Shown here piece after piece: positions 1 to 48,559 of a stretch of 48,559 nucleotides of DNA; within the stretch, counting starts at the first letter, position 1, and each line of letters starts with the position of its first letter. Location: NCBI GenBank assembly GCA_021807595.1, contig JAKBCS010000024.1:1-48559 (forward strand), written 5' to 3'. Source of the DNA: Planctomycetota bacterium (GTDB taxonomy: Bacteria > Planctomycetota > Planctomycetia > Gemmatales > Gemmataceae). Under the pieces are notes generated by a model that was not told where the DNA came from, did no database searches, and was given only the letters and a program-made list of their open reading frames with translations. A program made the position numbers and the translations under genes.

Positions 1-2
1 CA

Positions 3-482
3 TTTTTGGCATTGGAGATCGCCTTCCTTCTCCGGCAGTTTCTGGCAAAACATTACCTCGGCATTTTGGCGGGAGCGGACGGCACGCTGCGTCTGTGGCC
101 AGGTTTGGTTCCTATTCCAGATGTTTCATTCATCTCGTGGGACCAGCTTCCGAATCACACGATTCGGAAAAAGGCCATCCCAGACTTGTATCCCGATCTT
201 GCCGTGGAAGTCATCAGCCGCAAGAACACCAAAGCGGAGATCGATCGAAAACTGCACGAATACTTTCGCAGTGGTACGCGGCTCGCCGGGGTGGTGGATC
301 CGCGCAAGATCTGTGTCCGCGTTCACACCGCGCCGGATCAATCCCAACTAATCGAGGTAGATCAGAGCCTCGACGACGGCGACGTGCTGCCGGGCCTGAC
401 CCTGCCGCTGCGCGACATGTTCTCCAAGTTGGAAGACCGAACGCCCCCAAGACAAGCGGCGAAGAAAAACCGCTCCCGATAA
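3..482 (+). CDS. Uma2 family (DUF820) nuclease-like protein, 5'-truncated by window edge
   Basis: The reading frame is open from the first bases of the window, so the true start lies upstream; the TTG at position 6 is not a convincing initiator. The visible 158 residues match the Uma2/DUF820 family, which has a PD-(D/E)xK-like nuclease fold. Seen are a PDVSFIS strand, the PDLAVEVISRKNT segment (acidic residue followed by ExxS), then KLHEYFRSG and a GVVDPR strand. These proteins are very numerous in planctomycetes and cyanobacteria, and their cellular role is not established. The lysine-rich C-terminus is typical of free ends. About 30-50 N-terminal residues are probably missing. No operon partner is visible; a 204-bp gap separates it from the protease gene. 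Confidence 0.8.
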   Translation, partial: FLALEIAFLLRQFLAKHYLGILAGADGTLRLWPGLVPIPDVSFISWDQLPNHTIRKKAIPDLYPDLAVEVISRKNTKAEIDRKLHEYFRSGTRLAGVVDPRKICVRVHTAPDQSQLIEVDQSLDDGDVLPGLTLPLRDMFSKLEDRTPPRQAAKKNRSR

Positions 483-686
483 ACCTTCTCAAACTTGTCC
501 GTTCCGCGAACCACTCGTCAAACTGCCGCGTAGAATTGAATAGCAGAGGTTTAGGGCCTTCTCCCGCCAACACTTCCAAGGCGGGCGGCCTCGGAACGGA
601 CCTCGTACCTACAACCACTCACTTTTCGGTTCTTCGCGCGAGATCGCGGTGCGCGCCGAGGGATCGCGTTTTGAAAGGATTGACGC

Positions 687-2222
687 ATGAAAAAGAAAAA
701 CCTACTCGGTGTATGTCTCGTCTTTGCCGTCCTCATCGGCGTCGTGGCCGGTGGTTCCTTCCTCAAGGGACAGATTCAGACCCCGGCCGTCGTGCCGGCG
801 GAAATGACTTCGTATCGAGACGTGGTCAAGCAAGTGCTACCCGCCGTCGTCAGCATCGAACGGCGTTTCAAACCGCTGGCTCACAACAAATCGTCTCGCG
901 CTCCGCAGGTGCCGGAGATGCAGCAGCTCTTCAAGAAATTCTCCGCTCCTGGATTTCTCGGCAACCAAGTCCCCGAGGAACTGCGCAAGTTCTTCGACGA
1001 GCTTCCGCAACAGATGCCCGAAACGCCGCGGCAACACGGATTCGGCTCCGGTTTCCTGATCGATCCCAAGGGCGTCATCGTGACGAATCACCACGTCGTC
1101 GCGGGGGCCGATGAAGTCTTGGTCGAACTGCGCGATGGGCGCAAGTTTGTTTCCAAGGACATTCACGGCGACGCCAAGACCGATCTCGCCATCGTTCGCA
1201 TCGCAAGCAAGGAGCCGCTGCCGTTCCTCAAGTTCGGCGACAGCTCGGCGATGGAGATTGGAGATCGCGTATTGGCCATCGGCGCTCCGTTCGGCCTGAC
1301 CGGCACGGTCACATGCGGCATCGTCAGTGCCAAGGGCCGTAACATTCACCTGAATATGTACGAGGACTTTTTGCAGACCGACGCGGCCATCAATCCCGGC
1401 AACAGCGGCGGTCCCCTGGTCAATCTGAACGGCGAAGTGATCGGTGTCAATTCCGCTATCAAGAGCCGCAGCGGCGGATCGCAAGGCGTCGGTTTGGCCA
1501 TCGCTTCGAACCTGGCGCGCAACGTCAGCGAGAAGTTGCTCAAAGACGGGACAGTCCATCGAGGCTATCTGGGCGTGAGCATCAAGGATTTGAATCCCGA
1601 AGTGGCCTCGCGCTTGGGCGTGGAGAATCGGAAAGGCGTGTTGGCAGCCAAGGTGTTTGCCGGATCGCCGGCCGCCAAGGCTGGAATGAAAGACGGCGAC
1701 ATTCTTGTATCCTTGGACGGCAAGTCGGTCGCGTCGGGCCGCGATTTGCAGAATATCGTCGCAGGTCTGCCGTTGCACCGGCCAGTGAATGTGGTCGTGT
1801 TGCGCGATGGCCAACGCGAGGAACTGAAGGTGACGATTGAAGAGCAGCCGTCCGCATTCGGCTCGATCGGCGAACCGGCGAACGGCGAGCCGAAATCCGA
1901 GCGTGCCACCGAGTTGGATAATCTGGGCGTCGAAATCGAAGACCTGACTTCGGAAACGGCGAAAGCGTTTGGCTACCCGGCGAGTACGCGAGGTGTCGTC
2001 GTGACCCAAGTTCAGCCGGATAGCCCCGCCGCCGAAGCCGGCCTCCGACGCGGCATGTTGCTCGTCAAAATAGACAAGAAGCGTGTCGCCGATGCCAATG
2101 CCGTCCGCGAGACGGTCGCCAAGGCCAAGACCGAGAAAGGCGTACTCCTGCAAGTAAGCAGTCCCGAAGGCGGCACGGAATATCTGGTGCTAACGCCGCC
2201 CGCCGTAGGAGAGAAGAAATGA
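687..2222 (+). CDS. HtrA/DegP-type periplasmic serine protease with two PDZ domains
   Basis: A 511-residue S1C-family protease. An N-terminal hydrophobic segment (residues 5-25) is a signal peptide or membrane anchor, placing the enzyme outside the cytoplasmic membrane. The trypsin-like domain carries the full triad: His136 in TNHHVV, Asp166 in KTDLAIV, and Ser240 in GNSGGP. Two PDZ domains follow, at about 285-375 and 405-500. The family degrades or refolds misfolded envelope proteins. The ATG is preceded by AAAGGAT at suitable spacing. A region of about 50 residues rich in Q, P and F before the protease domain (about 70-115) is longer than in compact DegS-like members. The gene appears monocistronic and ends before a nested inverted repeat. 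I cannot tell DegP, DegQ and MucD apart. Confidence 0.95.
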   Translation: MKKKNLLGVCLVFAVLIGVVAGGSFLKGQIQTPAVVPAEMTSYRDVVKQVLPAVVSIERRFKPLAHNKSSRAPQVPEMQQLFKKFSAPGFLGNQVPEELRKFFDELPQQMPETPRQHGFGSGFLIDPKGVIVTNHHVVAGADEVLVELRDGRKFVSKDIHGDAKTDLAIVRIASKEPLPFLKFGDSSAMEIGDRVLAIGAPFGLTGTVTCGIVSAKGRNIHLNMYEDFLQTDAAINPGNSGGPLVNLNGEVIGVNSAIKSRSGGSQGVGLAIASNLARNVSEKLLKDGTVHRGYLGVSIKDLNPEVASRLGVENRKGVLAAKVFAGSPAAKAGMKDGDILVSLDGKSVASGRDLQNIVAGLPLHRPVNVVVLRDGQREELKVTIEEQPSAFGSIGEPANGEPKSERATELDNLGVEIEDLTSETAKAFGYPASTRGVVVTQVQPDSPAAEAGLRRGMLLVKIDKKRVADANAVRETVAKAKTEKGVLLQVSSPEGGTEYLVLTPPAVGEKK

Positions 2223-2259
2223 GGATTGGAATCGTATTAACCTCGCGTATGTGAAGATC

Positions 2260-2347
2260 GGTAGGGTGGAGATCGGTAGAGTGGTTCGAAGTGCGGCGAG
2301 ACCCACCACGCTCTTCCGGTGGGTCTCGTTCTTCGACCCACCCTACC
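2260..2347. terminator. Nested inverted repeat downstream of the HtrA gene
   Basis: The outer arms GGTAGGGTGG (2260-2269) and CCACCCTACC (2338-2347) are perfect complements of 10 bp. They enclose an inner 11-bp perfect stem, 2297-2307 with 2318-2328, around a 10-nt loop. No T-run follows, so this may be a factor-dependent terminator, an mRNA-stabilising hairpin or an extragenic repeat. It lies in the 442-bp gap between the protease and phosphatase genes. In the rest of that gap (2348-2664) I see no supported gene; an open frame at 2404-2610 has no recognisable features. The PP2C leader and promoter must lie in this stretch. Confidence 0.6.
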
Positions 2348-2664
2348 GCTCAAAACGTCCAATCCGCCTCGGACGCGCCGATTGGGAAACATCGTAACGC
2401 AGCGTGAAGGTTACACACATCTCCGCCCCTATGCACTCTTTGCGGGCAAACGAGCGCGCCTTGGACGAATCCATCCGGCATCGCCTGTGTCGTTCCATGG
2501 TCGGCGCGAGAATCGGCAAGCCCTTGGGTTCGGTCGCGGAGCGGCGAATCCGCCGCGCCCGAATCGAGGTTGTCGGAAATCGACGGGATAGTCTAAAATT
2601 AAAAAAGTAGTTTTGGCGAAGGCCGAAGCGAGAGGCGTGGCCAACTCTCCCAAGGGAGTCCAAT

Positions 2665-3396
2665 ATGAGACCGCTCCAGGTCCGAGCCGGCGGACACAGC
2701 GCTCAGGGCTTGCGACCCAACAATGAAGATCGCTTTGTTGCCGACGCCGCACGGGACGTTTTCCTCGTCGCCGACGGCATGGGGGGCCAGGAGCAGGGCG
2801 AGAAGGCGAGTAGTATGGCCGCGGACATCTTGCCGCGCGCCGTGCGGATTCGTCTCGATTCGCACATCGCCCCCAGCCAAGCCGTGATGCAGGCATTGTG
2901 GGAGGCCAATCGCGCCATCCTGGAGGCCAGCCGCCATCAGGCCGAGGGCCGGCGCATGGGAACCACCGCCGTTCTCGCGCTCCGTCAAGACGACCGAGTC
3001 TATGTCGCGGGTCTGGGCGATAGCCGCGCGTATCTCATCCGCGGCGACAGCGTCGAACAGCTGACCATCGACCACACCATCGCCGACGCCCTGCTGCGCA
3101 ACGGCGTCTTGACGCCCGATCAGGCGCGGCAAAGCCCCTATCGCCATGTACTCTACAAGTTTCTCGGTTGCGCCGATCTTTCCGATTCGGATGAGGTGCG
3201 CCCCTTCAAACCGGAGCCGGGCGATCGCTTGGTTTTGGCTAGCGATGGCTTAACCAACTTCGTGACCCTGGACGATCTGCGTCAAGGCGCGATCCGCTTC
3301 GGCGATCCAGATGCTTGGGCGAACGAGCTTGTGACGCTAGCGCTCGAACGCGGCTCCAACGACAATGTCACCTGCGTCGTCGTGGACTTTTCGTAG
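2665..3396 (+). CDS. PP2C-family serine/threonine protein phosphatase
   Basis: A 243-residue single-domain PPM/PP2C phosphatase of about the size of bacterial PrpC/Stp. The metal-binding motifs are intact: NNEDRF (Asp22), VADGMGG (Asp37), GTTAV near residue 100, AGLGDSRAYLI at 115-125, ASDGLTN (Asp194) and SNDNVT (Asp233). It should dephosphorylate phospho-Ser/Thr proteins in the cytoplasm, opposing Hanks-type kinases. A PASTA or Hanks kinase is the usual partner, but the only kinase in the window is 28 kb away. The ATG follows AAGGGAG at good spacing. The protein has no membrane segment or sensor domain. Confidence 0.95.
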   Translation: MRPLQVRAGGHSAQGLRPNNEDRFVADAARDVFLVADGMGGQEQGEKASSMAADILPRAVRIRLDSHIAPSQAVMQALWEANRAILEASRHQAEGRRMGTTAVLALRQDDRVYVAGLGDSRAYLIRGDSVEQLTIDHTIADALLRNGVLTPDQARQSPYRHVLYKFLGCADLSDSDEVRPFKPEPGDRLVLASDGLTNFVTLDDLRQGAIRFGDPDAWANELVTLALERGSNDNVTCVVVDFS

Positions 3397-3417
3397 TTCT
3401 CCCCTTCTCAGACCGTT

Positions 3418-4179
3418 TTATGGCGCATGGAGCCGCAGGCTGAGCCGATAGAGATACGTCGGACCTCCTTCGTCGTTGGCGTCGATGACACCGACATAAT
3501 ACACGCCGTCTGTGGGCAATTTCGCATCGAGAATCGGATCGGAATGGGTCGCGGCATCGTCGTGGGAAGCAAGGATTCGTCCCTCGCCGTCGTAGAGAGT
3601 CACCAGCGCGTCGAGCGTCGATCCGAGCCGGGCCGCGTTGATCTCGACGGTTATCTTCTGCCCCGCCTTGCCCTCGAAACGATACAGATCGACATCCTTG
3701 CTCGCCTCAATGCGGCCGCCGACTTCGCTCGGCAGCGCGATCCTCTGCGCCTGGCGAAAGCCATTATTCGGCTCTTTTTCCTCCACAATCGGCGCGCGCT
3801 CAATGAGCAGCGCGCGCGCCGGACTCTCACCGCTGGGAGTCACGACGGTAACGGTCACGGTGCGCTTGGGATAATCGGGCGGCAGTATCACCTCGGCCTC
3901 GACTTGGGTATCGCCGATAAGCTGGAGAGATTGCGGATTGGGTGCCCCGACTTTGCTTTTTTTGAGCAACTTCACCGTCGCCTTGGGTTCTTGGCAACGC
4001 ACCGCCGTGGCGGTGTCGAGTCGCAGTCCCCGCACGGTCAGCCGGGTCTTGATCCCTGGCGCAATGCCCAACGGAGCGATCGTGGTGATGGTCGGCGGCT
4101 CCGGCTTCTTCGGTTCCGCGCCAAGGACCATCAGCGCGAAGCAAAGCGAACCAGCCGCGATCGTCCTACCATGTCGCAT
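3418..4179 (-). CDS. Secreted IPT/PPC-domain protein of the DUF1501 cassette
   Basis: A 253-residue exported protein with a signal peptide (residues 1-21, ending near VLGAEP). Residues 25-125 resemble an IPT/TIG-like Ig fold (ITTIAPLGIAPGIKTRLTVRG). Residues 135-250 form a bacterial pre-peptidase C-terminal (PPC) domain: EKEPNNGFRQAQRI, then DVDLYRFEGKAGQKITVEI, LDALVTLYD and YYVGVIDAND. PPC domains are non-catalytic beta-sandwiches common on secreted planctomycete proteins. The gene is last in a minus-strand set behind the DUF1549/1553 and DUF1501 genes, 33 bp downstream of DUF1501. It probably acts in the same envelope process; its function is unknown. It converges on the PP2C gene with only 21 bp between the stops. 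Confidence 0.85.
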   Translation of the reverse strand: MRHGRTIAAGSLCFALMVLGAEPKKPEPPTITTIAPLGIAPGIKTRLTVRGLRLDTATAVRCQEPKATVKLLKKSKVGAPNPQSLQLIGDTQVEAEVILPPDYPKRTVTVTVVTPSGESPARALLIERAPIVEEKEPNNGFRQAQRIALPSEVGGRIEASKDVDLYRFEGKAGQKITVEINAARLGSTLDALVTLYDGEGRILASHDDAATHSDPILDAKLPTDGVYYVGVIDANDEGGPTYLYRLSLRLHAP

Positions 4180-4212
4180 GAAGAGGTTTCCTCACAACGC
4201 GCCTTCGCGCTT

Positions 4213-5538
4213 TCAGGAATAGAGTTCCTTAATGGTTTCACCCTTGTCGAGAATCTCGACGGGGCGACCGTCCGGCGTCACCAACGCCTTGCGCGGATCG
4301 ATGCCCAGGGCCTCGAAGACGGTGCAGGCCACATCGGCAGGCGCAACGGGACGGCGCGAGACAAACGCGCCTTGCTTATCGGTCTGACCGACGACCTGCC
4401 CGCCGCGCACCCCGGCACCGGCGAATAAAAGCGAGGCGGCTTGTCCCCAATGATCGCGGCCTACGTCTTTATTGATCTTCGGCGTGCGGCCAAACTCGCC
4501 GAAAGCCAACACGAGCGTATCGGACAACAGGCCGCGCTCGTGCATGTCGTCGAGCAGGGTCGAGAAGCCGCGATCGAACTCCGGCAACTTCCCACCGAGC
4601 CCATCCCATATTTTGGCGTGATGATCCCATCCGCCGTAGTTCACGGTGATGAAACGCACCCCGCCCTCAACGAGACGCCGGGCGAGCAAACAGCTTTGAC
4701 CGAACGTGCCGCGACCATAGCGATCGCGCAGCCGCTCCGGCTCTTTTTCGATGGCGAACGCGCCGCGTGCCGCCGAGGACAGAATCATCTCCGCCGCCCG
4801 GCGATGGAACTCGTCGTAGGTGCCGATTTGATCGTTGCCCTCGATCTGCCCGGCCAGTCCATCCACCGCTTGCAGCAGCGTTCGACGGCGCTCCGCCCGT
4901 TGGACCGTCAGTTTCTCGGTCGGACTGACATCGCGCACCTTGAAATCCGCCGCGCTGGGATCGCCGGTCTTGAACGATTCGTAGCGCCCGCCGAGGAAAG
5001 CGCTCTTGCCCAGTTCCCAAGTGAATGAGGGATTGCGCGGGATGGAGACGTAGGGCGGCAGTTTGCCGGAGAAACCCAGTTCGTGAGCCGCCACGGCCCC
5101 CATCGCCGGATAGTCGCCGAACGCCGAGCCGAAACGACCGCACAGTACCCAATTCGTCGCCGTCTCGTGGTGGTCGTTGTTGTGCGCCCCGGAACGCACC
5201 AACGTCAGGCGATTCATCGTCTTGGCCATAAGCGGCAGCTTCTCGGTGATGCGCAGACCGGGAACGCACGTCTCGATGGTCGTGTATTTGCCTCGAACCT
5301 CCGGCGGCGCTTCGGGCTTGGGATCGAACGAATCGTGATGCGATAAGCCGCCACCGAGGTAGACGAGCAACACCGACTTCGCCCGCGCCTTGTTTTTGCC
5401 GCCGGCTTGGGCTTCCTGACCCAGCAAACTCGGCAGCGTCAGACTCAGTCCGCCCAACGCGCCCAGACGCAGAAAATCGCGCCGCGATGGTCCATCGCAA
5501 CGCATGCGATTGCGATGGCCGAGAAGTACATCCAACAT
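4213..5538 (-). CDS. DUF1501 secreted protein (sulfatase-like fold), first cassette
   Basis: A 441-residue DUF1501 protein. A twin-arginine signal (SRRDFLRLGALGG) near residues 18-30 suggests folded export. Typical family segments follow: SVLLVYLGGGLSHHDSFDPKPEAP, RSGAHNNDHHE, GGWDHHAKIWDGL, and FGEFGRTPKINKDVGRDHW. The family is related to alkaline-phosphatase/sulfatase folds, but no substrate is established. I chose the ATG at 5538 because AAAGGACC precedes it at correct spacing; an upstream GTG at 5571 lacks a ribosome site. A small 7-bp hairpin (5582-5602) lies between this gene and the DUF1549/1553 gene upstream of it. The His/Asp-rich clusters could bind metal. Confidence 0.92.
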   Translation of the reverse strand: MLDVLLGHRNRMRCDGPSRRDFLRLGALGGLSLTLPSLLGQEAQAGGKNKARAKSVLLVYLGGGLSHHDSFDPKPEAPPEVRGKYTTIETCVPGLRITEKLPLMAKTMNRLTLVRSGAHNNDHHETATNWVLCGRFGSAFGDYPAMGAVAAHELGFSGKLPPYVSIPRNPSFTWELGKSAFLGGRYESFKTGDPSAADFKVRDVSPTEKLTVQRAERRRTLLQAVDGLAGQIEGNDQIGTYDEFHRRAAEMILSSAARGAFAIEKEPERLRDRYGRGTFGQSCLLARRLVEGGVRFITVNYGGWDHHAKIWDGLGGKLPEFDRGFSTLLDDMHERGLLSDTLVLAFGEFGRTPKINKDVGRDHWGQAASLLFAGAGVRGGQVVGQTDKQGAFVSRRPVAPADVACTVFEALGIDPRKALVTPDGRPVEILDKGETIKELYS

Positions 5539-5620
5539 GACACGGTCCTTTCGACGGATACCATCCGTCACTCGACTTTATCGATGGGACGGACGCCCAT
5601 CGTTCGCCCATTGCGTCGTT

Positions 5621-7858
5621 TCAATGATTGAACGAAAACTCCTTCGCGTTCAAAATAGCCCAAAAGAGATCGCGGTACACTTCTTCCCTGTTCCCGGTCT
5701 TGAGCATGAGATGGACGGACGTTCGCTCGTTGGCGGAGGGCAAACGCGACAGCGAGGAGAGCAATAGCTCCTCAATGATTTCGTCGTCGCTGGCCTTGGA
5801 CTTGAGCCAGCGCGTCAGACGGCCATCTCCCGATTGAATCTTCTCCACCACGCTGGAGCCGTTTTGCAGATGCAACAGTTGGGGCATCGTCACCTCGCCG
5901 TTGCGTTCGCAGGCGCACGCCGTCACGCGCTCGGAGCGCCCGAACAGCGATAGGAAATACGACGACAGCCCCGAATCGGGAAGTTGACCGGCACGCAGGC
6001 CGAGTGGATAGCCGGGGAAGGAATCCGGCACGCCGGTACTCTGACTCAGGGCGTCGAGTAGCACTTCGGCAGGGAGTCGGCGCGCGTAGTAGTGCGAATA
6101 GAACTTCCGATCGCCGCGATTGCCCGGCCGGGTCGTCGAGGCCAGTTGATACAGGCGCGAATTGAGGATTTGCCGCATCAAATGCTTGAGGTCGAAACGG
6201 CGTTCGACGAACTCCCGGTTCAAGGCCGACCACAATTCGGGATTGGTCGGCGGATTGCTGGCGCGGAGATCGTCCACCGGCTCGACGAGTCCGACGTCGA
6301 AAAAGTGACGCCACATTCGATTGACCATCGCGCCGGAGAAATACTCATTTTTCGGATCGGTAATCCATCTGGCCAAGGCGATGCGCGGATCGTCGCCGGG
6401 CGCGAGAGACATTGCGGAGCGGTCGAGCGGTTGCGGCTTGAGAAACTGTCCGGTGCGCGGTTGCACGACGCCGATCGGAGTTTTAGCCTCTTTGTCCGCA
6501 GCGTTCTTGCCCAAGATGTGCAAGAGGGTGGGCTTGCCGGACTTCGGCTCGTGGCGTTCCAGGCGAAGGCGCGAGAAGAAAGCGGCAAAGTGAAAGTAAT
6601 CGTCTTGCGTGTACTTCTCCAAAGGGTGATTGTGACACTGCGCGCATCCGATGCGCGTGCCGAGAAGCGCCTGCGCGACCGAGGCGGCGACTTCCGATTT
6701 CTCGGCCTCTCGATGTTCGCCAACGGTGACGATGAAATAACCGACGGCGGGATGGTCGTTGACGCTGCCGTCGGCGGTCAGGACCGCGCGGGCCAGTTCA
6801 TCCCATGGACGATTGGCCGCTACTTCCTTCCTCAACCATTCGTGAAAAGCGCGGACGCCTTTGACGCCGCGAACATCGTGATCGCGCTCACGGCGATTCT
6901 GAAGCAGATCGCTCCATTGCAACGCCCAATAGTCGACGAATTCGGGACGTTCGAGCAGCCGGTCGATGAGCCGTGCCCGGCGATCGGGACGTTGATCGGC
7001 GCGGAACGCCCGTACTTCGGACGGTGTCGGTAAAACACCGAGGGTGTCGAGGAAAACGCGACGGACAAACGCGGCATCGTCGCACAAGTCCGATGGCTCG
7101 ATGTGAAGCTCGCCGAGTTTTCTGAACGCATGTTTGTCGATGAAATTATGGTGTTGCGATAGTCGCGCCGGATCGACGACTTGCTCGAACGGCGACGTGA
7201 CTATGGCCACGGCGACGAGTCCCTGGAAGCTAACCCGGACGGCGGTTTCCCCGTGACGGCGCGCGCGAACTGTGCCGCCGACATCCACCTCGGCCATGCC
7301 CGGATCGTTGGAGTCGAACTTGCACAACCAGGTTACATCCCGCGTCCGTCCATCGCTATATTCGGCCCGCACCTTCAGAGGTTGCTCGTCTCCGGGCCGC
7401 AGTGTGCGCCTCGGCGGTTCGATCGCGAGTCGGAGCGGATGTGGGTCGGCCTTGTATGGCCCCGGCATTCCGGCGCGCAGCCAGGCTAGCAACACGCGAT
7501 GCGGCCTGCTGCCGGACGAGAAAAGCGTGCCTCCTTCGTGTGGTGCCAAGCCGAGCGGCTTGCGCAACAACAGACTCTCCTCCGGCGCGGCAGGATTCAC
7601 GCGCCGACCGTGAAACTCGCGCGTCAGCGAGAGGTAATCCATCTCGGGAGCGTAGCCGCGCAGCGAGAGACGGAAGCCATTCTGACCCGCGCCTTTGCCG
7701 TGACACGCGCCTTGATTGCAGCCCAAGCGCGTAAACAGCGGCATCACGTCGTTCAGGAACGAGGGTACGGCTTCACGGACGGGAGATTCCGCGCGGACGG
7801 TTGCCATCGAAAACAAGACCGTCAGCGAAGCGGCGAAAGGGAGTCGCAAGTGAGTCAC
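5621..7858 (-). CDS. DUF1549/DUF1553 secreted protein with Ig-like domain and CxxCH motif
   Basis: A 745-residue protein starting at GTG 7858. GAGGG lies about 7 nt upstream, and a clean signal peptide (residues 1-23, ending ATVRA) follows. An N-terminal GCNQGACHGKG motif (C-x4-CH) is followed by a BIG2-like Ig domain (about 135-220). Then come DUF1549 (KHAFRKLGELHIEPSD onward), a GCAQCHNHPLEKY motif with a CxxCH, and DUF1553 toward the C-terminus (NRMWRHFFDVGLVEPVDD, RQILNSRLYQ, ending AKEFSFNH). DUF1549 proteins often occur with cytochrome-like domains in planctomycetes; haem binding here is inference. The gene is first of a cassette with DUF1501 and PPC genes. The frame stays open upstream to 8083, but that stretch runs into the tandem repeats and is not counted as coding. 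Confidence 0.9.
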   Translation of the reverse strand: MTHLRLPFAASLTVLFSMATVRAESPVREAVPSFLNDVMPLFTRLGCNQGACHGKGAGQNGFRLSLRGYAPEMDYLSLTREFHGRRVNPAAPEESLLLRKPLGLAPHEGGTLFSSGSRPHRVLLAWLRAGMPGPYKADPHPLRLAIEPPRRTLRPGDEQPLKVRAEYSDGRTRDVTWLCKFDSNDPGMAEVDVGGTVRARRHGETAVRVSFQGLVAVAIVTSPFEQVVDPARLSQHHNFIDKHAFRKLGELHIEPSDLCDDAAFVRRVFLDTLGVLPTPSEVRAFRADQRPDRRARLIDRLLERPEFVDYWALQWSDLLQNRRERDHDVRGVKGVRAFHEWLRKEVAANRPWDELARAVLTADGSVNDHPAVGYFIVTVGEHREAEKSEVAASVAQALLGTRIGCAQCHNHPLEKYTQDDYFHFAAFFSRLRLERHEPKSGKPTLLHILGKNAADKEAKTPIGVVQPRTGQFLKPQPLDRSAMSLAPGDDPRIALARWITDPKNEYFSGAMVNRMWRHFFDVGLVEPVDDLRASNPPTNPELWSALNREFVERRFDLKHLMRQILNSRLYQLASTTRPGNRGDRKFYSHYYARRLPAEVLLDALSQSTGVPDSFPGYPLGLRAGQLPDSGLSSYFLSLFGRSERVTACACERNGEVTMPQLLHLQNGSSVVEKIQSGDGRLTRWLKSKASDDEIIEELLLSSLSRLPSANERTSVHLMLKTGNREEVYRDLFWAILNAKEFSFNH

Positions 7859-8002
7859 TACTACCCTCGCAAGGTGGGAGAGGGGTGATTCGGGGAAGGA
7901 GGTGGAAACGAACTTTGGGTCGTTCGTTCGCACCGCTATTCGTAGTATATTGTCTCGTCGTTGTGCTTGCAACAAAGAAATGGGACTGAAAAGCGAACTG
8001 GC

Positions 8003-8027
8003 GAACCGGCAGCGTAAGCTACCGGTT
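8003..8027. repeat. Imperfect GCGTAAGC-type hairpin
   Basis: AACCGGCAGC (8004-8013) and GCTACCGGTT (8018-8027) can pair at 9 of 10 positions around GTAA. The central AGCGTAAGCT resembles, in opposite orientation, the core of the neighbouring 44-bp repeats. It lies in the 384-bp gap between the DUF1549/1553 gene and the DUF1559 gene. The remaining part of that gap (7859-8002) holds the ribosome site of the DUF1549/1553 gene and presumably its promoter, and no gene that I can see. Confidence 0.5.
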
Positions 8028-8066
8028 GATCGTGAATCACTCGGTAGTTTTCGCCGCTGGTTCGCC

Positions 8067-8242
8067 TTACTAGGTAGCAACACCCGGCCGGCTTACGCCG
8101 CCGGTTCGCCTTACTAGGTAGCAACACCCGGCCGGCTTACGCCGCCGGTTCGCCTTACTAGGTAGCAACACCCGGCCGGCTTACGCCGCCGGTTCGCCTT
8201 ACTAGGTAGCAACACCCGGCCGGCTTACGCCGCCGGTTCGCC
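8067..8242. repeat. Four perfect 44-bp tandem repeats abutting the DUF1559 stop codon
   Basis: Copies lie at 8067-8110, 8111-8154, 8155-8198 and 8199-8242, and are identical as read. Each unit begins TTACTAGGTAGCAACACC and contains a GC-rich imperfect dyad with GGCTTACGCC at its centre. The array ends directly at the TTA (8243-8245) that is the reverse complement of the DUF1559 stop codon, so the repeats form the 3' end of that transcript. There are no unique spacers, so it is not a CRISPR array. Perfect identity implies recent expansion or homogenisation. Confidence 0.95.
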
Positions 8243-9148
8243 TTACCAATCGGGTCCGAGGGGGATACCGTCGTTGGGCAATACCGCGTTGCGCCAAGTG
8301 TACTGCGAGATGCCCTGTGTCACCACACGCACCGAGCCATCGAACAGACCGACGAGGATGCCGCCGGTAGTGCTCGAATTGAGCATACAAGGATTGCAGG
8401 CATTCGGCGGCGGATTGATCTGCGGCAAGGCCAGGGTATTGAAGGCGGGGACGGAGCCGATGCCGACCGGATTGCTGCTTTGGCGATTGCAGCCGCCGCC
8501 CGTCTCGCCCCAATAGAACACCGATCCGCCGTTCATCGGACACATCATGCGTTTTTCGGCGAACGAGATGGTGTTGGAGGTGCCGTCCGTGATGGTTGCG
8601 GGAAGGCGCGCCGTCGGATAGTCGTTACGGTTCGGCCAGTTACCATAGAGCGGCGGAGTCAAAGCAAAGTCGTTTGGTGCGTAGCTGGTACCGGCGCGAG
8701 GACTGCTGTTATCGGGAAATCCATTCGCCGGGGCGGAGGGGTCCGCCGGGCTAACGTAGGTCTTGATGTTGAAGCCGCACCACCACGAATCGTAGTGTCG
8801 CGTCAGCATGATGTTGTAGGTGTTTTGCTGTTCGACGAACGGCAGCATGTAGAAGAAAGGCGTGCCGATGGTCGGCTGATTGAACGTGCCGTCGATGATC
8901 GCGCCCGGAGGGGGCTTGGGGTAATGGCCGTCGATGGACGGCAGGACACCGTAGGTATCGTTCATGTTGGCCAAGGCGAGAGACATTTGCTTAAGATTGT
9001 TGGACGACTGCGTCCGTGCGGCGGCTTCGCGGACTTTCTGAACGGCCGGCAAGAGTAGACCGATCAAAATAGCGATGATGGCGATGACGACCAACAGTTC
9101 GATGAGCGTGAAACCACGCCAGCGGCGAAAGAGACGGACAATTGGCAT
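8243..9148 (-). CDS. DUF1559 protein with type IV pilin-like N-terminal methylation motif
   Basis: A 301-residue protein with a prepilin-type leader: [12 protein letters not shown] followed by [20 protein letters not shown], i.e. G/F cleavage with Glu5 of the mature chain. [19 protein letters not shown] continues the pilin alpha-helix. The remainder is the DUF1559 domain found in large paralogous families in planctomycetes, with the usual C-terminal DGSVRVV segment. It is presumed to be exported through a type II secretion/pilus-like route; its role is unknown. The start at 9148 is set by GAGGAGG a few bases upstream; an in-frame ATG at 9178 has no ribosome site and would displace the leader. 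A 44-bp repeat array follows the stop. It appears monocistronic. Confidence 0.92.
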
Positions 9149-9624
9149 AACAGCCTCCTCAATGAAGTGAGGAACCAAAAAGATAGAGAAGATGAGAAGT
9201 CTTTAGCGAGCGATCTTTCATCCGTGCGCGCATCATTGCGCCAATTTCCTCTGCGAGTTGAGGAATAGGAACGGATATTTTTTCGGCTTAAAGTCTCCCC
9301 ACAGCATCGTAGATAGGCGCGGAAGCCGTGTCAAGAAAAAAAATGAGTAAAACTTCACGATTGCCCGAAACGCCAAGCAGAATGAACACCTGAGAGCTGT
9401 CTCGTAAGCTCCTCGCTTTCCTGACCTCAATACGAACATTCGCTCCGACGAACGAGAAATACGCTTTGTTTCCTCCGAGAATCCATCTACACTGAGGGAA
9501 AGACAAGCCGTATTAGATTTCAGAGACTGTCTCATAAGCTCCCCTCTCTGCTGTACTCAGGGGAGAGGGGCTTTGGAGACAGACTCGCAGGTTCTCATTC
9601 TCCCACAAGGCGAGGCGCTGTCGC
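9149..9624. other. 476-bp non-coding gap with partly repeated segments
   Basis: Between divergent genes (DUF1559 on minus, the membrane/TPR gene on plus) I see no supported coding region. An open frame at 9233-9535 (minus) has an A/T-rich, unconserved-looking product. The gap contains two related copies of CTGTCTC(G/A)TAAGCTCC, at about 9397 and 9528, and the inverted repeat listed at 9523-9586. Promoters for both flanking genes must lie here, but I could not pick convincing -35/-10 pairs. Confidence 0.6.
9523..9586. repeat. Inverted repeat of the CTCCCCT/AGGGGAG family
   Basis: The outer arms GAGACTGTCTC (9523-9533) and GAGACAGACTC (9576-9586) match at 10 of 11 positions. The inner arms are CCCCTCT (9541-9547) and AGAGGGG (9564-9570). 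The inner part contains TGTACTCAGGGGAGAGGGG, which recurs almost unchanged inside the large inverted repeat at 36331-36455. This looks like an interspersed extragenic palindrome, not a gene-specific site. It lies about 40 bp upstream of the ATG at 9625, so it would be in the leader or promoter of that gene. Confidence 0.65.
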
Positions 9625-12600
9625 ATGACCTCGGATTCCGTTCCTCTCCCGTCCTATCCCTCCACAACTAGAACAGGGATGGGCTTGGTAGACGGCTTGC
9701 TCGCCGTCATGCTCTGTGTTTTGGCATTCCTACTGGCCTCGACGCCGGCGCGCAATAGCGATTTGCTGCTCCATCTCGCCTCGGGGCGAGTGTTCGCGCG
9801 CGGAGACGCGACGTGGGGAGTCGATCCTTTCTCGTCCGCCACGAAGAACCGATCCTATGTGAATCCCACCTGGCTCAGCGATGTCCTACTCTTCGAGTTG
9901 CACCAATTCGGCGACGGCAAGGCACTGGTTCCTGCAAAAGCCCTCCTCGCGGCGCTGCTTGTCGGCATGCTTTTCCTTTTTAGGATTCCATCGTTCTCCG
10001 TATCTTATTTGTTCTTTATCGGCATCGCCGCCGCACTGGCGTTGGGGCCGTGGCTAACGCTTCAGCCCGCCTTGCTGTCGCCGGTGTGTTTGCTTTTGAC
10101 CCTCTATCTCCTGGAACGTCCGCGTTCGGTGGAGGAGACGGCGGCGCGCGCGCGTAGACAGCGATGGCTCATCGTGCCCTTGTTCGCACTGTGGGCCAAT
10201 CTCGACGGTTGGTTCGTCCTTGGACCGCTGACGGTCGGATGGTATGCGTTGGGTCAGCTAGTGCGCGGGTCGGGGGCGAATCGCTGGAACGAGTTTTTCA
10301 CCCTATCGCTTCTCAGTCTGGCTGGACTCGCGGCCTGTCTGTGTACTCCTTATCACGTTCGCACCTTGGCCTGGCCTACGCCGTTGGGCCTCACCCCAGG
10401 CGAACGAGCTTGGATGCTCGATCCCCTCGGTCGGGATCTGGTCGTTTCCTCTTTCGGAAGACGATTCGCCTCTTCGGCGATTTTCACGAGTCCCGGCGCG
10501 TGGGCGTACTATCTCCTCACAATCGTCGGCGCGATTTCTTTCTTCCTCGCGCCAGGAACCTTGCATTGGGGACGCATGTTGACGTGGTTGTCCCTCGCGG
10601 CTTTGAGCGTCTACCAGGCTCGCGCCATCCCGTTCTTCGCCGTGCCCGGCGCTGCCCTCATGGCATTAAATTGGCAAGAGTTCTTACGCTCCCGACCGCA
10701 AACGGAGTCGATGCGGCGTTTGACGCGCCTTGCGCGCAGCCTGGGATTGATATTGGGGTTGGTGCTGGCGGTGCTGGCTTGGCCGGGCTGGCTGCAACCG
10801 GCTCCCTTTCGGGCGCGCGGATGGGACGTGGAGCCGGACGAAACGATGGTGCGTATGGCTCGACGGCTCCAACGCGAACACGACAAAGACCATCTCCGCA
10901 CGGATCGGTTTGCCCTCACCTTCACCCCCGAAGCCGCCCATTATCTCGCTTGGTTCTGTCCCGCCGAAAAGGGGTTTGTCGATTCGCGTTGGCCCCTCTT
11001 TCCCCATGCGAGTGCCGATTTCGCGCGCATGCGCGACCTGATTCTGCAAGGAGCGACGACTGGAGAAAACGAACTGCTCTCTTTGCTCGATGCCTATCAC
11101 CTCGATCGGATACTCTTATACGATCCCGACCGCGAGCGCGCCGCGTCGGCCTATCGCCGATTGTTCTTGGACGAAGATCATTGGCAGCTGGCGGCGATGG
11201 AGGGAGGCGCGGCACTCTTCCTCCGCCGTACCGGATCGCAACCGTCCCCGCTCGTTTACGATACTCGACGCCTGGCCTATTTCCCCACGGACGAACGGGG
11301 CGTGTCGTCCTCGGAGCGTCCGCCCGCCGCACCAAATTGGCTCGATGCCTTCCGGCTCCAAGGCGACGACCGTTCGGCGGATCGAGAGGAGGCGGCCTTG
11401 CACATACTGTCCTTCGATCTGCAAACCGAGGTTGCCGCACGGCGATGGGTGTTGACGCAGGCGACGGGACTGATCGGATCGGGGATTGGACACAATCCCG
11501 CGGAAGCCGGCGTCGGGCTGGAGTTGCGGCTCGATTTTGGCCTGCCCCCCACGCCGCGCGAATCGCTGATCCTCGCCGTACGCGCCGCCCGCCGCGCCCT
11601 GTCTTCCCATCCCAACGACGGCCAAACCTTCCTCGTGTTGGGAGAAGCCTATTTGCGACTGGGCCGACACACGCGCGAGGCGATGTGGCAAATGAGGTTG
11701 CCTCGCCTCGCGGCGATCCGTCAAGTTCAGACCCTGACCGCTCTCGAGCAGGCGGTTTTGCTTCGTCCCGATCTCGACGACGGCCATGCCTTGCTCGCGC
11801 AACTCTATTATGAGTCGGAACAGTGGGATCGAGTTCTCGATTGTTTGCAGGCGCGTTTGCGCATCGTCGATAACGCCGTTCTGCACGGCGGCGACGGGGC
11901 GGCTTCGGCGGCTCAGCGGCGTTCGGCTTTGCGGGCCGACGTCGCGCAGATGGAAGAGTTGGTCGAAAAGGCTCAGAAGACTTACAAGGCCAATAGCGCG
12001 GACATAAGCGATCCGTCCAAAGCCTTTCACCGCGCGACGCTGGCCGCGCGCCATCGCCTAACGCGCCAAGCCCTCGACTTGCTGTTGGCTTCGTATCCGG
12101 CGATCTTCGGAGCGGCCGGTGTCGAAATGCAACTCAACCTCATGCTCAAAGCGGGACGCGCTTACGAGGTTCGAGCTTGGCTGTCTCCCGAAGACGAGAG
12201 GTCGATCGGATTTTCCTCGTTTCATTGGATCGAGGCTCAGGCGGCGGCGGCCTGCGGAGATTATGCCACCGCCGATACCGAGATGAAAAAATTGAGCGAA
12301 GTCCTCCACCTCGTCCCGCTTATGCCCGAGAAAGCCGCGCCGGTACGCTCGTCCATCGCCCTTCGGGTCGGCGGAGCGTTCCTCGCACATCTTCTGCCCA
12401 CCGAAGGGATCGCCGGTTGCGCGACGGCGCTCGAAATACAATCCGAAGCCTTCCGGCCCTTGGAACCGCTGTCCGATCTATTGCGACAAGAGGCGGATTG
12501 GCATGTGGTGCGCGGTCTCCTCGCTTTGGAATGGGGAGAGGTCGAGACGGCGCGCGGCCATTTCCAAACCGCGCTCGATTCGTGGAACAGTGAAGAAGCG

Positions 12601-12711
12601 GCAGCGGCGGGAAGCGGCGTGGACTTTGCCGCTCGCCCGATCGCTCAATCCGTGTTGGCGGCCATCGACGAAGTGAAAAACGATCCATCCGAGCGCCGAG
12701 AACCGCACTGA
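9625..12711 (+). CDS. Polytopic membrane protein with GT-C-like N-terminus and C-terminal TPR region
   Basis: A 1028-residue protein. The first 390 residues contain about ten hydrophobic segments (one at 24-42, then clusters across 108-390). An early extracytoplasmic loop reads SDLLLHLASGRVFARGD and NPTWLSDVLLFEL, resembling the first loop of GT-C membrane glycosyltransferase-like proteins. Residues 400-560 are soluble. From about 640 onward, helical repeats resemble TPRs (FLVLGEAYLRLGRH, HALLAQLYYESEQWDRVLDCL, and a unit near 960). No catalytic assignment is justified. It is transcribed with the multihaem cytochrome gene that starts 8 bp after its stop, so the two products probably act together at the membrane. 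The start has only a modest ribosome site (AAGGCGAGG). Confidence 0.75.
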   Translation: MTSDSVPLPSYPSTTRTGMGLVDGLLAVMLCVLAFLLASTPARNSDLLLHLASGRVFARGDATWGVDPFSSATKNRSYVNPTWLSDVLLFELHQFGDGKALVPAKALLAALLVGMLFLFRIPSFSVSYLFFIGIAAALALGPWLTLQPALLSPVCLLLTLYLLERPRSVEETAARARRQRWLIVPLFALWANLDGWFVLGPLTVGWYALGQLVRGSGANRWNEFFTLSLLSLAGLAACLCTPYHVRTLAWPTPLGLTPGERAWMLDPLGRDLVVSSFGRRFASSAIFTSPGAWAYYLLTIVGAISFFLAPGTLHWGRMLTWLSLAALSVYQARAIPFFAVPGAALMALNWQEFLRSRPQTESMRRLTRLARSLGLILGLVLAVLAWPGWLQPAPFRARGWDVEPDETMVRMARRLQREHDKDHLRTDRFALTFTPEAAHYLAWFCPAEKGFVDSRWPLFPHASADFARMRDLILQGATTGENELLSLLDAYHLDRILLYDPDRERAASAYRRLFLDEDHWQLAAMEGGAALFLRRTGSQPSPLVYDTRRLAYFPTDERGVSSSERPPAAPNWLDAFRLQGDDRSADREEAALHILSFDLQTEVAARRWVLTQATGLIGSGIGHNPAEAGVGLELRLDFGLPPTPRESLILAVRAARRALSSHPNDGQTFLVLGEAYLRLGRHTREAMWQMRLPRLAAIRQVQTLTALEQAVLLRPDLDDGHALLAQLYYESEQWDRVLDCLQARLRIVDNAVLHGGDGAASAAQRRSALRADVAQMEELVEKAQKTYKANSADISDPSKAFHRATLAARHRLTRQALDLLLASYPAIFGAAGVEMQLNLMLKAGRAYEVRAWLSPEDERSIGFSSFHWIEAQAAAACGDYATADTEMKKLSEVLHLVPLMPEKAAPVRSSIALRVGGAFLAHLLPTEGIAGCATALEIQSEAFRPLEPLSDLLRQEADWHVVRGLLALEWGEVETARGHFQTALDSWNSEEAAAAGSGVDFAARPIAQSVLAAIDEVKNDPSERREPH

Positions 12712-12718
12712 GGTTATC

Positions 12719-14635
12719 ATGTCGAACGAATCCACACCGACGAATCGTCGACGCGCGCTGTTGGCGGGGACGCTGGCGGCACTGTTCTTGTCTCTGGGTT
12801 GTTTTCTCTTGGCGCGCTGGCTCCTCTCCGTACCGACCGAACATCAACCCGCTTCGGAGTCCGCCGATCCACGGCGCGCCTATCGCGGTCCCTATCGCAA
12901 CATTCATCCCGACGTCGGCTACGTCGGCGATGCGGCCTGTTTCGACTGTCATAAAGAAATCGCCCAAAGTTTCGCCCGCCATCCCATGGGGCGTTCCCTG
13001 GTGCGCGTCGAAGATCTGCTCGACCGGCAAGACTATGGCTCCGAAACGAATAACCCTTTTACCGTGCTGGGAAGGCGCTTCGAGGTCGAACGGCAAGGAA
13101 ATCGCCTGTTGCATCGCCAAACTCTGGTCGATGAGAAAGGTCGGCCCGCGATTGAGTTGGCCCACGAGGTTCATTGGGTCATCGGTTCCGGTTCGAAAGG
13201 CTATTCCTATCTGACGGAGCGAGACGGCTACCTGATGCAAACGCCGATCAGCTGGTTCGCGCATGAAAAGCGTTGGGATCTGTCGCCGGGGTTCGGTCCC
13301 TCGGTCTTGGCGGGGCGCATGGTACCGGCCTCCTGCCTATTCTGTCATGCCAATCGCTTGCGGGAACACCCCCAACAACCCGATCGCTTTGTGCCTCCGG
13401 TGTTCGACGGCCACGCCATCGGTTGCGAACGCTGTCACGGCCCCGGCGCACTGCACGTCGCGGGCGATTTGGATCACACCATCGTCAATCCGGAGCGCCT
13501 AACTCCGCAACTCCGCGATGCGGTCTGCGAACAGTGTCATCTCGAAGGCGAGGCTCGCCTGATGCGCGCCGGACGCGCTCCGTTCGATTATCGTCCCGGA
13601 TTGCCCGCGAACGATTTTTGGGCCGTGCTGGTGCAAGAGCGAAAGGGGAGCAAGGACGCCAAGGCGGTCAACCACGTCGAACAGATGTATCAGAGCAATT
13701 GTTTCTCGCATCCGGTGAACGGCGTGCAGTTGGGATGTATCACTTGCCACGATCCACACGTCCACATCGGGGCGGAACAGCGCGAGGAGTTCTATCGAAA
13801 CAAGTGTCTGAAATGCCACGACGAGGCCGAGGGGCAATCGGCTTGCTCTCGTCCCGACTCGAATCTCGATCGAGTGAAACCCCGGGGCAATTGCATTGCT
13901 TGCCACATGCCGCGCTACACGCACTCGGACATCCCGCACACCGCCTCGACCGATCATCGCATCGTGCGCCGGCCCAAGGAGGAACCGATTCGGGAAGCCG
14001 ATCTCGAACGTGCCGAGTTCGTGGACTTCTACCGCGACCGTTTCCCGCGCGGCGACGCCCAGACCGAGCGCTCGCTGGGGTTGGGGCTGGTAAAAATGAT
14101 GAACGAGAAGATACTTCTCCCCCAGCGCCATGCCGAGGAGGCTCTGCGCCTGCTCGAGTCGGCGTTGGGGCGCGATCCTACCGATCTCTCGGTGCGCGAA
14201 GGCAAACTGGAATTGTACCTGCTGTTAAATCGAGCCGCCGAGGCGCTGAGCGAAGCGGACCTGCTTTTGCCGGTGCAACGAGAGAATTGGCAATTGCTGT
14301 TCCAAGCAGCCGCCGCCGCTCAAGCCGCCGGACAAGTCGATCGCGCCCGAGACTATTGGCAACGGGGCTTGGACATCAACCCGTATGTGGCGGATTATCA
14401 GATTCGTCTGGTGAGTCTGCTCATTCGGGCGAGAAAGTTCGACGAAGCGAACCGTCACTGCGAACAGATCTTGCGTTACGATCCTTTCGACGTATCGGGA
14501 CGGCAGGCGCGGATCGGCTTTCTCTTGGAAAAAGGGCAACGCGACGAAGCGAAGCGAGAGTTCGAGATACTCCGCCGCCTCAAACCGCCGGATCTACCGC
14601 AGCGCGAGGAGTGGTTCCGAAAACAGTTGCGCTGA
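12719..14635 (+). CDS. Membrane-anchored multihaem c-type cytochrome with C-terminal TPRs
   Basis: A 638-residue protein. A hydrophobic segment at 13-36 is a signal anchor. Seven CxxCH motifs are visible in order: CFDCH (74-78), CLFCH, CERCH, CEQCH, CITCH, CLKCH and CIACH, all before about residue 400. HPMGRS, CERCHGPG and CIACHMPR resemble the cytochrome c554/NrfB-like families often fused to TPRs. The last 220 residues carry TPR-like units (HAEEALRLLESALGRDP, ARDYWQRGLDINP). It should be exported and haem-loaded by the Ccm/Ccs machinery, which is not in the window, and act in extracytoplasmic electron transfer. The start lies 8 bp after the preceding stop, indicating one operon. The electron partner is unknown. 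Confidence 0.88.
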   Translation: MSNESTPTNRRRALLAGTLAALFLSLGCFLLARWLLSVPTEHQPASESADPRRAYRGPYRNIHPDVGYVGDAACFDCHKEIAQSFARHPMGRSLVRVEDLLDRQDYGSETNNPFTVLGRRFEVERQGNRLLHRQTLVDEKGRPAIELAHEVHWVIGSGSKGYSYLTERDGYLMQTPISWFAHEKRWDLSPGFGPSVLAGRMVPASCLFCHANRLREHPQQPDRFVPPVFDGHAIGCERCHGPGALHVAGDLDHTIVNPERLTPQLRDAVCEQCHLEGEARLMRAGRAPFDYRPGLPANDFWAVLVQERKGSKDAKAVNHVEQMYQSNCFSHPVNGVQLGCITCHDPHVHIGAEQREEFYRNKCLKCHDEAEGQSACSRPDSNLDRVKPRGNCIACHMPRYTHSDIPHTASTDHRIVRRPKEEPIREADLERAEFVDFYRDRFPRGDAQTERSLGLGLVKMMNEKILLPQRHAEEALRLLESALGRDPTDLSVREGKLELYLLLNRAAEALSEADLLLPVQRENWQLLFQAAAAAQAAGQVDRARDYWQRGLDINPYVADYQIRLVSLLIRARKFDEANRHCEQILRYDPFDVSGRQARIGFLLEKGQRDEAKREFEILRRLKPPDLPQREEWFRKQLR

Positions 14636-14662
14636 TCGTTGGGCGATCTCCCGCGTCTGGGG

Positions 14663-15967
14663 TTACGGTGTCGCGCCCAGCTCGGCTAGTTTTCGCCTCT
14701 GTTCGTCGGCTTTCTCCGTATCGTTGATCTTTTCGTAGTGGGCCAAGAGCGCGCGCCGCGTAGGGATGTGATTCGGATCGATGTCCCGAGCGCGCCGCAG
14801 CCAGAATAAGCCGTGATCCTCATCGTCCAGCTTGAAAAACAACTCCCCCGCTTCACAGGCCAACTTCACGTCGTTGGGATGAGCCGCCAGGTCGCTCCTC
14901 AATAAAGTGGTCAAGCGTTTCTGTAGTTTGCCCTCTTCGTCCCAGATCGCATGTTCGCACTCGGCCTCGCGCTCGCGGTCGGGTTGCCGTTCCAGACATT
15001 GGTACAGGGTATAGCGTGCTTCGCCGTCGTGCGGTTTGACGGCGAGCGCCTTGCGCAGCCAAGGCTCGGCGGCAGCGGGATTGCCGGTCAGCTCCAACTT
15101 GCCTCGCTGATACAGGAGACCGAAATGGTCTGGATTCTTTTGCAAGGCCGCATCGAGCAGCTCTCGCGCTTCCAGGCTCCGGGTCTGCACGACGCGATAG
15201 GGCGCGAGGGCGGCGATCGCATCTGGGTTGTCCGGCATTTCCAGCAGAAGTCGTTCGAGGTGCGGTCCCGAGTCGGCCCAGCGGTTGCTTTCGACCAGCA
15301 ATTGAGCCAAGCGGAGGCGGATGTCGGATCGTCCCGGTTGCAGGTCCAGCAGGTTTTCGTAATCGAAGATCGCTCGATCGCGTTGATCGAGTTGCACGCT
15401 CACCCAGCCCCGCCAATCGAGGGCGCGTACGGAGTCGGGGGTTTGTTCGAGCCAACGATCGAGGCAAGTGAGCGCCTCCAGGTAGCGCGTTTGCCGCAAA
15501 TACACGCGGGCCAAGGCTTCGAGCATGGCGGGCGAATCGGGATGACGCTTTCGCACCAAGGCGAGCAAGACGGGAGATACCTCGTCCACTTCTCCCATTT
15601 GACAGCGCAGCAAGAGCCACTCCATCTGCAACGGTTCGCTCATGCCGTGGAGTTCGCCGCAGCGCTGGAGAAATAGCTCGGCTTCGGAATAGGCGGCGTG
15701 CGCGCGACGAATCCGCGCCGCCAACAGCAGCGTCGAAGCCTGCCTCCTTCGGATCAATAGCGCGCGATCGATGTGGCGCGTGGCATCGTCCAGGCGATAG
15801 TCGGCGAGAGCCTGGGCGGCCAAACGCTCTTGATGTGCCGCCCAGCCTTCGCACATCCCCCATCCGCCACCGAGAAGAATCATCCCCAGAAGCAGCCGAT
15901 ACCAACGGCGACGCGAACGCGACGGTGGGGCGGGGGCGACAGGAGTCGAGCTGCCGGTCGAGGTCAT
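14663..15967 (-). CDS. Membrane-anchored TPR protein
   Basis: A 434-residue protein. An Arg-rich cytoplasmic stub (17-22) precedes one transmembrane segment (about 23-42). The rest is a string of TPR-like helix pairs: DYRLDDATRHIDRALLI, ALARVYLRQTRYLEALTCLDR, GWVSVQLDQRDRAIFDYENLL, and a last unit near GLFWLRRARDIDPNH. It is most likely a protein-protein scaffold on the outer face of the membrane. It is the last gene of a minus-strand run, 21 bp downstream of the lipoprotein gene, and converges on the multihaem cytochrome gene with 27 bp between stops. I see no enzymatic domain. Confidence 0.85.
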   Translation of the reverse strand: MTSTGSSTPVAPAPPSRSRRRWYRLLLGMILLGGGWGMCEGWAAHQERLAAQALADYRLDDATRHIDRALLIRRRQASTLLLAARIRRAHAAYSEAELFLQRCGELHGMSEPLQMEWLLLRCQMGEVDEVSPVLLALVRKRHPDSPAMLEALARVYLRQTRYLEALTCLDRWLEQTPDSVRALDWRGWVSVQLDQRDRAIFDYENLLDLQPGRSDIRLRLAQLLVESNRWADSGPHLERLLLEMPDNPDAIAALAPYRVVQTRSLEARELLDAALQKNPDHFGLLYQRGKLELTGNPAAAEPWLRKALAVKPHDGEARYTLYQCLERQPDREREAECEHAIWDEEGKLQKRLTTLLRSDLAAHPNDVKLACEAGELFFKLDDEDHGLFWLRRARDIDPNHIPTRRALLAHYEKINDTEKADEQRRKLAELGATP

Positions 15968-15988
15968 GTCCAGTCAACCGAGAGAGAG

Positions 15989-16444
15989 TCAATTGTCACT
16001 CAACACGAGTTCCAACGGCGCATTGCCGTCTTTGATCGTGCATTTCAAGTCGGTGCTACCGGCGGTTTTATACTTATTCGGATAGGGAATCGTGGCCTGG
16101 CCCATCTGTTGCTCGAAGCTCTTTTTCATCTCCGCCTCCTTGGCGGGGTCGAGTCCCTTCGGCATGGCGGGCATGTTGCGACCTTGGGAGACGTTGGCCG
16201 GCGCTTCGACGACAATTTTGTATTCTCCCGGCGGGATGTTGGTGCTGTCGAAAGTGCCTTCTTGCGTCACGGGGATCGTGAGATCGTCGCCCGGCCCTGG
16301 AAGGGGATAGAGGCGGAGCGTGACGCCGTTCACGGCCTTGCCTTTGTAAATGATCTTGCCTTTTATCGAACCGCCCTGATTGCGCTTCGTTCCGCAACCC
16401 GCGAGAACAACCAAGCCGAGAGCCAGCATGACGAGTCGTCGCAT
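15989..16444 (-). CDS. Small lipoprotein with carboxypeptidase-regulatory-like domain
   Basis: A 151-residue protein. The lipobox LVVLAGC, about residues 12-18, predicts diacylglycerol modification. The mature part starts SIKGKIIYKGKAVNGVTLRLYP and includes FDSTNIPPGEYKIVVEAP, the pattern of a carboxypeptidase D regulatory-like/transthyretin-like beta-sandwich that is abundant as lipoproteins in planctomycetes. The role is unknown. I chose ATG 16444 because it places the lipobox correctly; the ATG at 16477 would add 11 residues before the charged n-region. Its ribosome site is weak. It sits between the TPR gene (21 bp downstream) and the zinc-ribbon membrane protein gene. Confidence 0.82.
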   Translation of the reverse strand: MRRLVMLALGLVVLAGCGTKRNQGGSIKGKIIYKGKAVNGVTLRLYPLPGPGDDLTIPVTQEGTFDSTNIPPGEYKIVVEAPANVSQGRNMPAMPKGLDPAKEAEMKKSFEQQMGQATIPYPNKYKTAGSTDLKCTIKDGNAPLELVLSDN

Positions 16445-16582
16445 GATACACCGAGAGTAGAAGAGAGTTAAAGACACGCGAAATCCAAGAATAGCAATGG
16501 AACGTTGGGCGAAGCTCCGAGTTGAGATTATTGGATTCGTGCTTCAATATACGCAGCAACGAGCAACTGTCAAGACGCTCAA

Positions 16583-16610
16583 CGAACCGGCATCGGCCGC
16601 TGCCGGTTCG
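16583..16610 (-). terminator. Hairpin just 3' of the zinc-ribbon membrane protein gene
   Basis: CGAACCGGCA (16583-16592) and TGCCGGTTCG (16601-16610) form a perfect 10-bp stem with an 8-nt loop. On the minus strand the hairpin begins two bases after the stop codon of the gene at 16612-17577. No strong U-tract follows. It may end or stabilise the upstream transcript and so separate the lipoprotein and TPR genes into their own unit. Confidence 0.6.
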
Positions 16611-16611
16611 G

Positions 16612-17577
16612 CTACCAGCGGAGTTCGAGCTTGGGGAGGGGCCGCTGTGGGCCGCGCCGATCGATCCAGAACGTCAATACCGCCGATACGATGGCCAACC
16701 AGTGCAGCGCGACGACCGACTTAAACCAGACGGTGCGAATCGAGGAATCCATGTATCTCCCGCGTTCCGCCGCCTCCTTTTTTTGCTCGTCCGTTTTCTT
16801 AGGCTCTTTGCTCTCGTACTGTTTATCGACCCAGTCGGCGAACTGGTTGTCCATGCTGAAGCCGACGACCCATTGCAGCGCCAAGAAGAGGAACAACGCG
16901 ACGTTGGCGGCGGCCACGATGCCCCAGCGCCAGGGAAGATATTTCTCCACCACCGGAGGAAGTTTGAAGGGAACGACCCCCAACCCCACGCTGGCGACGG
17001 TGACAATCGAGACGGGAAAGAACAACAGCAGATAAAAAATGGCCAGCGCGCTGACGTTGGGTTTGTACTTGGCGTCGTCCAAAAAACGCACATAATCGCC
17101 CTTCAAATCCGGATCGGACGAGTACTTGCCAAAGGCGACTTGCCAAGGGTTTTGCCACGCTGCGGGTACGCCGCCGGGATAGACTCCTCCCCAACTGGTA
17201 AATTGCAGGAAGAAGATCAACACCAGGCACACAGGAGCGATCCACGGCAACACGTTGGGACTGACGCGGAGAGCGAGGGTTCGCGTATATTCGCTCGGCG
17301 GAGGCGCTGGCTGCGGCGGAGTCGGAGTGGACGGCGGCGGAGAGGCTGGTTCCGGCGGTGAAGGAAACGGCGTCTGAAACGAAGTCGAACGGGATGGCGG
17401 AGGTATGTCGTCGCGGAGAGAATAAATCTCGGACTCCGTCTGAGACGAAGAAGCTCCCGTCCCCGGCAGCCCCGGAACCGTGAACGTGCCGGCACAGAGA
17501 GGACACTTCATCAACTGCCCGGCGAACTCTTCCGGGACGGTAAGCATTTTCTGACAATTGGGACACAAAAGATTCAT
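16612..17577 (-). CDS. Membrane protein with N-terminal zinc-ribbon
   Basis: A 321-residue protein. Two CxxC knuckles, CPNC (5-8) and CPLC (25-28), form a zinc ribbon of the type common at the start of planctomycete membrane proteins. A Pro/Ser-rich linker (about 40-100) follows. Four or so hydrophobic segments then run from about 112 to the end: NVLPWIAPVCLVLIFFLQF, FYLLLFFPVSIVTVASVG, NVALFLFLALQWVV and SVVALHWLAIVSAVLTF. A cluster rich in K and E (QYESKEPKKTDEQKK) sits in one loop. The function is unknown. It lies 46 bp downstream of the NAD(P)H-hydrate dehydratase gene and is followed by a hairpin, so it probably closes the flagellar/nnrD transcription unit. Confidence 0.78.
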   Translation of the reverse strand: MNLLCPNCQKMLTVPEEFAGQLMKCPLCAGTFTVPGLPGTGASSSQTESEIYSLRDDIPPPSRSTSFQTPFPSPPEPASPPPSTPTPPQPAPPPSEYTRTLALRVSPNVLPWIAPVCLVLIFFLQFTSWGGVYPGGVPAAWQNPWQVAFGKYSSDPDLKGDYVRFLDDAKYKPNVSALAIFYLLLFFPVSIVTVASVGLGVVPFKLPPVVEKYLPWRWGIVAAANVALFLFLALQWVVGFSMDNQFADWVDKQYESKEPKKTDEQKKEAAERGRYMDSSIRTVWFKSVVALHWLAIVSAVLTFWIDRRGPQRPLPKLELRW

Positions 17578-17623
17578 AAGTTTCTACCCTGTACGAACGA
17601 GGCCACCTTGCTCTTTATAGGGC

Positions 17624-18541
17624 CTATTCCAAAGCTCTCGCACGATCCGGAGTCTGATTCGTCTCGGCGTGCCGCAAAAAGGCTTGCGGTAGTTCGTCGA
17701 GCAGATCCGTGGCGATCAGCGAAACTTCGCCGATCCGCGCGATTGCCAAATCGCCGGCCAGACCGTGAAGATACACTCCCAACTGGGAAGCGGCAAACGG
17801 TTCCATGCCCTGAGCCAACAACGCGCCAATTAGTCCACCCAGCACATCGCCCGTGCCGCCGGTGGCCATGCCGGGGTTGCCCGTCTCGTTGATGTAGACG
17901 CGCTGGCCGTCCGTAACAATCGTGCCGTGTCCCTTCAACACCACGACTGCACCGTGCAGCCGCGCAAACTCCGTTGCCGATTCGCGACGACTCGCCTGCA
18001 CAGTGGGAATGTCGCAACCGAGTAACCGAGCGAATTCGCCGGGATGCGGCGTTATCACGATCGGGCCGCGATGCTTGCGCAGCGCGCCGAGCCGTCCGAC
18101 CAGCCCATTGAGCGCGTCGGCATCGAGAACGAGAGGCGTCGTCGTCCGTTCGACCACGGCGGTAACCGCGTCGGCCAGTTCGCCGCTTTGTCCCAATCCG
18201 GGACCGACTACGGCAACGGAGTGGCTGCGGAACAATTCGAGCAGATCGGGCAGTGCGGCGGTGCCGAGACGGCCTCGCTCGTCTTGTGGCAGCGGAGCGG
18301 TAGTGTAGCAAGGATTGGCCGCCGCGACGAGAGAAAGAATCGATTCGGGCACGGCCGCGCGCACAAGGCCCGCTCCGCCGCGCAAAGCCGCCGTCGCACA
18401 GAGAACCGCCGCGCCGGACATGCCGCGACTGCCGGCAACGATCAGAACGCGGCCAAACGTGCCTTTGTTGGCGTCGAGTGACCGCGGCGGCAGGCTCGGA
18501 ACTTCCACGACCCGAACCGGCGATAGTGAAGCGTTCGACAT
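17624..18541 (-). CDS. nnrD: ADP/ATP-dependent NAD(P)H-hydrate dehydratase
   Basis: A 305-residue ribokinase-like enzyme (YjeF C-terminal domain family) that dehydrates the damaged S-form of NAD(P)HX back to NAD(P)H in the cytoplasm. Visible motifs are VAGSRGMSGAAVLCA near the N-terminus, VVGPGLGQSGE, PLVLDADALNGL, IVITPHPGEFARLLG, KGHGTIVTDG, and the catalytic-region signature GNPGMATGGTGDVLGG. The YjeF N-terminal epimerase domain (NnrE) is absent, so this is a stand-alone dehydratase; an epimerase would have to be encoded elsewhere. It starts 13 bp after the flgE stop, so it is probably cotranscribed with flagellar genes, an unusual setting. The ribosome site is weak. Confidence 0.92.
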   Translation of the reverse strand: MSNASLSPVRVVEVPSLPPRSLDANKGTFGRVLIVAGSRGMSGAAVLCATAALRGGAGLVRAAVPESILSLVAAANPCYTTAPLPQDERGRLGTAALPDLLELFRSHSVAVVGPGLGQSGELADAVTAVVERTTTPLVLDADALNGLVGRLGALRKHRGPIVITPHPGEFARLLGCDIPTVQASRRESATEFARLHGAVVVLKGHGTIVTDGQRVYINETGNPGMATGGTGDVLGGLIGALLAQGMEPFAASQLGVYLHGLAGDLAIARIGEVSLIATDLLDELPQAFLRHAETNQTPDRARALE

Positions 18542-18554
18542 GACATCATTCTAG

Positions 18555-20204
18555 TTAATGGATGATGCTCGCCAGCACTTGCATCACCTGACTACCGATG
18601 CTGATGGAACGCGCGTTCACTTCGTAAGCTTGCTGAGCCGTTATCAATTGCGTGAACTCTTGCGACACATCCACGTTCGACGATTCCAACGAACCCGCTT
18701 GGATGGAGCCTGCACCGCCCGCTTGACCTCCCGCGACGAGGGGCACGCCCGAATTGATCGTCTGCTGGTAGTAATTCTGCCCCACGCGCGTCAGTCCTTC
18801 CGGGTTGGAGAATTGCGCGACGGCGAGTTGCGCCAGGGGAAAAATTTGACCGTTGGTGAACAGCCCATTGATGGTTCCGTCCTGCGCGATGGAGACGCTC
18901 GTCAAGGTGCCGGCGGCATAGCCGTCTTGCGTCGTCGCGGCGGCCGAGGAGGAGCCGCCGAATTGGGTCAACCCATTGAAGCCATTGGCCGAGCCGAAAT
19001 TGAGGGCGATCGTCTGGGGCGTGGGCAAGCCGTTGACGGTGAACGAGATCGTCCCCGAACCACTGACCTGGCGAAACGAACCGTTGGGGTTGAAGCTGAT
19101 GCCGCTGACCGTGCCGTTCACCATCGTGCCGTCGGTAGCTGGGATCGAGGCGGTCATGTTCCAGGTATTGGCGGCCTGCTTCTGAAACGTCAACGATAAA
19201 GTATGGACGGTCCCCTGCGTGTCGTAGATTTGGATGGCTCCATTGACGACCGCGCCGTTGGCTCCTGTGGTCGTCACCTGCAAAGCGTGGCTGCCCCAAT
19301 TGGTGGCTCCGACATTGCCGGCGCTGTCGGCGATCGACACTTGCAGTTGCGAGGGTCCGGTGGTGGCGGCTTGCACGATGAGGTTGCCGCTGCCGTTGAG
19401 CGACGCCGTCGAGCCGGGAAAATCGGTGTTGATAGCGTTGATCACGTTGCCGAGCGTTGTCGTGGGGCCGACGGCCAAGGTAGCGTTTACCGCCGTGCCG
19501 CTGGTCGTCGTCCCTTGCAAGACGAGGGAATCGCCGACCTGATACGGAGTGGTATTGTCGGTTAAACTGTTCAGCGTGGTGGCGGTGGTGGCCGGCCCGC
19601 CGGAGGTCAGAAACGGCGTTGCGGAGGTAATGGTCTGCGCCAAGGGGCCGGCGGCCTGCGCACTGAGATTGCCGCTCAGGGTAACATTCGCCGTCGCCTT
19701 GCCGGCCACGCCCGTGCCCATCGGAATGGAGATGCTATCGACGCCCGGAGTCTGAAAGCCCGGACTGGTGGCCGTGGCTTCGCCGACGTTGCCGGTTCGC
19801 TGGATCAAGTAGCCGGTCGCCGGATCGACGAGGTGGCCGCTGGCATCAATGCCAAACGCTCCGGCGCGCGTGTACACGTCTTGCGTACCGTTGTTGGCGA
19901 CGAAAAACCCCGAGCCTTGAAGGGCGACGTCGAGGGGGTTGCCGGTCGTCGTCAGCGCACCCTGTGTGAAATTGGTCTCAATGGTCGAGGTCATGGTACC
20001 AAAGCCGACTTGCACCGGATTGGTCCCTCCGCCGTTGCTCGACGCCGAGGCCGGAGCCAGCGTTTGATAGAGCAAATCCGAAAACAACGGCGTCTGCGCC
20101 TTGAATCCCGACGTGTTCATGTTGGCCAGATTGTTGCCAACCACATCGAGCATCTGTTGACTGGCCGACAGTCCCGAAACCCCTGCGAGCAACGAACTGG
20201 ACAT
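18555..20204 (-). CDS. flgE: Flagellar hook protein FlgE
   Basis: A 549-residue flagellar hook/rod-family protein. The N-terminus MSSSLLAGVSGLSASQQ and the ANMNTSGFKAQ motif are the flagellar basal-body rod signature. PLDVALQGSGFFVANNG and YTRAGAF match the FlgE/FlgF/FlgG core. The C-terminus (LESSNVDVSQEFTQLITAQQ, then YEVNARSI) is the conserved coiled-coil half of domain D0. The large Thr/Gly-rich middle (about 180-440) is the variable outer hook domain. The length and the flgD-fliK context favour FlgE over FlgG. I chose ATG 20204 because AGGAGA precedes it; the frame extends upstream to 20306 through a repeat-rich spacer without a ribosome site. The protein is exported by the flagellar type III apparatus. 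Confidence 0.93.
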   Translation of the reverse strand: MSSSLLAGVSGLSASQQMLDVVGNNLANMNTSGFKAQTPLFSDLLYQTLAPASASSNGGGTNPVQVGFGTMTSTIETNFTQGALTTTGNPLDVALQGSGFFVANNGTQDVYTRAGAFGIDASGHLVDPATGYLIQRTGNVGEATATSPGFQTPGVDSISIPMGTGVAGKATANVTLSGNLSAQAAGPLAQTITSATPFLTSGGPATTATTLNSLTDNTTPYQVGDSLVLQGTTTSGTAVNATLAVGPTTTLGNVINAINTDFPGSTASLNGSGNLIVQAATTGPSQLQVSIADSAGNVGATNWGSHALQVTTTGANGAVVNGAIQIYDTQGTVHTLSLTFQKQAANTWNMTASIPATDGTMVNGTVSGISFNPNGSFRQVSGSGTISFTVNGLPTPQTIALNFGSANGFNGLTQFGGSSSAAATTQDGYAAGTLTSVSIAQDGTINGLFTNGQIFPLAQLAVAQFSNPEGLTRVGQNYYQQTINSGVPLVAGGQAGGAGSIQAGSLESSNVDVSQEFTQLITAQQAYEVNARSISIGSQVMQVLASIIH

Positions 20205-20257
20205 CGCTGAATCTCCTGGTGCATTCTCGTCATCCGAGTAGTCAGGAGCCAGTATCC

Positions 20258-20341
20258 AGTAGTCGGTAGGGATAGTTGCCGGTACTCGACATTGAATACT
20301 AGCCACTTCCTACCGACTACTGCCTACTTCCTACCGACTAC
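20258..20341. repeat. Inverted and direct 12-13-bp repeats between flgD and flgE
   Basis: AGTAGTCGGTAGG (20258-20270) pairs perfectly with CCTACCGACTACT (20309-20321). A second direct copy, CCTACCGACTAC, lies at 20330-20341. The elements fill most of the 143-bp spacer between the flgD stop and the flgE start. As RNA the first pair could form a hairpin with a long loop upstream of flgE, which might tune relative expression. No T-run is present. They may simply be an interspersed repeat. Confidence 0.65.
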
Positions 20342-20347
20342 CGACTC

Positions 20348-20764
20348 CTACGACTGAAGTATTCCTGTAATCTGCCCGATCGGTACGGGTTGGCCGCCGA
20401 CCTGGACTTGGAGTTGGCCGTTCTGCACGGTAACGCCCTGGACGACGCCCTGGCCGGACGAACTGTTGCCCGAACCGGTGTACGATACGGTTTTGCCAAT
20501 CAGAGCCGCGCCTTGGCCGAGTTGCTGCAATTGCAACATTTGCTGGATGCTGGTGTTTAACTGCTGAAGGCCGCTCACCGTGTTGAGCTGCGCCAACTGC
20601 GAGGTGAAGTCCGAGGCACTGACCGGATTCATCGGATCTTGCGCCTTCAACTGCGCCGTTAACAGTTGCAAAAACTGCTGCTGATTCAACGTCCCCGACG
20701 TGCTGGACGAGGCGGAAGACGGCGCGGTCGAAGGAGACGAATTAGACACATTCGATATCGCCAT
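20348..20764 (-). CDS. flgD: Flagellar hook capping protein FlgD (short form)
   Basis: A 138-residue protein. After a Ser-rich leader it has the conserved FlgD N-terminal block: LNQQQFLQLLTAQLKAQDP, MNPVSASDFTSQLAQLNTVS and GLQQLNTSI. A glycine-rich C-terminal part follows (ALIGKTVSYTGSG, then VTVQNGQLQVQVGG). FlgD caps the growing hook and is needed for FlgE assembly. Typical FlgD is about 220-230 residues with Tudor-like and Fn3-like domains; here the C-terminal part is reduced, as in some non-enteric homologues. The start at 20764 is supported by AGGAG about 9 nt upstream. It lies 33 bp downstream of fliK and upstream of flgE, the standard order. Confidence 0.92.
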   Translation of the reverse strand: MAISNVSNSSPSTAPSSASSSTSGTLNQQQFLQLLTAQLKAQDPMNPVSASDFTSQLAQLNTVSGLQQLNTSIQQMLQLQQLGQGAALIGKTVSYTGSGNSSSGQGVVQGVTVQNGQLQVQVGGQPVPIGQITGILQS

Positions 20765-20797
20765 TGATAAATACTCCTGCAATGGCCTTCACCACCG

Positions 20798-22174
20798 TTA
20801 GGCGATGAGGTCGATTCCCTCCGTGGAACGAGAAACGGCCGAAGCGGTGGACGCGCGCGGCGGAACCGTTGGGGCGGAAGCGAAACGCGCCGGTTGGGGC
20901 GGCGTTTGTGGATTGCCTCCGCGCGAACCGCCGCCGCCATCGCGCGCGACATCGAAACTGCCCAACGAGACGCCGGCTTGAGACAAACTCTGACGGAGAT
21001 GCTGCGCCTGATCTTGCAGCAATTGCCGCGTGCCTTCTTGAGCTACGACGATCCGCGCCGAAACCGAATGCTCCGTCGCCGTCAGATGGATTTGCACCGA
21101 GCCGAGTTGCGGTGGATCCAAGTGCAGATGGACGTTCGTCTGCCCGTTCCGCTGCACTACTTCGACGTTGGCGGCGACCGCGCGGGTCAACTGATCCACG
21201 ACCGGCGTGCTGGACGGAAGAGCGGTGGGGTGAGACGGAGCGAGATTTTGCACCGGCGACGCGAGATTATTCGCCAGCACCTCGGACGACGGCGATGACG
21301 CGGACGAATGCGAATCGGCGCGGATCGGATGCGTCGGTGCCGTCGTGGAAGGACGGTCGGCGATCGTTGGGGATGTCTTCACAGCGGGAGGCACGGCGAG
21401 GTGCTTCGCCAAATCGTTCGCGCTTCCGTTCATCATCCCGCTACCCGTGGCACTACTTGTCATTGGCTCCGAGGCCGGGGGTGGCTCGACAGCCGCATGG
21501 GAGACGGTTTCGAGCGGAGGAGACGGCTTCGCGTCCGGTTCGGATGGTGCGGCGACAGGTTGCGACCCTTGGGGAACGGGGGATTCGCTCGTCTTGTTCG
21601 ACAGCAAACTCGTGGTCGGCGCGTCGAGTTGTGGACTCTCAACGGGAGCGTGAATCCCCAAATGCGCCTCATTTTTCCCCTCGCGACTGAGAGGTTTGGC
21701 GGGAGCGTCGGCGGTTACGGAGGCGCTCGTCTTCTTGGCGAGCGAACCGAATCGGCTTTTCCTCGCAGCCGTCATTCCCTCTAATCCCGCCGGTGATGAG
21801 GGTGCCCCGGCCACGTTATGAGCCGCGCGGGCGGCGAGGGACGCGGCACTCTGGGACGCAACAGTCGGCGTCTTCGCGGTCGTCAACGGCGACGAAGTGG
21901 GTACGGACAAAGCTCCAATTTGAGACTTAACGGGTGTTTTTTGCACGCTGGCCGAGGCTGCGGGGTCGTTGGCTGCGACGGGAGCGGGAGGTTGAACCGT
22001 CGCGGCGGCGAGGTAGGCGGTGAAGCCATTCGCCGATTTGTCGGTCTCGGAGTGCGCTTTCTCCTTGGGGGCTGGCTTGGCGGACGCGCCCTTGGCTTCG
22101 GCGGCATGTCCGGCGACAGGGACGACATGCGAAGCCACGGTCGAGATCAACGATGCGAGGGTGGCAAGAGGCAT
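20798..22174 (-). CDS. fliK: Flagellar hook-length control protein FliK
   Basis: A 458-residue Ala/Pro/Ser/Thr-rich protein of low complexity over the first 330 residues, as expected for the secreted ruler part of FliK. Its C-terminal FliK/Flg_hook domain is recognisable: VEVVQRNGQTNVHLHLDPPQ, LGSVQIHLTATEHSVSARIV and LLQDQAQHLRQSLSQAGVSL. FliK sets hook length and switches the export gate to filament substrates. The start is uncertain: ATG 22174 avoids overlap with the upstream gene but has a weak ribosome site, while the frame extends to 22315 and would overlap the FlgN-like gene by 49 bp. Confidence 0.88.
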   Translation of the reverse strand: MPLATLASLISTVASHVVPVAGHAAEAKGASAKPAPKEKAHSETDKSANGFTAYLAAATVQPPAPVAANDPAASASVQKTPVKSQIGALSVPTSSPLTTAKTPTVASQSAASLAARAAHNVAGAPSSPAGLEGMTAARKSRFGSLAKKTSASVTADAPAKPLSREGKNEAHLGIHAPVESPQLDAPTTSLLSNKTSESPVPQGSQPVAAPSEPDAKPSPPLETVSHAAVEPPPASEPMTSSATGSGMMNGSANDLAKHLAVPPAVKTSPTIADRPSTTAPTHPIRADSHSSASSPSSEVLANNLASPVQNLAPSHPTALPSSTPVVDQLTRAVAANVEVVQRNGQTNVHLHLDPPQLGSVQIHLTATEHSVSARIVVAQEGTRQLLQDQAQHLRQSLSQAGVSLGSFDVARDGGGGSRGGNPQTPPQPARFASAPTVPPRASTASAVSRSTEGIDLIA

Positions 22175-22266
22175 GACGACCGAGTCCGTGGTGGGTTTCT
22201 TCCAACGAGGCAGTTGGAATGTATCACACGTTCTCGGCCGGTGCGGCGTTCGATAGTTTTTGTCGC

Positions 22267-22674
22267 TCACATTTTTCTCTGGTAAGCCCGGCGCATCAGG
22301 TAACGGCGGTTGCAAACGTCAAGTTCGGCAATCAACTCGTCCCGTCGCTTTTCCGCCGCTCTCTGGACCACGTCCAATTTGGCTTGGATTTGACGGATGA
22401 GCGAGCCGATTCGGTCGAGCAGAGCTTGTAGAGCCTTTTCCACCGGCCTGCCGGCTTGATCCCAACACCGTCTCTCCTCGGTGATTGTGGCCTCGTATTC
22501 CTCAATCTTGTCGAGTTGAGCGTACACGGGTTGCAATCGCTCGTCGGGCACAGCGCCGCTCGCGCAGTCGTCGGCAAGTGGAGTAACCAAAGACAATGCC
22601 CGCTCGTAGCAATCGACTTCGAGCGACAACACTTCATAAAAAGCATTTCGAGACTTGGCGTCAAATGCGCTCAT
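22267..22674 (-). CDS. FlgN/FliT-like coiled-coil flagellar protein (putative export chaperone)
   Basis: A 135-residue, all-helical protein with no hydrophobic segment. The first half (YEVLSLEVDCYERALSLVT, then QLDKIEEYEATITEERR) has the acidic, heptad-like pattern and size of FlgN-type chaperones. The last third (IQAKLDVVQRAAEKRRDEL) is a basic coiled coil more like FliJ. The ATG overlaps the stop of the upstream TPR gene (ATGA), indicating translational coupling, and fliK, flgD and flgE follow. I infer a flagellar export chaperone or FliJ-like function from size, fold and position; sequence alone does not settle which. Confidence 0.6.
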   Translation of the reverse strand: MSAFDAKSRNAFYEVLSLEVDCYERALSLVTPLADDCASGAVPDERLQPVYAQLDKIEEYEATITEERRCWDQAGRPVEKALQALLDRIGSLIRQIQAKLDVVQRAAEKRRDELIAELDVCNRRYLMRRAYQRKM

Positions 22675-23684
22675 GGTTTCCTCGGATTCAAGGCTTGCCG
22701 GCGTTGGCGCAGTTCAGTGAGTTGGCCTTCCAACCCCCGCCGTTCCTTCATCGCGCGCAAATACCATTGGGAGCTTTCTACGAGAAAGTCGCTGCCTCGG
22801 GAGTTGGCCACTTCTCGATAGAGCGTTGTCGCTTCGTCGAGCTTGCCGAGTTTGCGGAGACAACAAGCAATAAGGTATTGCAACGTAATGCGTTGATCGC
22901 CTCTCTGTTCTTCTTCTTCGAGTTGCCGATACGCCTTGAGCGCCGAAGCGTAATCGCCGGACAAAAACAGTGCCTGCGCCAACGACATCGGATCGACTGG
23001 GGCATCGGTCAGAGGATGGGCGACGGATTCCTTCGGTTGTTCCGAGGAGTGCGCCGGTTTCGTCGTCGTCGTTGGATTCTTGGCAGGCGTGGTCGTCTTC
23101 GTCGCACTCGGCGTCCGCGCCTCTTCGGATGGATGCAGTTGCGACGAAGGCGTTTTGTCCCGTGCGTTCGGCGCGCTTGGTTCGGTCTTTCTCTTTTGGA
23201 CGGCCTTGGCCACCAGGTCGGTGACGCGCCGGCGCAGCAGCGAAAGTCCGTCGGTCTTGCCGGCTTTGAGTTCTTTGGCGGTAAGGAGATCCATCTCTTC
23301 GATCAGCATGGCCTCGCGTTCGATGCGCAAGGCTTCGAGTTCGTGATGGAGTCGTTGCACTTCGACCATCGGTGCGGCGAGGCGCGCTTCACTGGGTAGA
23401 ACCAATCGCGGCGGCGGAGGCGTTTGCTCGCGCGGCATCGGCGCGGCTTCTTCACCCACCGTCGCCGCCGGTTCGAGAACCTCGCGCGGCGGCGGCGCGG
23501 CTTCCTCGACCGGCGCGGCGCTGGCAGCGGGCACGGCAGGGCCTACGGTGCGCGGCGCGGGCAACGGCGAATCCGCGGGCATCGGCTTCTGCGCGGCGGA
23601 GGGCATCGGAACCCACCCAGCCAGGCCGACGCAAACCAGAAACAGCGGAACCGAGCGGCGACTATTCCAAGCGGCGAGATTCAT
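22671..23684 (-). CDS. Secreted Pro/Ala-rich protein with coiled coil and C-terminal TPR, at the head of the flagellar run
   Basis: A 337-residue protein. A signal peptide (about 1-31, ending PSAAQ) is followed by a Pro/Ala/Glu-rich stretch (32-100). A coiled coil follows at about 108-165 (EVQRLHHELEALRIEREAML). A Thr/Lys-rich linker (170-225) leads to TPR-like helices: LAQALFLSGDYASALKAYRQ and ACCLRKLGKLDEATTLYREV. The layout (export signal, coiled coil, TPR) resembles YbgF/CpoB and, more loosely, MotE-like proteins. It is the first gene of the coupled set leading to fliK-flgD-flgE, which suggests a motor- or envelope-associated role; that is inference. The PilZ gene is divergent. Confidence 0.7.
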   Translation of the reverse strand: MNLAAWNSRRSVPLFLVCVGLAGWVPMPSAAQKPMPADSPLPAPRTVGPAVPAASAAPVEEAAPPPREVLEPAATVGEEAAPMPREQTPPPPRLVLPSEARLAAPMVEVQRLHHELEALRIEREAMLIEEMDLLTAKELKAGKTDGLSLLRRRVTDLVAKAVQKRKTEPSAPNARDKTPSSQLHPSEEARTPSATKTTTPAKNPTTTTKPAHSSEQPKESVAHPLTDAPVDPMSLAQALFLSGDYASALKAYRQLEEEEQRGDQRITLQYLIACCLRKLGKLDEATTLYREVANSRGSDFLVESSQWYLRAMKERRGLEGQLTELRQRRQALNPRKP

Positions 23685-23900
23685 TTTGTGAGACTCCGAT
23701 TTAAGAGTTTGTCGCCAAAAGAGCCGCGGCGCGAACCGACGGCCTCGTCGTCCGGGTCATGTCGCAGAGAGGAGGCAGTCTCGGTGGCTCGATCCCGCTT
23801 GACGGCGTAAGAAGAAAAATGCTTCAATACTTCCGCCGTATGCCATGCGGACCAAAGGACAATAGCTTCATTAGCCCCAATCACCGAGCATTCGTCAATT

Positions 23901-24290
23901 ATGGAAAACCAACGGCAAAACTATCGTCAGCGGTTCGAGCCGGAAGAAACACTCCGGGTGGAGTTGCAACTGCCGGGCAAGAGGATTGTCGTGAGCGGCG
24001 AATTACTCGACCTGTCGCTCGGAGGCATGAAGCTGAGCCTCCTCAATCCGCCCACCGAGCTTCAATCCGGCAAAAGCGTCACAGCGCGCCTTGTCGGCCG
24101 AGACGCAGCCCATCCCGTCTCGCTCGATCTGGTTTTGCCGTCTCGCGTGGTCTATCTGCGACCGCACGAGGCCACCGTCCATTGCGGCCTGCGCTTTCTA
24201 CCCAGCGCGAGTGCCAACGCCAACGAAGCCATCGAACGCGCCTTGTCGCGCTTTCTGTTGAACGAGCAACGGCGCAAGCGCTCCGTATAA
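23901..24290 (+). CDS. PilZ-domain protein (candidate c-di-GMP receptor)
   Basis: A 129-residue single-domain protein. The basic motif NYRQRFEP near residues 7-14 fits the RxxxR-type element of PilZ domains. DLSLGGMKLSL at about 38-48 is the D/NxSxxG motif. A terminal strand HCGLRFLP and an amphipathic helix complete the fold. Such proteins bind cyclic di-GMP in the cytoplasm and commonly adjust flagellar motor output. It is transcribed divergently from the flagellar run across a 216-bp spacer, consistent with motility control, though its target is unknown. I did not see a strong ribosome site before the ATG. Confidence 0.85.
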   Translation: MENQRQNYRQRFEPEETLRVELQLPGKRIVVSGELLDLSLGGMKLSLLNPPTELQSGKSVTARLVGRDAAHPVSLDLVLPSRVVYLRPHEATVHCGLRFLPSASANANEAIERALSRFLLNEQRRKRSV

Positions 24291-24302
24291 CCGACCTCGC
24301 CC

Positions 24303-26519
24303 CTACGGCGGCAATTCTCCCTGCAAACAACGAATCGCCTTGTTTCGTTCGCCGATCTGTTCGTAGGCCGAGGCCATCAAACGCAGCACGCTCGCCGCAT
24401 CGACGCCCGACGGCTCATGTAACAATTCTCGACACGACTTCAGACAATCTTGCGGCTTTTTTTGTTGGAGCGCGAACTCGGCCAGGCGCAATCGGGCGCG
24501 CCGAGAGACGCTCGGCGACCCTCTGTCGATGGCACGGCGATAGGTCTTGGCGGCGGAGTCGTGCTTCTCCAAGGTGGTGTACGCCTCGGCCAACGCCAAC
24601 GTCAATTCGCCGGCCAACGGTTCGCGCAAGTTTGGCAGCGCTCGTTCGTAGGCGCGCGCCGTTTCCCCAGCCATCCCCAGTTCTCGATACGCCTGCCCCA
24701 TGAGGACGAAACCGACCGGGCCAAGGATGGGATCGTCGCGCACCGTCAACAGCGAGGCCAACAGATCGCCGCTCTCGCGCTGGCGCTGCCCGCGGTCGGC
24801 GCAGCGAAAACGCGCCAGCGTGTCGAGGAAAACGGCGGCGGGGCGAAGTTGCTCGTGCTGAATCCGTTCTCGATGCTCGACCAGGACGGCGTTGGCGGCA
24901 CGCGGATTGTCGGTGAGCAAATGGGCGGCGGCGACGGTCACGATGGCGGCGGATTGCGCCGGCGTGCCGTTCCCCGCGCGTAGGGCGCGGCGCAGCGGTG
25001 ACAGCGCCTTCTCGCCGTCTCCCTCGTCGAGGAACATTCTTCCCACGCGCCAATAGGCCAACGGCGTCAGTTCGTGTGCCGGCGCGCGGTCGATGACGCG
25101 ATAGAACGCTTGCCGCGCCGCCGGTCGATCCCCTTGCCGGCCGCGCAACAAGCCGATGTTGTATTGGGCCTCAATGGCCGAGGGCGAACGCGGCCACTCG
25201 CGCAGCAGGCGATCGTACCATTCCATCGCCGCGTCGAGGCGATGATCCTGATATTCGAGATCGCCCAATTCCAAGAAAGCCACCGGAGACAGCGGATGGC
25301 GCGGATTGCTCTTGACCGCTTCGCTCAACCCCTGCCGCGCGTTCCGACGCCGCAGAGCCAGGAGTTGTTCCGGCGACGTTTCTTCCTCGCTCGACAGACT
25401 CAGTTTGTCGCCCTGAATGTTCCAGACTAGCCCCAACGGTTCGGTCAACACGCGCAGTGCATCGGGCAACGGCGTGCGCTCCATCGCCGCGATCGCGCTC
25501 CGCCCTTCGATCTGCTGGCGCGCGCTCGACGACCAGTCGAGATGCAACCGGGCCTTTTCCGCCAGACGATCGAGCAAAGCGCCGAGCGACATTTGTTGCA
25601 CGAAAAGCCGAACGAGAGGCGGCTCCCCCGCTTGGACCTCGACGACTTCGATGGCGGCGCTCGGTTCGTCTCGATTGCCCTTGGCATTCGCTCCGTCTCC
25701 CTCCGCTGGAAGCAGGAGAGGACCGGCCTTGTCTCCGCTGCCCGGTTTCGGAGACGAGGGTTTGGACACAACGGGACGGCTCTCCCAATCGAGCGCGCGC
25801 GACAGCGACCAATCGGAGGTGAGCGGCACGACCGGAGAATCGTTAAATGGTCCCGGCGCTTCGTTGGGCAGAATTTCGAGAGACGCGGCCAAATCGAGCA
25901 AGAAGCGAGCATCGCTCAAGAAGGGTTGATTGCGCAGTTCCGGCGACGCCGACCGGCGAACGAGATCGCACAGCAGCGCCTTGCTCTCATTCGGTCGGCG
26001 CATCCGCAGCCAGACCCGCGCCTGCCCCAACAGCGCGACGGCCGCCGTGCGCGCCGTTGCGGTCCGGCTGGCCAACGCGCGATACGAGGCCAATGCTTCA
26101 TCCCCATGGCCCATGCTTTCCAGACTTAGCCCCATGCGATACAGAAAGGCGTCGCGCAATTCGGCGACCACGCGACCGTTGAACGTCCGGCAGATCGCCA
26201 ACGCTAACTCCGGACGACCGGCGCGAAGGAGTCGATCCACTTCTTCCAATTCGCCCTTGGACGCGCGGTTTCGAGACGGCGCGAGCGGTTCTTGAGGCAA
26301 CGGCAAGTCGAGAGGGTCGCGCGCGTCGTCTTTCTCTATCGCCGGGGCGGGCGACGGCATGTCGGCTAAGCGCGAACCGAGTTGGAACGCGCCGCCGATT
26401 AGCCCAAGCTGAAACATGCACACCAGCGGCCAAACCAAACGGAGCAGGCCGCCGTTCGCTTTTGGACTCCGGGAATCGACTCCCCGAGCGGTCTCCGCAG
26501 ATGCCTTTTCGGGCGTCAT
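24303..26519 (-). CDS. Membrane-anchored TPR protein with internal STN-like domain
   Basis: A 738-residue protein. A single hydrophobic segment lies at about 27-47 (LLRLVWPLVCMFQLGLIGGA). An N-terminal helical block (about 90-200) includes VDRLLRAGRPELALAI and GLSLESMGHGDEALASYRAL. A domain near 25400-25650 reads LVRLFVQQMSLGALLDRLAE, LHLDWSSSARQQIEG, then PDALRVLTEPLGLVW. It resembles the secretin/TonB short N-terminal (STN) domain. The last 370 residues are TPR units (AMEWYDRLLREWPRSPSAIE, AQYNIGLLRGRQGD, YRELGMAGETARAYERAL). I chose ATG 26519, with AGGA upstream; the frame continues to 26663 across the divergent promoter region. The role is unknown; proximity to flagellar genes may be incidental. 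Confidence 0.72.
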   Translation of the reverse strand: MTPEKASAETARGVDSRSPKANGGLLRLVWPLVCMFQLGLIGGAFQLGSRLADMPSPAPAIEKDDARDPLDLPLPQEPLAPSRNRASKGELEEVDRLLRAGRPELALAICRTFNGRVVAELRDAFLYRMGLSLESMGHGDEALASYRALASRTATARTAAVALLGQARVWLRMRRPNESKALLCDLVRRSASPELRNQPFLSDARFLLDLAASLEILPNEAPGPFNDSPVVPLTSDWSLSRALDWESRPVVSKPSSPKPGSGDKAGPLLLPAEGDGANAKGNRDEPSAAIEVVEVQAGEPPLVRLFVQQMSLGALLDRLAEKARLHLDWSSSARQQIEGRSAIAAMERTPLPDALRVLTEPLGLVWNIQGDKLSLSSEEETSPEQLLALRRRNARQGLSEAVKSNPRHPLSPVAFLELGDLEYQDHRLDAAMEWYDRLLREWPRSPSAIEAQYNIGLLRGRQGDRPAARQAFYRVIDRAPAHELTPLAYWRVGRMFLDEGDGEKALSPLRRALRAGNGTPAQSAAIVTVAAAHLLTDNPRAANAVLVEHRERIQHEQLRPAAVFLDTLARFRCADRGQRQRESGDLLASLLTVRDDPILGPVGFVLMGQAYRELGMAGETARAYERALPNLREPLAGELTLALAEAYTTLEKHDSAAKTYRRAIDRGSPSVSRRARLRLAEFALQQKKPQDCLKSCRELLHEPSGVDAASVLRLMASAYEQIGERNKAIRCLQGELPP

Positions 26520-26575
26520 AATCGATTCGATCCTCACAATCGTTTCAATCGGCCTCGTCGCTTCGATTATCGTCC

Positions 26576-26597
26576 GGCTCAAGAAATTTCTTGAGCC
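26576..26597. promoter_or_regulatory. Perfect 22-bp palindrome in a divergent promoter region (candidate operator)
   Basis: The site reads GGCTCAAGAAA followed by its exact reverse complement TTTCTTGAGCC, with no spacer. It lies between the divergent TPR/STN gene (start 26519) and the FlgM-like gene (start 26684), just upstream of the sigma-28 promoter. A perfect, AT-centred dyad of this size in a divergent spacer is typical of a repressor or activator dimer site. It lies outside the GC-rich repeat families seen elsewhere in the window. Its binding protein is unknown. Confidence 0.55.
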
Positions 26598-26608
26598 TGG
26601 AATTATGG

Positions 26609-26635
26609 GCAAGTTTTTCGCGATTGATTCGATAA
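26609..26635 (+). promoter_or_regulatory. Sigma-28 (FliA)-type promoter for the FlgM-like gene
   Basis: The -35-like element GCAAGTTT (26609-26616) matches TAAAGTTT at 6 of 8 positions. Exactly 11 nt later TTCGATAA (26628-26635) matches GCCGATAA at 6 of 8, including the core CGATAA. The spacing equals the enteric FliA consensus. Transcription would begin near 26642, about 40 nt before the ATG at 26684. Control of flgM by sigma-28 is the known feedback arrangement in flagellar regulons. The match was found by eye. Confidence 0.6.
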
Positions 26636-26683
26636 GAGAAACCAGAGCGATGGGGCTTCCCACGAAGGAAGGAAGTTTCAGAA

Positions 26684-26971
26684 ATGCGTATCAGCAATCA
26701 AACGCCGACAGGTTCCAACGAGATCGCCTCTTCCACCACGCGCGCGGATGGCGCTCATGCCAACTCCGCCGCGTCGTCCTCGGCAACCAGTCCCTCGGCG
26801 GAGTTGGGCATGATGCCTTCGGTCGAGTTACTCGGTCTGAAAGGGCAACTGTCTCAAATTCCCGCGACCCGCTCCGATGCGATCGCCTCCGCCGTTCGCC
26901 GTCTCGCATCCGGCGGCATACATACTCCGAGCGCAATGCGACAAACCGCGAGCGCCATTCTCGGCGAATAA
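26684..26971 (+). CDS. flgM: FlgM-like anti-sigma-28 factor
   Basis: A 95-residue protein of FlgM size. It begins MRISNQTP, comparable to the MKI- starts of FlgM. A disordered Ser/Ala/Thr-rich half follows, and then helices matching the sigma-binding C-terminus of FlgM: LKGQLSQIPATRSDAIASAV, RRLASGGIHTPSAMRQ and TASAILGE (compare the usual R-x-x-x-V, I-x-x-G-x-Y and IA-x-x-L patterns). FlgM holds FliA inactive until it is exported through a finished hook. The upstream sigma-28-type promoter and the hook genes 3 kb away support the call. AAGGAAG precedes the ATG. The identity is inferred from short motifs and context. Confidence 0.72.
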   Translation: MRISNQTPTGSNEIASSTTRADGAHANSAASSSATSPSAELGMMPSVELLGLKGQLSQIPATRSDAIASAVRRLASGGIHTPSAMRQTASAILGE

Positions 26972-26998
26972 AACTTCAAACGCTCGAAGCCTGCAAGC

Positions 26999-27028
26999 GT
27001 AAGCGAGGGTTCATGCGCCCTCGCTTAC
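26999..27028. terminator. Bidirectional hairpin between flgM-like and cupin genes
   Basis: GTAAGCGAGGG (26999-27009) and CCCTCGCTTAC (27018-27028) form a perfect 11-bp stem with an 8-nt loop. Outside this, GCCTG/CAGGC can pair across a bulge. The element sits between convergent stops at 26971 and 27043, where a shared terminator is expected. The core belongs to the GCGTAAGC hairpin family seen elsewhere in the window. Confidence 0.7.
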
Positions 27029-27042
27029 ACCACAGGCCCCAA

Positions 27043-28317
27043 TTATTTATAGTCCCCGACGTTCGGCGCATCCGGGTTGACGTGCGGGCCGAAATAGCGA
27101 AGTGTCACCAGCGGCTCGCGGCCGGTATTCTCGAACACCACACCCCGACGCGCTGCATCGTGGGTCACAAACACTTCGTCTTCGGTCAATTCCCCGAAGC
27201 GAATCATGGCCGGCGTTTGCAGCGCGAGGTTCCCGATCCGTCCGCTTCCCTGGACCGCGACGAGTCCGTAAGCGCCGTTGTCCTCTACCGTCACTTTGAC
27301 GCCGGGATCGACCGTCAATTCCTTGGCGCTGAACAGTTGCTCGCCGTTGACCTTGCCGTAGACGATCCAACGATCGACGTAGCCTTCGGTGGCAGTGTCG
27401 GCGACCGGGATCGGTTCGAGATAATGGCTATCCTTAAAGTTCGGATTGACGTTGCCTTCCCAGTCGAGCTGTTCGACGAGATAGTCGAGGTCGTGGTGCT
27501 TGTCTTTGGGCATGTCCTTGACGAGCAGACTCCAGGGCACGGGCCGGCCTTCGACCAACGATTGATACATGGCGAACACGTCGGAACCCCATTGCGGTTC
27601 GTAGGTGACTAACGAACCGGGCGCGTGCAAAACGCAGGGTGGCACCAGCCAACCCGTGCCCGGTTGCAGTCGATACGCCTTGGAGTAGTTGAGAATCAGA
27701 TTGTCGCCTTCGTTCCAACGTGCGAGGCAACGGCGGATGTCCTCTTTGGTGGTTCCCGGTTCGAGGCCGAAGAAGGTGTACGGAAAGTTATTGCCGACCG
27801 CGTTCAACTGGGGTGGAAAATAATACGATTCCGGTTTACCTTGTTGTCCGACTTTGGCGGCTTGCGCGTCGTTCTGGTGCATGTGGTGCGGGATCGGTCC
27901 CAGATTGTCGAAGAATTTGCTATAAACCGGCCAACGCTGATAGCGCTCCCAAATAGGTCCGCCGACCAGTTTCGCGCCTTCCAGCGCGACGGCCTCGCGC
28001 AGCGTGAAGACTCGCTTGCCTTCGTGGACGACGTAGCTTAGTCCCTCGTCCTCGGAGGCACCTTCGTTGGCGGCGTGCGTCGTCGAAGCGAACCAGCGTT
28101 CGTCGATGCCGCCCCGATGCGCGCCCAGTGCATACACGTCCTGCGGCGCTAACTTGATGCGCCGTCCCGGCATGAGAAAGGAACGCGGAACCCAGGTCGG
28201 CGCTAAACGCGCGATGCCTTCACCGGCTTCCAGAACCTGCCGGACCAGCGACGTATCGACCTTGTGAGGAGTTGTCGCTTGTTTCGTCTTTGTTGTGGTG
28301 GAACTTTTCTTCGCCAT
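27043..28317 (-). CDS. Cupin-fold sugar-phosphate-isomerase-like protein
   Basis: A 424-residue protein. After a Lys/Thr-rich leader, the central part has a cupin pattern with metal-ligand-like residues: NLGPIPHHMHQND (His cluster near 160), then a Glu-containing FFGLEPG and GTGWLVPPCVLHAPGSL, in which the late His would complete the site. The C-terminal part (KELTVDPGVKVTVEDNGAYG, then LVAVQGSGRIG) resembles a second cupin barrel. This layout recalls class I mannose-6-phosphate isomerases but is not a clear orthologue; the substrate is unknown. I chose ATG 28317 because the upstream extension to 28386 looks non-coding. It is convergent with the FlgM-like gene and divergent from the receiver gene. 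Confidence 0.72.
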   Translation of the reverse strand: MAKKSSTTTKTKQATTPHKVDTSLVRQVLEAGEGIARLAPTWVPRSFLMPGRRIKLAPQDVYALGAHRGGIDERWFASTTHAANEGASEDEGLSYVVHEGKRVFTLREAVALEGAKLVGGPIWERYQRWPVYSKFFDNLGPIPHHMHQNDAQAAKVGQQGKPESYYFPPQLNAVGNNFPYTFFGLEPGTTKEDIRRCLARWNEGDNLILNYSKAYRLQPGTGWLVPPCVLHAPGSLVTYEPQWGSDVFAMYQSLVEGRPVPWSLLVKDMPKDKHHDLDYLVEQLDWEGNVNPNFKDSHYLEPIPVADTATEGYVDRWIVYGKVNGEQLFSAKELTVDPGVKVTVEDNGAYGLVAVQGSGRIGNLALQTPAMIRFGELTEDEVFVTHDAARRGVVFENTGREPLVTLRYFGPHVNPDAPNVGDYK

Positions 28318-28553
28318 GAGAGGTACACTCCAGGAGAGTCGCCGCGACAGCGGTAGCACGGAGGGACGACGATCCGCTGTTCGCATTTTTTATGCCCGTG
28401 TCCGATTAAAGAGCGCCGTGCCGCCGACGGCAAGGACAAACCAAAGAATTCGGAAAAGCCACGACGACGGAAAGAAATCGAGACGAGAAACGAACTATCT
28501 GCTGAGAGCGACTGTCTGGAGTTTGAGATCCGCGAACAGAAGAGGAATGGCCC

Positions 28554-28955
28554 ATGTTGGAAACGCACGGAACGAATGGCGTATCTTTACCGTGTCTGGT
28601 GTTGGCGCATCCGAACCAGGAAACCGCCGCTCGCATGGCGCGCGCGTTTCGCCGTCTCGGATGGGATGTCTACTCGACGCGCAGCGGTCCCGAAGCGCGC
28701 CGACTGATTCTCACGCTCGACGCCGACGCCGCGATTTTGCACGCCGATTTGTGCGAGGAGAGCGGCTGGCTCACTTGCGACAAATTGACGCGCGAACAAC
28801 CGCTGGCGCGCGTCATTCTCGTCAGCAATGAGGACGGCCAGCGCGGCGAAGAGTTGGCCGTTTTCGTCGGAGCCAGCGCGCACGTCGAGAGCGCCGAGGG
28901 ACTTACGCCCTTGATCGAAGAACTCATGGGCACGACGGCTTCCGCCATCGGATAA
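28554..28955 (+). CDS. Stand-alone, degenerate response-regulator receiver domain protein
   Basis: A 133-residue CheY-sized protein. The fold pattern is present: a first strand (LPCLVLAHPN), a second strand GWDVYSTRSGPEARRLI, and AAILHADLCEESGWLTCDKL, in which the Asp of ADL aligns with the phospho-acceptor. A fourth strand ARVILVSNEDG places Ser/Asn at the Thr/Ser switch. The acidic pair normally ending strand 1 is replaced by HPN, and the Lys of strand 5 is not evident (GASAHVESAEG). Phosphorylation is therefore doubtful. AGAGGAA precedes the ATG. No histidine kinase is adjacent. Confidence 0.7.
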   Translation: MLETHGTNGVSLPCLVLAHPNQETAARMARAFRRLGWDVYSTRSGPEARRLILTLDADAAILHADLCEESGWLTCDKLTREQPLARVILVSNEDGQRGEELAVFVGASAHVESAEGLTPLIEELMGTTASAIG

Positions 28956-28966
28956 ATCCGCTTCAG

Positions 28967-29018
28967 AGCCGGAAGCGTAAGCGACGGTTTCAACTATCCG
29001 TCGCTTACGCTTCCGGCT
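28967..29018. terminator. 21-bp perfect hairpin between convergent genes
   Basis: Arms 28967-28987 and 28998-29018 are perfect complements over 21 bp with a 10-nt loop; the 5' arm contains GGAAGCGTAAGCGACGG. The element lies between the convergent stops at 28955 and 29035 and can serve both transcripts. It is the longest perfect member of the GCGTAAGC hairpin family in this window. Confidence 0.75.
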
Positions 29019-29034
29019 TCGATTCTTCCGAGAT

Positions 29035-29505
29035 TTACACCGACACTTCAAACTGGCACTCGATTTCGACCGCGATATTCCCCGGCAACGATCCCATGCC
29101 CACGGCGCTGCGAACCCCCACGCCGGCATCTTCGCCGAAGACCTCCGCCATCAACTCCGAGAAGCCGTTGATAACCAACGGCTGATCCTTGTAATCGGCG
29201 GCGCAGTTGACCATGCCCAGCGTTTTGACCAACCGCTTCACCTTATCGAGCGAGCCGAGCGCCGAGCGCACGGTGCTGAGGATATTCATGCCGACGGTGC
29301 GAGCGCATTCCTTGCCTTGCTCGGTGGTCAGATCAGCGCCGATTCGGCCATGCGTCGGCGTTTTGTCGGTAAGCTTCGCGGGTCCATGCCCCGAAACGTA
29401 AAGCATGTTACCGACGAGAAGCGCCGTTTTATACTTCGCCATCGGCTTCGGCGCTGGGGGCAGGGTCAGATGCAATTCTTGGATGCGCGTTTCCGGCTTC
29501 GACAT
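29035..29505 (-). CDS. RidA (YjgF/YER057c/UK114) family protein
   Basis: A 156-residue protein of the Rid family. Seen are LLVGNMLYVSGHGPAKL, AARxVG-like helix AR-TVGMNIL, VKRLVKTLGMVNCAADYKDQ, and the terminal active-site block GVGVRSAVGMGSLPG with NIAVEIE. The Arg in GVRSAVG matches the conserved Arg that binds the imine/enamine carboxylate in RidA. RidA proper hydrolyses reactive 2-aminoacrylate in the cytoplasm. The extra N-terminal segment and the PTHGRIGADL insertion place it in a longer Rid subgroup, so the exact substrate is uncertain. It is divergent from the haem lipoprotein gene. Confidence 0.88.
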   Translation of the reverse strand: MSKPETRIQELHLTLPPAPKPMAKYKTALLVGNMLYVSGHGPAKLTDKTPTHGRIGADLTTEQGKECARTVGMNILSTVRSALGSLDKVKRLVKTLGMVNCAADYKDQPLVINGFSELMAEVFGEDAGVGVRSAVGMGSLPGNIAVEIECQFEVSV

Positions 29506-29548
29506 GGAGCGTCTCCTTTATGGCATGTGGTCTCAAACGATCTCTCGG

Positions 29549-29610
29549 CGGGCGGGGACGCACAGGCCCCCCATTGCTTTGATCGGGGGCTTACGTCCCC
29601 CGTTCGCCCG
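29549..29610. repeat. GGGGGCTTACG-type inverted repeat
   Basis: CGGGCGGGGACG with GGCCCCCC (29549-29572) is largely complementary to GGGGGCTTACGTCCCCCG with TTCGCCCG (29585-29610), with a few mismatches. It lies in the spacer between the divergent RidA and haem-lipoprotein genes. A related element with GGGGGCTTACGCC is at 41857-41899, so this is probably a dispersed extragenic palindrome. Confidence 0.6.
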
Positions 29611-29740
29611 ATTTGCTTGTTATACTATTCGACGACGGTTGACGATCGCCTGGTTCGCCCCGATTTTCGGCACGGTGGGGGACGCTTTCGTTCCTATAGA
29701 TAATGAAAGTTCGCCTCATTCATTTTCGGAGTGACTCGCA

Positions 29741-30352
29741 ATGCGGAGAAAACTCAGACATATTGTGGTATGGCAGGCTCTCCTGCTCATACTCGCCGGG
29801 GTGGCGGCGTGCAATAAGTCGAAGAGCAACGAGCAAGCAAACCAGGGGAATGTTCCTCCCGGCACGCCGGGGGGACCGGGCGGGCCGGGAGGCAGGCCGC
29901 GCGGTCCCATCGGCGAGCTGATGACGAAACTCGCCAAAGGCAAGCAATCGATTAACGGGCAAATCGGCGAGGAGTTGAAAGCCACTCCAACGCCTTGGGA
30001 CAAGATTCAGCCACAAGCTAAAGAATACGCTCAACTTGCATCCAAGCTGGGCGATTTTCCTCCGCCCAAGGGCGAACCCGCTTCGTGGAAGAAGATGGCG
30101 GATGCGTTCGCTCATTCGGCCGACGAACTGCAACAGGCGTCGGATACGAAGAATCTGGAAGCGGCGAATAAGGCATTTACCGCGTTGGCCGACTCGTGCA
30201 AGAGTTGCCACGACGCCCATCGGGGCGGCCCCGGTGGATTCGGTGGACCGGGAATGCGTCCCGGCGGTTTCCCTGGCGGACCTCCCGGTGGACCTCCTCC
30301 CGGCGGCTTCCCCGGTGGTCCTCCAGGTGGTCCGCCTCAGCGGCCTCAATAG
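29741..30352 (+). CDS. Haem-binding lipoprotein, cytochrome c'-like, with Gly/Pro-rich tail
   Basis: A 203-residue protein. The lipobox GVAAC (residues 20-24) predicts lipid anchoring. A Gly/Pro-rich linker (38-56) precedes a four-helix-like region: IGELMTKLAKGKQSINGQI, PWDKIQPQAKEYAQLASKLG and WKKMADAFAHSADELQQAS. It ends in CKSCH (Cys153, Cys156, His157). A single CxxCH on the last helix is the class II cytochrome c (c') layout. The last 45 residues are repeats of GGFPGGPPGGPP type. It should be an extracytoplasmic mono-haem electron carrier or gas/peroxide-responsive protein; which is unknown. It precedes the sigma factor-kinase pair by 87 bp on the same strand. Confidence 0.82.
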   Translation: MRRKLRHIVVWQALLLILAGVAACNKSKSNEQANQGNVPPGTPGGPGGPGGRPRGPIGELMTKLAKGKQSINGQIGEELKATPTPWDKIQPQAKEYAQLASKLGDFPPPKGEPASWKKMADAFAHSADELQQASDTKNLEAANKAFTALADSCKSCHDAHRGGPGGFGGPGMRPGGFPGGPPGGPPPGGFPGGPPGGPPQRPQ

Positions 30353-30439
30353 TAGCAAACGATTGCATCGGCCCGGGGCGCAGCCAAGTCGTAGATTCTT
30401 TCTTTCGCTCCGGGCCGACGAAAAGAGACAAACACGGCC

Positions 30440-31060
30440 ATGAATGACGACCATGCCCCCGTCACGGAATCGCTCCTGGATCAAGCCCGCGCCGGCGATG
30501 CCGAGGCGTTGGGGCAACTCTTGGAGTCGCATCGCGGCTACTTGACGGTATTGGCTCGCGTGCAGATTGGCCGTCGCCTCCAAGGCAAAGTCGATGCGGC
30601 CGACGTGGTACAGGATGCCTTTCTCGGCGCGTACCGCGATTTCAAACAATTTCGCGGCACGACGGAGGGCGAGTTTCTCGCCTGGCTCCGGCAAGTGCTG
30701 GCCTTCGTCTTGGCGAATCTGGTGCGTCACTATCAAGGCACGCAGCGGCGCGACGTGCGGCTGGAACGCCAATTGGCCGTCGAACTCAATCAATCGTCGC
30801 ATGCGCTGGATCGAGGCTTGGTCGCGCAACAGAGTTCGCCCAGCCAACAAGCCGCGAGCCGCGAACAATCGGTGTTGTTGGCCGAGGCGTTGGCCCGGCT
30901 CCCCGACGAATGGCGCGATTTGCTGATCCTGCGCCATCTCGAAGGCCTCACGTTCCCCGAAGTGGCCGAGCGATTGGGACGGTCGATCGACAGCGTGAAA
31001 AAACAATGGCCGCGCGCGCTGGCCAAATTGCGGCGCGCAATGGAGGACGGAAAGCCATGA
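30440..31060 (+). CDS. ECF-type RNA polymerase sigma factor coupled to a Ser/Thr kinase
   Basis: A 206-residue sigma-70 family factor. Region 2 is seen in GKVDAADVVQDAFLGAYRDF (about 50-69) with FRGTTEGEFLAWLRQVL. Region 4 is ARLPDEWRDLLILRHLEGL followed by the helix-turn-helix TFPEVAERLGRSIDSVKKQW (about 168-195). No anti-sigma gene follows. Instead the stop TGA overlaps the ATG of a membrane Ser/Thr kinase gene (ATGA), the arrangement of planctomycete ECF groups thought to be controlled by phosphorylation. The sigma factor may direct transcription of the downstream envelope genes; that is inference. Confidence 0.93.
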   Translation: MNDDHAPVTESLLDQARAGDAEALGQLLESHRGYLTVLARVQIGRRLQGKVDAADVVQDAFLGAYRDFKQFRGTTEGEFLAWLRQVLAFVLANLVRHYQGTQRRDVRLERQLAVELNQSSHALDRGLVAQQSSPSQQAASREQSVLLAEALARLPDEWRDLLILRHLEGLTFPEVAERLGRSIDSVKKQWPRALAKLRRAMEDGKP

Positions 31061-33450
31061 AAAGCAACGACAAGGGCCAGCCCGATCTGGACGACCCGCG
31101 CGTGGTTGCGGCGCTGGACGAGTATCTCGCCGAACTGGAGGCGGGGAACAAACCGGATCGACGAGCGTTCCTCTCCCGCCATGCCGCCATCGCCGGCGCG
31201 TTGACCGAGTGTCTCGACGGCATGGAGGCACTGCACACCGACGTAAAGAATAGCGAATTCGGCAGAAACAGCTGCTCTTCCTCTCCGCATTCCTCTGCTC
31301 ACTCACCCCTTACTCCCGATTGGCAGCCAGGCGCGCCGCTGGGAGATTATCGCATCGTGCGCGAAATCGGCCGCGGCGGTATGGGCGTCGTCTATGAGGC
31401 CGAGCAGCTGTCGTTGGGAAGGCGCATCGCCCTGAAAGTCTTACCCTTCGCCCTGACGCTCGACCCGCGCCAATTACAGCGCTTCAAGAACGAAGCGAGA
31501 GCCGCCGCCCAACTCCACCACCAACACATCGTTCCGGTGTACGCCGTCGGCAGCGAGCGCGGCGTCCACTTTTACGCCATGCAGTACATTGAGGGACAGA
31601 GCCTCGGCGAAGTCATTCACGATCTTCAGCGACAAGCAAAGTCGAAAAATAGCGTTGCGCCGTCTGCCAGCGCGGTCGGAGAAGCTAGCGCGAACAGTCC
31701 GAGAGCGGATCGCGCGGCGACAACGGGTCCGTATGTGCATCGCGTGGAAGAGTCGGCACCGGAGACCGCGATCAAGCCCATCGGAGCGTTGGCGACCTCG
31801 TTCTCGGCCAACAGCAACGGTTTTTATCGCTCCGCCGCCCGACTGGGCATTCAAGCCGCGGAGGCGCTGCAACACGCTCACGAATACGGCGTCGTCCACC
31901 GCGACATCAAGCCGGGCAATTTGATGGTCGATGCGCACGGCAATCTCTGGGTCACGGATTTCGGACTCGCCCAGTTTCAGACCGACGCCGGCTTGACGCA
32001 GACCGGCGATCTGCTCGGAACGCTCCGCTACATGAGTCCCGAACAAGCGGGCGGCCAACGCTTCGCCCTCGATCACCGCACCGACATTTACTCGCTGGGC
32101 GCGACACTCTACGAATTATTGACCCTGCATCCGCCCTTTGAAGCAGGCGATCGGCAGACGTTACTGAATCAAATCTTGAACGAGGAACCGTATCTGCCGC
32201 GCACGCACCGCAAGTCGATTCCCATCGAGTTGGAGACCATCATTCTCAAGGCGATGGCTAAATCTGCTTCGGATCGCTACGGCTCGGCCCGCGAGTTCGC
32301 CGACGATCTGAAACGCTTCCTCGAAAACGAACCGATTCGGGCCCGCCGCGCCACGGCGGCGCAGCGCGCCCGCAAGTGGGCCCAGCGCCATCCTTCGGTC
32401 GTCTGGGCCGCGGTGTTGCTCTGTCTGCTCACGGCCGGCGGTTCGCTGATCGGCGCGGAACTGCTGCGCCGCGAACAGAAGAAAACGCAAGACGCTTATC
32501 AACTGACCGAAGCCGCTTATCGAGGCGAGAAACAGCGCGCCCGCGAAGCCGAGGAAGAGTATCGCCTCGCGCGCGACGCCGTGGACGGCATGTTCAAATT
32601 GTGCGAAGAAGAATTGGCCGATAAGCCGTTTCTCGACGGCCTACGACGGCGACTGCTGCAAGATTATTTCCTCGTCTACTATCAAAAACTCATCGAACAG
32701 CGCCGCGACGATCCGGAAGCGCAGGCGCAGCTTTCGGCCAATCGCGAACGCGTCTCGGAGATTCTCGACAATCTCGCCGAACTACAAGGGGTCGGACTCT
32801 ATCTGCACTTGCATAATCCCGCCGTGGTGGATGACCTGCAGCCCAGAAGCGATCAACGCGAGCGAATCTGGCAGCTCACGGAAAAGATGAGACAAAGAGG
32901 CGGCAATTGGTTCAAAGGATTGTTTCGTTTGACGGCAGACCAGCGGCGCGAACAACTTTTGAGGAACGCCCGCGAGACGGAAAGGGAAGCGCAGAACATT
33001 CTCGACGCAGAACAGCGGAAGCGACTGCGGCAGATCGATCTGCAATTCAAAGGCCCGCGCGCCTTTGAGGAAGCCGATGTCATCCTCGCCCTGCATCTGG
33101 ATGCCGCGCAGCGGGAGCGAATTCGCGCGATCCAGTGGGAGTCTTTCAGCAGAGTAATCGACGATTGTCACTTGGGTCCGCCCGACCCGCCTCCGCTCGG
33201 AGGTCGGCCTTTTGGTCCGCCTCCGAGAGGACCGCGCCCGGAGCCTCCGCCTGGGATGAAGGAACAGATGTCTCCACCCGATACGGTCGAAAAGATCGTG
33301 AAGAACGTATTGCACGAGGAGCAGCAAAAGACGTGGCGCGAGCTAACGGGGAAGCGTTTCGAGCGCAAGGCTGAGGGACGACCGCAGATTCCCTTCGGTC
33401 CGCACCCGCACGGCCGCGGTGGGCCGCCCCGTCGCGATGAGAAGAATTGA
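31057..33450 (+). CDS. Membrane Hanks-type Ser/Thr protein kinase with LTxxQ-rich extracytoplasmic domain
   Basis: A 797-residue protein starting at the ATG overlapping the sigma-factor stop. The catalytic motifs are complete: glycine loop IGRGGMG (104-110), Lys127 in ALKVL, HRDIKPGN (281-288), DFG (301-303) and MSPEQ (326-330). An insertion of about 65 residues lies at 192-257, before the helix preceding the catalytic loop. One transmembrane helix lies at about 448-470. A coiled coil and a domain with LTADQ (625), LDAEQ (649), LDAAQ (681) and LHEEQ (752) follow, plus a Pro/Gly-rich stretch (707-735). The LTxxQ motifs recall CpxP/Spy periplasmic proteins. It probably senses an envelope signal and phosphorylates the cotranscribed sigma factor. 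Confidence 0.93.
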   Translation: MKSNDKGQPDLDDPRVVAALDEYLAELEAGNKPDRRAFLSRHAAIAGALTECLDGMEALHTDVKNSEFGRNSCSSSPHSSAHSPLTPDWQPGAPLGDYRIVREIGRGGMGVVYEAEQLSLGRRIALKVLPFALTLDPRQLQRFKNEARAAAQLHHQHIVPVYAVGSERGVHFYAMQYIEGQSLGEVIHDLQRQAKSKNSVAPSASAVGEASANSPRADRAATTGPYVHRVEESAPETAIKPIGALATSFSANSNGFYRSAARLGIQAAEALQHAHEYGVVHRDIKPGNLMVDAHGNLWVTDFGLAQFQTDAGLTQTGDLLGTLRYMSPEQAGGQRFALDHRTDIYSLGATLYELLTLHPPFEAGDRQTLLNQILNEEPYLPRTHRKSIPIELETIILKAMAKSASDRYGSAREFADDLKRFLENEPIRARRATAAQRARKWAQRHPSVVWAAVLLCLLTAGGSLIGAELLRREQKKTQDAYQLTEAAYRGEKQRAREAEEEYRLARDAVDGMFKLCEEELADKPFLDGLRRRLLQDYFLVYYQKLIEQRRDDPEAQAQLSANRERVSEILDNLAELQGVGLYLHLHNPAVVDDLQPRSDQRERIWQLTEKMRQRGGNWFKGLFRLTADQRREQLLRNARETEREAQNILDAEQRKRLRQIDLQFKGPRAFEEADVILALHLDAAQRERIRAIQWESFSRVIDDCHLGPPDPPPLGGRPFGPPPRGPRPEPPPGMKEQMSPPDTVEKIVKNVLHEEQQKTWRELTGKRFERKAEGRPQIPFGPHPHGRGGPPRRDEKN

Positions 33451-33535
33451 CTTGGTTTCACTCTCTCCAAAAGCAAGGAACAGAGATATGAGGACGATGA
33501 CGCGCGATTCCTACATTTCTCGAAAGGATGTGTTC

Positions 33536-35365
33536 ATGCGTGGAGTTCTACCGACGGTTCTTGGATTCTCCGTAGCCTGTCTTCCCGCTTTGGGTGGCGA
33601 CGACTGGCCGCAGTTTCGCGGACCCAACGGCTCGGCTACCGTGGCGGACAAGCAATTGCCCGGACAATGGGGTACCGATAAGAACGTCGCTTGGAAGGCC
33701 AAGCTGCCGGGCTACGGCTGGTCGTCTCCCATCGTCTGGAGAGATAAGGTCTTCCTCACCACGGCGTTCTCCGAAAAACAGCGCAAACCTCAAGCCGGCT
33801 TCGGTGGGCCGGGCGAATTTGGCGGAGGGATACCGGGCGGCGGCGCTCCCGGCGGCGGGCGAGGCGGTCCCGGACGTTTCGGCAGACCGCAACCCGGTCA
33901 ACTGGTGCCGACCTTCATGCAGAGCGTCTTGAATCTGACCGACGAACAAAAGAAAAAACTGGACGAACTGCAAAAGGAGGCGGAGAGCAAACTGGCCAAA
34001 CTGCTCACCGACGTGCAGAAGAAACAGCTCAAGGATGCGCGCGAGAATCCTCAAGGCCGGGGTCCGGGCGGTTTTGTTCCTCCGCAACTAGGCCAAATCT
34101 TACAGCCGTCCGAGATCGAAAGCCTCAAGCTCAGTGACGCACAAAAAAAGGACCGCGAGAATCTGCAAAAGACCGTGGATGCCTCACTCGCCAAGATTTT
34201 CAACGACGAGCAGAAAAAGCAGATCAAAGAGATGGCCGATGGGTTTGCACGGGGCGGCTTCGGCGGACGCCAGAAGCCGCCGGACGCGGTGTATAAACTG
34301 GAGTTGTGCTGCCTCGATCGCGCTAGTGGCGAGGTGCTGTGGACGAAAACCGCCTACGAAGGCAAACCGCGCATCCCGACGCAAGCCAGCAACACCTACG
34401 CAACCGAGACCCCACTGACCGACGGCGAGCGAGTTTACGCCTATTTCGGCATGCACGGCATCTATTGCTACGACCTAAAGGGCAACTTATTGTGGAAGAA
34501 AGATCTCGGTTCCTATTCGATGGCCATGGGCTTCGGCACCGGCAGCTCACCGGCATTGGCCGAGGGAAAACTGTTCGTTCAGTGCGACAACGAAGAGAAA
34601 TCGTTCCTCGTCGCCCTCGACGCCTCGACCGGCGACGAGAAATGGCGCGTCAAGAGGACGGAGAAAACCGGCTACAGCACGCCGCTGGTTTGGAAGAACA
34701 AAGTCCGCACCGAAATTGTCTGCATGGGAAGTCCCACAGTGCGCTCCTACGATCCCGCCACGGGGAACCAGCTGTGGGAACTCGGCGGCATGGCGGGACA
34801 GGCCAAGGCGTCGCCGGTGGCCGGTTCTGAGTTGTTGTATGTCGGCACCGGCGGCGGGCCGGGAGGCATGGGCGGTCGCGGAGGACGCGGCGGCGCTCCG
34901 GGAGGATTTGCCGGCAACGGAAATCGTCCCCTGTTCGCCGTCAAGGCCGGCGCGTCCGGCGACATTACCCTAAAAAAGGGGGAAACCTCGAACAAAGGCG
35001 TGGCGTGGTACCAGGCCAAAGCGGGACCGCAGACCGCTTCGCCGCTGTTGTACGAGGGCCGCTTGTACATTCTGGACGAACGAGGTGGATTTCTCAGCTG
35101 CCTCGACGCCACGAACGGCGAGCAAGTGTACAAAGAGCGTCTGACCGGAGCGCGAGGCTTCACCTCGTCGCCTTGGGCCGCCGGGGGCAAAATCTTCTGC
35201 CTCGATGACGCCGGCACAACGTTCATCGTGCAATCCGGTGCGACGTTCCAGATTCTTGGCAAGAACACGTTGGAGGAAATGGCTTGGTCGTCGCCCGCCG
35301 TGGCCAGCCACGCCCTCTTCTTACGCACCGTCGATCACTTGTATTGTATCCAGGAGAAGAAATAG
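33536..35365 (+). CDS. Secreted PQQ-type beta-propeller protein with LTxxQ helical insertion
   Basis: A 609-residue protein. The signal peptide (1-20) is followed at once by the family signature DDWPQFRGPNG. Propeller blades include VAWKAKLPGYGWSSPIVWRD, VLWTKTAYEGK, GNLLWKKDLGSYSMAMGFG, and SPAVASHALFLRTVDHLYC. Blade 1 is interrupted (85-248) by a Gly-rich stretch and two helical pairs with LTDEQ (134), LTDVQ (157), LSDAQ (199) and FNDEQ (222). A second Gly-rich loop lies near 435-460. The true PQQ ligands of dehydrogenases are not evident, so a scaffold role is more likely than catalysis. I chose ATG 33536, with AAAGGAT at 8 nt; ATG 33488 also has a ribosome site. Confidence 0.85.
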   Translation: MRGVLPTVLGFSVACLPALGGDDWPQFRGPNGSATVADKQLPGQWGTDKNVAWKAKLPGYGWSSPIVWRDKVFLTTAFSEKQRKPQAGFGGPGEFGGGIPGGGAPGGGRGGPGRFGRPQPGQLVPTFMQSVLNLTDEQKKKLDELQKEAESKLAKLLTDVQKKQLKDARENPQGRGPGGFVPPQLGQILQPSEIESLKLSDAQKKDRENLQKTVDASLAKIFNDEQKKQIKEMADGFARGGFGGRQKPPDAVYKLELCCLDRASGEVLWTKTAYEGKPRIPTQASNTYATETPLTDGERVYAYFGMHGIYCYDLKGNLLWKKDLGSYSMAMGFGTGSSPALAEGKLFVQCDNEEKSFLVALDASTGDEKWRVKRTEKTGYSTPLVWKNKVRTEIVCMGSPTVRSYDPATGNQLWELGGMAGQAKASPVAGSELLYVGTGGGPGGMGGRGGRGGAPGGFAGNGNRPLFAVKAGASGDITLKKGETSNKGVAWYQAKAGPQTASPLLYEGRLYILDERGGFLSCLDATNGEQVYKERLTGARGFTSSPWAAGGKIFCLDDAGTTFIVQSGATFQILGKNTLEEMAWSSPAVASHALFLRTVDHLYCIQEKK

Positions 35366-35401
35366 ATGGGTCGAAGCGGAGCGAGATCCATCATGCTCTC
35401 T

Positions 35402-35431
35402 CTCGTTCCCACGCTCCGGCGTGGGAACGAG
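35402..35431 (+). terminator. 13-bp perfect hairpin after the PQQ-propeller gene
   Basis: CTCGTTCCCACGC (35402-35414) and GCGTGGGAACGAG (35419-35431) are perfectly complementary, with the tetraloop TCCG. It lies 37 bp after the propeller stop and is followed by an A-rich, not T-rich, stretch on the plus strand. It may be a terminator, an RNA 3'-end stabiliser or a dispersed palindrome, and it separates the propeller gene from the TGA-containing gene. Confidence 0.65.
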
Positions 35432-35565
35432 GAGAAAATATCCCTTACCGCTCGCCGGGTTTTTGAATAAACCTCTCCCCGCCAACGTCCGAATCCCATA
35501 GATCGTATCGGTACGATCTTCCCAAAGAATCTCAGTCTACGGTTTCTAATTGGAGGTTTGTTTTG

Positions 35566-36129
35566 ATGAATGTTCGTTCGATGCTAGGGGCATCCCTGGC
35601 GGCAACGCTGCTCATCGGCGGCGTGCTGGCCGCAGATAGCCTAAAGTCCGGCGTAGCCGTCGGCAAACGGGTCACCCCGTTCAATCCACTCCACGTCACC
35701 GGCAGCGGCAAGGGCGGCAAAGCCTGCTTGGTCTGACGGAACGGTGGTAACCCCGTCGCTGTGATCTTCGCGCGCGAAGTCAACGACGGCTTGACCAGTT
35801 TGGTCAAGAAAATCGACGCCGCTACCGAAAAGAACCGCGATGCCCGCATGGGCAGCTTTGTGGTCTTTTGTAACGACGATGAAGGACTCAAGAAGAAGCT
35901 CGAGACTCTCGCCGACAAAGAAAAGCTCAAACGCACTATCCTCACCATCGACAATCCCGCTGGGCCGGAAGGCTACGACATCGCGAAAGACGCGGATGTC
36001 ACCGTGCTTCTCTACGTCGGGCAAAAAGTCAAGTACAACCATGCCTACAAAAAGGGCGATCTGACGGAGCGCGAAGTCGAGCGCATTCTGTCGGAAGTGC
36101 CCAAGATTTTACCGGAAAAGAAGGACTAG
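35566..36129 (+). CDS. Candidate selenoprotein: secreted protein with C-x-x-U motif encoded by in-frame TGA
   Basis: Reading from ATG 35566 (GGAGG lies 8-9 nt upstream) gives 187 residues with one internal TGA at 35734-35736, codon 57. Residues 1-23 form a clean signal peptide ending VLAAD. The next segment reads SLKSGVAVGKRVTPFNPL, then GKGGKACLV-U57-RNGGNPVAVIFAREV. Cys54 and U57 thus make a C-x-x-U pair, the typical selenocysteine version of a redox C-x-x-C. After it the frame is fully coding, with strands AVIFAREV, GSFVVFCND, KRTILTIDN and VTVLLYV, as in secreted thioredoxin/peroxiredoxin-like proteins. TGA is a normal stop in neighbouring genes, so the code is not reassigned. A SECIS-like hairpin follows, and a T7 intrinsic terminator ends the gene. 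The alternative, a nonsense pseudogene, is less likely because both sides remain intact. Confidence 0.8.
35753..35789 (+). promoter_or_regulatory. SECIS-like RNA hairpin downstream of the in-frame TGA
   Basis: An outer stem CCGTCG/CGACGG (35753-35758 with 35784-35789) leads through a 3x1 internal loop to TGA/TCA pairs (35762-35764 with 35780-35782). A single unpaired T (35765) and a 5-bp stem CTTCG/CGAAG (35766-35770 with 35775-35779) follow, closed by the tetraloop CGCG (35771-35774). The loop begins 34 nt after the TGA, inside the roughly 16-37 nt window described for bacterial SECIS elements. It has a G in its first two positions and a bulged U in the upper stem. A weaker hairpin with a GGTA loop lies closer to the TGA (35735-35757). 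Folded by eye only. Confidence 0.6.
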
Positions 36130-36178
36130 CCAGCGGCGGTTCTCGTCGCGGTAAGACATGAGACTGAGATTCCCATGA

Positions 36179-36212
36179 CGCCGTCCGGCGCGGAGCCGGG
36201 CGGCGTTTTTTT
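36179..36212 (+). terminator. Intrinsic terminator of the candidate selenoprotein gene
   Basis: CGCCGTCCGGC (36179-36189) and GCCGGGCGGCG (36195-36205) pair at 10 of 11 positions, plus a wobble, around the loop GCGGA. Seven T residues (36206-36212) follow directly. This is the clearest rho-independent terminator in the window. It lies 50 bp after the TAG stop and supports that the frame 35566-36129 is expressed as a transcript. Confidence 0.88.
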
Positions 36213-36330
36213 GGGTCGTCGCCCGACGTCTGTACATCCCAAAGCGTCGATCCGACGCGGAGTATTCGCCCTTGTCGATACAACGAGCCGCTTTTTAAGA
36301 CTGTTTCTTAACCGTACAGCGCTACTCCCT

Positions 36331-36455
36331 TCTCCCCCGTACTCAGGGGGAGAGGGGTTGGGGGGTGAGGGGTTTGGGGGAAAAAAGCAGCTTCGACGTC
36401 GTGTTCCGTCGCTCACCCCTCACCCCCGACCCCTCTCCCCTGAGTACAGGGGAGA
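36331..36455. repeat. Large inverted repeat of the CTCCCCTGAGTAC family
   Basis: The left arm (36331-36372), with GTACTCAGGGGGAGAGGGG and GGGGTGAGGGG, is nearly complementary to the right arm (36416-36455), with CCCCTCACCCC, CCCTCTCCCCTGAGTAC and AGGGGAGA. The loop is about 43 nt. Each arm also carries a small dyad of its own. The same core is present at 9523-9586. It fills much of the 462-bp gap between the terminator at 36212 and the MFS transporter gene; I see no supported gene in that gap. The MFS promoter probably lies in 36456-36580. Confidence 0.75.
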
Positions 36456-36591
36456 GGGGGGAAAGTGTCCGCTGCGCTACAGTCGCGCTGTACTGTTAAC
36501 CGCCGCGTAGTTGACATCCAGCGCGCCGGATGATACGAAACACCATCTTCGTATCCGAGTAAACCTGACACGCCTTCGAGGAGTTCCATCG

Positions 36592-38112
36592 ATGAATCCG
36601 CGCCGCCTGTTCACGGCGAGTTGCATTGCCCTCATCACGTCGGCCTTTTCGTTCATGATCCGACAAAACATCACCGACGATCTAGGCCGAGATTTCGGCC
36701 TTTACAAGCAACAAGTCGGCGAGATCTTGGGGGCGGCCTTTTTGGGCATGGCCATCGCCATGGTCGTATTCGCTCCGCTGTGCGACATTCTCGGTATGGG
36801 GCGCGTGCTTGGGTTCGCGTGGCTGAGTCATCTGATCGGCATTCTCGGAACCATCTTCGCGGCGGACATTTCCCAGCAAGAGTTCGTCAAGAATCTGTTC
36901 GGCGGGGACCTCAAAGTCACCAGCTATTGGGTCTTGTTTGCCTCGACGTTTCTCGTCGGTTGCGGCAACGGGTTAGTCGAAATCGCCATCAACCCCTTGG
37001 CTGCCACGCTTTTTCCCACTGAGAAAACGCACTATCTCAACGTCCTGCACGCCTGGTGGCCGGGCGGGCTCATCCTTAGTGGATTGCTGGCGACCTATGC
37101 GGTTACTCCGGAACGACTCGAAGGCGTCGATCTCCACGGTTTCAAATTGTGGCAAATCAAGATGGGGTTGTTGCTCGTGCCGTTGGCCATCTACGGTTTG
37201 ATGTCCGTGGGGCAACAATTCCCCCAGACGGAGCGGGTGCAACACAACGTCTCGACGGGCGCGATGTTCTTGCAAGCGTTGCGGCCCATGTTTCTGCTGT
37301 GGGCTTTCTGCATGTTGCTGACCGCCTCGACGGAGTTGGCCCCCAATCAATGGCAAGAGTCGGTGCTGACGCGCACGGCGCATGTCTCTGGTACGTTGGT
37401 TTTCGTTTACACCAGTGCGTTGATGTTCGTGATGCGCTTCTTCGCCGGACCGTTGGCTCACAAACTGTCGCCGGTCGGTATGCTGACCGGCTCGGCGATT
37501 TTGGCGGGCTTGGGCTTATTTTGGCTGAGCTACGTCAACAATGCGATCATGGCCTTCACAGCCGCGACGATCTTCGGCATCGGCGTCGCCTACTTTTGGC
37601 CGACCATGCTTGGCGTCACCGCCGAACGCTTCCCCAAAGGCGGCGCGCTGGTGTTGGGCCTCATGGGGTCCATCGGCAATCTCGCCATCTCGCAGGCGCT
37701 GCCTCAGATGGGTGCCATCTACGATTCTTACAGCGTGCAAGCGATCCCCAGCGACATGCAAGACTTGAAAGTTCCGGTCGAGGAAGGCAAGTCGGCGGCT
37801 TTAGTCGTTGAGGAGAAGCCGAGTTGGCTGCCCAAAGAGATTACCCAGCACATCTACCCCGCCGGCAGCCGTAAGCTCAATCCCGAAGCAGTCAAGGCGA
37901 TCGAGGGTCGGGCCAAGGAGAACGATCCGCAGGCGGAGAAGCAGAAGAGCGTCATCGAAGACGCGGAGAAAAACGGCGCGGCATGGGCTTTCCGCTGGGT
38001 CGCGGTGTTGCCGTGTCTTCTCGTCGTCGTCTTCGGCCTGATCGCCCTGACCGACCGCCTTCGCGGCGGCTACAAAGCAGTCCACATAACCGACGGCAAA
38101 ACGTCGGTCTGA
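36592..38112 (+). CDS. MFS transporter with hydrophilic insertion before the last helix
   Basis: A 506-residue major facilitator with about 12 hydrophobic segments. Seen are SCIALITSAFSFMI (helix 1), a helix-2/3 region EILGAAFLGMAIAMVVFAPL, YWVLFASTFLVGCGNGLVE, and a second half with FLQALRPMFLLWAFCMLLTA. LVFVYTSALMFVMRFFAGPL and AATIFGIGVAYFWPTMLG follow. The pattern of NGLVEIAINP and YFWPTMLG is closest to the FucP/sugar-type MFS group, but the substrate is not known. Residues 374-463 are a polar, charged insertion (VPVEEGKSAALVVEEKPSW, KAIEGRAKENDPQAEKQK) before the final helix. I chose ATG 36592 because of GAGGAG 8 nt upstream. Confidence 0.85.
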   Translation: MNPRRLFTASCIALITSAFSFMIRQNITDDLGRDFGLYKQQVGEILGAAFLGMAIAMVVFAPLCDILGMGRVLGFAWLSHLIGILGTIFAADISQQEFVKNLFGGDLKVTSYWVLFASTFLVGCGNGLVEIAINPLAATLFPTEKTHYLNVLHAWWPGGLILSGLLATYAVTPERLEGVDLHGFKLWQIKMGLLLVPLAIYGLMSVGQQFPQTERVQHNVSTGAMFLQALRPMFLLWAFCMLLTASTELAPNQWQESVLTRTAHVSGTLVFVYTSALMFVMRFFAGPLAHKLSPVGMLTGSAILAGLGLFWLSYVNNAIMAFTAATIFGIGVAYFWPTMLGVTAERFPKGGALVLGLMGSIGNLAISQALPQMGAIYDSYSVQAIPSDMQDLKVPVEEGKSAALVVEEKPSWLPKEITQHIYPAGSRKLNPEAVKAIEGRAKENDPQAEKQKSVIEDAEKNGAAWAFRWVAVLPCLLVVVFGLIALTDRLRGGYKAVHITDGKTSV

Positions 38113-38131
38113 AAAAGGGCGCATCTCGGGA

Positions 38132-38203
38132 AAAAGTTGAGCCGCGAGTCACAACCGAGCGCACGTTAACGTGCGCTCGGCTGTGACTCGCGGCTCAACT
38201 TTT
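38132..38203. terminator. 72-bp near-perfect palindrome shared by convergent genes
   Basis: Arms 38132-38167 and 38168-38203 are complementary at 35 of 36 positions with no loop sequence; the centre is GCACGTTAACGTGC. The left arm starts AAAAG and the right arm ends CTTTT, so each direction ends in a short T-run, as a bidirectional terminator would. It begins 20 bp after the MFS stop, and its last bases overlap the stop codon of the convergent Ig-like gene. The only mismatch is at 38154 opposite 38181. Confidence 0.85.
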
Positions 38204-39398
38204 ATTTCACCTCGAACGGCACTCGCACGGTCTCTCTCTCCCGTTCTCGCGGCCGGCGTTCGTCGACCTCGAAGGCGCGGCCGATGCTGTTGCCGGCGAG
38301 GTCTTCCAAGCGCGCGTCGGCGACGAGATGATAGCGGCCCGCCTTCCACGGCTTGGACGGGGTGAAACGCCAACAAGTCTCCGCTTTTGTCACCTCGATG
38401 GTTCCCGCCATCGTCTCGCCCCGATCGTTCTCGATCCACAGCAAACGATGCAACAGAGCGTGGTCCAGCGACTTGGGCGAGGTCATCACCAAGGGCGACA
38501 TCGCTTCGGCGGCGGGCGCTTCGAGTTTCCACGACTTCGGATCGGGCTGCGACTCATCGGGCGGCAACACGCGAAAGGTTTTACGATAGCTTTCCTTAAG
38601 CGGATTGCCCTCGGCGTCTTTCCAGGAACGATCGATCGCCAGCGTGTAGCGCTTGCCCGCCTCCAAAATGGGGCCGACATCCTCGCGCGGCTTCAGCCCT
38701 CGCTTCACGCGGCCCGGATCGAGAAACAGCGTGAACCGTTTGCCGTCGCGGTCCCATAACTCTTGCGGCAACTCCAAAAACGCCGTTGCATCCGCCGTTC
38801 CATCCTCGCGCAGCAAGCGAACGTGTTCGTAGGCTTCCCCCACGCTCATCGGCGCAGAGAAATGCAAATAAAACTTCAGCTGATTCTCCGGCAACTCGTC
38901 TTTCGTCGGATAGACGCGCGCGACGATGGTGGGCGCAAGCGGTCTGCGTTTGGGCAGCAGTAAAACTTTTTCCACGACAGACTCGTTGGAATCCGCGTGT
39001 CCGGGTAGCTTTTCCGGACGAAACACGGCGCGATAGGATACGCCGCGCGCCAGAGGATAGCGCGGCTCAAATCGAATCGCATCCTTGCCGACACGATAGA
39101 CGCCGAGCAGCGGCGGTTGCTTCGCTTTGTCGCCGTTGCCTTCGACGTATACGGCGAACAGACTGTGCCATTGTTCTGGCGTCCAATCCAAGCGAGCCAG
39201 CGCCTGCCGTTCTTCCGCCAGCAACCCGGTCACCTCGATAGCTGGCTCCTTGTCGGCGGTCAGTCGTAAGACGGGATTGCACGACCCCGGTTTCGGCTTC
39301 GCTTTTTCATCGGGAGTGCCGCGCGCCGCTTCAAACGAACAACCGCACGCGGCGAGAAGAAGCGAGAGAGCAACCCCACGAGAGCAGAGGATACCCAT
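38202..39398 (-). CDS. Lipoprotein with Ig-like (SbsA-type) domains
   Basis: A 398-residue exported protein. The N-terminus MGILCSRGVALSLLLAACGC has a lipobox-like LLAAC, with an adjacent second Cys. The body resembles SbsA/Big_5 Ig-like modules: ARVYPTKDELPENQLKFYLH followed by FSAPMSVGEAYEHVRL is the typical start of one such module, and a second follows (GTIEVTKAETCWRFTPSKPW, AGRYHLVADARLEDLAGNSI). The final EVDERRPRERERETVRVPFE is a usual closing strand. Function is unknown; such domains decorate surface proteins. Its stop codon lies in the tail of the shared palindrome. Its ribosome site is not strong. Confidence 0.78.
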   Translation of the reverse strand: MGILCSRGVALSLLLAACGCSFEAARGTPDEKAKPKPGSCNPVLRLTADKEPAIEVTGLLAEERQALARLDWTPEQWHSLFAVYVEGNGDKAKQPPLLGVYRVGKDAIRFEPRYPLARGVSYRAVFRPEKLPGHADSNESVVEKVLLLPKRRPLAPTIVARVYPTKDELPENQLKFYLHFSAPMSVGEAYEHVRLLREDGTADATAFLELPQELWDRDGKRFTLFLDPGRVKRGLKPREDVGPILEAGKRYTLAIDRSWKDAEGNPLKESYRKTFRVLPPDESQPDPKSWKLEAPAAEAMSPLVMTSPKSLDHALLHRLLWIENDRGETMAGTIEVTKAETCWRFTPSKPWKAGRYHLVADARLEDLAGNSIGRAFEVDERRPRERERETVRVPFEVK

Positions 39399-39417
39399 GA
39401 TAACACCTCACAGGATA

Positions 39418-39447
39418 GGCGAGCGAAGTAGGCGACCTACGCTCGCC
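39418..39447 (-). terminator. Hairpin downstream of the WD40 gene
   Basis: GGCGAGC (39418-39424) pairs with GCTCGCC (39441-39447), and after a 3-nt bulge GTAGG (39428-39432) pairs with CCTAC (39436-39440) around the loop CGA. On the minus strand it follows the WD40 stop by about 40 bp and precedes the Ig-like lipoprotein gene. It probably ends the second DUF1549/DUF1501 cassette. Confidence 0.55.
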
Positions 39448-39488
39448 CGATGTATTCCCGCTAACTCTCAAAAGTATAGCAAAACCGT

Positions 39489-40547
39489 TCACCCCTTTTT
39501 CGGTTTTGGAGCCGGTTTCGGACTCGGTGCGGGCTTCGGAGGGGTGGGAGCCGGTTCGAGGCTGTAGGTGCGAACGACGCCGTCGAAGAAGGGAATCGCC
39601 AATCGCTTGCCGTCGGGATGAAGGGCGAGATCGCGGGCATTATTGGGGAGTTTCAGACTAAAGAAATCCTGTGCGTTGTCCGGTTTCCAATACCACAACA
39701 TGCCGCCGTTGCCGCCGCCGACGCCGGCCACGAAGCCGGACGGATGCACGACGACGCCCCAAGCCGTGCCCTGAAACGGCGTTTTCGGCTTCAACAATTG
39801 TTTCTGCTTGCCGCTCTGAAAATCGAGCAGCACAATGAGCGGATTGCCGACGCCGGCAAAGGCGTTGCTGACGTTGGTAATGCCGGCGCAGGCCAGCAAC
39901 GATCCGTCCGCGTCGAACGCCATGCCGCGCACGCCGCCGATGTCGGCCAGAAATCCCCCATCGTATTTGTGCAGTATTTTCGCATCCAGTTCGCGCTCGG
40001 CCAGTTGCTCGCGCTCCCGGCTCCAGACCTTGACGTTGCCTTTGAGATCGGCGGAGACGAGGTGCTTGCCGTCCGGGTGGAAAGCAACGTTGTAGACGTG
40101 GCAATCGTGGCCGGGCAGTTCGCGGACGAGCTTGCCGTCGGCGACGGACCACAGCTTGATCAGATGGTCGTTGCCGCACGAAGCCAGCGTGTTCCCATCG
40201 GGGCTGACGGCCAGCGCGCGAACCCAACCGCGGTGCGCGTCGAGGATCCGCGTTGGTTTCGGCATCTCGGCGTCTGCCGGCCAAAACAAGATACGGCCGG
40301 CATAGTCGGCGGAGATCAGTTGCTTGGCCGCGAATGCCAAAGCGCGCACCCAACTTTTGTGGCCTTCCAGCAGCGTTTTCTTACCGCTGTCGAGATGCCA
40401 GCGGACGATGCGGTTGTCCTGCGCTCCGGCGAACACGAACTGTCCAGACGGATCGAAACGGCAGCCGAGCAAGGGGCTGTCGTGCTTGTACTCTTTGAGC
40501 AAATGCGTGTTCGCTGGATCGAGTTTTGGAGCCGGTGTAGCGGTCAT
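39489..40547 (-). CDS. WD40 repeat beta-propeller protein of the second cassette
   Basis: A 352-residue protein of seven or so WD40-like blades: LLGCRFDPSGQFVFAGAQDN with RIVRWHLDSGK, WVRALAFAAKQLISADYAG, WVRALAVSPDGNTLASCGND with LIKLWSVADGK, VYNVAFHPDGKHLVSADLKG with NVKVWSRE, and a last blade DLALHPDGKRLAIPFFDG. The C-terminus is a Pro/Lys tail. No signal peptide is evident, so it may be cytoplasmic or use another export route. The ATG at 40547 overlaps the DUF1501 stop (ATGA), showing translational coupling. The frame is open upstream to 41636 but only as an out-of-frame reading of DUF1501. It replaces the PPC protein found in the first cassette. Confidence 0.9.
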   Translation of the reverse strand: MTATPAPKLDPANTHLLKEYKHDSPLLGCRFDPSGQFVFAGAQDNRIVRWHLDSGKKTLLEGHKSWVRALAFAAKQLISADYAGRILFWPADAEMPKPTRILDAHRGWVRALAVSPDGNTLASCGNDHLIKLWSVADGKLVRELPGHDCHVYNVAFHPDGKHLVSADLKGNVKVWSREREQLAERELDAKILHKYDGGFLADIGGVRGMAFDADGSLLACAGITNVSNAFAGVGNPLIVLLDFQSGKQKQLLKPKTPFQGTAWGVVVHPSGFVAGVGGGNGGMLWYWKPDNAQDFFSLKLPNNARDLALHPDGKRLAIPFFDGVVRTYSLEPAPTPPKPAPSPKPAPKPKKG

Positions 40548-41827
40548 GCCAGCACCTCCGCGATGGGCGATGCTTTGGGATCGGCGATGGGAATGGGACG
40601 CTGATCGATGTAGAAGTTTTTCTTCGAGTCGAAGCCTAGCGCTTTCAAATACGTGTGGAACAGATGCCCGCCGTGAACTTGACCGTCGGCGACCACCGTG
40701 CCGTTGGCGTTGGTCTTGCCGCTGACGCTGCCGCCCTTGATGCCGCAGCCGCCCAGCGCCACCGACCAGGCGCGCGACCAATGATCGCGGCCATAGTTGC
40801 GATTGATCTTCGGCGTTCGGCCAAATTCGGACGCTACCAGAATCAGCGTACTCGACAGCAAGCCGCGCTCGTGCAAATCTTCGACCAGCGTGGCAAAAGG
40901 ACGGTCGAACTCGCCGACTTGTTCGATGTGAAAATCGAAGTTTTCGTGGTGGGTATCGTAGTTCGAGTGCGACACTTTGACGAAGGTGGCACCGCCTTCG
41001 AGCAGACGGCGGGCCATGAGGCAATGGCGTCCGAAATCGTGTCGGCCATAGCGATCGACGACGGCGGGCGGCTCCTTGTCGAGAGCGAACAGATCGCGTT
41101 TGCGCATGAGTTGCTCGGCCTGTTCGTAGGACTGCGTGTACGCCTCGGTCATCGCGGTGCGGCGCGAGCGCAGGAACCTCCGATCGGCGTGGATGCGCAA
41201 CTCGTGTCGGCGTTGGTCGTCGTTCGTCGACAGATTCGTGGGTCGGTCGAGATTGGCGGGCGCATGGCCATCGCTGAGAGACACGGAGGCGTAGCGCGGG
41301 CCGAGAAAAGCGGCGTCTTCGCTGTTGACCCCGCCGTTGCCGCGCGGCGTGATGTGGATGTAACCGGGCAGCGGATTGTCGCGGTCGCCCAGCAGTTTGG
41401 CGCAGACGGAACCGAGGTGAGGCCATTTCATCGCCGGTTCTTGTCGCCGTCCGGTGTGCATGATGACGGAACCTTTGCCGTGATCGTCCTCCGCCGTGTT
41501 CAGACCGCGAACCAGGGCGAGGCGGTGCATCTGCTTGGCGGTGTACGGCAACAACTCGCTGATATGAACGCCGGGCGCGGACGTGGCGATGGTCTGAAAG
41601 GGCCCGCCGGTGTCTGTGCCGGGCTTGGGATCCCAAGTCTCTAGCTGGCTCGACCCGCCGTTGAGCCAGATCATCAGGACGCGCTTCTGTTGTTGCTGCA
41701 ACTCACGCGCGAAGGCGGGTCGCATCATCGGATCGAGGACCAGCGCGCCGAATCCCAGCGCGCCCCCAAGGAAACCGCGGCGAGACAGCGTGTGATCGGA
41801 TGAGCCGCACGAGTAGGAACATAACAT
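40544..41827 (-). CDS. DUF1501 secreted protein, second cassette
   Basis: A 427-residue DUF1501 protein with a twin-arginine signal (LSRRGFLGGALGFGALVLDP) near 14-33. Family segments are KRVLMIWLNGGSSQLETWDP, RGLNTAEDDHGKGSVIMHTG, VSHSNYDTHHENFDFH and ASEFGRTPKINRNYGRDHWS. It shares the family framework with the copy at 4213-5538 but is divergent in the middle. The MLCSYSCGSSDH leader is unusual. It is preceded by the DUF1549/1553 gene across a 91-bp spacer containing a hairpin and is coupled to the WD40 gene. Its biochemical role is unknown. Confidence 0.92.
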   Translation of the reverse strand: MLCSYSCGSSDHTLSRRGFLGGALGFGALVLDPMMRPAFARELQQQQKRVLMIWLNGGSSQLETWDPKPGTDTGGPFQTIATSAPGVHISELLPYTAKQMHRLALVRGLNTAEDDHGKGSVIMHTGRRQEPAMKWPHLGSVCAKLLGDRDNPLPGYIHITPRGNGGVNSEDAAFLGPRYASVSLSDGHAPANLDRPTNLSTNDDQRRHELRIHADRRFLRSRRTAMTEAYTQSYEQAEQLMRKRDLFALDKEPPAVVDRYGRHDFGRHCLMARRLLEGGATFVKVSHSNYDTHHENFDFHIEQVGEFDRPFATLVEDLHERGLLSSTLILVASEFGRTPKINRNYGRDHWSRAWSVALGGCGIKGGSVSGKTNANGTVVADGQVHGGHLFHTYLKALGFDSKKNFYIDQRPIPIADPKASPIAEVLA

Positions 41828-41856
41828 GGGATACCCTCCGACATCGGCGAGCGCGA

Positions 41857-41899
41857 GGCGTCAGCCCCCTGATATTTCGTCCATAAGGGGGCTTACGCC
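41857..41899. repeat. GGGGGCTTACGCC-type hairpin between cassette genes
   Basis: GGCGTCAGCCCCCT (41857-41870) pairs with AGGGGGCTTACGCC (41886-41899) at 13 of 14 positions, with a 15-nt loop. A small CCCGC/GCGGG hairpin follows at 41901-41913. It lies between the DUF1549/1553 stop and the DUF1501 start. It may reduce read-through and so set relative levels in the cassette, or be a dispersed palindrome related to 29549-29610. Confidence 0.65.
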
Positions 41900-41918
41900 G
41901 CCCGCTCGGCGGGTAAGG

Positions 41919-43559
41919 TTAATGATTGAAGCGAAACTCCGCCGACGCCAGCAGCGCCCATGCCATGTCTTGTAGGGCCGCGGTGCGATCCTTTTGGCGC
42001 TGAGACAAAAAGTCGGCGATCTCTTTTCGCTCTTCGGCATCGGGTAAACGAGTGAACGCGCTGAGATACAATTCGTCGGCCACTGCATCGGCGTTGGTCA
42101 GACGCGACAGACGGTCGATCAGATTGCCCGCTCGCGGCGTCAGCCAGCCGCGCACCGTCGGGCCATTGGCGAGGAATAGCGCTTGTTCGAGCCGCGCATC
42201 GAACTCTTGCGTTTTGCCCGCGCCGCTGCCGAACGTGTTGACGAACGGCGCGACGTGGGGCGAAAGCCGAGCGTATAGAGCGGCCTCGGTGACGTTTTTA
42301 CCCAGCGCTTGCCGTTCGGCATCGGTCAGACCCGTCGCCTGCATCAGACTCGCGGCCAATTGCTCCGGCGTCAACGGCTTGAGGAGCGCGACGATGTAGG
42401 TCGCCTCCAGTCGCTGACTCTCCCGGCTTTCCTTCTGCTCGCTCGATCGCTGATACGTCAGGCTCAGTGCCAACTCGCGGAGAAAGCCGCGTAGGTCGAA
42501 TTTCCGTGCGGCCATGTCGTCGGCCAACAATTTCAGCAATTCGGGGTGCGAGGGCGGATTGGCCGAGTGATCGAGATCGAGTGGATGCACCAAGCCGCGC
42601 CCCATCATCAGCGCCCATAAACGATTGGCAATGTTCCTTTTGAACGCTTCGTTGTCGGCGCGTGCCAAGGTCGGGCCGAGCAGCGCCCGGCGGCTGAAAC
42701 GAGGCACCGCGCGCGTTTTCGGTGTCGGAGCGACGACGTATTCCTTGCCCTTTTCGACGGCCGGTTCCTTCAGCGGCGGTCCATCGGGAAGGCGCGGGCC
42801 GGTACTCTTTGTCGTCTTGGCCGGATCGAACACCGATTGATACGTCGCCTCGCCGTCCGCCTTCTCGGACAGCACCGCCTTCTTCAGCGTTGGATCGACG
42901 AGCAGCGAGGTGCGGTTGAGGAAGGCGAACAGACCGTAGTAATGGGCTTGCTTGTAATCGTCGATGCGCGGATGATCGTGGCATTGACAACATTGCAAAT
43001 TGGTCCCCAGAAACAGCCGGCTAATGTCGCGCGTCAGCACGTTAGGCTCGGCGTCGCGGTCGAGAACGAACTTCGCCGCCGGCCGCGTCTTGGGATCGAC
43101 GCCATCGCTGGACAGAATCTCGCGCGCCAGCACATCCCACGGCTTATTGGCGGCCATCGAACTCCGCAGATACTCTAGCCATTCGCCGCGCGGCACTTGC
43201 TTATCGGGCAGACGTTCCATGAGCATCACATCGAACACGGCGGCGAGATAGCGCGCATGTTCCGGACTGGCAAGAAGGCGGTCCATCAGCGCTGTGCGTT
43301 TGTTGGGAGTACGATCGTTCAGAAAGGCGCGGGCCTCATTCGATGGGGGAAGCGTGCCGGTGAGGTCGAGATAGATGCGGCGAAGAAACTCGGCGTCGGA
43401 AGCCAGCGGAGCGGCGCGGCGGGCGAAGTCCGGCTGGGCCGCCGCGATGGCGCGATCGATCCGTTCGTGAAGCGGTGTATCGGCCAATCCGTGCGACGGC
43501 GCAAGCGCCAACAGGACGAGAACCACGGACGACCAGAGGGTATTGCGAACGGCAAGCAT
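41919..43559 (-). CDS. DUF1549/DUF1553 secreted protein, second cassette
   Basis: A 546-residue protein with a signal peptide (1-26, ending GLADT). DUF1549 starts at once (RIDRAIAAAQPDFARRAAPL, then FLRRIYLDLTGTLPPSNEAR). LGTNLQCCQCHDHPRIDDYK contains a CxxCH with HP following, as in the first-cassette paralogue. DUF1553 (NRLWALMMGRGLVHPLDLDH, FLRELALSLTYQRS) and the closing WALLASAEFRFNH follow. It lacks the N-terminal C-x4-CH motif and Ig-like domain of the 745-residue paralogue. Haem attachment at the CxxCH is possible but unproven. AAAGGA precedes the ATG. It is first in the cassette with DUF1501 and WD40. Confidence 0.92.
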   Translation of the reverse strand: MLAVRNTLWSSVVLVLLALAPSHGLADTPLHERIDRAIAAAQPDFARRAAPLASDAEFLRRIYLDLTGTLPPSNEARAFLNDRTPNKRTALMDRLLASPEHARYLAAVFDVMLMERLPDKQVPRGEWLEYLRSSMAANKPWDVLAREILSSDGVDPKTRPAAKFVLDRDAEPNVLTRDISRLFLGTNLQCCQCHDHPRIDDYKQAHYYGLFAFLNRTSLLVDPTLKKAVLSEKADGEATYQSVFDPAKTTKSTGPRLPDGPPLKEPAVEKGKEYVVAPTPKTRAVPRFSRRALLGPTLARADNEAFKRNIANRLWALMMGRGLVHPLDLDHSANPPSHPELLKLLADDMAARKFDLRGFLRELALSLTYQRSSEQKESRESQRLEATYIVALLKPLTPEQLAASLMQATGLTDAERQALGKNVTEAALYARLSPHVAPFVNTFGSGAGKTQEFDARLEQALFLANGPTVRGWLTPRAGNLIDRLSRLTNADAVADELYLSAFTRLPDAEERKEIADFLSQRQKDRTAALQDMAWALLASAEFRFNH

Positions 43560-43693
43560 GTCGCGTCCTTTCGTGCGGTGGGAGAGCGAGGGACGACGCG
43601 GTAGGGTGGTTCCCTTCAGTGTTACCCTTGAAGCGGGGTGCTGTCAAGCGTTATTCCGCGCAAACGCCCTCCGATGCAAGGTGTCTCAAGAGA

Positions 43694-44890
43694 TCACTCC
43701 GCAAGTTTCACGTCAATTTCCACGGACTTCTCACCGCGACGCACCTTGAGGGTCATGGTCTCGCCCGGTAGACGGCGGCGCAGGAACTTGTTGAACGCCT
43801 CAATCGAAACCACCTCGCCCTCATCGGTGGCGGTCACGATGTCGCCGACGCGCAGTCCGGCGCGAGCAAACGGCTTGCCTTCCACCACTTTCTCGACGTG
43901 GGGGAGCTTGTCCAATTTGGACAACTCCACGCCCAGCAAGGACGGCTTGAAGAACGTCACCGCCTGAAGCGGTCCCTTTTCGTCCTGAATAAATCGGTTG
44001 TTCGTCGCATTCGCGCCGGTCACGGATTTGAGGTTCAGATAGACGTTCTGAGAGGCCATGGAGTGGCGACCGACGCTCTTAACCTGGAAGAACGATTGAT
44101 CGGCTCTGGTCGAACTGGCGAAATCGCCCGTCGTCAAGAGGACGCTGTTGCGAATGACGGCGGAGCGGCCGAGCGAGCCGTTGCAAACCACGAAACTATC
44201 AATGATGCTCGTGCATGCCGTCAAGTCGCCCTCAATGAAAACGATGGAGTTGACGATCGAGGTAATGTACTGGACATTTCCACTGCTCACCAGGACGCAA
44301 TTTTGCAGCGCGCTGATGCGATGGTCGATGCCGACGGCACGGATCTTCTGATTTGCGTAGCGGACGGCCGATTTTCCCGAGACGGTGGGAAAGGACTTGT
44401 AGTTGAGATTCGGCAGCCGCCATTTGCGGTCGGCGAGCATCTCGGCTCGCTGAGACATGATTCTGGCAATGTCGTATAAGCGATCCCAATTATCCGGTTT
44501 GTCGAATTCGTCGCGCGCGGCCAGGCGATCCACCAATTGATCGACGGGGAGATCCTTGATCTTTTCCGCCATGGCGCGGTAGAGGCGTTCGCGGCGGATG
44601 TGCCGAAGATCGACGGCCAGCCTTTCGGCGCGGCTTCGGACCTCGGCATCCTCGGAACGCAGCGCCTTCTCAACGGCGTCGAGCGCCAGCTCGCCCAGGG
44701 CGTGCAGCTGTCGCATCGCCTCTTCGCGCCGGGCAAACTTCTCGTCGCCGAGCCGCTCGATGAGTTTTTGAATTTCCGCTCCATCGACTTTCTGGGGCGG
44801 CTTGGAGCGCTGTTCGTCCGCTGCCTCGGCGCGGATGGTCAACGCGAGACCCAGCACGAGACAAGCCCGAACAATCGTCCGCTCGATCAT
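43694..44890 (-). CDS. Secreted protein: HEAT-like helices, 17-residue repeat solenoid, C-terminal PDZ
   Basis: A 398-residue exported protein with a signal peptide (1-24, ending AEAAD). Residues 36-95 look like HEAT-type helices (IQKLIERLGDEKFARREEAM). Residues 177-278 form six consecutive 17-residue repeats with Asn/Asp at position 4, hydrophobic residues at 6-8 and Gly at 11 (SIVNSIVFIEGDLTACT, SIIDSFVVCNGSLGRSA, VIRNSVLLTTGDFASST), the pattern of a narrow beta-solenoid. A PDZ domain closes the protein (EGKPFARAGLRVGDIVTATD, then LPGETMTLKVRRGEKSVEI). No catalytic site is seen. I chose ATG 44890, with GAGG 8 nt upstream; the frame extends to 45289 over the rpsO gene. It is divergent from rpsO. 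Confidence 0.78.
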   Translation of the reverse strand: MIERTIVRACLVLGLALTIRAEAADEQRSKPPQKVDGAEIQKLIERLGDEKFARREEAMRQLHALGELALDAVEKALRSEDAEVRSRAERLAVDLRHIRRERLYRAMAEKIKDLPVDQLVDRLAARDEFDKPDNWDRLYDIARIMSQRAEMLADRKWRLPNLNYKSFPTVSGKSAVRYANQKIRAVGIDHRISALQNCVLVSSGNVQYITSIVNSIVFIEGDLTACTSIIDSFVVCNGSLGRSAVIRNSVLLTTGDFASSTRADQSFFQVKSVGRHSMASQNVYLNLKSVTGANATNNRFIQDEKGPLQAVTFFKPSLLGVELSKLDKLPHVEKVVEGKPFARAGLRVGDIVTATDEGEVVSIEAFNKFLRRRLPGETMTLKVRRGEKSVEIDVKLAE

Positions 44891-45139
44891 GTCGCACCTC
44901 GCCGACGAGGGAGGAGTGAAAAGGGGAGGCATGGACGCAATGAGTCTGTTGTATGGAAAGGCGGTACGGATTGGGGTGATCGGGTCGGCGACGGTCTCGG
45001 CGACGGCCGAAGCGATCGAAGTTTCCGATCCCCCCTTGTAATCTGATTTGTCGTTGATACGATTCCTAAAGTTGTAGAGGTAAAGTAGCACTGTCCAAGT
45101 AGGCAGGAGTACCACCAGGCGGAGGTTACAAGGATCGAG

Positions 45140-45409
45140 ATGGCGATCACGAAGGACCGCAAGACACAGATCATTGACCAATTCCGGCGTGAAACCACTG
45201 ATACGGGTTCTCCGGAAGTGCAAATCGCGTTGCTCACGGAGCGCATCAATGAGCTGCATGAGCATATGCGCACGCACAAGAAAGATCACGCCAGCCGGCG
45301 CGGTCTACTGAAGATGGTCAGCAAGCGGTCCGGCTTGTTGACTTATCTGCGCAACACGGAACGTGGACGCTATCTGGCCGTGATCGCGCGGCTAGGTCTG
45401 CGCAAATAA
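45140..45409 (+). CDS. rpsO: 30S ribosomal protein S15
   Basis: An 89-residue protein of standard S15 length. Conserved blocks are [38 protein letters not shown] and [19 protein letters not shown]15 binds 16S rRNA at the helix 20/21/22 junction early in 30S platform assembly. It is followed by pnp, the arrangement conserved in many bacteria, with a long hairpin in the spacer. The 249-bp spacer upstream (44891-45139) must hold its promoter and leader; S15 often represses its own translation there, but I did not identify a specific fold. Confidence 0.98.
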
Positions 45410-45414
45410 ACAAC

Positions 45415-45499
45415 GATTCCCTCATCGGCCCGAATGCGTAAGCGAACGGCTCTTGTGGCTTCGTCGAGCCTTGGGGCCGATGGGGGAATCTTTCTTTTA
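45415..45499 (+). terminator. rpsO-pnp intergenic hairpin with T-rich tail
   Basis: Arms 45415-45431 and 45474-45490 pair over 17 bp, with one G-T type wobble. They enclose about 42 nt that contain a smaller GCTC/GAGC dyad and an AATGCGTAAGCGAACGG segment. TTTCTTTTA follows directly. In E. coli the equivalent spacer holds a terminator and an RNase III-processed hairpin through which PNPase controls its own mRNA. Here the structure could do either job. Confidence 0.72.
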
Positions 45500-45569
45500 C
45501 CTTCGCTTGTGATGCCCTACTCCCGCCGAGAGCGCGCGTGCGGCGCGGCTCTCAAAAGGAGGATTGTCC

Positions 45570-47771
<2,202 letters not shown>

Positions 47772-47785
47772 CCACCCTCGGCGAA

Positions 47786-47830
47786 GAAGCGCGTTCGCGC
47801 TTCGAGAAACGCCCTCTCTCGAAGCGCGAA
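47786..47830 (+). terminator. Two alternative hairpins after pnp sharing one arm
   Basis: GAAGCGCG (47786-47793) can pair with CGCGCTTC (47796-47803), but with only a 2-nt loop. Alternatively TTCGCGCTTCGAGA (47794-47807) pairs perfectly over 14 bp with TCTCGAAGCGCGAA (47817-47830), loop 9 nt. The second is sterically better. It lies 23 bp after the pnp stop and 46 bp before the histidine kinase start. No long T-run follows. Confidence 0.6.
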
Positions 47831-47876
47831 TCCGGCCCTCTTTCGTTGGGAGTTCCGCAAACGGACAGCGTCAAAC

Positions 47877-48559
47877 GTGGTCAATCAACAGTACACCGAA
47901 TTGGCCGAACTTGCCGGTGGGTTCGTCCACGATCTCAAAAACCACCTCGGCACGCTCCGGCTCAACCTTCAGCTGTTGGCCGAAGACTTTGAAAAACCAC
48001 AATCGCAACGCGAACGCCGCGCGCTGGATCGTGTGCTGCGCTTGCAGAACGAATGCCAGCGGCTCGTCGATGTCTCCAACGAGTTTCTCCGCTTCGCGCG
48101 CGTCGGCGATCTCGAACTGGCTCCCGTCAACCTCAACGAAGTCGTCGAGGAACTCACCGATTTCTTCGGCCCCATGGCCCGCGCCAACAACATCGAGATA
48201 AAGCACTACATCCCCGCCGACTTGCCTCCGTTGGCCCTCAACCGCGATATGTTCAAGCAAGCGCTACTCAATCTCTTGCTCAACGCGCAGCAGGCCATGC
48301 CCTCCGGCGGAGAGATTGCCCTGTTGGCGCGCGCCGAGCCGGACGGCGTGGTGTTCGATCTCATCGACACGGGCCTCGGTATGTCGCCGGAGGTATTGTC
48401 CAAGGCGTTTCGGCCCTTTTATTCGACGCGCAGCGGAGGCACTGGACTCGGTCTGCCCACGACTCGCAAGATCATCGAAGCACACGGCGGCACCCTCAAT
48501 GTGCAGAGCGAGGTAGGTCACGGTACGAAGTTTACCATTCGATTGCCGGCCGTCAAGAA
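47877..48559 (+). CDS. Sensor histidine kinase, 3' end beyond the window
   Basis: The frame from GTG 47877 runs 227 codons off the window end without a stop. It begins directly with an H-box (ELAGGFVHDLKNHLGTLRL, with the phospho-acceptor His followed by DLKN), so there is no sensor domain before it and the protein is probably soluble. The catalytic domain shows the N box (NLLLNAQQAMPSGG), G1 (DTGLGMS), F box (FRPFYSTRSGGTGLGL) and HGGTLNVQSEVGHGT. It resembles NtrB/AtoS-type kinases that pair with sigma-54 activators, which often follow directly. The ribosome site is weak, so a slightly different start is possible. Confidence 0.9.
   Translation, partial: MVNQQYTELAELAGGFVHDLKNHLGTLRLNLQLLAEDFEKPQSQRERRALDRVLRLQNECQRLVDVSNEFLRFARVGDLELAPVNLNEVVEELTDFFGPMARANNIEIKHYIPADLPPLALNRDMFKQALLNLLLNAQQAMPSGGEIALLARAEPDGVVFDLIDTGLGMSPEVLSKAFRPFYSTRSGGTGLGLPTTRKIIEAHGGTLNVQSEVGHGTKFTIRLPAVK

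Follow-up and report, generated by a model that had tools for sequence, protein, structure and literature searches.

A gene in the window, the 48,559-nt stretch of DNA analyzed here, is very likely an intact selenoprotein gene, whose UGA codon 57 is read as selenocysteine (Sec) in an exported thioredoxin-fold protein. In our reading, SelB would be recruited by a hairpin (hairpin B) lying at roughly twice the distance from the UGA that published models of the bacterial Sec insertion signal (SECIS) allow, and a second hairpin in between (hairpin A) would be looped out. There is no experimental evidence for this reading. The features of the locus are listed in Table 1.

Table 1. Features of the candidate selenoprotein locus, numbered as in the window
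Feature	Position	Strand	Remarks
Shine-Dalgarno-like GGAGG, 5' of ATG 35566	35551..35555	+	Sequence
Candidate selenoprotein gene, exported thioredoxin-fold protein	35566..36129	+	187 aa, C54-L-V-U57
Probable Sec-type signal peptide MNVRSMLGASLAATLLIGGVLAA	35566..35634	+	From sequence; no signal-peptide program behind the call
In-frame TGA, proposed Sec codon 57 (CxxU)	35734..35736	+	Aligned homologues have TGA or TGC
Hairpin A, covarying spacer of 37 nt separating UGA and hairpin B	35753..35789	+	Covariation, window fold
Hairpin B, SECIS-like	35790..35808	+	8-bp stem CUUGACCA/UGGUCAAG, GUU triloop 35798-35800, 61 nt after UGA
Intrinsic-terminator-like stem, then T run	36177..36207	+	13 pairs (13-bp); sequence

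Open reading frame analysis showed that the TGA at codon 57 was the sole interruption between the ATG and the TAG at 36127-36129. The gene start, with its ribosome site, reads CTAATTGGAGGTTTGTTTTGATG, and the TGA lies in the context CLV-U-RNGGNPVAVIFAREV. The N-terminus is hydrophobic and contains an A-x-A motif (GGVLAAD); residues 1-22 were of low confidence in the AlphaFold2 model. A conventional ORF would start at GTG 35761, which removes the CxxU. These were also the claims of the preliminary description, namely a frame broken only by this TGA, with ribosome site, signal peptide and terminator, and a standard gene call that loses the active site. They held, except that the signal peptide is only probable.

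The gene has PQQ-like and MFS-type genes as neighbors, which it shares with one congener (G003); they were not seen beside the gene in more distant relatives, for which short flanks were searched. Positions 36300-36460 of the window contain an interspersed inverted repeat of the CCCTCTCCCC...GGGGAGAGGG type. As a query it matched 143 times in the genome, with many of the matches at contig ends.

A tblastn search of 119 related genomes with the conceptual protein found family relatives in 107 of them. Codon-by-codon inspection of 81 family matches showed only two codons at position 57, TGA (60 matches) and TGC (21 matches), and codon 54 was always Cys (TGC or TGT). Because the 81 matches include loci present twice, they reduce to 74 distinct sequences, 54 with TGA and 20 with TGC. 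The TGA was conserved at this codon in all three congeners and in dozens of genomes throughout the phylum, in independent assemblies from other species and genera. Retention of the codon is thus far beyond chance. A wider search of 294 genomes of the phylum gave matches in 36, and TGA members were found outside the class as well. The invariant columns of the family alignment were C54, C57, G133, P134, A143 and T146.

Selection on the frame was also evident. Within the genus (four members), dN/dS 3' of the TGA was 0.05-0.15; outside the genus it was mostly 0.1-0.3. Most pairs had a lower value 3' than 5' of the TGA. The low ratios past the TGA indicated that the frame is translated beyond it. 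The gene therefore meets the criterion for a bacterial selenoprotein, an in-frame UGA within a conserved coding frame that is aligned with Cys in homologues. The test set beforehand, that homologues should carry Cys or Sec across residue 57, did not refute the C-x-x-U selenoprotein proposed in the preliminary description, nor did the possibility of a sequence error, since the TGA was reproduced in independent assemblies of other species. That proposal was supported at every testable point except the exact enzyme class. In one genome (L076, G041:C12, strand -, 578-1132 and 1243-1794), a TGA copy and a Cys copy lie in tandem and are sisters in the tree. From this tree position we infer a recent duplication with Sec/Cys exchange.

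The most unusual part of the locus, the SECIS-like hairpin B, had been missed in the preliminary description. It was recognized by inspecting the alignment and by codon statistics. In the aligned raw sequences, CUUGACCAGUUUGGUCAAG was found at a fixed distance in the TGA members and not in the Cys members. Codons +19 to +23 were nearly frozen in the TGA members (TTG, ACC/GCC, AGT, TTG/CTG and GTC), with p values as low as 2e-47 relative to codon usage in these genes; the Cys members showed no such freezing.

Hairpin B was present in 53 of the 54 distinct TGA members and in none of the 20 Cys members (Fisher p 4e-17). Its distance from the UGA was 61 nt in 52 members and 58 nt in one. The stem was 5-9 bp long, mostly 8 bp, and was closed by a G[U/G]N triloop. 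An equally long stem appeared in a median of 0.2% of synonymous recodings of the protein sequence. The only TGA member without the hairpin (L079, G065:C17:56130-56648) is nested in the Cys clade beside L107. It is likely a Cys copy that has been mutated to nonsense, misread or misassembled, and it provides a useful negative control.

Thirteen more distant TGA members were fetched after the hairpin pattern was already known. In eleven of them, a stem of 8-9 bp carrying a triloop of the same type was located 61 nt from the UGA, or 64 nt in one with an extra codon. The stem sequence in these 11 was altered with compensatory changes, for example CTTCACC/GGTGAAG and CCTGGCC/GGCCAGG. Counted over 55 sequences, 98.2% of the pairs were standard and five pairs had changed on both sides; for most measures, none of 500 shuffles reached the observed level. 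The element was found in none of the 18 aligned Cys members of this later set, a few of which repeat earlier genomes. The two most divergent TGA members (L193 and L194) had GACCTGC-GGT-GCAGGTC, or a near copy of it, at the canonical 20 nt.

The accepted range for bacterial SECIS elements is 16-37 nt from the UGA to the apical loop, although some elements fail this rule (PMC13188914; bSECISearch model). At 61 nt, the window gene does not meet it. In selD, from the genome that holds the window gene, a GUU triloop closed by a stem of 6 bp lies 33 nt from the UGA. Among 20 stretches fetched for GACCAGT[CT]TGGTC sites, those combining an 8-bp stem with an in-frame TGA at 58-61 nt came from the present family, so no other gene was seen to carry the far element. 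An Rfam search of the region gave no match at E 5, and no useful consensus structure emerged when RNAalifold was applied to the ungapped set. A scan for canonical SECIS elements (16-37 nt, <= -7.5 kcal/mol) was dropped as evidence, as it did not separate TGA from Cys members (20/54 versus 11/20).

Hairpin A also covaries. Double changes were found in 10 of its 13 core pairs, and none of 500 shuffles reached its covariation score (52 sequences). Its lower stem paired in 84% of cells in the TGA members, compared with 51% in the Cys members. It is less specific than hairpin B, because its top is partly encoded by the shared IFAREV motif. When the full 81-nt stretch of the window sequence was folded, the minimum-energy structure was an alternative that opens hairpin B. 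When the first 9-12 nt after the UGA were omitted, as they would be under the ribosome, hairpins A and B formed abutting each other (-27.1 kcal/mol, z -4.3). With the 37 nt of hairpin A left out, the distance from the UGA to the loop of hairpin B is 24 nt. The loop-out role of hairpin A is inferred.

The machinery for Sec insertion was sought in the source genome. selB (649 aa) and selD were present, and selD has its own in-frame TGA (SCAG-U-AGK). No match to selA was obtained with Pfam PF03841 or TIGR00474. In an alignment with congener G003, the first base of the contig bearing selB (C81) falls 4 nt ahead of the start of selA, so that selA is absent from the assembly because the contig ends there. 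selC (tRNA-Sec) was not found in this metagenome-assembled genome (MAG) either by tRNA search or by its flank; the syntenic flank is on contig C179, which diverges from the congener before the tRNA gene and holds no tRNA there. The tRNA-Sec candidates in the source genome were rejected as Ser, Leu, Gly and Tyr tRNAs. A tRNA-Sec with the anticodon TCA was present in all three congeners. The Sec genes expected from the preliminary description were thus partly recovered and their absence did not refute it, but the missing selC remains the weakest point for this individual genome. Reassignment of UGA throughout the genome was excluded, as its selB ends in TGA.

Across genomes, TGA members tracked the machinery. 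They occurred in 46 of the 82 family-bearing genomes with Sec machinery and in 2 of the 25 without (Fisher p 2e-5). This count was made among the 119 genomes, taking at least one Sec-machinery gene over its cut-off as presence; G083 and G106 have only a borderline selA. The two exceptions (G058 and G060) are incomplete assemblies, 88% and 59% complete. Outside the class, tRNA-Sec was over the cut-off in 10 of 11 TGA-member genomes. In G075, of the same order, the family gene comes directly after the tRNA-Sec gene. These two genes are followed by a TlpA/thioredoxin-like gene (L151, G075:C5, 2830-3999) with an in-frame TGA at 3637, which would give HW-U-GPC (UxxC), and with a 7-bp stem and GGUC loop about 31 nt downstream. 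This is likely a second selenoprotein at that locus. Elsewhere, a Cys member (L103, G020:C1405:4084-4617) adjoins selB at 4814-6703.

The AlphaFold2 model of the protein (pLDDT 90.5) showed a thioredoxin fold, which was supported by Foldseek and VIA-align matches. Membership of the fold was met, with Z of 15-17 to ResA, TlpA and peroxiredoxins, in agreement with the link between C-x-x-U and thioredoxin-fold selenoproteins made in the preliminary description. The order of elements in the model was helix 55-59, strand 64-69 and helix 74-89. The C54/U57 pair belongs to, or borders, the short helix 55-59 that precedes the central strand, and there was no Cys at 70-75, after it. Canonical thioredoxin/TlpA oxidoreductases carry the CxxC (or UxxC/CxxU) at the N-terminal end of the helix that follows the central strand, a criterion that this protein therefore fails. 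This placement was inferred from the order of the model elements, not from coordinates. Because the CxxU is not at the canonical active site, catalysis is uncertain. A redox role is inferred. We favor, with about even confidence, an envelope protein acting as a thiol/selenol peroxidase or as a disulfide reductase; the activity is inferred, and the oxidoreductase or peroxidase of the preliminary description likewise remains an inference.

Several other explanations were weighed. The TGA might be a nonsense mutation in a pseudogene, or a base-calling error for TGC. The assembly is a MAG, and L079, with a TGA in the Cys clade and no hairpin, fits such a case. On the other hand, the same TGA occurs in independent assemblies of many genera, purifying selection 3' of it is strong, and the conserved hairpin is UGA-specific. 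The conservation of the TGA refutes this explanation for the window gene, and we regard it as all but excluded. Programmed readthrough with an ordinary amino acid is very unlikely. Readthrough can be stimulated by downstream RNA structures; here the hairpins would stimulate near-cognate decoding of UGA to give a short and a long product without selenium, and the distance between UGA and hairpin is unlike that of standard SECIS elements. However, Cys is the only alternative found at residue 57, the occurrence of UGA members follows that of the Sec machinery, one genome has the gene next to tRNA-Sec, and in the two most divergent members the hairpin is located at the canonical distance. Nor would readthrough give a reason to replace precisely the second Cys of a CxxC.

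Alternatively, hairpin A might itself direct Sec insertion, with its loop about 34-36 nt from the UGA, leaving another role such as ribosome pausing to hairpin B. Hairpin A is at a canonical distance, covaries, and was accepted by the canonical-model scan in some members. Against this, the scan at -7.5 kcal/mol accepted 20/54 UGA and 11/20 Cys members; it fails to tell the two groups apart because the IFAREV motif, which both share, encodes the top of hairpin A. Loop A is also not conserved, whereas hairpin B is UGA-specific and has a GU/GG triloop. We consider this explanation unlikely.

The preferred reading remains Sec insertion directed by hairpin B. UGA codon 57 would be decoded as selenocysteine to give a C-x-x-U redox pair, and hairpin B would recruit SelB carrying Sec-tRNA(Sec). 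Folding out of hairpin A would leave about 24 unpaired or stem nucleotides between the UGA and loop B, inside the accepted window. In the envelope, the protein may reduce a peroxide or a disulfide, with U57 serving as nucleophile and C54 as resolving thiol. Sec insertion itself and the binding of SelB to hairpin B are, like these activities, inferred. Points against this reading are that no selC was found in the MAG, the lack of experimental evidence, a spacing outside the published SECIS model, the 81-nt fold that opens hairpin B, the TGA member without the hairpin, and the position of the CxxU off the canonical site.

A bolder reading, which we think likely, is that the family has a new class of bacterial SECIS. 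Two hairpins would abut in it: one with the apex that binds SelB, at about 61 nt from the UGA, and a covarying spacer whose looping out would bring this apex back to a working distance. This class would occur phylum-wide in one new selenoprotein family, within which the position of the apex has shifted between 20 and 61 nt. Relative to the bacterial SECIS consensus (bSECISearch model, PMC13188914), the loop is at 61 nt (58-64) instead of 16-37 nt, with a separate covarying hairpin in between, while the apex, a GU-type triloop closed by an 8-bp stem, is similar to those known from bacteria.

The protein shares the CxxU, Cys homologues and a redox-type fold with the SELENOW-like, AhpD-like and Prx-like selenoproteins, which have thioredoxin-like folds (PMC13188914, Table 1). 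It differs from them in being exported, in having the CxxU before the central strand, and in lacking a significant NCBIfam or Pfam match. With ResA/TlpA/DsbE and the peroxiredoxins (3gl3, 1st9, 3drn) it shares the overall thioredoxin fold over 135-150 aligned residues, at only 12-16% identity. The ResA-type CxxC is located after the central strand, whereas the family has no Cys there and its sole Cys/Sec pair is in the helix before strand 64-69.

No Pfam or NCBIfam model matched over its curated cut-off (the best E values, about 0.002-0.1, were scattered and unrelated), and there was no significant sequence match to solved structures. None of the 119 prokaryotic selenoprotein families in a 2026 catalogue (PMC13188914) fits. 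Planctomycetes isolated from Porphyra, of the same phylum and with Sec machinery, have been predicted to encode selenoproteins including formate dehydrogenase and formylmethanofuran dehydrogenase (PMC4807772); the main text of that report contains no such thioredoxin-fold family. We found no published description of the family in the open-licence literature searched, and an earlier description elsewhere is not excluded. This is an apparently undescribed exported redox protein family across the planctomycete phylum, very likely encoding selenocysteine.

Models of the bacterial SECIS expect a signal within about 40 nt of the UGA, as do the gene finders based on these models, and this family is outside that limit. 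The limit may explain its absence from protein-family libraries despite its phylum-wide occurrence; planctomycete genes called truncated lose their redox center on annotation. The family also indicates that a thioredoxin fold can carry a redox pair at an unusual place. With near (20 nt), far (61-64 nt) and hairpin-less Cys versions in one family, it provides a natural experiment on how SelB bridges the mRNA and the ribosome, and makes the distance rule directly testable.
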